Positions 1 through 64,000 of a stretch of DNA of 64,000 nucleotides are shown here, piece by piece; position 1 is the stretch's first letter; each line of letters starts with the position of its first letter. Origin of the DNA: Diphasiastrum complanatum (taxonomy: Eukaryota > Streptophyta > Lycopodiopsida > Lycopodiales > Lycopodiaceae); the NCBI GenBank assembly GCA_029204225.1, contig CM055092.1:83122212-83186211 (forward strand), written 5' to 3'. The position numbers were made by a program, and so were the translations under genes. The notes under the pieces were generated by a model, which ran no database searches, was not told where the DNA came from, and saw only the letters and a program-made list of their open reading frames with translations.

Positions 1-4
1 TAGG

Positions 5-42
5 GGACAGTTAGCACCCCGGAGATGGAGTGCTAACTGTCC
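5..42. repeat. Perfect 13-bp hairpin next to the RT stop
   Basis: Positions 5-17 (GGACAGTTAGCAC) are the exact reverse complement of 30-42, with a 12-nt loop. The hairpin lies immediately downstream of the reverse transcriptase stop codon (44-46, minus strand). It could be a 3' structural element of the retroelement or half of a terminal repeat. The hammerhead core sequence known from Penelope terminal repeats is not visible in these 42 bases. Confidence 0.75.
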
Positions 43-43
43 A

Positions 44-2087
44 TCAAAAGAAATTTGGCATTTTTGGTAAAGTAAACTTGAGCCCAGGGAACAAGTTGCG
101 TAAAAACAGGTTGTTTAAAATCTCATACAATCTTCCTCTCATGAAGCCATTATTTTGAAAAGCAAGAACAATGTTTTTGACCTCATCCATAAAGGTATCC
201 AGTTTGCTACAATAGTACATGACAGCAATAATCTGAGCGACAATTACTTTATACGAGTTCATAGTCGGCCTATTGGCAATTAAGTGTATATACTGAAAGA
301 ACAAAAATGGAAGTTCCCGTCTCTTGTCAAATTTTTTCATATGAAACTTTCTTGATAAAGAATCAAAGGTAGTGGTAATACTCAAAAAAATTAACCGTGT
401 TATCCGAAGCGTCTTCTTTTTCTATAGTGAGGTACTCCAAGGGATAGATCCATAAGGCATTAACATTGATACGAGGTTGCATCTTGTCTAGGAATACAAG
501 AGCATCTGTGTTGTTTATGAAACAAATATCATCAATATAACGGAAAGTATGCTTGAAGGCACGTAGGTATTCCACTTTTCCAAGTCTGGCTAGTCTTTTC
601 ATAAAATGTATTTCAAAGAATGACAAATACCAATTACACCATGTAGGGGAACATGCAAAACCTATAGGAATACCACAAATTTGTTTCCAAGTCCTATTTC
701 CTATTCTTACTATGCAATTGTCAATCAGTATATCATTATAATGGCAAAGAGGTTATATGTCAATCACAGTCCAATTATCAGTCTGATTGGTCACCCATTT
801 CCAGTCAAATTGCTTAAGGCTTGATTTCCACTGATAGGCAAGCTTTTTGGTTTTACAAGACTTGAATGCATACCTTATCATTTTTAGCCCATCCGGACCA
901 TTAAGAGGAATATTTTCATAGCATTTTGAAATGTCAGTGGACCACATGGAAGTGATTTTGTTAGGCACATTAAGATAAAATTCAATGGATGAGTCGCACT
1001 GCCAGAATAGGTTTGTATCCACATTTAGGATACTCCGGTATGAAGTTGCCTTAAGGCCTGCTCTCTCCATAAGGAGAGGAGTCAGTATACCAAGAGCTCC
1101 AGAAATAAACGTGGCCACCTTTGAAAAATAGTAGTTATGTGCATTTGTAATCCATCTGAACGCGTTTTTGTGTGCTTTGAAAGTACAAAGTAAAAAAGGT
1201 AATTCTTCTTTCCCTATTAGAAAATCAGGTATTTTAGTAGCAAAAGTATTTTGAATTTTAACCATAGCCACATCTAGTGTATTATCATTTTCATTTGGAA
1301 ATGGGGCAAAATCAGGACTAGACAGTCTAACCAAAGCCAAACTTCTTACAAAGTAGATGCACATAAAACAGGGGTTATGTTGTGCCTTATCCACTCCATT
1401 AACATATAGATTGGTAGTAATCCAATTACGTTCATCAATGGCATTTGTAAGTTTGTTACTCATAACCCTTTTTCCATGTAACCACTTGGCATTTTTCAAA
1501 AAGTTTGTAACAACATCTTTGCAAATCAAGGCATATTTCCTAACAGTCTCATGATCAATATCTTGATAAGTAGGTAAAAAACTTGCCAATTCAAACCATC
1601 CACGATAAAGTTCTAAAGCTACCTCATTTATATTAGATTGGCGCAGTGGGATATGATTAAGCCCTTTGTTCAAGTCATTATTTAAAACTTTGCTTCTAAT
1701 AATTCTAGTATCCATCGAGACAACATGCCCAAAAATTTCAGAAATGAACTGTTTAAAACGTTTATTGTAAGCACAAGTACAAGGTGGGATGTTGTCAACA
1801 TTGAAATCACAAAAAACTTGAAAGGGTTTATACCAATCATGCTTCAAATGTGAAAAATAAGACCAACCAAATACGATAAGCTCAAAAGTTTCATCAATGT
1901 GACCAAAAATCTGAAGTAAGGTTTCAGCATATAATTGTTTAACATCAATCCTCTCAAAACATCTGTTATAATAACGTAAATGCAGAAAAAACTTCCCTCT
2001 GTCTCTTCTAACCACTAGTCGTTGTCTACCAGTATTGCTGACCGCCAATATCCTTGTTTCTTCTATGTCTTCCTGCACATGGATCAA
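44..2087 (-). pseudogene. Penelope-like reverse transcriptase, broken
   Basis: Reading from 2087 downwards, a frame of 444 residues contains FKAHKN (near 960-920 of the coding direction, comparable to the KxHK box of Penelope-like enzymes) and TDISKCYENIPL, the motif A region with its catalytic Asp. An in-frame TAA at 753-755 interrupts it. The same frame then continues with GIPIGFACSP (motif B) and FRYIDDICFIN (motif C, YIDD box). A frameshift near 370-400 moves the thumb region into another frame, which ends at 44. One stop and one shift make the gene inactive. The motifs exclude LTR-type RT (no YVDDML context). Assignment to the Penelope-like group rather than another early-branching RT clade is likely but needs a tree. 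Confidence 0.7.
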
Positions 2088-3474
2088 TCACAATAAAAGT
2101 TCAGCTTTCTGATAGGAAGATCTCCCTTTCCACCACTACTTTGCCCTTCTTTGCCTTTGTTTGGAAAGTACTTCCTCTTCCTGTTATTTCCACTGCTTGA
2201 TATGATTGAGCTTGGGTTGTTCAGATTGAAGGAACCCGTCTTTTTGCTAGTATTCTGGAAGTATTTGTCTTGCAAGGTAGAGAAGCTAGGTTTTTTCAAA
2301 AGACGTTCAATTTCTCGAATGTTTTCAGCATCACCAAGGTGTGCAAGGAGCTTAATAGTAGGGTTTATGGAAAGTTCAATGGCAACATCAATCATGTATT
2401 GTCGGATAAACATAAAGACAAGGTGGGACTTGACAACCTCTCTAGCAGGTTTATGCAACCAAAAGAAGAAGGCATTAAGCTGATTTTGCAGAGACGCACC
2501 AAGAAAGAAAATGGAAAGATTATTCATTATATACCAGATAGAGTGATCAAACCAAATGATGGAAGAATTGTTTTTGCATTTATCACCGCATCTGCACTTA
2601 AAGAACAGTCTTTTTCAATTCCAGGTTCTAGCTTGATGAAGGTTCATTCTATTAAAGCCAGTGTCAAAATGGCCTCTAGTTCTAGCCTAGGTCTGCTCAG
2701 AAGGACATCTTGAAGGTTCAAATCTGCTCATCTTCATAACAGTATCAAAGGCAAGAGGAATATCAAAAGAACGATTCTTATGCAAAGCAGTAAGCTTGCA
2801 AGCTTGGACCTCTTCATTAGTGAGATGAGCAAGAGCGATCCAGAGTTCAATAGAGATAGGTGCAAGGAAGTTTACAGAGGGAAGGCTCCAAAGTTTAAAA
2901 AACAGTCTTTGCAGATTTAAACTCAATGATACGACTAGGTACCAATGGTACTTGACAACTATTGGCTTGACAAAATTCAAAGGCAGATTGATTTTCCACA
3001 TCATAGATTTCTTGTGAGAAAGACTCTAACTGAGAAGCACTATCTTCATCAAGGTCCTCGGTAAAAAATCAAAGGGTGCGGTGAAATAGGAGCAGTAGAA
3101 GGGACAGGGGTATCAAGAGAGGAGTCACCATTTTCTTTTTCCAGACAAGCAAATACTTTCCGAATATGCGTATTACAAAATTTTCCCTCGGCAGCAATTC
3201 TTTCAGCATAATTAGAGAGGTCCATATAAATTTTCTCAATCATGCTAAGGGATTCTTTCTTTTTAATAAAATTCGTATAAATATTGATCCAATCCATGAT
3301 GTACATCAAATCAATAAGACAAAGAATTTTATCGTCCGGGCCAACAGCATTACAAGTAGTCATATCATAAGCAGTAATCAAATTGTGAACTTCAACAGCT
3401 TTCTTCATGCAACATATAATGGTTTGAACAAAAGGACTAGGAGGAGGAAGGGGCTCCCCATAGCCAAGAGTCAC
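2084..3474 (-). pseudogene. ORF1/gag-like region of the Penelope-like element
   Basis: Three minus-strand pieces in different frames lie directly upstream of the RT: 3049-3474, 2687-3004 and 2084-2527. The last is rich in Ser, Asn and Lys near its C-terminus (NNRKRKYFPNKGKEGQ) and its TGA (2084-2086) abuts the RT frame. No zinc knuckle or known domain is recognised. Position and basic composition suggest a nucleic-acid-binding ORF1. The frame breaks indicate decay. A plus-strand open frame over 2270-2713 is regarded as a shadow because the minus frame continues coherently on both sides. Confidence 0.45.
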
Positions 3475-3529
3475 CGCATCATGGAACCATCATGCAAAGG
3501 GTAGTCGGGGTGGCATCAGAGATGCTAGA

Positions 3530-5501
<1,972 letters not shown>

Positions 5502-5783
5502 GGGTTTTGTGACTTCTCTCTTTATAGAATCAAAGGACACTTAGGTGTACTAAGTGCAAATAGTTGCCCACCGTTAGATTGACTGCTCAGAGTGTGCACA
5601 GATCTTGGCCCTTGGAAAGACTACCAACTTTCCCACCACTTTTTTTTTTAAAAAAAAAATTAATTAAAAAATGAGGTCTTCTATCATAGCAAGGCATTTT
5701 TCTTTCGCCCTGACTAGTAAAAAAGGTTATTACGCGACATTTGCATTCTACAGAGGTTTGCGAAGTAAATAGAGTAATATAAT

Positions 5784-6386
<603 letters not shown>

Positions 6387-6387
6387 T

Positions 6388-6399
6388 TGGTATCAGAGC
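6388..6399 (+). other. Primer-binding site (initiator Met tRNA type)
   Basis: TGGTATCAGAGC immediately follows the 5' LTR, the usual priming site of plant LTR retrotransposons. Confidence 0.9.
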
Positions 6400-8023
<1,624 letters not shown>

Positions 8024-8893
8024 ATGGATACTGATGAAATTTTGGAAGGGGGTGCTACCGAGATTCACCCGACATCACCAGGAAGTGATAGGGGAAATAT
8101 GGAGATTCAACCTGCCTCACCTGGCAGTGATGACACCCTAGACTCAGAAAAATTGTTGCAAACCTTACGCAAGGCAGTTTTAGAACTTCATCAGAGCAAT
8201 AAACAACGGAATAAACAAATGCAAAATCTATTTAATCAACTGCAAGCAATTAACTGTAACAATTTGGGCTACCAACCAAAAATATTTTCCGGTGATAAAA
8301 AGTTTAAATGTCCGAAAGTTGTTGAAGACTGGATAAACCGTTGGACAAGCTATTTTAGCTTGCACAACTTCCCAGAAGATAAACGAATATCATTGGTTCT
8401 ATTGTTTCTGGAAGGCAAAGCCTCTTCTTGGTGGAGGGAACTTTCCACGAAATCGGTGACTTGGGCTGGAATCCTGACGGAATTCCAGAAAGTTTTTTTC
8501 ACGATAGACAATTCCGAGCTGTATATTCGGTTTATCAACTACAAAATGGGCAGCCGAGAACTGGACGGTTATGTCCAAGAGTTCTTGGACTCTTTGGCCA
8601 AGGTGCTGCTTTTTGATCGTAAGTTAGCACAGTGGCAATTTATTGCCGGATTGCCAGCTGACTATCAAAATGAATGCAAACGAAATATCCTCAACTCACT
8701 AGAGGATGCTATTCGTGTGGCGAAAGCCTATGATAGTACAGTTGTTGCATCACGAAAAAGCGTGTATGGCCAAACGGCCCCGAAATCCAAGCAAGAAAAA
8801 TCTAACAAGCGTAAGAAGCAGTTTTTTGACGAGCTGGAAGCAGAAGCGTACCAACAGACAAAGAAAAAAAGAGTAAAAAAAAACTGGTGGTGA
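8024..8893 (+). pseudogene. Ty3 gag capsid region
   Basis: The chosen ATG (8024) opens MDTDEILEGGATEIHP, after which the protein has the retrotransposon capsid pattern: WINRWTSYFSLHNFPEDKR and LFLEGKASSWWREL (Trp-rich major homology-like part), then a basic Lys-rich tail. A TGA at 8891-8893 ends the frame before the zinc knuckle, which is found in another frame from 8931. The product would be the nucleocapsid-lacking capsid precursor; the split makes the copy defective. The upstream in-frame ATG at 7967 lies in leader-like sequence and is less likely. Confidence 0.8.
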
Positions 8894-8921
8894 AAGACAA
8901 AGCACGGTTGGAGGCGCTTAA

Positions 8922-9927
8922 ACAGATCTGTGTTTCCTCTGCAATAAACCCGGGCACCGTGCCAAACAGTGCCCCGAATGGAAAGCAAAGTCATCAAGTT
9001 TCATGACTGTGGATTTACCGGCAGGTAAATTGGGAGTCAATTTGTTGAATAATTGTGACTGTACTTGTAACTTTACTGCACTCTCTTTCAAGCCTAATGA
9101 ATTGTTTCGTGTGAGAGGCAATATTTTAGGGAAAGACGTGAATGTGCTATTTGATTCAGGTAGTACTCACAATTTTTTGAATGCTCGATGTGTGCAGAAG
9201 CTTCGAGTGCCCACCATGGCCAGTGATCACCGTTACGTGGTCCGTCTTGCCTCAGGGTCAGACACTGAGATTTGGGATGTCAAAGTCTCGAACTTTGAGC
9301 TTCGGATGCAGGACTATGTTGAGCCGTTGGATTTCCATGTCATGAATCTAGACCGGACTGATGTGATTTTGGGCTATGAATGGTTTTTTGGCAAGTCAGA
9401 CTCTTTAGAGATATATTTTAAAAATCATTCTATGGTATTTAGAGATAAGTTTGATCAGATTGTCTCTATTTTTGGAGAAACCGATGTACTTCCATCGTCA
9501 ATGATTTTCTCGGCTGAATCAATCGAGAAACTTCATGATTCTGAGTATGAACTCTATCACTTGCTTTTGAAATCTCGAATGCATTGTGATGTTGGGGATG
9601 TGAATGTGTTTTCATGCTTTAACACCGAAAATTCACATAAGGAACAACAGCTTTTGCAAGATTTAAAGCAAGAGTTTAATGAAGTTTTTCCAAAGCAACT
9701 ACCTTATGGACTAGCACCCATTCGGTCGGTAGATCATAACATAGATCTTTTGCCCGATAGTCGTCCTATCTTCAGACAACCATATCGGTTTAGTCAGAAA
9801 GAAGAGGAGGAAGTGGCTAGGCAGATCGAGGAGTATCTCAGGATGAGACACATAAGACCTGGTAAATCTCCATGGTGAGCACCTGTCCTTCTTAAGAGTA
9901 AGAAATCTGATTGGGAAAAGTACCTTC
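8922..9927 (+). pseudogene. Ty3 zinc knuckle, aspartic protease and start of RT
   Basis: CFLCNKPGHRAKQC at 8931-8972 is a CCHC knuckle in the same frame as the following protease (from about 9003), which carries [11 protein letters not shown] with the catalytic Asp. The polyprotein then reaches the RT N-terminus with PYRFSQKEEEEVARQIEEYL and the SPW box; a TGA (9876-9878) follows directly. The RT is cut after about 15 more codons, where similarity jumps to the integrase; the palm with its YxDD box is absent. Stops at 8919-8921 and 9876-9878 show decay. Confidence 0.85.
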
Positions 9928-10745
9928 TGTTGGAGGTATTCCCAACAAAGTGTAAATAAATAAAATCAATCAATAAAATGTGTTGCGAGGGCATGACATC
10001 TTGTGCGCGTAAGCCCATGGCCTAATGAGCACACAAGTAAAGTTGTAAATAAAATAAACTTGACTTGGGCCTTGGAATTAAAATAAAACTAGAGGCCCAA
10101 AGTCATTTTTAAACTTAGAGATTATTTTTTAGAGTTGGGTCCAAATTGGGACTCACATGAATCTTGTGATTACCAATGTACTTTTTGTAGACCCTTGGAT
10201 TAAGTTGGGTCCAAGATGAATGGATAGGATCATTGTGAATATTAGCCAATAGGATTGAGGGGCAAGGGCCTTTCCCATTTTATGAAAGACACCATTTGTA
10301 CACTATTTTCATGCTTAATGAGAAGGAGGAAACTCTACCAATTTTGGAAGAGAAGCATCCTCATTTGCAATTCAATGCTTGCTATTGCTCTTGTTGTTTT
10401 CTATTGCTTTCAAGTTCATGCTTTTTGGTTTCAATAGTTTATGTTTCTCCTTTAGCAAGTACAATGTGCATTTGAGCTAACCTCCACCCTCCCTCTATCT
10501 CTCTCTTCTATCTTTTTTTCCCTCCATCTTTTCTAATCATCTCCTTCTTTTCACCTACAATCATGATGAATGTTAGTGTAGAGGAGTAGAGTTAAGAGAG
10601 AGTAGTGTTAGTGGTGAGTAGAGTTAAGGGAGAAAGTAGGAAACTAACTAAAAATAGCATTTATGCATAGTTAGGTACCTATCCAATGATCTAACCCTTG
10701 TTGACAGGCGAGAGGGCTATACTACGCAAGATCTTCGACCCTACA
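9928..10745 (+). repeat. Solo LTR inserted in the Ty3 element
   Basis: An 818-bp segment begins TGTTGGAGG and ends CTACA, and is flanked by the perfect 5-bp direct repeat CCTTC (9923-9927 and 10746-10750). Host integrase similarity continues on the far side, so this is a clean LTR-type insertion reduced to one LTR. The TGTTGG...TACA ends match copia LTRs elsewhere in the window. Nothing coding is recognised inside. Confidence 0.85.
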
Positions 10746-11463
10746 CCTTCCATTGATCGAGTTTGCCTATAATAGTAGTAAGCATTCGGCTACCAGTTAT
10801 AGCCCGTTTATGCTTATGTACGGTTTTGAGCCTAGGTCACCCATTGCGGTTGAGACTCGGACGATCAAGTTTCAGAAAGTAGCGGATTTCCTACACGATA
10901 TGCAAGAAATGCTACGGATTGCACGTGAAAATGTCCAGAGTGCCCAGGATAGGGACATACATTATGCAAATATGAAAAGTTCATCGAGAGACTTCCAAGT
11001 GGGAGATTGAGTATATTTGAGAATCTCGAAGGATTCAAGTGTAATGTGTACCGACAGACATTATAAGTTGTCCCCTAGATATAGAGGACCGTTTAAGATC
11101 TTGAAAAAGATCGGATCCTTAGCTTACCAATTGGAACTCCCGGAAGGATCACAAGTGCATCCCGTATTTCACGTTAGTCATCTCAAAAAGAGTCTTGGTG
11201 AAAGAGAGCATCTTGGATCCGGAGATCAGTTAGACCTGTTGGATGAGTCATGGGGTGTATCTCGTCTTGAACCCGAAAAGATCTTGGATACAAGAACTGA
11301 ACGATTGAGAAATCATATAGTTACCGAGCATCTGGTTCGATGGAGGGGATGTACAGACGATGACGATTCCTTGGAACAAGAAGGAAGCTTAAGCAGGAAC
11401 TTTTCCAGTTTTAAGTTCCGAGGACAGAACTTGAATAAGGGGGGAAGAATGTCATGCCCATGA
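10746..11463 (+). pseudogene. Ty3 integrase C-terminus with chromodomain-like tail
   Basis: From 10753 the frame reads [18 protein letters not shown] and LMYGFEPRSP, the conserved end of the Ty3 integrase core. A TGA at 11008-11010 interrupts the VGD-VYLR segment. The remainder carries [16 protein letters not shown] and [11 protein letters not shown], then [17 protein letters not shown]...LVRWRG, which has the layout of a chromodomain. That places the family among the chromoviruses, whose chromodomain is thought to guide integration to particular chromatin. The integrase N-terminal zinc finger and most of the catalytic core are missing. Confidence 0.85.
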
Positions 11464-11939
11464 CTGGTCTCGGGTAGCGTGTCCACGCTAGGGACTGGTA
11501 GACCAACAACTCGTAAGTTAATTGTGACTATAAGGGAATTGGGGCCCTTATGTGTATATGGTCATAATTAATGGTTGTAGGCCTAAACACATGGTGGTGG
11601 AGTTGGTATGGGTCTATCAGTGAGTCATTAGGGAACTGGATGACGTGGCCCAGATAGGCTGCAGAGGTGTCCAATGAGGTGTCACAGTGCACTACTAGTG
11701 GTGCATGGGCCTTGGAGGGTATAAGTATACTTGTTGGGCTCTCACTAGTGTATGCTTGATTTGTGATGAGTAGCTACATGCTGCTGGTGTGACTCCTCTT
11801 TCCATGACTCTGATTGATCCATAGCTTGGGGGCTAGATCCGTACGATCTAGGTTTGGTTAGGTTGGTTTAACCTCCACCGGTTCCCATGTGTTGTTGCTT
11901 TGTATGTATGCTTAGACTAGAATCCTGTTGTGAAGACTT

Positions 11940-11940
<1 letters not shown>
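11450..11940 (+). repeat. Ty3 3' LTR
   Basis: Starts TGTCATGCCC right after a purine-rich tract (about 11438-11449, AAGGGGGGAAGA) and aligns with 5916-6386. It ends at CTTT, where a (GA)n tract begins. Sequence differences from the 5' LTR are few apart from the missing left end there, so insertion was not extremely ancient. Confidence 0.9.

Positions 11941-12008
<68 letters not shown>
11941..12008. repeat. (GA)n microsatellite abutting the Ty3 3' LTR
   Basis: 68 bp of pure AG/GA starting at the LTR boundary, in the same strand phase as the tract at 5787-5915 on the other side of the element. Confidence 0.95.
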
Positions 12009-12012
<4 letters not shown>

Positions 12013-12074
12013 CTGTCGTTCCAGCACCTCCTCATCGCCGCGCGAGAGCTGGCTCCCCCTCTCTGCCCAAGCTT

Positions 12075-12968
12075 GTCTTCCTCCTTTTGAGCAAGTCCTC
12101 ACTTTCGGTTCAGATCACTTGCAAGAGATCCTCTTGGAGCGCGTGCACAAGCAAACCCTTTTCAGCATGCTCTCTGAGACTCATTCGACGTTGCATCGAA
12201 CTCGACTTCTTTCTTGTGCGGGTCCAGGTGCGGGGGCTTAGCTGTCAGCTCGACCTGTTATTCCTTCATTTCGATTGTCTTCGACCATCTTCACCACTGC
12301 TCTTTGTCTTAGCTTGGGGCTACCTCATCCTTCGGTCTTGGGTCTCTCCAATTGTGTTTGTGGTCACCCTATTGATGCTCTTGCTATCCACCTCCTCCGC
12401 TGTCTTTTTGGAAGTGAGCGCACTACTATGCATGATGTTGTCAGAGATGCAACAGCCGCTATAGCTAGAGATCGAAGATTCCATGTCTTTAGAGAGCAGT
12501 CTCATGTCCTTCCTTCTATCGCGTCCCACTCTTTCCGGAGGCGTATTGACATTGTCCTCTCTCGGTGGGCTTCGTACTTTGGCAGATGTTGTTGTTGTTG
12601 CTGATCCCACGCGTGGTGACCTACTGCCTCGCTTTGCCTTCACACCAGGAGAAGCGGCAGGTGTGGCAGCTCAAGAGAAGGAAAAAAACTACTTCGACGA
12701 GCACCCTACTGATGCTTTCATTCTCCTGGCAATTGAGACTTATGACACCTTGCATCGACGCTTTGAGGATTTTCTTCGTATGTGTTTTGATCAGGCGGCA
12801 GAGCGTCAAGGTATTCCTGGATCTGTTCTCGTGGCTTCTTTCAAACAACGTATTTCCATTGCCTTGCAATGTGCTCAGGCCCTATCAATCCTGCAACGGG
12901 CGACGGGTTGGGTCTGCTACATCTCATCTCCTTTCATTAGCCGACTCACCACTTCTTCACTTTTATGA
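12075..12968 (+). pseudogene. LINE-type retroelement 3' end (RT C-terminal region)
   Basis: The frame carries HRTRLLSCAGPGAGAWL-like sequence (with TAG at 12239-12241 in place of a conserved Trp) and continues with LPHPSVLGLSNCVCGHPID, a Cys-rich box typical of the far C-terminus of one class of plant LINE-like polyproteins. After a frameshift near 12575 it continues with DVVVVADPTRGDLLPR, AAQEKEKNYFDEHPTDAF and a conserved Gln-rich end (RISIALQCAQALSILQRA). The palm domain is absent, as expected for a 5'-truncated LINE. GC content is clearly higher than in the surroundings. No poly(A) tail was identified. Confidence 0.75.
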
Positions 12969-12969
12969 T

Positions 12970-13574
12970 TTGCTGCAGTCATTTGGTAGACTCTCACTAA
13001 CATTATCATAGTTTTTGCACTTTTATTTTCAATGCCAAGATCTAGATTAACCTTAGCTTTTATGCATGCTTAGCTTTTGTTTAAGTTTACTTCTAATTAA
13101 ACTTGGCCTTCCAGATTTATATATACATTTTTTTTTTTTGTAGATGTACCTATTAAGTATTTCTATGAATAAATGCATCAGGGATTTTTTCTTTGATTGG
13201 AAGCTGGGCAGTCATCGTGACTCCCGCCAGCAACCTCCCTTGTCCAGAGTAGGATACGGCTAGACTTGCCTTAGCGCTGGATCAAAAGGTGTCCGTTTTT
13301 GATCTTCGCTCGCGTACGGAAGGAAGTAGGTAGGCGTTTCTGATTTTTGCTTGTGTACGGAGTGGAAGAGGAATAGGCACCGACATCTTGTTCAACTAGA
13401 TTATTAGGATCTCCATTTTGCTTTTGCCAGAGAGAGAGAGAGAGAGAGAGAGCGAGCGCTAGCTAGTTGTTTTCTTTGCCCCGGCACATCTCACCGGAAG
13501 ACTGGGAGTAGCAGCTTAGTTAGATAGTGTGGCAGACATCTTGAAGAAGTATCATTCATCGATTATAAGTCATC
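12970..13574 (+). other. SKP1 upstream region and 5' leader
   Basis: 600 bp between the LINE fragment and the SKP1 start codon. It contains a short (GA)n stretch (13432-13452), common in plant 5' leaders, and AT-rich sequence near 13110-13140 (TTATATATACA). No transcription start can be fixed from sequence alone. Confidence 0.45.
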
Positions 13575-16500
13575 ATGTCGAAGGTCATCCTAAAGAGCTC
13601 AGATGAAGAGGAGTTTGTAGTGGAGGAAGCGGTGGCATTTGAATCTCAGACTGTGAAGGATATGATTGAGGATACCGGCACCGATAGTGCTGTTCCTTTG
13701 CCCAACGTGTCCAGCAAGATCCTTGCCAAGGTTATCGAGTATTGCAAGTATCATGTAGACGTGAACAAACCCGGTGTCGACAAAGTGGCTGTTCCTGAGG
13801 AAGAGATTAAAGCTTGGGATGCCGATTTTGTTAAAGTTGACCAGTCCACTCTTTTTGATCTTATTCTGGTAAAGGATAGATCCTTATGCATAATGTTAAT
13901 TTTTGACGAATGGTTTCCGTTAACGGGTTGATACCTTTCGGTGTTATTGTGTACTTGCATGAAGCGTAACCACCCGGCTGCTTCATCATTACGTGCTTGT
14001 TTGTTATTTATTAAGCCTCTATCGAATAAGTGAAATCTCCGTAGAAACACAGATATAACTTGTTTAACACCACCCATTTAGTTTGTGATAAAATTAAGCC
14101 CTTAACTTGAAGTTAACTTAGAAATCGTTTTCAAAGGTTCTTATTGGTTATAGATGCCACTCTTCTCTTTTGCTCTGCAAATAACCTCTCTTCTTTTATG
14201 GTGACTTTTGCCCTGCTATAGGTGTTCTGCGAAGATATATTTAGCTATTGGCTGTTGTGCTTGTTTCTTGATAATCAATATTTTGTATTTAGAGTAGCTC
14301 GCTATAAAATATATGGTGCTTAAACTTGCAAATTTCTCCATGCTACTACCTGGTAACACAACGTTTTTATCATACTTCCATATGTCCCATATGATGTATG
14401 CCAAGATTTTTGTGCTAGCATGTTGGAAAACATCTTGTTCAATAAAAAATACATAGCTGTTTTTTTGTACAATTTTGAAACTTCATACATGCAATACTTC
14501 GGTCACTTTCAACTTCAAATATCACATAGTAAGTGCACAGAAGTTTCAAAATTAGTACATGTGACTGAAAACTAGCACTTTAGGTAAGAAAGTTGAATAC
14601 CATATTGTTAAAGTCTGAAGAGCACTCCAATAATTGAAAAAATTAAACATCAAATTGTACCTATTTCAACAAATTGTTCTTTTTTAAAGATCATCCCACG
14701 ACATATTTCAAGACCACTAAGACCACAAACTAGGAAGCCGATTTCAAAGCCACATAGGGAATATATGGTGGATCAAACCAACCCAATTAAACCTAGATAG
14801 GTCAGATCTAGCCTTGAATCTATGAATCACTAGCAAGAACTCATTATCCAATAACCTGTAGCTGTTACTCCCATATCAAGCTCTCTTCCCGGAGAGGCCT
14901 ATTGGTATACTTATGCCCTCCTAGGCTCTACTTCATTAAGGAGTGATCTAGGACACATCAACAACCTAATTGGGCCACATCTGTCACTGACCTACGAGTT
15001 ACTACGAGTTCCAAATAAGTCCCACCACTATGAGTTTTAGGCCTCAACCATTAGTTATGATTTACGATTTATGATTTAATACAATGAGCCCCCCCCCAAA
15101 TAACTATAAAAACATACTCAATCCCCTTCTTCAAAATCTCGAGGCGATCTTTTCAGATTAGCATAATCTTTGTCCCATCTTGGGCGCTTTGGACGTTGTC
15201 ACTTGCTATCTGTAGCATTTTGTACTTGGAAATTTGCTACTTTCTAAACCTGATCTTTGAAGTTTTTACAGAAATAGGTAATCTAGATTGCTATTCGTAC
15301 ATAAACATAAATGGATTGTAACTGGTAGCTGAATGCTTACTACAATTAAAGGCAAACTCAACTAAGGGTAGATACTTCTCGCAATGAGATTGCTGTTGAG
15401 AGACATACGTGCATAACATCTGTTCCATCAATCATAATTCATCGGATTTTAAATCCACACTTGACAATAGGAGAATGTGAACAATACTATTCTTAGAAGA
15501 CATATGAGTTACTCTAAAAGTTCTTTGACATATGAGGAAAGTTTCAAATTAAGAATCAACTACCCTAAGATGTCTATCGAAAAATGTAATATACAATCCT
15601 TTTTTATTCTAGACATGGCACAAAGCGTCATTTTAATATCTTTCAAGGTTCGGTCTAGAATGCGTCTAGACACCTTCACTCTTGAGTTCCAATCTAGAAT
15701 AACTTAAGATTTCCCAGAACGTCATTACGTGAAGCTTTGACTTTTGGTCTAACAAACCAATTCCATGTGAGTTTTTGGGATAATTTCCTTTTTGCCCTTT
15801 CTTGGACCAAAGTCCATTACGGATAGAGAAATCATTACACTCATTTTGTCTTTTCCCTGGGACTGATGACCTTGTAAATTAGTCTCGCTTGATTAGTCTG
15901 CCAACACTCTCCACCAAATTGGTCCAAAATGCAAGTCTTTTTCACATAAACTTCTCAAGGAAAGATAAAAGTATGTGTTAATCTCAATGAATGAAAGTTT
16001 GTTCACTTCATCGATCTAAGCACTTCTGCCACCCGATTGGTGGTACTCTTCATATAATGCACTTCCAGAAAGTCAAATTCCTACAAGACTTCCGCCCATT
16101 GGGCTTGCATCTGTATTAACGATCAATAGAAGATTGAATAAGCTATCTTTAAAAGAGGAGTCAAGACAATTAGAAGTCTTTGAGTTTCCTAAAACTCTCA
16201 TCTAATTTCTTATCCCATTTGAACAGAGGGTTTGGCCTACCTTTCCAGCTCTTAACCCCTTTTAACAAATTTTTAAGCAAGGTGTCTATTTTCACATACT
16301 CTTCAACAAATTTTTGGAACAAAACTGTGAATCCCAAAAAAGATTTGAGTTCACGCATAGTTATAGGAATTGGCCATTCAATAACGGTCTTTACCTTTTC
16401 CTCTCTTAATTCCTTCAACGGTGATCTTATGACCAAGGTAAAGTTTTGCACTATTTGTTTTTCTTGATGAGAATTTTCGGTGTCGCAATTGAAAAACACA

Positions 16501-19500
16501 TTCACATTAGAATCACTTACAAAATCACAATGCAATTTAGACTTTAAAACAAGATGAAACAATTCAGAGTCGGAATCATTCAATTTTTTGATTTATTTAG
16601 CCAATAAAATCATTGGTGACGTGAATATATGGTTTTCAGAAATAGAGACATTATTACCATTTACATCTTCAATTACATTGGATGATTCTGAAATCTATAA
16701 CTAAACTTTCAGATCTACTATAGAACCATTCATATTCTAGAATCCAATCTGTGCGATCAAGATTCATGACATGGAAGGTGATCTGCTCAGCATAGTCCTG
16801 CATCCAAAACTCTAGATTGGGGGCTTCTACACAAGCCAAGAGTTGATAAAATTGTGAGTGCTACCAGAATCCAACGACACATTTATGTCTTTCCCTACTA
16901 CTTCGCCTCTAACTCTAAACATATGATTAGGACCGAAAGACAATGTGCTAAAATCACAAGAGCACACACAATTACCAACAGAAGTGATCTGAAGCATACC
17001 TGCGGGTTTGTTACTTGTCACGGGACCATTTTGTGCGATCCCAAGTTTACTTTAGTTAACTTGTACATGTTAAAACAAATTGTTTCTAAGAACTAATGTT
17101 TTCGTGCCTTGGGATAAAAAAGAAATAACACAAAAGTGAACTTAACTACCCTTTCTCACCTGAGGCCCCTTTGCTGATGCAAAAGCGTGCTCGGCCCAGC
17201 AAGGAGGTAGATCAGCGAGCCCTGTTCTGCTCGGGCCAGCAACAAACTTACAGATACCACTATCTATTCTTGCTTGAGCCAGTGCATAATGACAGTTGGC
17301 AGGCATGCCTGCTTGGGCCAACATCTTCTTGGCTAAATTCTTGGATCAGTGAGCTCGGGCCAGCAACTTCTGTGGCTGGTTTTCTGCTTGGGCCAGTGCA
17401 CTTAGAGATTTTAAGTACTGTATGGTTTTCAGGAACTTGTTTACTAGAAGAAGACCTTAGGTGCCTAGCTGTCAGAGCTTGGCCAAAATTTAGATTGCAG
17501 AGATGTACAAATCTGAAATTTCTTTCAAGCTTTCATCATGGCTTTTGAAGGAACCAAGATGAGAGAAGGATTGACAGATAGGAGGGATTAGCCAGAATAG
17601 ACACTTTTGTATTGCAGCGATCCCACTAACTGCTAAGAACAAAAGGGAGGAACTCTTTTCCCATGATGCTAAGAAAAAGAGAGCATCTTATTCTCCTTTC
17701 AGGTTTTTGCAAATTTCATAGAGATTCATTGATACCGCAATCTAACTCCATGAAATCACATGAAGAAGCAGGAAAAATTTGAAAATCAAGATGAATCCAT
17801 GCTTTAAGCTTTTGCACCTTCCCCAAGAATGATTGGACCCCAACACTTGGAAACTCCTCCAATTCTTGGACTTTTTTTGAGCTTTCAAACCATCAATACT
17901 CCTAGCCTTTGTTCTAATACCACTCTCAAATCCTCCTATAGGAGTCAAGACCTAGGATGTTAATACGAGAGAAACCAAGAGAATGGGTGGTGGACACAAC
18001 CAATCCAACTAAACCCTGATCGATCAGATCTAGCCCCCATACTATGGACCAACAACCCCTCATCATAACTAGCTTATGATACATAAATCTAGGGTTAGAG
18101 CTTTGTGGACATGACACTAACTCATCTGCAAAGATAATCTTTTCTGGCCATAGAACTTATTACCTAGATAGATTAGAAAAGGATTTTATATGGGGTGAAG
18201 GAAAATTAAATAATTGTATTCAGTTCCCCTTCGTTAACACTATTAACACAAGGATATATTTCATACTTAGAAATCAATTTATAAATCTGGATAGATATTG
18301 TTAGTCTTTCATGTGACATTGTCCAAGGTTCTAACTACTACCTCCCAAGGAATTACACGAAACCGGGTTACTTATCTCACAATATCTTCGTAGTAGAAGC
18401 ATGTCCTGTACCACAAGGGCAAGACAACAAGGAACCTCATATGCAATTAGGTGCACGTTGACATCTCTCTCTAATTTCATACTATATAGGGCATATGAAG
18501 ATGAAATGCTCCTCAGTGACCTTGCCAAGGGTAAACAATTGGCATAATTTGTCTTCCCATGGGATATGTTGGAAGCGGCTGTCCTCACCTCAAGTTGATG
18601 TGATGAAACTTGGAGTTGTCCCAAAATGAATCTAAGACCATGAGAGAGTCCATAATCTAGATGATGTGGCAAGATTGAGAATCTAGCTATATCCAACTCC
18701 AGAAAAAAAAGTGAGTCCCGAGTTTGACCCCCAATTGGTTCTGCCATGTACGCTAAATATGGGTCCTATAAATGGATCGTCGAATGTACTAGTGGGAAGT
18801 TGTGAAATAGAAATGTCGAGGGTGTCCAATAGGTGGGTGGCCTATGAGTACCATGATAGCTGATAACCTTGGCTATGAAGATGCTTGAAGAGGTAAGTGC
18901 CCTTCGTTGCATAGTTGTGTAGTTCCTATAAAAAGGACTCGTGCATTTATTGGTCTGCCTCAATGTGTGCATTTAGAAAATAATAATAATTTTCTTAGAT
19001 GTACATGTCATATATTCATTGTACAAATACTTAATAGCTAAACAATTTGGTCTAAATCTACAGATATCAGGATAAGCATAATCAGATATCTTGTCGTATC
19101 AAAACATAATGACCCAAGTTTAAGAGAACTACAGTAACCATATCTTGGGTACAAGGATTTGCTTGCTAAGGAGGGTTTACGAGTATAACTGAAATTTGAG
19201 GTGATAATAGTCTGATATGGTAGCTCGGTAGACCGTAGGTTCACCGTTCTGGCATGAATCATGATTCGTCAGACATCTGACAGTCGGAACTTGGAACTTG
19301 GAACTTGGAGCAATGCATTATGCCTTTAGGATTTGCCACATTACCTAGTACCTACTGCTGCCTGTAGCCTGCTTAAGATTGTAATTTTGTTTCAAAGTTC
19401 AAACTTATTTGCAATGTCGAGATTGGAGAAAAGAATAAACAAGAAGGTTATGACAATGTTTGAGAAAGGCTAAAGCCAAAAAAATCTAGGTTAGATTCAT

Positions 19501-22500
19501 CATTCAACATTGAACATTCCATATATAGCTTTAAACATAGTGCATACTACATTGTGATAACCAGAAAGCCACAGTTGTAACTACTAACATCAAACTTGTC
19601 AGGCATTATGTAATATGTCTACATAGATGATAGTACAAAGTTCAAACTTCAAAGTAGTTGGGAATATTAAAAATTCGGAGTGAAGCGATGTCAAGGTACG
19701 TCCCTTTACGCCTCTCTTTTCAAACACCTTACACCCTTTCCATGCAAAAGGGATAGGTGGGCCCACATGTTCCTTCTGGACCCTTTGACCAAGATGGAGG
19801 CCCAAGGGGCCGCCACTTGGCTTATAGAACCCAAACCTTTATTTGAATTCATATTAGGCCCCAACTCCACACCTACGTACCTCTCCTCACACTCTCTCTT
19901 GGAGCTTACAGGTGCATAGGGAGGAGAAAGGAGGGGAGACTGTACGGCCAAGAGGATAGAGTACCAGAAAAACAAGAAATTTAGCAAAAGTTCTTTTAAC
20001 TTGAGGCTTTCAGTCATAAGCCTTCCTTGTTGAAAGTTAATAAGCTTGGCTTTACAAAAAACTTTAGCTTAAAAGTTTGGAGAAGGGGCCAGGGAGGCGC
20101 ACTCCCTCCCTCATGATATTGCAAAAAGGTACACTTACAATAGTTAAGGTGGGAGGTTAAATAGGGCACTGTGGGAGGAAGGTACAAGTACCTCCCTCCC
20201 CCCGCCCCTTTTAATCCCCTCTTAGAAACAGTTTGCGGCTGCAGCAAACGGCCACGGCTAGCAAACGCAACGGGGGGTCTAAATAAATAACCCCCCCCCC
20301 AAAAAAAACAAAACAGGTACACCAGCTTGGCAACGCGCAGGCTGCAGAAGCTGTGCGGGCGCAGTACGGACCTGTGCTGGCTTGCACAGTCCCGCGGGCT
20401 AGAGCTCCAGTTTTTTTTTTTTTTTTTTTCAATAATTCCAAAAAGGTTAAATTTGAAGTTTCTCTTCCAAAGAAATCCCATATCACAAAACCTTTTTATA
20501 TAAACAAAGCTTAACTTCTTGGAAACCACCTTTCTTTCCAACAAACTTAGAGAACCTTAAACTTTGTAAGGTAAAAGTTTAAATAAAAAAAAAAGCTCTA
20601 CCAACATAGACTTACACCACTTTTTCAAAAACTAATTTGTGAAATCCAAGCTTAAGGTAAGCCAAAAACAACCATGTTCTTTGGAGGAATCAAAAAACCG
20701 TAAAAGCATACAATGGGAACGTGGTATCTATTCAAAGGAATTGGCTGCTTTGATACCAATTGTTACAACTCCCATAGATCTCTGATAGCTCTAAAGGTTG
20801 ACGCAGACCCCATACAAGTGACGATGCACCGTAACCACCTATCTGTAGGGTCACTGCCAAGCTACCCATGCTCTGGAGTTATCAACACAACCATGCCCGG
20901 TCAAGCCTTCAATGATAACTGACGTCCCATACCACCAGCCATTGCCCTGGGCTCTCCCTTTACGTTCTTGGTAGGACAAGCAATAACTTAATCAGGTGAA
21001 TTTTAAGCCCAATATAAACAAGGTTCCTTTCAGTGAAAACTTGGAAAATCTAAGAAGACAAAAATTAGGAGAAGCACTTGTATACACGTATTCCTTCCTA
21101 CATGTATGCATCATAAGACTTGTGTTCAACAGGATGCAATGGAGTCCCATCAAGCATGGTCCCTCCGGCAACATGTGATCACTTGGGATAGTGATGCGTG
21201 GCACCCAAACATGTCGATAATGCCCCTACCCCTCTTGAGGCCGTCACTTAAGGGCGTACCGTTATGGTTTATAATAGGTACCCAAAGTTTCGTGAGGCTA
21301 ACAAGTATGTTTCAAGCGTGTATGTAACTATGGGAGCATAAGGACGTTCGTAAAAGTCTAACTTAAGTAAACAAACTCTCTATATATTAGCAAGTGGTAT
21401 ATGCACTGAAAAACGTTAGGTCATTGTTGCATATAGAATGTTAAAACTACTATCTTGATAGGGAAACTCGTAGTACATCAAGGCAGACCTTCAAAGTACG
21501 ATGTGTTGGTGATCGTTGGAGCTCCTGAGGCTGGAGGCTGATTGGAGTGACGTGAAGCATGTAGCTGTCAATGTTGAGGGTGACTTGGAGCTTGTGTCTG
21601 TGTCTAGAGACAGGCTTGTGTAAAGTCCTCAAACAATGATCTCGGTGTTCGACGGGATTGCTAGAGTCTGATTCAGATCTCGCCATCTAAAGGAGGAGGA
21701 TGTGATATGCGTCCATGATGTGGACTCTTGTATCACTATGAGCAGATTTGAGACACCATACAAGATGTTGGTCCTGCGAATACCATCCGGAGTTATTGGA
21801 CTGTCCATTACTATTGAGTACCTAATACATGATATTGTCAAGTCCATATGGCAAACTATAAGATTGCAAGGCATATGTCGCAAGATGTCAATGTCGTAAC
21901 ATTGTCCAGAAATTGCATATGCTAATTTTGGAACTGATGCAAAAGTATCCAAGCTGAACTAAAGTTGCAACATGAAGAAGTCGTAAACTGCCGTTGTTGA
22001 ATAGTAACATGAGCTTTGTCAAGCTATATTGATGGCTCAATAATGCCAAAGAGGTGGACTATGATTTGAACTATCGTATTGAAGTTGTTGTAGAACTGGA
22101 AAATGCATACCAACCACTACAGGAACATGCATCTCCATGATGACCATGGCAACAATAGGAGGGACAAGTACCTTTGCAAATGGTATTGGAAACACAAAAG
22201 TAGCTGAATGACCCAATGGTCGAATGCCAACTACTTGACTCTGGAGCTAATCTGGGAGTATGTGTTATGACTGTATATAAATGTACCTCATGAGAATGAT
22301 CCAATGGTGCATCTATCTCCTCTGTGCAAGCCCATGCGGTTGCAAATATGGATATGCCTACATTTTCAGTTCTCACAGACAGTGGAACTTAACAAAATTA
22401 ACTGCCATCCAATGTAACTCATAAAAGGATGCCACTGGTTTGGAAATATTCTGTTGTCATATCAGCTAGTTTGGCAAGACTTTTCTACCTCTGTCCAGGC

Positions 22501-23097
22501 AGTGCTACTAACACTGCAAAGACCACAGTCCTGTTGAAGTTATCTGAAGGTCTATTTTATATCTCTGTTGAGTACTTTGATTTTTTTGTTCTTCCATATG
22601 TGCATTGGGTCTATAGAAGTTGCCATATGTTATTTAGGAATCAGGAATTTTTCTGGAGAGATTGCAGCTCTAGTTCTTGAATATCTTTTGCTTTTGTTAT
22701 ATTTAGTATAAGAAACTGTATTCTGCTCTGAAGATATTAAAGGAACTTTTTTAAAAGATGGAGAGTGCATATAATTCATGAGCTATTATCCTCTCTAGTT
22801 TCATTGCTGCATTGACTGTATAATTATATATCAGCACATGCCACATTAGCAAGCATATTACAAATTTATGAAGTGTTTGATCTTCTGAGCTTTGAAAGAG
22901 TAATATGAATCTGTGTTTTACAGGCGGCAAATTATATGAATATCAAGAAGCTGCTTGACTTGACATGCCAAACAGTTGCTGATATGATCAAAGGAAAGAC
23001 TCCAGAAGAGATTAGGAAGACGTTTAATATAAAAAATGATTTCACTCCTGAAGAGGAAGAGGAAGTAAGGAGGGAAAATCAATGGGCCTTTGAATAA
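13575..23097 (+). CDS. SKP1: SKP1-like SCF ubiquitin ligase adaptor, two exons
   Basis: Exon 1 (13575-13868) encodes 98 residues and exon 2 (22924-23097) 57 residues plus TAA: 155 in all, the usual plant SKP1 length. The N-terminal BTB/POZ-type Skp1 fold is shown by [14 protein letters not shown] and [18 protein letters not shown]. The C-terminal F-box-binding part is shown by [28 protein letters not shown] and the ending RRENQWAFE. The protein links F-box proteins to cullin-1 in SCF E3 ligases, in nucleus and cytosol. The donor (CTG then GTAAAG) and acceptor (TTTTACAG) are canonical and phase 0, at the conserved position after FDLIL. No stop or shift is seen, so the gene looks functional. 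The 9,055-bp intron is exceptional for this gene and full of transposon sequence. Confidence 0.95.
15110..17030 (-). pseudogene. Decayed Ty3 pol in the SKP1 intron
   Basis: Read on the minus strand: protease with [12 protein letters not shown] (16827-17021), then a fused protease/RT/RNase H stretch (16170-16583) with ELKSFLGF, the RT connection region, and [16 protein letters not shown]. Further down come a scrap reading [11 protein letters not shown] (RNase H end) and, near 15340-15410, integrase similarity ([16 protein letters not shown]) matching the copy at 10753. There are many stops, internal deletions and no complete domain. Same family as the 9003-11463 element. Confidence 0.75.
17160..17460. 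other. Degenerate GGGCCAG-type repeats
   Basis: Five to six loosely spaced copies of a GCTYGGGCCAG-like motif (near 17194, 17227, 17274, 17310, 17353, 17388) lie in the leader side of the antisense Ty3 element. The spacing is irregular. An open frame across them has no supported similarity. Confidence 0.45.
18120..20746. other. SKP1 intron, non-coding; probable LTR-element interior
   Basis: No supported genes. There are low-complexity features at 20291-20300 (C run) and 20411-20430 (T run), and three tandem GGAACTT units near 19284-19309. The right part (to 20746) should be the interior of the minus-oriented LTR element whose 5' LTR is at 20761-21303. No gag or pol motif is visible, so it may be a non-autonomous type. 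Confidence 0.4.
20747..20758 (-). other. Primer-binding site, minus strand
   Basis: Reverse complement reads TGGTATCAAAGC, two bases from the LTR edge at 20761, matching the initiator-Met tRNA type with one change. Confidence 0.7.
20761..21303 (-). repeat. 543-bp LTR in the SKP1 intron
   Basis: The segment begins TGTTACAACTCCC and ends GAGGCTAACA on the plus strand, so the ends are the inverted TGTTA/TAACA pair. The adjoining primer-binding site shows it is a 5' LTR in minus orientation. No matching 3' LTR was found to the left. Confidence 0.7.
21304..22923. other. SKP1 intron 3' part
   Basis: No recognisable gene. The last 200 bases are T-rich and lead to the TTTTACAG acceptor. Long minus-strand open frames (21629-21952, 22071-22376) show no known motif. 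Confidence 0.5.
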
Positions 23098-24099
23098 GTT
23101 TTTGCAAGTAAAAATAGACGAGGGAAGCTGAAAAATCTGACACATACTGCTCAATCTAAGAAGTTTCATTATTGGACAAAATGAATCCAGTTGTTTTTGC
23201 CAATTGGTGTATGGAGAATCCGGATGATGGGATTTATTTTCAAACAAAAGTTCTCTTACCGTTATTTCTCTAGGTAACATTAGGGTTATCAAAGTGAACT
23301 TGGTGGTACGATTTGTCTAAATTTTGTTTTTTTGAAGGAAGAACACGTTCCTTGTTCCTGCCTCTGCTGAGTTGCAATGTTTGCTTGTCAGAGTTCTTAG
23401 TGGATGAATTCTTCCACATCATTTTCAATGCGAAAACAAGCTTGTGTTCTTTTGTGTTTATGAGCTTGGATTATATGCTGAAAAGTGAGTTATTTGACAT
23501 ATTTTTGGAACCATCAGGTTCATGTCACTCTAGTTCTTGTGGGCCGCACCAATTTACAAAATAAGTAGGCCCACACAATTTGCTCCTTCCAGTTTGCATA
23601 ATCAGTTTCAAGAAAATAGATACCTTGGTTGAAACTTTAAGCCTAAATCATAAAACCTAGCACTTGCTGTGAGTCACAGAGGAGAATCCAGGAATAGCCG
23701 ACGAACATAGGATGATTAAGGATGAATGTCAAAGTTTAGTTTCATGAAGAAGTTGTAGAGTGAATGTTTATTTCTTTGTTCTTGCAGAATTCATGTTGTC
23801 CATTGTCAATTAGGTCTGCTATACAGATCACAAGAAAACAGAGATTTACAGCATGTGCCTATGGCATTAAAAAAGATGAGTGATTTCGAGAATAAGAGAC
23901 TAGCAAGCATTTGTTACAAGCTGAGATTGAATCGGAGTTTTTCTCATTTAAATGATACATTTAGTTTGGCTCTATTGGGCCTTGTTTTTGAGTATTTGGA
24001 TAAGACTAGGTATATTGGGTCACATGGCTGATTGGTATGGTGCTAGATATCGTGGGACTAGTGCCATGCTAGCCCTACTCATATTTGGGAGCTTTTATG
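23098..24099 (+). other. SKP1 3' region and spacer
   Basis: Sequence after the SKP1 stop, AT-rich without a clear AATAAA signal. No other gene is recognised before the Ty3 scrap. Confidence 0.4.
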
Positions 24100-24305
24100 T
24101 GTTTTCATGGGTCATGCTAACTATTATCAGATTTTCATTTTAGATTTTGCGGAGTTAGCAAGGCCAATTTGCAAACTCACCACGGAATCTCACTGGACGG
24201 AGGAAGCCTTACAGGCTTTCCAAAAGCTTAAAGATGCATTGGTCTCAACGCCAATCTTACGACTGCCCAATTGGAATGTGCATACAGATGCTTCAAAGTA
24301 TGCAA
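24100..24305 (+). pseudogene. Ty3 RT/RNase H fragment
   Basis: Reads HANYYQIFILDFAELARPIC, then W-EEALQAFQKLKDALVSTPIL and HTDAS, the standard connection between Ty3 RT and RNase H with the first RNase H Asp. It then passes without a stop into copia integrase sequence at about 24303, which is a chimeric junction. Confidence 0.8.
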
Positions 24306-26510
24306 AACACACCACAAATATTTGTGGCCCAATGCAAAATCTTTCATTGAAGGATGCAAAGTATTTCATTACTTTTATTGATGAATTTCCAGAAGGACAA
24401 TGGTGTACTTCATCAAGAAGAAATCTTAAGCCTTCAATTGCTTCAAAATTTTCAAGGAGCGTGCAGAGAAAGAAACTGGTAAAAGAATCAAAGCCCTGAG
24501 GTTCGACAATGGTGGAGAGTATACTCTATTGAACTCAAAGAGTACTGCCAAATCCAAGACATTGAATAGTAGTTAAGGCCCTCTCAAACAAAACACCCCA
24601 TGAGGTTTGGACATGATCTAAGCTTTCAATGAAGAACCTACGAGTGTTCAGTTGCATTGCCTAGACCCCGAAGGAGACAAGGAAGAAATTTGACTTCCAA
24701 AGTCAAAAGACCATGCTGATCGGTTACACTTCTTCCAACAATACTTACAAGCTATACAACCCCGATACCCAGCAGATTTTATTCAGCAGGGATACTATCT
24801 ATCGACTTAAAGGGCAAAGGTAGAGTTCCATGCGAACCTTCAACATACCACCGACACGACAATTCGAGCCACTAACTCAAGCATGTCGATAGTCGACCAT
24901 CAACTACTTGATAGCGAATCAGAGGAAGATGTCACTACTACTCAGCAACAACCCGACCAAGGAATGGATCATCAACACGGCCTCCAAGAAGATCAAGCCG
25001 AGTGCGCACACAACCTATGAGGTATATTGATGAGTCTACCTATCTTTTAATTCAAGAACCGACTACTGTCGATAAGACACTCCTATCGACAACAATCTTA
25101 TCGATTGCAAATGGGTCTTCAAGATCAAGTATAAAGCTGACATGAATATTGACCGAAGGAAGGCCCAACTAGTAGCTAGAGGATTTTCTCAGATCCCAAA
25201 CATTGACTACATCGAGACTTTCACTCCAGTAGTCAAATCTAAGTCCTCTTATCTTTTGCTGCTACGGCTGACCTTGAAGTACATCAACTCGATGTACAAA
25301 CAGCTTACCTGAATGGAGTTATAGAAGAAGATATTTACATGATACAACGTGAGGGATACGTTCTTGACGGTAAGGAGAATCATGTCTGTAAACTCCACAA
25401 AGCACTTTACGGCTTGAAACAATCTGCAAGAGCTTGGTTTCAAAGGATCAACACATTTTTCATCCAACACGGTTTCAAACCAAGCACTGTTGATTCCAAC
25501 GTCTATTTCAAGTCAGTGTAGCATTCCTTCATCATTATCACTTTGTATGTTGACGATACGTTGCTTTTCAGCAACAGTACTGATCAAGTGAGGGATGCTA
25601 AACAGATGCTGTCTTCTGAATTCGACATGACCAATCTGGGTGAGGCTCATTACTGTCTAGGAATTCAAATCCACCAAGACAGAGAGAGACGACTGCTTTA
25701 CATCACTCAACAAAGGTATCTTCATAATACTCTTATCGGATATAATCTGATCAATTGCAAAGAAGCTCACTCACCAATGGATCTAGGCCTGCGACTTTCA
25801 AATGACCAATGTCCTCAGTCCAAGCAGGAAAAAGAGCAAATGAGAGAGTATCCATATCAGTCGATACTTGGCTCTCTCATGTATGCAATGGTCTGTACAA
25901 GACCTGACATCGCTTTTGAGTTAGCTCACTAAGCCAATTCATGGCTAATCCTGACATAATACATTGGAAGGCTCTTATCAAAGTCATGAGATACATTCAA
26001 GTAACAACGGACTAGTGCATCTGCTATGGAGAAGTCGAAAACGACAATCTTCATCAACTAAGTGGATATTCAGATGCGAGATGAGGAGGAGATGTAGATA
26101 CTCGTAAATCCACATCTGGATTTACATTCTTCTTCAACGACAGTCCTATTTCCTGGAAAAATCATAAGCAAACCTCTCTTGCTCTTTCTTCCACAGAAGT
26201 AGAATACATCGCTGCTTCCCAAGCTATTAAGGAAACAATATGGTTGAGAAATTTACAGTCAGATACCAGTGCACTCTTACAATTATATTTTGTGATATTC
26301 AGAGTGCCATTGCCTTATCGGCCAATCCTAGATTTCACTCTAGGAGTAAGTAAGGAGTAAGGTTCTCGACAGAGAGATAAGCTTAATGTATTACCGAACG
26401 TAAAACATGATTGCAGATGTGTTTATCAAGGCTTTGAGCATTGATGCGCACAACAGATTTTGTGCTTCGCTTATTCTAAAGATCAAGGCATTCATGGATC
26501 CAGATTAAGA
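24303..26510 (+). pseudogene. Copia pol: integrase fragment, RT and RNase H
   Basis: After the Ty3 scrap come NLSLKDAKYFITFIDEF (copia integrase core), a decayed integrase tail, then RT pieces: NLIDCKWVFKIKYKADMN near 25100, KLHKALYGLKQSARAWF (25387-25437) and LYVDDTLLF (25543-25567) with the catalytic YVDD box. LGSLMYAMVCTRPDI leads into an RNase H region reading SSTEVEYIAAS near 26190. Stops and shifts are frequent. It belongs to the same family as the copies at 39693-42707 and, on the minus strand, 49785-55775. Confidence 0.85.
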
Positions 26511-26527
26511 GAGGGGCAGGGGGGGGG

Positions 26528-26950
26528 GATGGATTTATTTCTCTATTCTCCTAAATCCCATATTAATCTAGTTCCATTCATATTGCTACATTTTTATATG
26601 CATTGTCGCATAGTCTGCAAAAATACTCTATTCTCGAAGACAGACGAGAGAATGGCAAACCCGACTTATCAAAGTTACCCGACTTGTCGAAGTTGGATGA
26701 CTTATCGGTAATCTCGACTTGACTGACTTATCGGGGAGTCCGACTTGTCGACTCAACCAACTATTGTCGAGGACTCAAATAACTATTGTCGAGGACTCAA
26801 TATGAAATCTACCAAAAATATCTATAGAGTCAAAGGACGGAATAGATCGTAACTATCTAAGGTTACCGGTAGGCATATATGCCCAAGCCCCAAAGTATGT
26901 TGCAAGATTAATATCACAGAACGAAAGGTAGAAATTGATATCCTAGGTTC
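26528..26950 (+). repeat. Copia 3' LTR (diverged)
   Basis: Follows a purine run (26511-26528). Its start, GGATTTATTTCTCTATTCTC, aligns with LTR starts at 39697 and, in reverse, 49774. Further in it holds two tandem copies of AACTATTGTCGAGGACTCAA (26759-26801). The right end is not determined. Confidence 0.6.
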
Positions 26951-27883
26951 GTCATATGAATCCTAGGGCAGCTCGAAGAATGCCGTTCAATCGGATGATA
27001 TGGACTGCTAGTGGGAGCCAATGTTGTCCCAATCGTAGGCATAAGGTAGCTTGAATCCAGGACCTGTTAGTATTAACTTCTAAGGCAAGATCGTCAGTGG
27101 TGATACCCCCTAGGATTGTATCTAATGTTATTACAGTTGTAGATCCCCAACTTAAAATTCGTACTACAAGATAAAATTTTCTTGGATTCACGAAATGCGC
27201 CATGATATGCTATCATCAGTGTTTGATACTGAAGTCATGTTGGTTGGACGAGGCATGATTTCAATGGATATTGATTTAGAAACTGGTATTAATCTTGCAA
27301 TATACTTTAGGAGTTGGGCGTCTATGCCTACTGGTAATCTCAGATGGGGACAATCTACTCTGTCGTCTGATCTACAGATGATTTTGGTAGATTTGGTATT
27401 GAATCTGATAAATGGATCATATGGTTCTATTAGAACTTCTTAAAGATTTCTATCTGCATATCTAGTGTTGCACTAGTCGTATAAAACATCAACTTCATAG
27501 AAATTTGTGACTTCGACTCGGAAAAACTAGGTGATCGAAGGCCTTACGAGGGTTATGTGAACAACGGGGTAGGATTCCCCTGCAACGGGCCTTTGTTAAT
27601 GAGAATACTCTTCAAGTTCACTTTGAAGATGTTAACAACTTTAATGCAGAAGGAATCTTTAAGAAGCTCTGATAAAACCAATGCTAGTTCTCTTGTGATT
27701 TATAGTTGAAAAAGTAGCTAATCTCAAAATAAAAAAAATTAGACATATTCTCAACTACTAGCACGAGATTAGAGCTCGTAAGCCTCCACTATTTGCATGT
27801 TTTCTACTCCATTATTAGACGCATGTTTTTAACAAGCCACATACATACTACAGATATACTGTTGCTTTGTTGACACTAGATAC
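26951..27883. other. No recognisable gene
   Basis: About 0.9 kb with short open frames in both directions, none with a recognisable motif. Part may be the rest of the copia LTR. Confidence 0.4.
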
Positions 27884-29123
27884 TTATTCGTTCTCCACCA
27901 TTCCTTCATAGATTTTTGATCCGATCGATGTGGCGGCTTCCTCTCGGTAAGGCGCTTGATCTCTACCACATTTTGGGTGCTTATTCTCTTCCGATTTTGG
28001 CTGAATCAAATCGTTGGATTTCAGCCACCCTAGCCAAGAAAGCTTGAAATTTTCCAAAGTGCTTGTTTTCTCTTTCTTTTGCAGCGATTCATCTCTAGTG
28101 GCATGGGGAACGACAAAGGAAGGCTCCACCGATGGATGATAACTTTTAGAGGCCATACTTATAACAAATCCCCACGATTGGGGGGTCCTAGGGTTGCTTT
28201 CCATATGTGGGACATGCATAATCCCTCCTGGGGCATGTCCACTTAGTTGAACCCCATGCGGGCGTTCCTTGTGGTGAAAGCCAACCCAAAGGCATGCTTG
28301 GTAAGGGCCATGTCTTGTCGCCTTGAGCCTCACTCAAGACCTTGTCCTAATTGGCCGATTCTTTATAAATTTTATGCAATCGATGGCCGATCCCATGTAG
28401 TGGGCACTTAATGTTAATATCCAATCAGGTATATCACAGTTTGTTGTGTCATGATTGCTCATATCACAGATATGGCAATATCGCGCGGGTCGCTCTAACC
28501 TCTGTCGTAGCTGTGGGCATTCGTTTTTTGTGTGGTTGCCTGCGTAGGGTGAACACCAAGTGGACTTTCTCCTTGGATATGCGTGAGTGAGGTCCTGGTT
28601 GCAAGCCTTTCAACTTTTGATCTATAGCCGCAATAAGGTCAGTGGTGAGCTTTCTAAATTGCTCATTGCTCTGGACGTGCAACTTCTCTATGGCAGATAT
28701 GATAGTGTCTGTGCTATTGGTCATAGACGTGGAGGCATCATCATGCAGCTTATCCATACGTTTGGCTCTTCGTTCCTTTTGACGTCTTCTCTCTTGGTCA
28801 GAGTTATTAGAGTCCGAACTAGTGCTCTCACTATCGTCGACTCTTTTGATGGCATCGACGCAAATTGCTTGAAAAGACACATACTTGTCTCTTCGTTTCA
28901 TCTGCTGTCTGATTCCCTTGGGTAGCCTTGCCACGAACCATGTCAGGACGCTATGGTCTGGGACACTATTAGGGTTGCACCCACCACATAATCTCTTGAT
29001 CCGTTCTATGTAATCGCGCAGTTGGGTATTGAGATAGAATCTGAATACCCACAACTGAATACCCATGTAATGCCTTATCGTTAAATAATTTGGATAGAAT
29101 CTAAATACCCACTCTGTCGACAA
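27884..29123 (-). pseudogene. LTR-retrotransposon gag with zinc knuckles, minus strand
   Basis: Read on the minus strand, 29123-28464 gives a capsid-like segment (LRDYIERIKRLCGGCNPNS, LTWFVARLPKGIRQQM) followed by a Ser/Asp and Arg-rich linker and a predicted coil. After a frameshift near 28560 come CHICDMSNHDTTNC and a partial partner CSPYAGNHTKNEC, two knuckle-like boxes. A further open stretch (27884-28333) probably continues the polyprotein. The first ~30 residues include an apparent short duplication (two WVFRFY segments). No pol follows. Assignment to Ty3 rather than copia is tentative. Confidence 0.6.
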
Positions 29124-29550
29124 TAATATTAAATTGAGATTGAGATTCTTGTGTGAGATTTTTTTAAAACAAGTGTCTTGAATTAGATATTGCTAGTAAC
29201 TTGCTACAATGCAAATAATGTTAAGATACCATCAATACAATAACAAAACGAGTAAATAATGGTGTCTCCTAGCATGATATGGAAATGCAAAATTTGCACT
29301 AATGATATCGTTTAGGTCATTAAATGCTCCACTAACAGATAATGCATGAATTTTGCTACAAAGCCTACTCACATGTATGTGCCATTCTACATTAGGTAGT
29401 GATCATCTTCATTGGCCTATTAAAACAAATTTACATCAATTAATTCATCAAGTACACAAATAAAAAAGTACTTAATGACAAAAAACTTTGATATAACTCA
29501 CAAGCAAAAGGGCCAATACAACTGTCAAATCCCGCCAATGCCCAAAGACA

Positions 29551-29646
<96 letters not shown>

Positions 29647-30284
29647 ATTGGAGGACCTTAACTGCAAGAGATAAAAAAACAAGCAAAAATTAGCAAATTG
29701 ATGCCAATCAACCACCTGATATGATATTCTACGATTGAATATCCTGTAGACATATCGCTAAATTTCCATGAGAGAATGACTGAAAGCAATAAGTTTTTCT
29801 CTCCAAGCTCGTTGGCTATGGAGGAAAAGAAAGAGATGACGATGAAGATGATGGTCTCCAAGATTCCACGAGGCTAGAGATGGTTAGAGATGGCTCAGAT
29901 AACACTGTTATGAACTTGTGTACAATAATGGACAAGGACTAGGAATCTCCACCCTACTCACATGAGCCACTTACTTATACTTGGAGCTACTCTCTTCATC
30001 TCCATTAGGAGAGGGTTATAGAAAGCTCAAAGATGTTATTATTCTTCTATGCCGATTGAGCTCTATCTAACAAAAGCACCCTTGTTTCTTGTGTAGAAAA
30101 GTGTGATGGTTTTCAAGGCATAATAGGATTGTCACACATCAAGTTATCTCCCTTGTAAATGAAGGAAGGGACAAAAGAGGAAGTTCAACAAACCTAGCCA
30201 AGGACTTAGCATTAGACTTAGCATATAATTAGTCTAGGACCTTGCAGAGGACTTAACATAGTCTTTTGCATCCTAGAATGATCA
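29124..30284. other. Spacer with a (GA)n tract
   Basis: No recognised gene. It contains a pure (GA)n tract at 29555-29645 (91 bp). Confidence 0.5.
29555..29645. repeat. (GA)n microsatellite, 91 bp
   Basis: Uninterrupted GA tract. Confidence 0.97.
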
Positions 30285-31863
30285 TTAATCACATTAGAGG
30301 AGTTCCAAAGTAAAAAAATACCCTTTGTAAAGATACTTTTATTTTTATTTTTCTCTAGTTTGGACTGTCACTAGGCCCAATCAAAATGCACAAATTTGAA
30401 ATCTACGTAACGTAATTCAAATCAACTGAGAAATAAAAATACAATATAGAAAACTTTGAAATTTGTGTCCGGGCATAGACTTATTCCATTGGTTTCTTCT
30501 TCCTGCCCGACACATGCTAATCTGTCCGACGTTAATACCTCAAGTTAAATTTACTTAACTATGCTAGTTAGTATAATGAAATTTGCTAACCATACTAGTT
30601 AAAGTTATAGAAATATAGTATGTATAGTTACTTGAAATATAGTATACACAGTAATCGTGACTATGGTGGCAATCACATTAGATTAAATGTGATACGAAAA
30701 ATTGAAATTAAGTATCACATTAGAGACATTTTTGGCGCCCAAGCTTTGAAAATAGCAATGGCAAGGAGACCCAAATCTACAGTCGAGTCTATGATTCTTT
30801 ACAATGAGAAAGATGAAGCTGACAACTAGAAGGCAACAAAATATATGAAGAATTCATGAGTGTTGCTGCATCCATCATCAAAGGGTAATTTTTGACAAAA
30901 GAAATGAGCAAAAATGACATACAAATCTTATTGGAAAGCAAAAATTCTAGAGTTTAAGACTACCCTGGGAGGTCAATCGATATCAAAAGTTTTAGTACAA
31001 CATGTATATATGCATTCATAAATCAAAGTACATGATATCAATCCTCATGATCATCGAGAATGTAATTGTAAGTATATCAAAACATATGCACTCTACAACA
31101 ATCATAGGTGATTTTCTTTATTGATGCTCTTCAGATTATGATTTGAATGCTTCAACATTATTTTTTTTTTTTTTAGATTTATATCCATCATGCATAAGTG
31201 AATGAGAGCCATCACAATCACTTGCATGAATATTGGACGTGATTCACTCTGATGTTGGAAAGCTGCAATACAGAGGAAGAAGTCCAAAGGAACTTGCAGA
31301 TTGTGGTATCTATTTTTATGAATCTTTATATACGCCATCAATGGATGGAGGTTTTGGCAAGCTCGAAGCAATTCCATTGCCTAGTTCTCAGAGTGATGAG
31401 TGGCCTACTCGTGACAGTATTGTTTCTGAATCCTTGAGATGCAAGCTACTCATTGATATTAAAAATGCTATGAGATAAGCACAGACTCGACAATTGTTCA
31501 CCTAAGTTGGTTTATCTCATTACATATATCTGTTGATTTTTCCTCGAGTGCTAGTGTTCGTAGGACACCAACTTTATTTGTTTGCAAGGATTTATCAGAT
31601 GAAACTTTGTCAGATCTCATGGATCAAGGCTGGGATAGTATCTAAACAAATAATGACATAGAATGCAAGATTAAAAGTTCTTCAATGATCTTTTGTTATC
31701 ATATCAAAAAGCAAATGTTCAGTCTCACATTTAGCTATCAGAGATACAAGAAAATTGAAGGTACATGGCTACCACTGAATCAAGACTTTGAGCAAAATGG
31801 TCACTGAATGGAGATAAGCATTATTTACAATGAAAAATATTTGACTACGGTTGAGGTGGAAGA
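30285..31863 (+). mobile_element. Unclassified element copy I, truncated
   Basis: About 1.58 kb that aligns over its whole length with the reverse complement of 62168-63935 (copy III). Similarity begins at CATTAGAGGAGTTCCAAA (about 30291) and includes roughly 470 bp upstream of the gene D start codon, so it is not just a coding match. A copia LTR interrupts it at 31864. Confidence 0.8.
30758..31863 (+). pseudogene. Gene D of the unclassified element, copy I
   Basis: Starts ATGGCAAGGAGACCC and reads MARRPKSTVESMILYNEKDE. After in-frame stops it matches copies II and III through VLLHPSSKGNF, YKSYWKAKILEFKTT, an intron whose donor (AATT then GTAAGT, near 31070) and TTTTTTAG acceptor near 31170 correspond to those of copy III, then DVGKLQYRGRSPKELAD and LFVCKDLSDETLSDLMDQGW. 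It breaks off at TTVEVED, inside what is the ubiquitin-like domain in the other copies, where the copia LTR starts. Several stops make it inactive. This copy shows the ancestral phase of intron 1 best. Confidence 0.7.
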
Positions 31864-32336
31864 TGTTGGAATGTAAATGGAATTGCTTACACTACCATAG
31901 GTTACTTTGACCCAAAAGGTCGAGAGTTGTGTACCATGGTCATTTATTATATTAGGCCTACTAAACTTAGAGTTAGCTAAGTTAGTATGAAATTAACTTG
32001 GTAGGGACTCATGGGTCCACTAGGCCTAATTATTAAGTACCCCAACTTGACATATTGGAGGTACCTTATTCTTTCTATGTAACTTATAGAAAGTTGGATA
32101 GTCAATAGTCAAGTAGTTGGATAGCCAATAGTCATGAAGTTAGATAGTCATCTTGGACTATATATATATGTGCATCCCATTTGTATGAGATACTTTTGTA
32201 AGCAATACTGACTATTCTCCTTGGCTGTCCACGAGTTTCTACAAGAGGGTTTCTAGCCATCTCTTTCTTTCTTTTGAGAATGCTTTGTGTGATTGAATAG
32301 TTAAGATTCTGGATCCTTAGGCTTCTATTTCCTACA
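31864..32336 (+). repeat. Copia 5' LTR, 473 bp
   Basis: Begins TGTTGGAATG and ends CTTCTATTTCCTACA, immediately followed by the primer-binding site TGGTATCAGAGCC (32337-32349). Confidence 0.88.
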
Positions 32337-32833
32337 TGGTATCAGAGCCTTTAGGTGACCATATTGCTTGCAGGAGGGTGCCCAACAGGAAGCTATCTTC
32401 TTCCCCCTTTGGTAGCAGAAAACTATCAAGCTGTTGATTTTTGCAGGAGAAGAATCTGTTCATCTTCTTATAGCTTTTTTACAGGAAATTGCAGGGCACC
32501 TTCACCTATTTGAGAGCTAGAAGTAGGGCGCCCATGGTCAAACCAATTGCATGTGATTTTGACTCAATTACATGCTGAAAATTTCAGATTTACTTCTTAA
32601 ATGAAGATACATGTTTTTAGCCACAAATTTCTAGTTTTGGTTTTGGCTTCATTCAAAGTCTACCTATTTGTGAGCATTTTGTTTTTTTTGTACAAAAATC
32701 AGCCACCTATTTAATTACTTGTTGAGCAAATTGCATGTGGAGTATTGCAATCTATTGTGCTCATAATTTTAGCTTTGAGGTTGCTGCCATTTGAGTAGAT
32801 TTTGTCTTGGAAAGTCTATTTCCTATCTACTAC

Positions 32834-33730
32834 AATTTTTCTGTTATGGCTAAAGAATCGGAGTCTATTGGTTCTTTATTTAATGAAGATAGGCTGGATG
32901 GCAAAAACTATTCCTTGTGGTGCTACATGATAAACAACCTTCTAATTGGTAAACGTTTGTGGGAAGTAGTTAATGGTGATGAAGAGAGGCCACCTGCCTT
33001 GGCACCTATTACACCATCTAGAACAACTACTTCATCATCTACGGAGGTGTCTTCCGATGAGCACAAGAAGTGGGATCGACGAGATGCACAAGCCATTCCA
33101 TCATAGCATTATTAGTGAAGAGATCTATCCTTCCTCATATTAGATCATGAAAGACTTCCAAAAGTGCTTGGGAGACTCTTGCCAAGATGTTTCAAGTAAA
33201 GAATGTGGCAAAAGTGGTATATCTTGGAAATCAACTTTCTAGCTTGAAGATGCAAGAAGGTGATTTGCTTTCAAACCACTTGATGAAGATCAAGGATCTT
33301 CGAGAGGAGCTTCTTAGTATTGATGAGGTGATTGAGAACTCACAATTTGTATCTGTTACTCTCAACTCACTTCCTAATTCTTACCTTCCATTTGTGTCAT
33401 GTCATCATTGAGCATTTCTCTTAGGGGACATCAAATCTCATTTGACGAACTTGTTGGCTTACTTCTTCAAGAAGAGCAAACAAGGATCAACTTTGATGAA
33501 TAAGAAGATCAAGCTTTCTTTACAAAAGGCAAAGGCAAAGGCAAGTGGAAAGGGAAGCCTTCTGTCAACACTTCCAAAGATGATCAAAAATCTAAGGAAG
33601 CTCAAGATCAAGGCTCCAAGAAGGGTAAGTGCCACTATTGCAAGAAGTTTGGGCATCACATCAAAGAATGTAGGAAGAGGCTTGCAAAGAAAAAAGAGAA
33701 AGGTAACGATACAAGTATCACAATCATTAC
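32834..33730 (+). pseudogene. Copia gag and zinc knuckle
   Basis: Reads MAKESESIGSLFNEDRLDGK and YSLWCYMINNLLIGKRLWEV, the copia gag opening. It continues after a shift near 33110 with LGNQLSSLKMQEGDLLSNHL and, in a further frame, a CCHC knuckle (CHYCKKFGHHIKEC, from 33630) that is in frame with the pol region. Two frameshifts separate these parts. Confidence 0.85.
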
Positions 33731-33731
33731 T

Positions 33732-35147
33732 TTGGAACAACAATTTGAAAAGGAGGATAATCTTTTCAATAATGATTATGCTTTTGTCACTAATAATCTC
33801 ATCTCTCCTAAAGACAAGATTTCTGCCACTTTAAATCTTGCTAGTTTTTCAGTAGAAAACAACTCATCTTCAGCTTTACAAGTTGCTATTTTTTCATCTA
33901 TTGATTGGGTGATTGATAGCGGCGCCACACGCCATATGACTTCTCACAAAGTCACAAAGCTTGTGAAAGTGCATGATGGAAGCAAAGTTCAAGGAGTTGA
34001 TAACACCTCTTATCCTATCAAAGGTATTGGAGTGATCCCCATTATCTTACCCAATGGTGAGGAGAAGTACATTTGTAATGTATTTTATGTTTCAAAAATA
34101 AAAAAGAATCTCATTTCGGTCTCTACAATTATGAACCAAGGATTGGTTGTGGAATTCAAAGAAGACAAATGTCTTATCAAAGACCCAAAGAGATCTCTTA
34201 TGATCATTGCTTCGGGAACATTACGTGGTGGATTGTTCCATATGGATACCTATGAGCGAAGAGCTTTATCATTTTTTTATCTTGTTGCATCAAGTTCACA
34301 TTCTTTGGAGTTGACTGAATTATGGCATGCTAGGTTTGGACATCTCAACTTTGCTAGCTTGAAGATGTTGAAGAGATTCAATATGGTTGAAGACATTCCT
34401 AATATTGAGCATCCCAAAGAACATGTATGCGAAGGATGCATACTTGGAAAATTTCAAAGGCAAACTTTTCCAATTGATGGAACTATTCGAGTTGATGGCA
34501 AATTTGATTTGGTTCATAGTGATGTATGTGGTCCAATGAGGATCGAATCCATTGGAAGGTGTAAATACTTTGTTACTTTTATTGATGAACTTTCAAATTT
34601 ACATGGATTTATCCTATAAAGGCAAAATCTGAAGTTTTTCAACGCTTTAAGGATTTTCTAGCAATGATAGAAAATCAGTTTGGGCACTCTTTGAAAATGT
34701 TATGTACCGATCGAGGAGGAGAATATATAAAGAATACGTTCGGTACTTATCTTCAAAGAAAAGGTATCCATCATCAAATGACAACCCCTTACACACCTCA
34801 ACAAAATGGTGTTGCCGAAAGAAAAAATCGCACTATCATGGAGATGGCTCGATGCATGCTCAAGGCAAAGGGCCTACCTCACAAGTTTTGGGTTGAAGCG
34901 GCTATAACGACGGCTTACATTAGTAATCGGCATTCTACTAAAGCCTTGAAAGTATTAACTCCTTATGAAGTTTGGTATTGTAAGAAGCCTACTGTTTCTC
35001 ACTTACGCATCTTTGGTTGCATGGCTTATGCTTTCATTCCCGATAAGCTAAGGACCAAGCTTGATGATAAAGGAGTTAAATGCATATTTGTTGGCTATAG
35101 TAGCGAAAGCAAGGGCTATACGTTGTTCAAAATGGATACCAATAAAT
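33732..35147 (+). pseudogene. Copia protease and integrase
   Basis: WVIDSGATRHMTSH (near 33908) is the copia aspartic protease active site with its Asp. LWHARFGHLNFASL, then HVCEGCILGKFQRQTF (His-Cys zinc finger) and FDLVHSDVCGPM open the integrase, with the first catalytic Asp. A TAA at 34617-34619 interrupts it, and the frame from 34664 continues with TDRGGEY and PYTPQQNGVAERKNRTIMEM, carrying the other catalytic residues. It ends at KGYTLFKMDTNKF, before the RT. One stop aside, the catalytic triad is preserved. Confidence 0.88.
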
Positions 35148-35375
35148 TTTTTCTTGTGTTTTTGTGATTGAAATGCATTTCTAAGCTTGAGTACTTTACT
35201 CTCTATAAATAGGCCATACAGGTACTGTCCTCCACGCGTGTGAGGCCGCTCATCCAAGTTTTTAATCATTTGATCCATTGCTCTTGCTTAAATCATAGTG
35301 TAAAGCATCTAGATCAAGATCTAACACCTAGAACTTGATAGATCTTTGGATTAAGCAATCAATAACTCTTAATAA
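35148..35375 (+). repeat. Fragment of a copia LTR
   Basis: Aligns closely with the reverse complement of about 42895-43125, including the blocks GAGGCCGCTCATCCAAGT and AAGCATCTAGATCAAGATCT. The fragment joins truncated integrase on the left to a transposase fragment on the right. Confidence 0.8.
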
Positions 35376-35384
35376 TTCTGAGCA

Positions 35385-36353
35385 CCGTGATCATCTTTTT
35401 CGTCCAAGCATGAGCAAAGAAAGATTACACACTATTAGGAACAAAGTGAGAGAGATCTTGAGGGTGGACAAAGATGCACGTCCAAAAAAAATCCAAATGG
35501 ACATTGCAAGAGAGCTAATCACAAGCTGTGCTACTGGAGGGGATGCAATGACAAAAACAGACATTTGTAGAGTTGCCAAGGAGATGCAACCTCTTGTGAT
35601 GCAAGGGGGCTTTCAGAGGATGGTTTATAATGCAAGGAAAGATATGGGTCCTCCATCAGAATCACTTGATGCCATTCTAATCTCAAATGAACTTGTCAAT
35701 ATGATTTTTTTCATGGTATGTTATTCCCAGGACAAGTGGGAGATATAGATCGGTGTCATGTTTTTAAAATGTCAACTAAAGGTGTGGATGTTGAAGTGGA
35801 CCTTGTTAATAGAATGAATCCAGAGGGCTCAATGGTTTTGAAGAAGGCTTGGGTGATGTTTGACCATACCCACATAGTCAATGGGTGGGTGATTATGGCT
35901 GCACATGTGTATGATCCAAGGTATGAATTTGTTATATTGTATTGTGACAATAACAAGTTGGGTCCTGGCAAATCATACATAAATACTAACTAGCAACTTT
36001 GTCACTTTATTATGACATGTGCAGCTTGAAAAAATGGTTGACAATAGCAACTTGCAAAATCAAAGAAGAGGATGAAGTGGCACAAGTACTATTTTGGGAA
36101 AAGCTTAATGAAGCGGTGATGAGACAAGGCCACAATAGGCCAAATTTCCATGGATTTATGGCAGATGAGGCACAAGCGAATTGGCGTGCAGTCATAAAAG
36201 TGTACAATCATGGAAGTGTGATAGAGGACATATAAAGATCTTGTTTGTTCCATTGGGAGCAAAGCCTAAAGATACATACAAAAAGGTATGTCATTGGTCT
36301 ACCACTGTTGGAGAAACTTGAAAAACATGAAGGTGACTTATGAAGCGAAGGCA
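35385..36353 (+). pseudogene. MULE-like DDE transposase fragment
   Basis: Three consecutive pieces form one protein: MSKERLHTIRNKVREILRVD (35410 on), VMFDHTHIVNGWVIMAAHVYD (near 35850) and FHGFMADEAQANWRAV (near 36150), followed after an in-frame TAA (36232-36234) by SCLFHWEQSLKIHTKRYVIG. The two Asp boxes and the following FHW segment match the catalytic-core pattern of a MULE-type transposase group found in seed-free plants, known to me by pattern only. An intron or small gap lies near 35718. No terminal inverted repeats were found, so the element borders are unknown. Confidence 0.6.
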
Positions 36354-36354
36354 G

Positions 36355-36625
36355 CGAAATGCAAAAAACCCGACAGTGCCCTTAAAATGAAGTTTGATCA
36401 CAATGTCGTATTTTTTTCGAAGATGCGAAAAAGGCGAAAAACCCGACAATGCCCTTTAAATGATGTTTGGTCACAGTGTCACATTTTTCTCGAAGATGCA
36501 AAAAAGGCAAAAAACTTGACAATGCCCTTAAAATGAAGTTTGGTCAGAGTGTCGCATTTTTTTCGAAGATGGAAAAAAGGCGAAAAAGATGATAGCGCCT
36601 TAAAAAATGATTAAGGCATAAAAGG
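36355..36625. repeat. Tandem array, about 3.5 units of 72 bp
   Basis: Units begin GCRAAAAAGGCRAAAAACYC and contain CGACARTGCCCTT and TTCGAAGATG. They start near 36360, 36426, 36498 and 36570. Parts resemble the LTR interior at 39850-39960 (GCGAAAAAGACGACACTGTG), so the array may have grown from an LTR segment. Confidence 0.75.
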
Positions 36626-36669
36626 GAAAAACGAATGTTCTTAAAAATGCAAAGGTTCGAAATATCGTG

Positions 36670-37345
36670 TCGACCTCCATCTGTTTTCAGGATTTGTCGA
36701 CCGAGTCCGATTTGTCAGCCGAGTCTAATTTGTCAGCTAAGATAGATTGTTCAGGATGCTCATTACCAAATGGATTTGGTCTTGAGCATAGAAATCCAAC
36801 ATTGTGTTGCATTATTGAGGAGGCCAAGCATTTTGGGAGAATTGTATATTGCTACTTTGTGGATTTCCATAAGGCTTTTGACATTGTTCCTAGACATTCG
36901 TTACTTCATCGCCTTTCTCAGTTCGGCTTTCCAGATGTTATTCTTGCAGCTATTATGGCCTTGTATGAGAGAGTTCAGCACGTTTTGGAGATGGTTCTAG
37001 TTTTCCCTCATCCATAGCATAGTTGGGGGGAAGCAGAGTTGTCCATTGTCCCCTACATTATTTGCTTTATATATTGATGATTTGGAGACACTTATAAGAG
37101 AGGAGGGTGGTGCATGTTGCCCTCTAACAGATGTTATTATACCCATTTTACTTTATGCAGATGATGTGGTTTTGCTCTCTTCTAGGGCAAATGGTCTTCA
37201 GAGACACTTGGATACCTTGCATTCATTTTGTGTCACTTGGGTTTGACTGTAAACCAAGGTTATGGTGTTCAAAACCAACCGACAGAACCTCAGGAGGGTT
37301 CCTTTTTTCTTTAATGAGCAGCCAGTAGAGATTGTGAACACATTC
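36670..37345 (+). pseudogene. LINE reverse transcriptase fragment
   Basis: Reads GFGLEHRNP, YCYFVDFHKAFDIVPRHSLL (motif A with Asp), LSPTLFALYIDDLETLI (motif B region, near 37046) and ILLYADDVVLLS (YADD box, near 37140), then a segment reading VFKTNRQNLRRVPFFFNEQP. Stops separate the parts. It is cut at about 37345, where antisense Ty3 integrase begins. Probably the same LINE class as 12075-12968, though they do not overlap. Confidence 0.8.
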
Positions 37346-38020
37346 TGTTTGCCCATTAGATTATGGGTGATCCGAAAAACTAAGACTAAGGGTTGTTTCA
37401 AGTTTTTCAAATACTGCTTGCCAGAATTTGCTAGTGAACTTGGAGTCATGATCACTAAGAATATCATTCGACAAACCATACAATCTGAACAACTTTTCAA
37501 CGAAAAGCTGGGCTAGTTCAGATGCCTTGAAAGTTAATTTAGTTGGTATAGATTGTGCCATCTTGGTTAGCCTATCAACCACCACCCAAATGGCAGTGTG
37601 ACCGCTCCGGGTTTTAGGAAGTCCAATCACAAAATCCATTGAAATACTTTCTCACTTCTTGTTGGAAATTTTCAAGAGATGTAAGAGACTCACAAATTTG
37701 CGTCTTTCTGCTTTATGTTGCTGGCATTGTTCACAACCTTCAACGTATGCCTCGACATGACCTTTCATCTTTGGCCAAAAGAAATTTTGCCTGACATGGT
37801 CAAGTGTCCTCTGAATGCCTGGGGACCAGCACAAGGGTTGTCATGGCACTACTGCGGGATTTGGGCCCGCAAGTCCTTCCTATTCGGCACACAAACCTTT
37901 CCCTTTTGGAAAAGTAGGCCATTCCTTATGGAATAGTCTTCAAGTACCTTGTCAATTCAGGATTGCTTGGGATCCTGCGTCCCAAGGTCATCACTAGATC
38001 TAGAATTTTTTGTCAGGACA
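37340..38020 (-). pseudogene. Ty3 integrase fragment, minus strand
   Basis: On the minus strand: HH-CC zinc finger region (DHVRQNFFWPKMKGHVEAYV, CEQCQQHK), then MDFVIGLPKTRSGHTAIWVV with the first catalytic Asp, and NDILSDHDSKFTSKFWQAV with the second. It runs through a stop into SNGQTE, which holds the third catalytic box. It ends where the plus-strand LINE begins. Confidence 0.85.
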
Positions 38021-39692
38021 TCTTATTTTCCCTAATGTCACAAAACCTGGTAGGAGCTTTAGAACCCATTCTTGTAGCACCTTCGAACTTGCAAACTAAC
38101 CCTCATAGGAAGGTACAATTCCTTGTCTGATTGAGTTCTAGCATAACACCATTTGAATGCAAATGAGGTGAATTTTCCTATGTAGTGGTCCTTAAATAAA
38201 AAAATTCAACAAAAAAACTTGATTTTTGTTCCTCACCTGACGAGCTGCCGATCCCAATGCATCGTCGAACCCAACACGTTGTCAAACCCGCCAAAACCCA
38301 ACCCTATGCCAAATCAAACCCAACGCGCCACCAAATTGACCACAATGCGCTGCCCCAGCTCTAGGTGTAACCCTAATGCTAGGCCATAATTTTGTACTTA
38401 AGGATTTGCCTTTGCCATTTGAACATATTTGTGCTAACTACATTTAGCAAAAGCAAGGAAGGTTCTCAAAAAATTTCATTTATAATACTTTAATAAAACA
38501 ACAACCATAATATGTAACCAGGTCATGATTCATTTATGCTTGTTCATGTCTCCAAAATTGTGCATCAACCATCCTCTCCAATTCCACGTGTAGCAACTAC
38601 CCTGATCTCCCTGAAGGCAATCACGCTGCAACAAAATAAAACGGTGGTCAAAGTTGAGAACAGTTGAAAACAATAGCATGCAGACAATAAATTTGTAAGC
38701 TGAGAGATGAAATAAGTTGTGTGACAGTTGTGTGTTAGCACAAGAAGACATACATAGAAATTACATATTAATTTGTTTTAAGTGTGGCTAACTTAAGATA
38801 TTAACTTAAGATATGCTCTAGTATACACCATATTGTAGAGTGTTGAAGCGTTATGAGATAACTCATTCTTAATGCATTCATTCATGGAGCTTGCAATATT
38901 GTAGTAGTTTATTGGCTCTACCTACTTCAAGGCACTTGTTTTAACACAATCTAACACGAGAATCTCAATTTGAATTCATTAGAGGAGTTCTCAATATCAA
39001 CCCTTTAAGGAATGCCATGTAGGATATAGAAAAATATCAAAACAAAAAAAACAATATTGTTTATTTGCTTGCCCCCACCACTCCCGAGGCTCCCCAACTC
39101 CCAATGATCTAACCACAGTGTCTATAGTCACAGTTAAGAACTGTAAATAGTTTGCAATATAACTCGACTAAATTCAAAAATATTTCCTCCATTCATTACG
39201 AAAAGGGCAATCTTTTCATTGGATCTAGAATGTGACCGCCATCCCCAAATTCGAATCAGGAAAAATAGCAAAATGTATGCATATGCATTCCTTCCACGAG
39301 AATGAAAATATGGGTGCCATCTCCAATTATGAAAGCCATCTTTACATTGGAATGGAAGAGCACCAACTAGCTATTGTAATGAAAAAATGAGCGACATTTC
39401 CAAATTTGAATCAAGCATACAAGCATGGAGATTGGATTGATCGTACAGAGTATATAATATAATAAAAAATGAGTATTTTGTTTTGCTTCATAGAATCTAT
39501 TCATAGTACTTTGATGCATCCAATTACTCTATTATTTTTTCTGATGACGACATTGTATCATCTACATGTGGATATTCCTATTGATTTGGCACCTTTGCAG
39601 AGAAGGGGAGGCAAAGGAATTCAAATATCTAGTGAGGATCGTTCTCGTTACAGGGCAGAAGGAAAGAAAAACTTGGATTTGTGGACAGATGG
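38021..39692. other. No recognisable gene
   Basis: About 1.7 kb. CATTAGAGGAGTTC at about 38978-38991 repeats the 14 bases seen near the outer edge of copies I and III, but gene D does not follow. A plus-strand open frame just before 39693 (LHVDIPIDLAPLQRRGGKG...) is unassigned. Confidence 0.4.
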
Positions 39693-40855
39693 TGTTGGAT
39701 TTATCTCCTCTAATCTCCTAAATCCCATTTTAATCTGCCTCCATTCATGCTGCATTTTTACTCACATTGCCGCACAGTCTGCATATTTACATGTAAATTC
39801 TCATAGGCGAAGAAAAGACAAAAAAGAATCGTGACACTGTGTTTTTACACGTGTTTTGTGACAGGCGAAAAAGACGACACTGTGCCCTAGGAAGCAAAGA
39901 CACCATGTAAATTAAACCCTAAGGCATTTCGTTAGAGTGACACATTTTTTGTATCTTCACCAAAGGCTGATGTCGCACCCTTTTCACGCTCACCCCATGC
40001 AACTACGCTAACAGACTTGACAACGATTGCAGCCACCCGCGATCTCCTATAGAAGCACATCCACTTTGTACTTTCTTCATTTGCACACCTGTAACATTGT
40101 GTATATATACTGAATACCATTTGCGTATTCAGATTGATTGTTGATTAAGAGATTGACGATCAAGTGTGTGTAAATTTAGCATCAAAAGCTTATCAGAGAT
40201 AGACGAAGTAGATGCCTTGTGCATTGATTCTTTATTGTCAGTAATAGGTTTCATTCCTTTACAGATTGAATTAGCTTTGTAGAACATGTGGTTTCGTCCG
40301 CTATTGTCTTGTGCTCTACCGCATTATTGACATCTATATTTGATATACTTAATCTGATAACAACTTTTTGTTCTGCGTTCAGATCTATGTCAATATTGCT
40401 ATGCTTGTTTTCATTCTATCAGACCTTTCTAATTGCTCGATTTAATAATCTTTTTTTAGCGAGTTAATATTAGTCTAGTTGTAGATGATTAATATTTAGT
40501 CTTGTCTTTTGCGAATCATTTGCGACTGATTATCAGTCGAGCTCAATCTAGCTCTTCACAAATCATTCACGACAGATATTTTGTCTAGCTATTCGCGACA
40601 AATTATTCTTCTGGTGTTTTATTAACGTTTGGCTATGTCATCTGAATGACCGTGATTTCCATCACTAACGTTCTGTTCGTTTCTGATAGGAATAGTCATG
40701 CTTAGGGAGAGAGTCATATAGCTCATTTTGCTGCGCACAGACACTTTCCATTCGAGTTTGTTACTCGTTTGCTTCTTTTTTGTGTTCGATTTTTTTTTCG
40801 AGCTATTTTCGTTTCTCACACACGACACACCCTCTTTCTTTCTCTTCTCCCAACA
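39693..40855 (+). repeat. Copia 5' LTR, 1163 bp
   Basis: Begins TGTTGGATTTATCTCC and ends TTCTCCCAACA, followed by TGGCATCAGAGC (40856-40867), a one-base variant of the primer site. Related LTR sequence is at 48986-49777 (minus), 59925-60352 (plus) and, more distantly, 42708-43130 (minus). Confidence 0.88.
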
Positions 40856-41010
40856 TGGCATCAGAGCTATTTTTGTAGCCTGATAAGCTTCCGCAGTACA
40901 AGACTCTACTAGTCGATAGAGTAATTGTTTTCTTGTTCTGTATTTCTATACCAGATTTTCATACTTAAGTCACTGATAGTTTTTCCTATCACTTAGACTA
41001 ATTCTTCCAC

Positions 41011-42707
41011 ATGGATTTTCAAGGGAAAGCCAGTCCCATCATAGAAAAGCTTACAAGTGTAGAAGGAAAACCTGAAGTAGACGACACAACAATCGCCAGA
41101 TGGAGGCTGAAGGATGGAAAGCTTTCGCGTTGATCATTCTCAACATTACAGATACTCAGATCGGCCATGTATCCGAGGCTCAAATATTGAAAGAAGTCTC
41201 GAACATCTTGAGCACACTATACGAAGTGCGAGATATAGCTTCCAAGCTATATCTCAGGAAGAAAATTTACTCCCTCAAGATGGCAAATGGTGATTCCTTG
41301 CAAAATCACATCAATCAATTCAAGAACCTGCTAAGGCAAATGGCCCGTGGCGGATCTGTCATAGACGATCAAGACACAATGATGCAATTGCTTACAGGCT
41401 TGCCGAGCTCATATGACAGCTGGGTGATGATCATCAAGACTCATCCAGAATTGACTCTTTCGAGAGTCATTATTATGTTGTTGTAGGAAGACACGCGGAG
41501 GAACGAAGCCTCAAGTTCCTCAGTTGATTCTCATGCCTTATACACCAACAAGAGCACAACTAAGCAGAAGAAGAAGAAAGACCCAAAGAAATCAAAGCCA
41601 AACCAGAAACAGGTTCAGCATAAAGAACAGTCGAATTTGCAGACGAAAAAAAAGCTGTTCTACAGATACTGCAAGCAAAACAACCACAAAATTCAAGACT
41701 ATCGAATACTGCAAGCAAAGAACAATAGCAAGGGGCAGTCGAATCAAGTGGCAAATGCAGCTGCAGAAGTTCCACAGCCTATTCAAGAAGCGGATCATGA
41801 TGCCTTCATGACCAACCATCAAGGAGCATCCGGCGATAATTCTTGGTTCCTGGATTTCGGAGCCACTCAACACATGACCAGCCTTATTGGCTATTTCGAG
41901 CCCTATACACCTTATAGTACCCAGAAATTTGTTCACCTTGGCAAGAATAGCACAAAGCTATTAAAGGTGAAGGTACTGTGAGATCGAGTTTTGCAAATGA
42001 TCAATCTAAGCTATTCTCTAACATCCTGTATGTACCAAATTTATCTACAAATCTGCCCTCTGTAAGTAGTATCACAGATCTAGGACATAGAGTACAATTC
42101 GAATGTGATCAGTGCAAAGTAGTTTATAGGACATGCAAGATCCTAGCACTCGAAAAGAGACATTGATACTCGTATAAATTAAGTCATTGCTTTTCTGCCT
42201 CTAGTCAGGCGCTCAGTACTTCTATTCATGCAAATAAAACTTTACTTTGGAATTATAGACTTGGTCATGTGAATCATGCTACTGTGCAACAAATGTCTAG
42301 ACAATCTATTGTTCTTGATCTCGACTATCCTCGTGAAAAAGTCGAGTTACTTGTCTGTCAAGACTGTCTAGTTGGTAAACAGACTAGGAAACCATTTAAA
42401 TTAAGCCATCAACATATTGCTAGAGAATTGCTAGACGTTGTACATTCAGACATTTGTGGCTCGATGAAAAATCCTTCGCTGAAGGATGCAAAGTATTTTA
42501 TAACTTTTATTGATAAATTTTCCAGAAGAACTATGGTGTATTTTATAAAGAAGAAATCAGAAGCCTTCAACTGCTTTAGAATCTTCAATGAGCGTGCAGA
42601 AAAGGAGACTGGGTGGACGATTAAGGCTCTAAGGTCAGATGGTGGAGAATATATCTCTATCGAGTTTAAGGAGTATTGCCAAAGCCAAGGCATTGAGCTA
42701 CAATTAT
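41011..42707 (+). pseudogene. Copia gag-protease-integrase, broken
   Basis: Gag starts at 41011 (MDFQGKASPIIEKL). Compared with the minus-strand relative at 55418-55714 it lacks a stretch near its start, and it loses frame near 41125. YSLKMANGDSLQNHINQFK and LLTGLPSSYDSWVM follow, then a damaged zinc knuckle (FYRYCKQNNHKIQDYR). WFLDFGATQHMTS is the protease box with Ser replaced by Phe and Ala context (DFGA instead of DSGA). Integrase: CQDCLVGKQTRKPF, LLDVVHSDICG, KALRSDGGEY. The integrase stops at 42707, where another LTR begins. Confidence 0.85.
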
Positions 42708-43130
42708 TGTTGGAGAGAGAGGGGAGATGAATGACGAACACGAACAAGACATGAACTCGAACAAGAAACGAACGAGAAACGAACTCGAACAGAAAATATT
42801 GTGCGCTGCGGAATGAGTTATACGACTCTCTCCGTAAGCGTGACTACGCCTATCAGAATGAACAGAACTGTTCAAAACAAAAGGACAATTATGATTGTAC
42901 TTATCAATCATTAAGAGTTATTGATTGCTTAATCCAAAGATCTATCAAGTTCTAGGTGTTAGATCTTGATCTAGATGCTTTACACTATGATTTAAGCAAG
43001 AGCAATGGACCAAATGATTAGAAACTTGGATGAGCGGCCTCACATGTGTGGAGGACAGTACCTGTACGGCCTGTTTATAAAGAGGAAAGTACTCAAGCTT
43101 ATAAATGCATTTCAATCACAAAAACACAAA
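42708..43130 (-). repeat. Copia-type LTR, minus orientation
   Basis: The edge TGTTGGAGAGAG at 42708 is the reverse complement of an LTR end (CTCTCCAACA). The interior matches 35148-35375 in reverse and resembles the 3' half of the 39693 LTR (AGAGAGTCRTATARCTCATT). The left part of the LTR (towards higher coordinates, possibly to about 43740) cannot be bounded. Confidence 0.75.
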
Positions 43131-44641
43131 ACAAATGTGGAAAATACAAGCAAGACTAGAATTTGCCAATGTCACATCAACTTCTCATTGATTCGGTTGA
43201 CCCTTTATAGATCAAGTACATCCAAGAGCTGTCAAGTGTGAAGAGTGCCTAGTCATCCAAATCCACCAATGGGAGCCATATGTGCTCATTTCCCAAAGTT
43301 GACTATTCTCTTTGGCTAGAAAACAAAAGGCTAGTCTTCCACATTTATAGGAATATTTCCTATAAAATAGGATCAAATGAAATATTTCTATCTTATCTTC
43401 TAGAAGCTTATCCACACGTGTGAATGGTATTTTGACATGTGTGAGTAATAACTCATTCACATGGAAGTCCAATCTATTTACATAAAGTTTGACCAATTTG
43501 ACCAATTTCAAGATTCTACTCAAAGGTCAATTTCACACTAGTGTAGATCTAGCTAAAATCAATCTAACTTTATATGTGACTTATGTACATTCTTTCACAT
43601 GTGGGAGCAGACTCCACACGTGTGAGATCCTATCAAGATCAATTATCTTAAGATCTACAAAGTACATCAAGTTGAAAGTGATATTTTTAACATAGAATGT
43701 ATCACGAATCTAGTCTCCTTTGGATTGTTTGGAATGACATAGTAAATCACAAATTTGCATTGAAAACAACATTGGAAGTCACTGGCACAAACTTGCAATA
43801 AAAGCACTTTAGAGAACCAAGAATATTTTGAACATACTTTCCGTACATGACCAAAAAAATGTAGCTTGTTTGGTTGTCCCTCTCTACCCCTACCTCCACA
43901 AGTTCAATTCGGGCACTCGTACGATCCAACACAAATGCTTTTTCGCAAAATCACATTGAAAACAACATTGGAAGCCACTGGCTTAGTCCACATATGTCCA
44001 TGAAATTTTTGCTGAATGCCATCCCGGGGCATTGCCTTCAATCACATGCAAGGTAGTTCAAATGTAACATTACCATCATACTCCAATGGCAACTCCGAAA
44101 CTCGCACAATTTGCTCAGAGTTAGAAATAAGCTTCCACAATGTACCTTCTTTTCCACCTCCCAAGATTTGTTCTACAATGGAATGTATGAATGAAATATT
44201 GTCAATTTCGAGATTGTGGTCAATAACCTCAATACTATAAGCACTATTTGAAGCTTTCACATCACAATGTGATTTTTCGTTAGCAAGAATTGAATCTTCA
44301 CTATCCACCAATACAATGGGATCAATGTTTGACAATGATTTTTCCAAAAGAGAAATTGTCTTGCCCATCATTAGATAACATTGGTTGCACTTTTATCATT
44401 TGCTCCACTGAGGAATTCTCATGGGCCAATACCCCAAAAACTTGTACCTCCCCTTGCTTGGACCGAAGCATATCAACCAGCAAGGAAGTCTCTACTAATG
44501 ACAAGGAAGTCTCTACCAGAAGTATTTCCAAAGTAGATCTTTCCAATTTCCATTCTAAAGTAGTACTACTATCTTTCAATCATGTACTTATTTCGAATAT
44601 GGCTCAACATAGCTTTCTACAATTTTTATCTCTCGCCACTA
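43131..44641. other. Unassigned region with a 28-bp direct repeat
   Basis: 43759-43786 and 43955-43982 are the same 28 bases with one difference, 196 bp apart. Two adjoining minus-strand frames (44322-44579 and 44042-44371) form a protein-like but unidentified sequence. Confidence 0.45.
44042..44579 (-). pseudogene. Unidentified protein-like remnant
   Basis: Two overlapping minus-strand frames appear to be one coding stretch with a shift near 44360: residues such as LVETSLLVDMLRSKQGEVQV and then VIDHNLEIDNISFIHSIVEQ and VRVSELPLEYDGNVTFELPC. It is rich in Ser, Glu and Val, with no recognised motif. Base composition does not separate it clearly from non-coding sequence. It could be part of a retroelement polyprotein spacer. 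Confidence 0.25.
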
Positions 44642-45479
<838 letters not shown>

Positions 45480-45712
45480 TTCATATGGTAGATGAAAAGC
45501 CTTGTGATACACCTATGGAGTCAAATAAAAATCTAACTATAAGAGGTAATGAAATATTGTTCATGGACATTACTCTCTATAGGAAACTAGTTGGTTCACT
45601 TATATATCTAACCATCACAAGGCCAGATCTAATCTATTGTGTTGGTAGATAAAGCCAATTTATGCAAGATCCTAGTGAGGAGCATTGGAAGCTAGTAGTA
45701 GAGAAACTTAGA
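45480..45712 (+). pseudogene. Copia RT end / RNase H start fragment
   Basis: VDEKPCDTPMESNKNL and TLYRKLVGSLIYLTITRPDL are the conserved linker between copia RT and RNase H. It is cut at about 45713, where the unclassified element copy II begins. Confidence 0.82.
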
Positions 45713-46163
45713 GCCCGACAAGGGCCTTTGAAAAAGATGCTTTTTTATTTTATTTTTCTTATTTTCGTTGCCATGTGGACCAATTGAAAGGTTCTACATA
45801 ATGTAGAATTTTCCAAATATAGATAAAATAAAAACTTTTTAAATATATTGCTGTTTCATCGGACAGCATGTGGAAATGCTATTGGTTGATGGGCTTGCCC
45901 TTCTAGCTCATCACTGCCCGAAGAGACCCAAAAATATTGAAAATGAATATGACAGATGGTTGAGATGAAAAAATTGATGTACCATTAATGTATATGCATT
46001 GTCAAACCATGGTTAACAGGGATAACCAAAGTTAATTTGTGGCGCCAAATAGATCAGTGCTTCAAATTTTTGCCAACACTTTTTTTCAGATTCATGGCTT
46101 TTTGTCTATGCAAATTTTCAGATTCATAGTTTATTGTTTCAAATTTTTGCATGCAAATTACGA

Positions 46164-47527
46164 ATGGCGTCATCAAGGAAGCCGTGATCCTCAATCGACT
46201 CTGTGATTTTATTCAATGAGACAGATGATAATGGATTATGGGTGCAAGAAAATATTTAAAAAACTCTTGGGTTTTGATGCATCCATCATCAAGAGGAGCA
46301 TTTCGAAAAAGGAAAAGGTCAAAACTATCATTTCGATCTTATTGGAAGGCCATAATTTTGGATTTTAGAACATCATCAGGAGAAAAATCTATTTCTGAAA
46401 TTCTAGTCCAATATATATATGCATTCAGAGATAAATTTGCAAGGATTCAACCGTCAGGATCACAAAAAAAACAACTGTGAGTATTGATATTTTTGATACT
46501 TTATTTTTTGTCATTCATAAAGATCTAGTAGTAAACTTGCCAATCTGATCATTTTTCTCTTGCAAATTTATATCCATCCAACATAAATGAATGGGAGCCG
46601 AGTGGATCTTTAGCAGGTGTATTAGATGTTATTCACACTGATATTGGATAGCTGTAATATCGAGGTAGAACTGCAAAAGATCTAGCTGATAGTAAGATCT
46701 TTTTTTATAAATCAATGTACATTTCTGATACAAAAGAAAATTTTGGACAAATAATACCAATTCCATTACCTAGTTTTGAAAGTGATGAATGGATTTGCAC
46801 CAGATGCTACAGTTTCAGAATCATTTCGTTGCAAGATATATAATGATGTAAAAAATTCATTAAAAATGAGCACGAGATAAAAAACAGTCATATTGAGTTG
46901 GTTTATTTCCTTGAATATATTTGTGGATTTTTTTTTAAGTGTCAATGTACACAAAACTCCAACGATGTTTGTATGCAAAAATTTATCAGATAGTTTATTA
47001 TCTGGACTTATGAATGAAGGCTGGGACAAAAGATCAGATGGAGAAATAGAATGTAGAATTAAAATGTCTTCCATGTCCTTCCATTATCAAATTGAAAAAC
47101 AAATGTTGAGCTTATGCTTCCATTATCAAAGATGAAAAAATAATAAAGGTAAATGGGTGCCACTCGATCAAGACTTGGAAGCCAGTGGACATTCAAAACG
47201 AAAAAATATTGAAATTATATACAATGATGCCGTTTTGACATGTGTTGAGGTGGAAGAAGATTGGAGTCTAAACTACATCTGGCGGGAACTATTGCTCCTA
47301 CAAGATGATGTACTTTCAGACTTCAGATTCATTTTCAATGGTAAACTCTTAAGTAACTATAAGCACTCGATCTTTTATGAATAGTTTCAATCAAAACTTT
47401 CTAATACAAACTCTGTACTAATTCTAACTAACTTTGTATTAGTTTTATGCAGGTACGTAAAAGACATGAGCTCGAGATCAAATGTAGAGATATTGGCGAA
47501 ACAATCCAACTTATGGAAGAACATTGA
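46164..47527 (+). pseudogene. Gene D with C-terminal ubiquitin-like domain, copy II
   Basis: ATG at 46164 (MASSRKP, then a CGA-to-TGA stop). It continues in shifted frames with YLKNSWVLMHPSSRGAFRKR and SYWKAIILDFRTSSG. After an intron it carries IFVDFFLSVNVHKTPTMFVC and LSDSLLSGLMNEGWD, then KWVPLDQDLEASGHSKRKN. The last part, from about 47207, reads IEIIYNDAVLTCVEVEEDWS, LNYIWRELLLLQ, DFRFIFNGKL and, after an intron (acceptor TTTTATGCAG, 47443-47452), VRKRHELEIKCRDIGETIQL ending EEH-stop at 47527. Strand, strand, helix and the hydrophobic FRFIFNGK turn are in the order of a ubiquitin/SUMO-type beta-grasp. There is no C-terminal Gly-Gly. The N-terminal ~300 residues are unrecognised. Confidence 0.6.
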
Positions 47528-47690
47528 GATTCACTATCAGCAAATACATGCCAATTATCATGTCTTTTTATCATTATAGAAAAATTGCATTCCAGTATTG
47601 TGATATCAATTAAAAAACCCATAAACGAGTTGTTTACAAGTAAAATGATCGTATTTTTTTTTTGATGTCTCTCTATTTACAAATAGATCT

Positions 47691-48985
47691 CTATTCAATC
47701 AATTTTTTTATATTTTTTATATCAGTATTAGACATTGATAAGGCAATAGCTCCTTCTATAATCTCGCCCTCCTCTGTTTCGGGAAGGGCCTTAATGTCTT
47801 TTAAGGCAAGAGGAATATCTGCTACAAAATTGTCTTCCTCTGTATTAGGAAGGACTTTTATTTCTTTTTGATCATATAAAATAAGATCTGCATCTTGAGC
47901 AACCTAAAAGGTTGTTAAGGCAGGAGCAGCTTCTTTTTGAGGGCCCTCGATTGCAAGTGCAATGCTTACACCGTACTGGGCATAGGTTCTGATCAACTCT
48001 TGCCGAAATCTATATACATCATTAGGAGTATACGGCTCAAGAGTGAACTTGTCGTATTTGGTTTGGTATCGCTACTGTCATCACAAAACACGAGAATCAG
48101 CAAATTACAAACAATGATAGTAATAAAATATGAATTAGAATGAAATGAACTACAAATGAATAGAATATTACCTTTTCAATATCTACATCCGTTTGTAAAT
48201 TATACCATTCAAAAAACAGCTTTGTATTGTACAAGATGAACCATGCAAAGACGTCTTTTTGTTGTACACACTGCATATATAGAACAAAAATTAGTAATAT
48301 TATGATAGAAATTTTATTTATGCTATGACGATACATTTGATTTAAAAAAGCGTGTATTTGCAGCTGAGTTTAATTTTACACATAGAAAATTTGATACTCC
48401 CTCCTTATTTATCTTGACAAAAAGAATGTTCATGCTCCAATGCCGACTGCAACAACCAAAATACAAATATCGATAAACTCATATTTATGAAGAAATTCCA
48501 TTCTTATTAAAACAATGAAACATGCAACAATCCAGATTAAAGCAACAAAAACAAAAGAGCAATCTTTAATTATTTTCATATAAAATCAAATAGAATTTCG
48601 CCATAGGACTGCACTCGATAAAATAGAGAGCCTTCTCAAAATTGGCTTCTTTCGCCTTTACCGCTCCCATGAAAAATGGACTAACTACAAAAACTGTACC
48701 ATGGGAATCGAAATTAATACTATTCTGCAAAAAAGAAACTCCAGCCTCTACTGTTGCATCTGAAATTTTTGAGGTCTTATCTTTCAACTCGACACAAAAT
48801 TTGGGACCTAATCTAAAGCTTCTACGTGTATCTAGAAGAAAAAAATCAAAAAAGTTGTCGAGAAGATCAATTTTGTTAGCTAGGTAGGCTTCATATTGAT
48901 TATAATGGTCAGAATAAAAAAAAATTTGGCCTGAATCGTATGGAATTCTCACAAAAAGATTATGTAAAGGAGCAAAAACAGAAGT
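47691..48985 (-). pseudogene. Gene C, Ulp1-like protease, copy II
   Basis: Minus strand, at least four exons. The first (48985 to about 48570) reads LGPKFCVELKDKTSKISDAT and FVVSPFFMGAVKAKEANFEK, matching copy III. The next (around 48455-48360) corresponds to the catalytic-His exon but is shifted at that point. The third reads VQQKDVFAWFILYNTKLFFEW (48275-48200), where copy III has Gln-Asn and the catalytic Cys-Gly; here the Cys is lost. The last exon (about 48075-47691) reads FTLEPYTPNDVYRFRQELIR and an acidic tail with two similar LPxTEE segments. The GTAATATT donor after exon 3 is retained. It is catalytically dead by sequence. Confidence 0.65.
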
Positions 48986-49777
48986 GAAAACAATATTTAC
49001 ATTGACACAAATCTGAACGTAGAACAAGCAAAGTTGTTATCAGATTAAGTATAAGAAAATATACAGATCAATAATGTTATTGAACACAAGACAATAGCGG
49101 ACGAAGCCGCGTGCTCTACAAAGCTAACCAATCTGTAAAGGAATGAACCTATTATTGACAATACAAAGAATTGATGCTCGAGGGCATCTACTTCGTCTAT
49201 CTCTAATAAGCTTCTGATCCTAGTATTTTCACACACATTGTTATCTCACATGTTTAGAATACGCAAATGGTATTCAATATATATACGCAATTTTACTAGT
49301 GTGCAGAAAGTGGATGTGCTGTCTGTAGGAGATCGTGGGTGGCAATTGTCGTTGTCAAATTTGTTTGCACAAATGCATTGGATGAGCATGAAAAGGCCGC
49401 GACGTCAGCCTTTGTTGAAATGAATGTTGGTGAAGATGCAAAAAATGCGACACTTTGACAAATTCCTTAAGATTTGATTTACAAGGTGTCTTCCCTTTTT
49501 TGTAAGGGCACCTTCGACATTTTGTAAGACAATGTTGCCTTTTTTGCCTGTGGAAATTTACTTGTATTTATGCAAACATTGTGTAAAAACACAGTGTCAT
49601 GTTTTTCATCTTTTTTGCCTGTGAAAATTTACTTGTATTTATGCAGACAGTCGCATCTTTTGTCTGTCTTATTTTACATGTAAATATGTAGACTGTGCGA
49701 CAACATGAGCAAAAATGCAGTATGAATGGAGGTAGATTAAAATAGGATCTAGGAGAGTAGAGGAGATAAATCCAACA
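48986..49777 (-). repeat. Copia 3' LTR, minus orientation, truncated
   Basis: Its start (reverse complement TGTTGGATTTATCTCC at 49777-49762) follows a G-rich polypurine run (49778-49784). It aligns with 39693 onward until about 48985, where similarity stops inside the LTR and gene C begins. Confidence 0.82.
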
Positions 49778-49784
49778 CCCCCCC

Positions 49785-50026
49785 TTAATCTGGATCCATG
49801 AATGCCTTGATCTTCAAACTAAGCAATGCACAAAATTTGTTTTGTGTATTAACGCTTAATGCCTTTGTGAATATATCTACAACCATGTCCTGCGTTCTGC
49901 AGTACCTTAAGCTCACCTCCTTGTTGAGAACCTTGCCCTTGATGTAGTGATATCTGATTTCAATGTGCTTAATCCTATTAGAAATCAATGATAAACTTCA
50001 TTGTTATTGTTTATGATGCACATTAA
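49785..50026 (-). pseudogene. Copia RNase H C-terminus, minus strand
   Basis: KHIEIRYHYIKGKVLNKEVS and MVVDIFTKALS followed by a short tail are the standard end of copia pol. It is probably the 3' part of the same element as 53986-55775, separated from it by the copia insertion at 50027. Confidence 0.85.
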
Positions 50027-50238
50027 TGTTGACGGTTGTGACCAGTTGTCAATAGCCGTAGGCTAGTCTATTAGTCTACTCGTAGGTTTTATCTCTCTAT
50101 TAGGGTTCAGGATTTATTTGTACATTTTACATTCTGTATGATGTAGAGTGATAGAGTGATAGTGAATCTTCTTCTTCCACCTTCTTGTGGTGATTGCTTA
50201 TGGTGAATGCTTGATGTTGCATATCTAATTCTTGACAT
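50027..50238 (+). repeat. Copia 5' LTR, 212 bp
   Basis: Begins TGTTGACGG and ends TTCTTGACA, followed directly by TGGTATCAGAGC (50239-50250). Confidence 0.85.
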
Positions 50239-50884
50239 GGTATCAGAGCAACAATAGTCCAACGTGCTTGATCAGTGGATACAGCTTGTCACAGGCTCCA
50301 CAACGAAGTGAGAAAGTCCTTCACGGGAGGTGAAATCTTGGAGAGATAAAAACGGCTGGAAGAAATTCTTCTTTGGTATATTTTGAAGGTTTGGAGCTCA
50401 GAATCATCAGTGGAGAATGAAGAGACAGTCCTGGAGGCATCAGAAAGGTCAGAGCAGTATCAAACAAGTAGAAAATCTGTTGAGTGGGGACATTTTTACA
50501 ATACTTCTTAGTTTTTGTGAAAAGCACAGTCTCGGAGGCATCCAAAAGGCCAGGGCTGCATCAGACAGATTAAAAATCTGTTGAGTGGGGGAGATTCTTA
50601 CAATACTTCCTAGTTGTTGTGGAATGTGCTATTTGTGTGAGAGGTTTGCCAATAAATCTCTCATTTGTCTGTTTGGAGTACCACAAATCACAGTAGGTAG
50701 TGTCTAGTACTGTCATTTAGAGTTAGGAAGCTTCATACTTTTCACATTACTGATCTCTGTCTTTCGCACGATCACACATTTCAAAATCTTTGCAAAGAGG
50801 AGGTGGCGTAGCCGCCTTGCCGAAGTGGGGAATCTAGAATATTCTCTCTAAAAGTTTTTATATTCTCTCTATTTTTAATCTTTT

Positions 50885-51130
50885 CCGTACCAATATTGGA
50901 TCGACGCACCAGAGGTAGGAAAAATCTTGAGAAGTCGTACATCCACATGTCATACAGATATAGCATATCCGTACCAATATCATATCGACGTGCCAGAGGT
51001 AAAGGAAACCAAGAGCAGTCGTACATCCTCGCATACCGACATCACATATCAGTACCAATATCGCAGCGACGCGCCAGAGGTAAAGAGAATCCCGAGTAGC
51101 TGCACACCCGCATGTCGTACCGATATCAGG
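50885..51130. repeat. Three tandem ~82-bp units in the copia leader
   Basis: Units start at 50885, 50969 and 51050 with CMGTACCAATAT and share CGACGYRCCAGAGGTA. They lie just upstream of the gag start at 51199. Confidence 0.85.
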
Positions 51131-51198
51131 TGTACAACCAAAAATTTACAGTTCTGTGGTGTGAATAAATTTTGTGATCCAGACTCATCTATCCAAAA

Positions 51199-52374
51199 AT
51201 GACAACTCTAAGCGAGAGTGTCCTTAACGAGTCAAGCAAATTGGAAGGTGCCGACAACTATGCAGTTTGGAAATTCAAACTGAAGAACATTTTGATGGAA
51301 AATGAGCTATGGGAGATCGTGACAGGTGAAGAGACAAGGCCAGTGATTGAAGAAGATCAGCGGACATTTGATAGGAAAAGATGGAAAGCCCAAAATGTCA
51401 TCAACTTATCAATTAGAGATGCAATTATTCCCTATATTTCAGATTCAGAAGGACCAAAAGAAACGTGGGATACATTGAAGGCATTGTTTGAAACGACAAA
51501 TACATCTCGAATACTATTTCTAAAGACAAAGTTGCATACATTGCGGATGGATGATGGTGCAACTATTGGCAATCACATACTGAAGATCAAAGAGATTCGT
51601 GATCAATTAGCAGCAGTTGGAGAGCGAGTACAAGATCCTAAGATCGTGCAATTGACATTGAATAGTCTGAGTGAGTCACATCAGATGTTTGTGATGAGTA
51701 TAGCCACAAGAGAAAATCTTCCAACCTATGAAGAACTAGGTGGATTGCTTTTGCAAGAAGAGCAACGTCAAGAGAACTTGAATCATCATAACAAGACCTA
51801 TGATCAAGCTCTTGCAATTAGAGGACGAGGTGGAAGATTTGGCCGTGGAAAGTATCAATCAAGAGGAGGAAACTCAAGCCGAGGATCATTTCAACAATTT
51901 CATGAGCAAGTCAATGATAGTCCGAATCGAGGTAATTGGAATCAAGACCGAGGTCAAGGACACAACTATTCAAGACAAAATAAACCTGAAAATTGTAGGT
52001 ACTGCAACAAACCTAGTCACTGGGAGTGTGAATGCTTCAAGAAACAAAAGGAGACGGAACAAAGAAAAGACAAATGGCAAGCAATAAATTATGCTGATCA
52101 ATATCAATTTGATGACTATTATTATGAAGACAATTATATTGATCAACATCAATACGATGATGATCAATATGAAGATGATACAGGTGAGAGTTCAAAATTG
52201 TTCATTACAGCGTTAATGACAAGTGATGAAGCCAAGGATACCTGGTACATTGCTAGTGGTGCATCCACGAGCATTACTTCAAGGAAAGAGTGGTTTTCAG
52301 AACTTAAGAAAACTGACAATGGTGATGAAGTTGGACATTGCTATCTATTAAAAGAGTTGGAGTGGTACCAGTGA
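51199..52374 (+). pseudogene. Copia gag-protease, long open frame
   Basis: A 391-codon open frame starting MTTLSESVLNESSKLEGADN. It carries the copia gag domain (YAVWKFKLKNILMENELWEI; TLNSLSESHQMFVMSI), an Arg/Gly-rich RNA-binding stretch (residues ~205-265) and a knuckle CRYCNKPSHWECEC in which the usual Gly before His is Ser. An acidic Tyr/Asp-rich linker follows, then WYIASGASTSIT, where the protease Asp is replaced by Ala. So the frame is long and clean but the protease is probably inactive. A shift near 52320 ends it. Confidence 0.85.
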
Positions 52375-53985
52375 AGTTAGACAACGGGAAGATAAAGCAT
52401 ATAAGCAATGTGCAATATGTACCTGGCTTGGCTAACAATCTACTATCTGTTGGGACGATGGCTGATCAACATCTCAAGGCTGAGTTTGACAGTGACAAAT
52501 GTCTTGTCAAAGACATCAAGAATCACTACAAAGTGATTGCTACAGAAGCTAGAGTCAACGGGAATCGACTCTACAAATTGAATGCGAGATATTTTACTCA
52601 AGCTATGGTAAGCATTGTTGATAATCAAAGTGATCTTTGGCATCAAAGGTTTGGTCATATTAGTGCTCAAAGCTTGCAAATCCTTAAAAAAGGTAATCTA
52701 GTTGTTGGATTGCTTGATATCTCTTTTGAAAGAAAAATTTGTGAGGGTTGCATTTTGGGAAACAACATAGAGAGAGATTTTCCAAAGATGGAGCAAGAAG
52801 AGCCAATGGCATTCTTGATCTTGTTCATAGTGATCTGTGTGGACCAATACAAAATAGGTCCATTAGTAGTTGTTACTATTTCATCACATTTATTGATGAC
52901 TATAGTAGACATATCTGGATTTATTTCATAAGCAAGAAATCTGATGCTTTTGCCAAGTTTAGAGAGTTCAAGGCTCTAGTTGAAAAACAAACAGGTTGTT
53001 ATATTAAGACCCTCAGATCAGATGGTGGCGGTGAGTATTTTTCAACAGAGTTTATAAATTTCTGCAAGGATCAGGGGATTAAGAGACAAACCACTACACC
53101 TTATTCACCACAACAAAACGGAGTTGCAAAACGAAAAAACAGATCCATTGTGGAGATGGCTAGGACATGCTTAAGAGCAAGGGTTTGCCAAATACTTTTG
53201 GGACAGAAGCATGCAACACAGCTACTCATATCTCGAATTGGTGTCTTACAAAGTCCGTGGAGGGTAAGACACCTTACGAAGCTTTTACTGGAAAGAAACC
53301 TAATGTTTCTCATTTATGAATATTTGGTTGTGATGCTTACGCTCATGTACCTGATGAAAAATGAAAGAAGTTGGATGCAAAAGCTGTTAAGTGTATTTTC
53401 TTTGGATATGATGAAAGAGCCCAGTCATACAGGATGTATGACACAGATGCACAAAAGATCGTGATTTTCAAAGATGCTACTTTTGATGAGATGGGTCAAA
53501 ATGACCAAATAAAATTGACAATTGATCCCTTTGATGATAAAGCTAAAGTGCAAGTGAAGAAAGAAGTTGGTGTCGATATGGAAGAGCCAATGGAAAAAGA
53601 CAGGGTCAATAATGAGATTCCTAGGAGAGTGCCTAAGTGGTACTTGTCAGTAACAAGTGATGCTAATAAGGGAGACTCTCTCGAATCAAGTGAGTAGGGA
53701 GAGCCTAGAAGATCAAGTAGAAATCAAAAACCTCCTGCAAGATTAGAGATGAATCTGGCCCTGCTCAAGGCTCAAGAACCAAAAACTTTTGATAAAGCAA
53801 AGGAGCACAAAGAGTGGCGTGAAGCTATGGAAATAGAAATGGAAGCTATATCGAAAAGTAGGATGTGGAACTTGGTTGAGCTACCTGATGGTAAGACGCT
53901 TATCACTTGCAAATGGATATACATGATCAAATATGGAGCCGATGGGCAACTCAACAAGTATAAAGCACGGTTGGTTGCGGTTTGC
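52338..53985 (+). pseudogene. Copia integrase to RT start
   Basis: Several frames: GKIKHISNVQYVPGLANNLL (end of protease region), LWHQRFGHISAQSL and CEGCILG (zinc finger), then from 52748 LDLVHSDLCGPIQ, FITFIDDYSRHIWIYF, TLRSDGGGEYFS and SPQQNGVAKRKNRSIVEMA with the catalytic triad. A shift near 53190 and further ones precede the stretch to TFDEMGQND. The RT opens at about 53800 (EWREAMEIEMEAI, TCKWIYMIKYGADGQLNKYK) and is cut at 53985. Confidence 0.88.
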
Positions 53986-55775
53986 ATCTAAATATTCACT
54001 GAGCTGATGAAGATTGTCGTTGCTGACATCTCCATAGCAGATGCACTGGTCCATGGTTGTTTGAATATACCTCATGACTCTTATGAGAGCCTTCCAATGG
54101 GTAATGCCAAGATTAGCCATATATTGGCTGAGTGAGCTTACTGCAAAAGAGATATCTGGTTTTGTACAGACCATTGCGTACATGAGAGATCCAAGTATCG
54201 ATTGATAAGGTTACTCTCTCATCTGCTCCTCTTCCTACTTGTTTTGGGGACATGGGTCTTTTGACAAATGTAGGTCTGGATCCATCGGTGGGTGAGCTAA
54301 TTTACAATTCATTAGATTGTATCTATTAAGAACATTGTGAGAATACCTTTGTTGAGTGATGTAGATCAGTCGTCTCGCTCTGTCTCTGTGGATCTAAATG
54401 TCCAAACAGAAGTGAGCTTTGCCCAGATCAGTCATGTCGAACTCTAAAATCAGCATCTGCTTAGAATCCTTGACCAAATTGGTATTGTTGCTGAAAAGCA
54501 ACGTATCATCCACATATAAGGTGATGACAATGAAGGATTGCTACACTGACTTGGAATAGACGTTGCAATCAACAATGCTTGGTTGGAAACCTTGTTCAAT
54601 GAGGAATGTGTTGATCCTCTGAAATCAAGCTCTGACAGACTATTCCAAGCCGTAAAGTGCCTTATGGAGTTTACAGACATGATTCTCCATACCTTCCAGA
54701 ACGAATCCTTCAGACTAGATCATGTAGATGTCTTCTTGTATAACTCCATTCAGATAAGCTGTTTGTACATCAAGTTGATGTACTTCAAGGTTGGCAGTTG
54801 GTCATGTGCTGAGTGACTCCGGAATCCAAGAACCAAGAATTGTCGCCGGATGCTCCTTGATGGCTGGTCATGAAGACATCCTGATCCGCTTCTTGAATAG
54901 GCTATGGAGCTTATGTAGCTACATTTTCTACTTGATTCGACTACCCTTTGCTGTTGTTCTTTGCTTGCAATATCCGACAATCTTGAATTTCGTGGTTGTT
55001 TTGTTTGTAGTATCTGCACAACAACTTCTTTTTCGTCTGCGGATTTGATTGTTTCCTTGTGCTGTGCTGGTTTCTGGTTTGCCTTTGATTGCTTTGGGCC
55101 TTTTTTCTTCTTCTGCTTAGTCGTGCTCTTGTTGGTGTATAAAGTGTGAGAATCAGCCAAGGAACTTCAGGTTTCGTTCCTCCGCGTGTCTTTCTGCAAC
55201 AACATAGTAATGAATCTCGAAAGAGTCAGTTCTGGATGTGTCATGATTTTCATCACCCAGCTGGCGTATGAGCTTGGCAAGCTTGTAAGTAGTTGCATCA
55301 TTGCATCTTGATCGTCTATGACAAATCTGACAGCGGCCATTTGCTTTAGCAGCTTCTTAAATTGGTTGATGTGATTTTGCAGGTAATTACCATTCGTCAT
55401 CTTGAGGGAGTAAAATTTCATCCTAAGATGTAGCTTGGAAGCTTATCTCGCACTTCATATAGTGTGCTCAAGATGTCCCAACCTTCTTTCGATGTCTGGG
55501 TCTCGGATATTTGGCCGATCTGGGTATTCGTAATGTTGAGGATGATCAGCATGAAAGCTTTGCCATCTTTTAGCTTCCATCTGACGATTGTTGTGTCGTT
55601 TGCTTCAGGTTTTTCTTCTGCACCTGTAACAACGTCATACAATTCTTTAGCCATTAGTACAATTTTCATCTTAAATTTCCACAGGTGGTAATTGGCTCCA
55701 TCAAGCTTGTCCATGATAGGACTGGAAGATTAGTCTAGGTGATAGGAAAAACTATCAATGACCTAAGTATGAACC
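53986..55775 (-). pseudogene. Copia element remnant, minus strand
   Basis: Minus strand from 55775: leader sequence matching 40950-41000 in reverse, gag (LDGANYHLWKFKMKIVLMAK; INQFKKLLKQMAAV; LLTSLPSSYASWVM), a Lys-rich linker, and then a jump near 54800 from the protease zone directly into RT (the region around 54480-54620). It continues to RNase H start MYAMVCTKPDISFAVSSLSQ. Integrase is deleted. It probably continues at 50026-48986. Confidence 0.83.
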
Positions 55776-55916
55776 TTTTGATTCATTCATAATCACTAAT
55801 TTTGTTATTTATTCATTTCAACTTTTTGTTGATTTGCTTATTATATACTGCTGTGAATACTGTGAGTGTCCTAGTTTCTACTGACATTTTCATGAACATT
55901 ATGTTTGCAATGCAGA

Positions 55917-57910
55917 TCAGCATTGGTTGTTGATGACCATTTGGCCGATGAGATTTCAATTGGAAACTCACTAGGCTCTATCTTGACTTCTAAATCTATG
56001 ACATCAATGCTAAATAATAACAAAATGAAAAAGATTAAGGCTTTAGTTACTGATAGCATTATGGATGAAGTTGGAAAAGTATTAGACACTACATTGCTTC
56101 AGGGGGCATGTGACTTTTCTAGCATCAGTAAGGAAGCATATGCAACAATGTTTAAGATGATAAAGGAGGCATTTACACAGGTAAATATTAAAAAGTTATC
56201 CCACGACCATTTTATCTTAAAAAAAAGAGAGACATGTTAAACCATGGTATGCAGACAATAGTTGGTAATCCATCTCATATCAATGACGTGTATTGCTCGA
56301 AAGGAGAAAGTCTAGCATATAACAATTCCAACAATTTATTTATTGACATTAATCAGTTATTAACATTTATCATAAATTTTTACGGTATTACAAATGAGAA
56401 TGTCAATAACAAGTTGATAGTTGTTCTCAAGTTAGATGAGTCTGAAATTATAAAAGGACAAAAAATGGAAAGAGTCAGCCTCACAATCATGAATAGAGCA
56501 CTTTCAAATTCAGAAGACTCAGAAGGCCTCAATTTTAGTGTTCAATCAGAAAATGATATTTGATGGTTGGCAGCATTTCAGGTATAACGGTTCCTTCGCA
56601 TAATAAATAGGGATAATCATTTGAATATGGATTTCACATCTAAAATCTCCTCTGTGTTAGTATTATGAGGCGAATCACGTTTTTGTATTCTCTTATAGGT
56701 GCTGAAAGAAGACCATAGCATTCTCTCATGGATATTTAATAGAACATCATATCCTGCCACCATAAAAAATCACATGGAGGGAGTTCCACTCACTATTATT
56801 GGAAATTGGCACTTTCAGCATTGAATGGCATTTAGCAGGAGATCTGAAGACATTAAAATGTATGTTCAATGTATCTCATGGCGCTAACTCTAAATACCCT
56901 TGTTTGTACTGCATGAAAACAACAAAAGACATGACAAGGAGTACAATAGAATCAAGAGACCAAGAAGATCCTAATTGAAAACCTATACTACCGATTCCTC
57001 TACGAAATGTTCATATTTGTACATTGCATGCAGAGGTGCGTATTATAAAACAAATAATATATCTTCACATCTTGTTTGCATGGAATTCCAAGCCAGAGGC
57101 CTTTGCGAAGGAAGCTATTTTCATATTAGAGATTGTGTTGTCCAAAGCAGGCTTACATAAAGGCCACGTTGAAATAAAAAAAGATGACAAGCTACCAAGT
57201 AAAACAGGAAATATTCCATGCAAGCCGAGCATTGGAGGATCTAAAGCTCGAAGATTTTTATCAAATTATTTTGGCAAACAATCTAAGGTTCAATACACGG
57301 TTTGGAAAGAAATTATTGCAGCAACTCAAGATTTCGAAAAAGAAGGTTCCACTCGTATACACAAAGTAGAAGTTTGGAAAAAGTTAGACAATATGGTGAA
57401 ATACTTGAGAAAAGATAAATTTTCAAATACTGATGTTCAAATGATACAGAAAACAACCAATGAATTTGTGGATGCCGTTCAAAGTGCATGGGGTGTTGAT
57501 CATATAACACGTTATATGGTAAGATTTTGATTTTACACTACGATAGACAAATATGTGCAATTAAATTAGATACTTTTGGTATTGATTTAGATTATGTTTT
57601 TAGGACATGTAGCACATATTATGACATCATTCGACATTCTTTGCAAGAAATAGTGGAAGTCTTAGTATATGGTCATCGCAAGGAATGGAAAAATCTCATT
57701 GGCAAGCAAGAGCGACATTTCATAAAAGTACACAACATGGCGGGATTAGCACAAAAAACAGCTATATACTGCAACTTTTCCAATGGTTTTATAGAAGAAT
57801 CTAGATTCCTCATAATACAAAATCCACGGATTATAAAAAATTTCAAAAAGCATGCAAATTTATACAAGCTAGTAGGCTATAGACACAATAAATTTTTGTA
57901 CATTAAATAA
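55917..57910 (+). pseudogene. Gene A, transposase-like
   Basis: Inferred exons 55917-56180, 56255-56581, 56699-57518 and from about 57606 to the stop at 57908-57910, all bounded by AG/GT and mostly in matching phase. VVLKLDESEI (about 56420) and LAGDLKTLKCMFN (56835-56873) are followed by HGANSKYPCLYC, a CxxC box, and by NVHICTLHAE near 57010. This order (Asp box, GDLK-type box, CxxC, His box) is shared with a little-characterised group of DDE-like transposase proteins in plants and animals that I know by pattern only. TGA at 56562-56564 and in the DPN-KPIL stretch (near 56975), plus a shift near 56818, inactivate it. The third acidic catalytic residue was not identified. The 5' end is lost at 55775. 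Confidence 0.55.
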
Positions 57911-57940
57911 AAATATTTACAAAGTACAATTCAGCAGTAT

Positions 57941-58850
57941 CTAATCTGCTTCCGATATTTTTTCCAATGAAAGTTGCAACTTAGAATCATGCAACAATTT
58001 TTTTCTTTCGTATGGATCCAATAGCTCATAGTTTTCATGCTTACTCAGATCAACGTAAGCAGCATACACTGCAAAATGAGATGATCTGAGCATGGAATTC
58101 ACTGGTCCATATCCTAAAATTGTAACCGCAATAGTTTTCTTTACAAAAATTATTTTATGCACCTTATTGAAATTATGTCCTCCAAGAAAATGAGACAGTG
58201 CCTTGATTGCCATAATCATAGTTTCACGATGTTGATGAAACTTTGAATGGACAACACTTATCTCATTATTCTTGAAGGACTTCAGATAGTGCCCCAGTGC
58301 ACGATCTCTTGAAAATTCTCCAGCAGAAGATCTCTGCCCTCCTCGACAAATTGTGAAATCATCAAGGAAAATTGTTTCTTGAAATGATAAAAAACAAAGT
58401 AAGCTCCAGTATATAATCTGACATAACAAATCTACTAGTACTTGATAAGAGACAAAAGCTTACGCATTCGGCTTTGTCTTCTCTAATTACTGTCTCTCCA
58501 TCAATATTATGTCCATCTTTCGATGTCAATATTGTTGGTGAATAGCAGTTGGCTGTGAAAAACCAAGTTGACTTTGGATGAGTGCCACCAGGTCCTGATA
58601 ATGAATCATGTCTTTATTATGAGATTTGAATAGCGGAAAACTGAGTAGGGACTTAAATCTGAGATATATCTCAGAAAATGCCTCCACACCAGGGCCCTTA
58701 GTTATGGAAAGTAGAATAAAAAGAAAAGGAGAAAAAAGAGATTTCAAATAGTCCAACCTATCAGTAATACCAAATTCATTAAAAAAAAAAAACAAACTGG
58801 ATTCAAAATTAGACATTTTAAACAAAAATAACAGAAGTTTCAATTATCGC
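57941..58850 (-). pseudogene. Gene B, unknown, convergent with A
   Basis: The stop at 57941-57943 lies 30 bp from the stop of gene A. The last exon (58377-57941) encodes IFLDDFTICRGGQRSSAGEF, HQHRETMIMAIKALSHFLGG and a Lys/Glu-rich end. The exon before it (about 58600-58464) reads GTHPKSTWFFTANCYSPTIL and EDKAEC, with a GTAAGC donor. Upstream coding (58843-58600) is uncertain. Phases at the last intron do not match perfectly, so a small indel is likely. No known domain is recognised. It may also be a fragment of a second protein needed for transposition. Confidence 0.4.
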
Positions 58851-58896
58851 TCTCAGGCGCAAACACCGCAGGTCAGACAAGCATGTCAAGGCAACG

Positions 58897-59080
58897 TGCG
58901 CTCGAGAGAGATATTTGAAGTTGGAGTATCAGATCCAAACGCAAAAACACCGAGCAGAAAAGAAAAGGGATGCGAAGCGCGCTTGAATGCGATATCGAAC
59001 GATGCAGTATCGGATCCAGGCGCATAATAGTCAACGAAAGGTAATGAGAGCAAGCGACGCGCTTGAAATCGATATCCGGC
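58897..59080 (-). repeat. Left array: three ~80-bp repeats, minus-oriented
   Basis: Reverse-complement copies of a GATATCGNTTTCAAGCGCGC core at 58897-58920, 58978-59001 and 59057-59080, spaced 81 and 79 bp. They mirror the right array at 59456-59635. Confidence 0.75.
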
Positions 59081-59084
59081 AAAG

Positions 59085-59450
59085 CAATCATAAATTTGTG
59101 TGAAAATTCGAGGCGAAAAAGACCTATTTATAAAAAAAAAAATATGCACGTGTGGAGAAGTGGCGAAGGAACACGTGTTGACATGTGATTGGTCAAAATA
59201 AATGCGCCGTACCTAGAATGATTGATCTGACATCTGTCACATGCGAGAATGACACGCGTCGATAACGGATTTGCGCACGTGTCTGAGCCCACGTGGCCTC
59301 ATAATTGGGTCATCATTGTCAGTATGGACATTCCACATGGCCTAATAATCTAACAACACGTGTCTTCGCCGTCTTTTCACACGTGCAAAAAATTTCATAT
59401 ATATAAGTCCTCGGAATTTTTATTTTTTTTCGCAAAATTTTTGCTTTTAG
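59085..59450. promoter_or_regulatory. Divergent promoter with six CACGTG-type boxes
   Basis: ACGTG-core boxes lie at about 59146, 59171, 59272, 59291, 59356 and 59381 (several CACGTG or CACGTGT). A TATA-like TATAAATAGG (reverse complement of about 59122-59131) faces gene B and CATATATATAAG (about 59397-59406) faces plus. Clustered G-boxes are known in plants to bind bZIP and bHLH factors, often in stress or light responses. The symmetric placement between two gene starts argues for bidirectional transcription. Confidence 0.6.
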
Positions 59451-59455
59451 CTCCC

Positions 59456-59635
59456 GATATCGCTCTCAAGCGCGCTCTTTCACCGTTCAAGCTTCTCCCT
59501 CTCACAGTGCGCTCGAGTCCGATACCGCTGGTGGTGCAATATCGCTTTCGAGCGCGCATCTCTTTTCTTCAAATAATCTGTGTAGATCTTGCTCTCAAAA
59601 CCGATATTCAGTTTTGGTATCGATCTCAAGCGTCC
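59456..59635 (+). repeat. Right array: three ~80-bp repeats, plus-oriented
   Basis: GATATCGCTCTCAAGCGCGC at 59456, with related copies at 59537 (CAATATCGCTTTCGAGCGCG) and 59616 (GGTATCGATCTCAAGCGTCC): spacing 81 and 79 bp, the same as the left array. Confidence 0.75.
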
Positions 59636-59715
59636 TTTCATTGCAATTTTTTTTGTTTTCATCCACTTTGGTTTTGTTCAAACTTCATTTTGTTAAATTT
59701 CTTCTTCTGAGAATG

Positions 59716-59924
59716 ATGGCCAAGACCAAATCCACCGCTCGTGCCATCACCACTGTACAGCCATCCCATTCCCGTGTTCCCCCTGATACTGGCCGTAGAT
59801 GTGGCAAGAAGCAGGTCTGGTTGAGGGAGATCAGAAAACTCCAAAGATCAACCGAATTGTTGATCCCTAGCAAGAGGAGCTAGGCAAATTAATAGAGAAA
59901 CTTGTACATTCTGTCTGACTCTCT
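59716..59924 (+). pseudogene. Histone H3 / CENH3-like fragment
   Basis: ATG at 59716 (preceded in frame by another ATG at 59713) opens MAKTKSTAR, close to the invariant H3 N-terminus. A divergent tail follows, then WLREIRKLQRSTELLIP, matching the H3 alpha-N helix. The Pro after LLI is typical of centromeric H3 rather than canonical H3. The frame stops at 59881-59883, but another frame continues with EELGKLIEKLVHSV, comparable to helix 1. A copia LTR fragment starts at 59925 and the rest of the histone fold is absent. Its distance from the plus-side TATA box (about 310 bp) suggests it was the first gene of that promoter. Not functional. Confidence 0.6.
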
Positions 59925-60352
59925 TATTGCTCAATCTGGTAATCTGTTCTTAGCGAATTATTATTAGTCTAGCTGTTCGGGACTAATATTTAGTCTTGCC
60001 TTTCGCGACTAATTCGAGACTAATTATCAGTCGAGCTCAGTCTAGCTCTTCGTGAATCATTTGCAACTAATAATTTGTCTAGTTGTTTCACGACAAATTA
60101 TCCTTCTGATGATTTGTTGTTTAATGTTTGGCTACGTAATCAGATCGACCGTGATTTTTATCACTAACGTTCTGTTTGTTTTTTATAGGCGTAGTTGTGC
60201 TTAGGGAAAGAGTAATTTAGCTCATTCTACTACGCACGAACACTTTCCGTTCGAGTTCATTTCTCGTTTGAGTTTTGAGTTCTTTTATTTTCGTGTTCGT
60301 TTCTTTTAGAGCTATTTTTGTTTCTCACAGTAACACACCCTCTTTCACCCAA
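59925..60352 (+). repeat. Copia LTR 3' part
   Basis: Aligns with about 40430-40855, ending CACCCAACA at 60352. The 5' part of this LTR is absent; it starts abruptly after the H3-like fragment. Confidence 0.85.
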
Positions 60353-60830
60353 CACTAGACACATTTCCATTCGGTCCATACTTCAATCTGTATACCCATT
60401 TGCATTGCACAATTTTTTGCTTATCTGGTACTGGGTGTAGAATCCATACCTCGTTCTTCTTTATTAATTCGATCTTCTCGTTCATGGCTTGCACCCATTT
60501 GTCCTTGTCTGGACGATCGATGGGTTCCTCGTAGGTTTGCGGTTCGCCATTGAATTCGTAGAACTCTTCAGATGTCGAAGTCGAGCTGCTTGGCACGAAT
60601 CTGGCTGGCGCTCTTCATTCTCTTGTTGATCTCTTGAGAGATTCTTCAGGTATTGCAATGTCTTTGCCTTTGTCTCTTCGGCTAGGTGTGGAACCATTGT
60701 GTTTTACTGTTGTTCAAGTTGTAGGTAGGCTTGCAGTTCTATTGTCTAGGACGGCTTCTGCATGTGGGCAGTTTCTTTGTATTTCTGTAGATACAAAGGC
60801 TTGTTGGTCCTTTCTGTGCATTTTTGTAGA
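60353..60830 (-). pseudogene. Copia RT start, minus strand
   Basis: Minus strand: a linker with RLRHLKSSTNS, then DKWVQAMNEKIELIKKNEVW and IVQCKWVYRLKYGPNGNV, the opening of copia RT. It stops exactly at the LTR edge (60352), as if the LTR inserted into it. Confidence 0.8.
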
Positions 60831-60905
60831 CATGAACTCGAAAGCTATCAAAGCTTTGTGGCTAGAAACATTAAGTTTCTTCATTTTATACATATATAGA
60901 TTCAG

Positions 60906-62003
60906 ATGAGTATCTTAAATTTGAGAGTGACATATCTAATGCTGTAGATGGAACTGGAGTTCCATTTTGTTTTAGATTAGAGAAATTTGATTTCACTATA
61001 AATTATAGGGTAATTGATTGTTTGGATCTGAAAAACAAACGAGCTTCTATCAGTGATTTTGTGATAGAATATGGGGTCACACTCTTGCAATTTGACATTG
61101 CAAGAGATTCATCGAGAGAAATTTTGGTGGTCAGCAATTTTTTCCTCCAGGCAATTAAGAAGAAGAATGACACTTTGTCACAATGTTTGTTTAGTGGATG
61201 CACACCAATTACAAAATACCTGCTGATGTCTTATCACTTCAAGTAAATCAATTTCAATGCTTCTTGTTATTTATAGCTTTATCATTGGCATTATCATTTG
61301 AAATATTTCTCAGAATACTCTCTATTTTATTTTGCAGTGAGCATTGGAGTTTAAACCTGATCTCTATTAGGAGACCTGTAAATAATGTTATTAAACATTT
61401 TTGTGTAAAGATGAATTCGGTTGGTAATACATATAAGGATATTGACTCGATCCTATCGATTGTATGTAAATATATTCCATCAGAGACTCCCCATGCAACT
61501 GAATGGGAGATCATCAGTTTGGAGGTAAATTCTGTCCTTCTCATTCTGAAATCAACAATCTAATGTGTTCTTATCATTGTGTGGTTTCCAATTATTGATA
61601 TCTTGTGTTCTGAACTTTTTGCAGTCACCCCAACAAAATGATTCATTCAATTGTGGGTGGTACACTTTGTACAATACAAAGTTGTTTTTTGAGTGGTTCA
61701 TCCTTCAATAGGATGTTGATATTTCAAAGGTGATTTATTTTGTTTATTCTTGATTTTGAAGTCATGATTCATTTTTCTAAGCTGAAAATTTTCTAACCAT
61801 AACTAATATGCAAATATTCTATGTTGTAGTTTAAACTTCATGAATACACAGCATTCTAGGTGTACAAATATAGACAAAAAATAATCTTGATCATATTGGC
61901 GAGGGCAAGGCTTCAGCCAACCCTAGTTGATGATGGCGCTCTGGATGATGTTATTATACTAAATAAAAACCAGAAAAATATAGATATCATAGAACAAATA
62001 TAG
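60906..62003 (+). pseudogene. Gene C, Ulp1/C48-type cysteine protease, copy III
   Basis: Four exons with consistent phases: 60906-61242, 61338-61524, 61625-61729 and 61830-62003, each bounded by AG and GT. Exon 1 reads VPFCFRLEKFDFTINYRVID and SDFVIEYGVTLLQFD. Exon 2 starts EHWSLNLISI, the His-Trp box of Ulp1-type proteases (His codon 61342-61344). Exon 3 has SPQQNDSFNCGWYTLY, matching the Gln...Asn/Asp...Cys-Gly nucleophile box (Cys 61652-61654). The residue expected to be Asp is Asn (MNSVG), a change also seen in copy II. Known members cleave SUMO or ubiquitin-like proteins; many plant transposons carry relatives. A TAG in exon 3 (61710-61712) interrupts it and the 5' exon is missing. Confidence 0.72.
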
Positions 62004-62167
62004 ATTGAAAATGTATAGAATTGATAGGAAAATATATATTTATATATCAAATGCAGTTCCATTTTATTAAATTTGGGAGCCCAAAATACATGTATTGATG
62101 CCAAATTGGGCTTTCATTTATTGAATGAAAGAGTCTATACACAAATTTTGCTGAATTTTATTTAAAG

Positions 62168-63481
62168 TTACTGTTCTTCCACAATGGTGATTGTTGTAGG
62201 TAGATCTTTGCAGCACGTTAGCAGCTCTTGTCTTTTTTGCATATGTGACAAGACAAATATTAGTGAACGTGCCATTGCGAATTATGTCATTTTCCATTAT
62301 TTTGTACTATTTTGAAATGGCATTAAACATAGAGTACTTACGAGTCTTCCATTGATGATGAATCTGAAATAAGTCGGTAGATTGGTTTGTAATAGCATGA
62401 GCTCTGCTCTGATAAAATCAAGCATCCAATGCTCTTCCACCTCGACCATAGTAAAAAATTCTTCATTGTGTATGATGCTTATCTAAGTTTCGGTCTGTGT
62501 GACCATTTAGTTCAAAGTCTTGATCTAGTGGTAGCCATGTGCCATCAATTTTCTTGTATATATGATAACTAAATGTGAGACTGAGCATTTTTTTTCCGAT
62601 ATGATAACGGAAGATCATTGATGACATTTTTATCCTGCATTCTATATCATTATTTGTTTTACTATCTCAGTCTTGATCCATGAGATTTGACAATGTCTCA
62701 TCTGATAAATCCTTGCAAACAAATAAAATTGGTGTCCTTTGAACACTTGCACTTGAGAAAAAATCAACAAATATATGCAATGAGAGAAACCAACTTAGGC
62801 GAACAATTTTTGAACCCATACTTTTCTTCATGGCATTTCTAACATCCAAGAGTAGCTTGCATCTGAAGAATTCAGAAACAATACTATCAGGAATAGGCCA
62901 CTCATCACTCTGAAAACTCCATCTCTTTGTGGTATATATGAAGCTTCATAAAAATATATGTCACTATTTGCAAGTTCCTTTGGACTTCTTCCTTTGTATT
63001 GCAGCTTTCCAACATCAAAGTGAATCTCTACAAGTAATTGTGCTGGCTCCCATTCACTTATGTTTGAAGGATATAAATCTGAAAGAGGAAAAACATTGAA
63101 ATATTTAGATCGTAATCTGAAGAGCATCAATAAAAAAACACGTATGATTACAGTAGAGTACATACGTTTTGATATACTTACAGTTACATTTTCGATGATA
63201 ATGAGGATTGATATCTTGTACTTTCCAAACGCATATGAACATGTTGTACTAAAACTTTTGATATAGATTGACCCCCTTGTCTTAAACTCCAAAATCTTTG
63301 CTTTCCAATAAGATTTGTATTTCATCTTTGTGCTTTTCTTCTGTCGAAAATTGTTCTTTGATGATGGATGCAACAACACCCATGAATTCTTTGTATATTT
63401 TGTTGGCTTCCAGTTATCAGCAACATCTTTCTCATTGTAAAGAATCACAGGCTCAATTGTAGATCTTGGTCTCCTTGCCAT
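62168..63481 (-). pseudogene. Gene D with C-terminal ubiquitin-like domain, copy III
   Basis: Minus strand, ATG at 63481: MARRPRSTIEPVILYNEKDV, SWVLLHPSSKNNFRQKKS, SYWKAKILEFKTR, then a frameshift relative to copy I. Intron 1 has donor GTAAGT and acceptor TCTTTCAG. Next come LYPSNISEWEPAQLLVEI, GKLQYKGRSPKELANSDIYF and LFVCKDLSDETLSNLMD. From about 62490 it reads ISIIHNEEFFTMVEVEEHWM, LDFIRAELMLLQ, FRFIINGRL (donor GTAAGT at 62341) and finally KRQELLTCCKDLPTTITIVE ending at TAA 62168-62170. The C-terminal part matches copy II and has the layout of a beta-grasp ubiquitin-like domain reaching the C-terminus. The rest is unrecognised; several frame breaks. Confidence 0.62.
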
Positions 63482-63935
63482 TGCTATTTTCAAAGCTTAG
63501 GCACCAAAAATCTCTCTGAAATAATTTTAAATTCAATTTTTCATATCACATTTAATCTCAAGATAATGCCACAGTAGTTACAATTATATTTCTAGCAACT
63601 GTGCATACTATATTTCTATAACTGTAACTAGTCTAGTTAACAAATTTTATTATGCTAACCAACATAGTTAAATAAATTTAACTTGAGGTATTGACGTTGG
63701 GCAGATTAGCACAGGAAGAGAGAACCAATGGGATACGTCCATGCTGCCCAACGCAACTTTCAAAGTTTGCTTTAATATATTTTTATTTTTTAGTTTATTT
63801 GAGCTACGTTACGTAGAATTCAAATTTGAGCATTTTCATTGGGCCAGCTGGAGGTCGAAACTAGGAGAAAAAAATAAAAGTATCTTTACAAAGGGTTTTT
63901 TACAATTTTGGAACTCCTCTAATGTTGAACACTTT
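63482..63935 (-). promoter_or_regulatory. Upstream/outer region of gene D, copy III
   Basis: The reverse complement aligns with 30285-30757, including CATTAGAGGAGTTCCAAA at the outer edge, an AAAGATACTTTTATTTTT block, TACGTAACGTA and a CTCAAGTTAAATTTA block. Conservation of this non-coding stretch suggests it is the promoter and perhaps the terminus of the element. Confidence 0.55.
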
Positions 63936-64000
63936 CCTCTACACGTCCAAGGCAGAAATCAACTGGCACAATAGAGAATGCACCCAAGTGTAGCTCTTGT

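Follow-up and report, generated by a model that had tools for sequence, protein, structure and literature searches.

A clubmoss DNA transposon is described here in which one gene is predicted to join a histone H3 domain to a Ulp1-type (Peptidase C48) protease, and the presence of both in a single four-gene element hints at chromatin editing as a way to escape silencing. The window, that is, the whole stretch of 64,000 nucleotides analysed, lies at C1:83122212-83186211 in the 1.74-Gb assembly of Diphasiastrum complanatum. The first-pass annotation of this window had described a mobile pair made up of a Ulp1-type protease gene (gene C) and a convergent gene for a ubiquitin-like protein (gene D), and had proposed that the two might form a self-contained modifier module. 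Copies collected from the genome bear out that C and D are convergent, linked and mobile, but the pair is only half of the mobile unit, a DNA transposon of about 9.2 kb with inverted termini of about 34 bp, its four genes arranged as the convergent pairs A/B and C/D, an anatomy of which we are practically certain; the H3 domain of gene C had been missed.

The full extent of the element can be seen in copy L059, which has both ends and measures 9,245 bp (L059:101-9345) between inverted termini reading CAT(T/A)AGAGGAGTTCTCAATATCAAAAAGACCCTT. Both ends are known for four more copies, and exact duplication of 3 bp (TCA) flanks one of these five, the flanks of the rest matching over 0 or 1 base, so that no target site duplication can be regarded as established. 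The D-side terminus was found on the D side in 27 of 30 loci and the A-side end in six of the 19 stretches fetched for that end, including L053, L057 and L058; L060 has the A-side end, and its partner L009 is without the D-side one. In four 10-kb stretches taken around D copies, D and C are convergent in every case, and in one of these loci, L032, the second convergent pair B/A lies beyond C/D in the same gene order as in the window, a search for the second terminus of this copy having found none. Genes C and D converge in 27 of the 30 subfamily-1 loci (the misses being L010, L022 and L030) and, at E ≤ 0.01, in 11 of the 12 subfamily-2 loci (all except L075), and since the flanks were just 1.5 kb long, the misses may be insertions.

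The two subfamilies were recognised by means of relatives of gene D with open frames (P0001-P0005). In the D. complanatum genome P0001 is matched at 93-97% identity by at least 137 places, the number scored out of 13,426 first-look candidates, and P0004 by at least 123 (121 of 14,036 candidates scored), of which 118 are at 63-80% and represent a second subfamily, three are subfamily-1 places with 55-56% identity and two are short pieces. No near-identical place for P0004 was found in this genome, and it therefore probably comes from another species. Identity between the subfamilies is about 55% for D and 21-48% for C, and the H3 domain is found in both. The copies are spread over many contigs and chromosome positions, and most of those examined are broken. 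A further D. complanatum protein, P0006 (O6H91_17G044500), is annotated as an ankyrin-repeat protein and has sequence of D's first exon at its end, which is probably a gene-prediction fusion with the transposon.

Gene C is open in L059, where exons at 5581-6563, 6671-6857, 6969-7073 and 7173-7310, separated by GT-AG introns, encode 470 residues, of which 26-123 match Pfam Histone (E 4.9e-26) and 316-443 match Peptidase_C48 (E 4.9e-10). In L033 a stop-free frame runs from the H3 domain (Pfam Histone, E 1.5e-28) via the linker into the protease exon, and the protease of L032 matches Peptidase_C48 in Pfam at E 3.8e-8. Judged by these frames, C is a single polypeptide in which the H3 tail and fold are followed by a linker, at first basic and further on rich in proline, and by a Ulp1 (C48) domain. 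At about residues 151-166 of the L059 protein the linker contains a second stretch resembling an H3 tail (RPRKQTAPKRAPKKVK).

The upstream H3 part was sampled in subfamily 1 at 16 of the first 30 loci, all with C present, and the H3 query matched in all 16 of these further stretches, in L048 without the core; the matched part is free of stops and frame changes only in L044, L047 and the twin rows L049/L050. The domain was also found in L031, L032, L033 and L052. In subfamily 2 it is present in five of six fetched stretches, L086 giving no H3 match: in L088 tail and core share one frame, with a stop within the linker, in L085 and L090 a frameshift separates tail from core, and L087 and L089 have further breaks. 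The fusion itself appears to be old, because the H3 domains of the two subfamilies are 44-47% identical and form one clade in the tree (support 93/94). A protein search with C minus its H3 part gave nothing at E ≤ 0.01 among 2,553 candidates, and one with H3, linker and first protease exon gave five histone-domain proteins and no fusion in other named species. Among titles and abstract openings of the openly licensed literature none dealt with a histone domain carried by a transposon, which does not prove that no such paper exists.

The H3 domain retains the whole histone fold, including the RVTIMPK region, and the best 60 of its 178 PDB matches are all histone H3 chains (top E 2e-22); its identity to canonical H3 sequences is 36-53%. 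Compared with histone H3 and CENH3, the element's domain is alike in its complete fold and in the start of its tail, and unlike in being fused to a linker and a protease and in having a short, altered tail. In subfamily 1 the tail starts with MDR in 21 of 21 rows, of which 20 have K and one has M at the K4 position, and 18 have D and three have N at the K9 position; these rows include one place twice (L049 and L059) as well as near-identical pairs. The tail of the window copy reads AKTKSTARA, and those of subfamily 2 read ARTKQTAH (L085) and ARPKQTAR (L090); no ARKS motif occurs in the tails of the subfamily-1 rows, the window copy, L085 or L090.

As to the protease, by its profile matches and its His, Gln and Cys residues it is placed in the Peptidase C48 (Ulp1) family, in agreement with the original reading of gene C. 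The corresponding HW, QQ and CGW boxes are present in window copy I, L032, L033, L059 and subfamily 2, decayed single copies such as window copy II excepted. The position of the active-site Asp seems, by motif, to hold Asn in both subfamilies (MNS for DS), the alignment with 1euv being gapped exactly there, and protease activity is therefore not certain.

Genes A and B make up the other half of the element. Gene A is transposase-like, with motifs that in the window read LKLDESE (D), AGDLK (D), PCLYC (C2C) and HICTLH (H4H); visual inspection showed the D, D, C2C and H4H motifs in the window copy, L032 and L059, without an assignment of the last catalytic E. The gene is also present in L053, L057 and L058, and no Pfam family or PDB chain matched it up to E 10. 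Over an exon of 180 codons compared between the window and L032, dN is 0.23 and dS is saturated. Gene B, to which no function was assigned, has a protein 49-53% identical in L032, L051 and L052. Its copies in L032 and L059 hold the motifs CPYCNKKC and NDDVYF.TADLCKF, which we take to be faintly reminiscent of KilA-N/Bro-N domains, Pfam giving no match for this gene. In L059 gene A contains frameshifts and gene B one stop.

Within the window every copy is broken by stops, frameshifts or Copia insertions. Copy I (55913-63924) begins with a broken gene A at 55913-57907 on the plus strand, the 5' end of which has been removed by a Copia insertion, followed by part of the convergent gene B at 57944-58613 on the minus strand, both delimited by reading frames. 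A remnant of the H3 part of gene C, namely the tail and first helix, lies at 59716-59882 (plus strand; E 7e-5 in tblastn with the H3 of the element as query; E 2.4e-4 for Pfam Histone, under the curated cut-off) and is separated from the protease exons by Copia-type debris at 59883-60904, of which 59907-60346 is repeated at 40412-40838 in a self-comparison of the window and 60345-60614 contains a Copia polymerase-like frame. The protease part, interrupted by stops, occupies 60905-62003 on the plus strand with exons at 60905-61242, 61338-61524, 61625-61729 and 61830-62003, the same exon pattern as in the open L059 gene, and its first three exons match Peptidase_C48 in Pfam above the curated cut-off (E 2.3e-6, exon sequence at 60905-61711). 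Gene D, recognised by its relatives P0001-P0005, is broken at 62168-63481 on the minus strand, with a remnant of its last exon at 62168-62242. The D-side terminus (CATTAGAGGAGTTCC...) follows at 63890-63924 on the minus strand. An inverted-repeat search gave no second terminus for copy I, the other end of which is lost.

The pattern search of the window for this terminus, a 19-mer with a chance expectation of 0.01 per window, placed CATTAGAGGAGTTCC at 30292 (plus) and 63924 (minus) and a related terminus at 38977 (plus). The former plus-strand site belongs to copy III, a Copia-cut D-side terminus and gene D at 30292-31876 on the plus strand (D itself at 30758-31876), and the related one, at 38977-39020, is the A-side terminus of another copy, matching the A-side ends of L053, L057 and L058. 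The C/D pair does recur in a second copy, as had been proposed, in a broken state (46164-49033): copy II contains gene D at 46164-47527 on the plus strand, with its last exon near 47454-47527, and the decayed protease part of gene C at 47904-49033 on the minus strand, in which the Cys box reads FAW and upstream of which no H3 was found. Elsewhere in the window, direct repeats at 5926-6384 and 11484-11941, 97% identical and about 5.6 kb apart, are probably the LTRs of a young retroelement; the plus-strand frames HVYDPRYEFVILYCD and FHGFMADEAQANW at 35332-36235 are reminiscent of a MULE-type transposase; and long GA/CT microsatellites at about 29600-29680 and 44640-44800 are read in ORFs as RE and SL repeats.

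Copy I itself looks like a mosaic of two subfamilies, most simply read as produced by recombination of two elements. Identity to subfamily 1 is about 80% over its C/D half (L032 687-3825) and only 68% over its gene A, synonymous change against subfamily 1 is saturated in its H3 start and A exon, and Copia remnants sit at the join, near 59883-60904; together these would fit such an origin.

Both gene D and the H3 domain are under constraint, with dN/dS below 1. For D the ratio is 0.18 between window copies I and II, 0.28 between I and III and 0.14 between II and III, and against L028 it is 0.28 for copy I (0.15 in the ubiquitin-like part), 0.46 for copy III and saturated for copy II. Pairs of subfamily-1 copies give a median of 0.36, with 0.54 for singletons and 0.34 for shared changes, values that are biased downwards because the copies were picked by protein similarity. 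For H3 it is 0.14 between L033 and L059, 0.23 between L036 and L033 and, from few changes, 0.71 between L036 and L059.

Gene D encodes about 370-390 residues in several exons and has nothing above the Pfam cut-off; in L059 its start codon was not found by the pattern used. The ubiquitin-like beta-grasp suggested for its C-terminal part held up as far as the order of strands is concerned, AlphaFold modelling the segment without the last exon as E-E-H-E-E (pLDDT 66), and is unproven as regards the fold, since fold and profile searches with the segment or its model gave no significant ubiquitin-fold match and a PDB sequence search with the segment gave none. In hhalign a small D profile scored 5.1 against SUMO and 8.0 against ubiquitin profiles, whereas column-shuffled profiles, 60 for each comparison, reached up to 9.9 and 10.4, and the SH3, KH and ferredoxin controls gave 0.7, 1.8 and 3.7. 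An AlphaFold model of a 330-residue D relative (pLDDT 39) was set aside. We consider a ubiquitin-like fold of this segment possible, with about an even chance. As had been noticed at the outset, the last exon ends without the C-terminal Gly-Gly of a conjugated ubiquitin-like modifier, reading EEH in copy II, EEQ or GEQ in copy I and L033, and EQS in P0004 and subfamily 2.

What the fusion does for the element can be approached by analogy, and our tentative reading, somewhat short of probable, is that C is a chromatin-tethered anti-silencing protease with D as its helper. The H3 part would enter or bind chromatin and so bring the protease to nucleosomes, firstly near the element. The tail keeps an ARTKQTAR-like K4 region and has neither K9 nor ARKS, so that the H3K9 silencing mark could not be placed on nucleosomes containing it. 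From silencing factors at those nucleosomes the protease would strip SUMO-type modifiers, D serving as adaptor or substrate and perhaps carrying a fused ubiquitin-like fold, and the element would in this way resist or undo host silencing, as Ulp1-bearing Vandal/KIU genes are thought to, with the histone as the targeting part. In its most specific form, which we regard as rather unlikely, the transposon would build K9-less nucleosomes on or near itself by means of a fusion of H3, possibly of centromeric descent, with a SUMO-protease-like domain that strips SUMO-type marks from the silencing machinery, D acting as a regulator with a ubiquitin-like domain. The loss of K9 may also be neutral decay of a tail that is no longer used as a tail.

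A different use of the same address is conceivable, in which an H3 part of possible CENH3 origin would guide the transposition complex to certain chromatin or to centromeres, with integration as the task of protease and D. Arabidopsis CENH3 is indeed placed next to the element's H3 clade, with a modest support of 82/90 in a tree with long branches and no lycophyte CENH3, and the LLIP motif of the element's H3 and the RW and RVTLM of subfamily 2 are as in CENH3. However, in the same tree the domain does not group with human CENP-A, its loop 1 is only 0 or 1 residue longer than that of H3, as against 2 in the two CENH3 aligned and about two or more as the mark of CENH3, and the copies are scattered across many contigs and chromosome positions; we hold addressing to chromatin or centromeres to be unlikely. 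It is decidedly unlikely, in our view, that the H3 fold just dimerises C or packs element DNA during transposition: the retention of the whole fold, with the RVTIMPK region, would suit such a structural part, but the H3-like tail start and the protease would be left unexplained.

Proteases of the Ulp1-type fold process ubiquitin-like proteins, and the modifier module originally envisaged, in which C matures, binds or deconjugates a ubiquitin-like domain at the end of D, would account for the C/D linkage and the modelled strand order. Its case is not supported, given that the fold of D is unproven and Gly-Gly is lacking, and it gives the H3 part no role; the fusion of C to H3 suggests a role at chromatin instead of a private modifier, and we regard such a module as quite improbable. 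Finally, the element might simply carry captured pieces of host genes that have no function for it, as would suit the broken state of most copies and the fact that plant transposons commonly capture host sequences (PMC13317346). Against this, two diverged subfamilies have both retained the fusion and the convergent order, and dN/dS is well below 1 in most comparisons of D and H3, so that mere passengers are very improbable. The anti-silencing reading matters in that Ulp1 domains in transposons are already known, their role there is not, and fusion to H3 would give Ulp1 an address, nucleosomes, which makes transposon-encoded anti-silencing at the chromatin level directly testable. Through a mobile element with a constrained core histone domain, moreover, histone variants could arise and spread.

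Among known systems, the KIU (Kaonashi) genes of eudicot non-TIR MULE/Vandal elements are similar in that a captured Ulp1 domain resides in a non-transposase gene of a plant DNA transposon, and in that KIU-bearing Vandal elements escape silencing and hypomethylate their relatives (PMC13317346). In the same text the KIU Ulp1 belongs to a VANC-type gene of elements without terminal inverted repeats (PMC13317346), whereas the clubmoss Ulp1 is fused to H3 and its element differs from Vandal in its inverted termini of about 34 bp (L059 and four more copies) and its transposase-like gene. Ginger1 and Mutator transposons also contain Ulp1 domains; that of Ginger1 forms the C-terminus of a Gypsy-integrase-like transposase, and the excerpted text mentions no histone part (PMC2836005). 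The EnSpm/CACTA, Mirage, Chapaev and Transib transposases (the CMCT clade) share the D, D, C2C and H4H motifs (PMC12730594), and resemble the clubmoss element in these motifs of gene A and in short inverted termini starting with CA; the clubmoss element differs from them in that its gene A is without a Pfam or PDB match and, set against the 2-4 bp target site duplications of CMCT transposons, a 3-bp duplication flanks only one of five copies.
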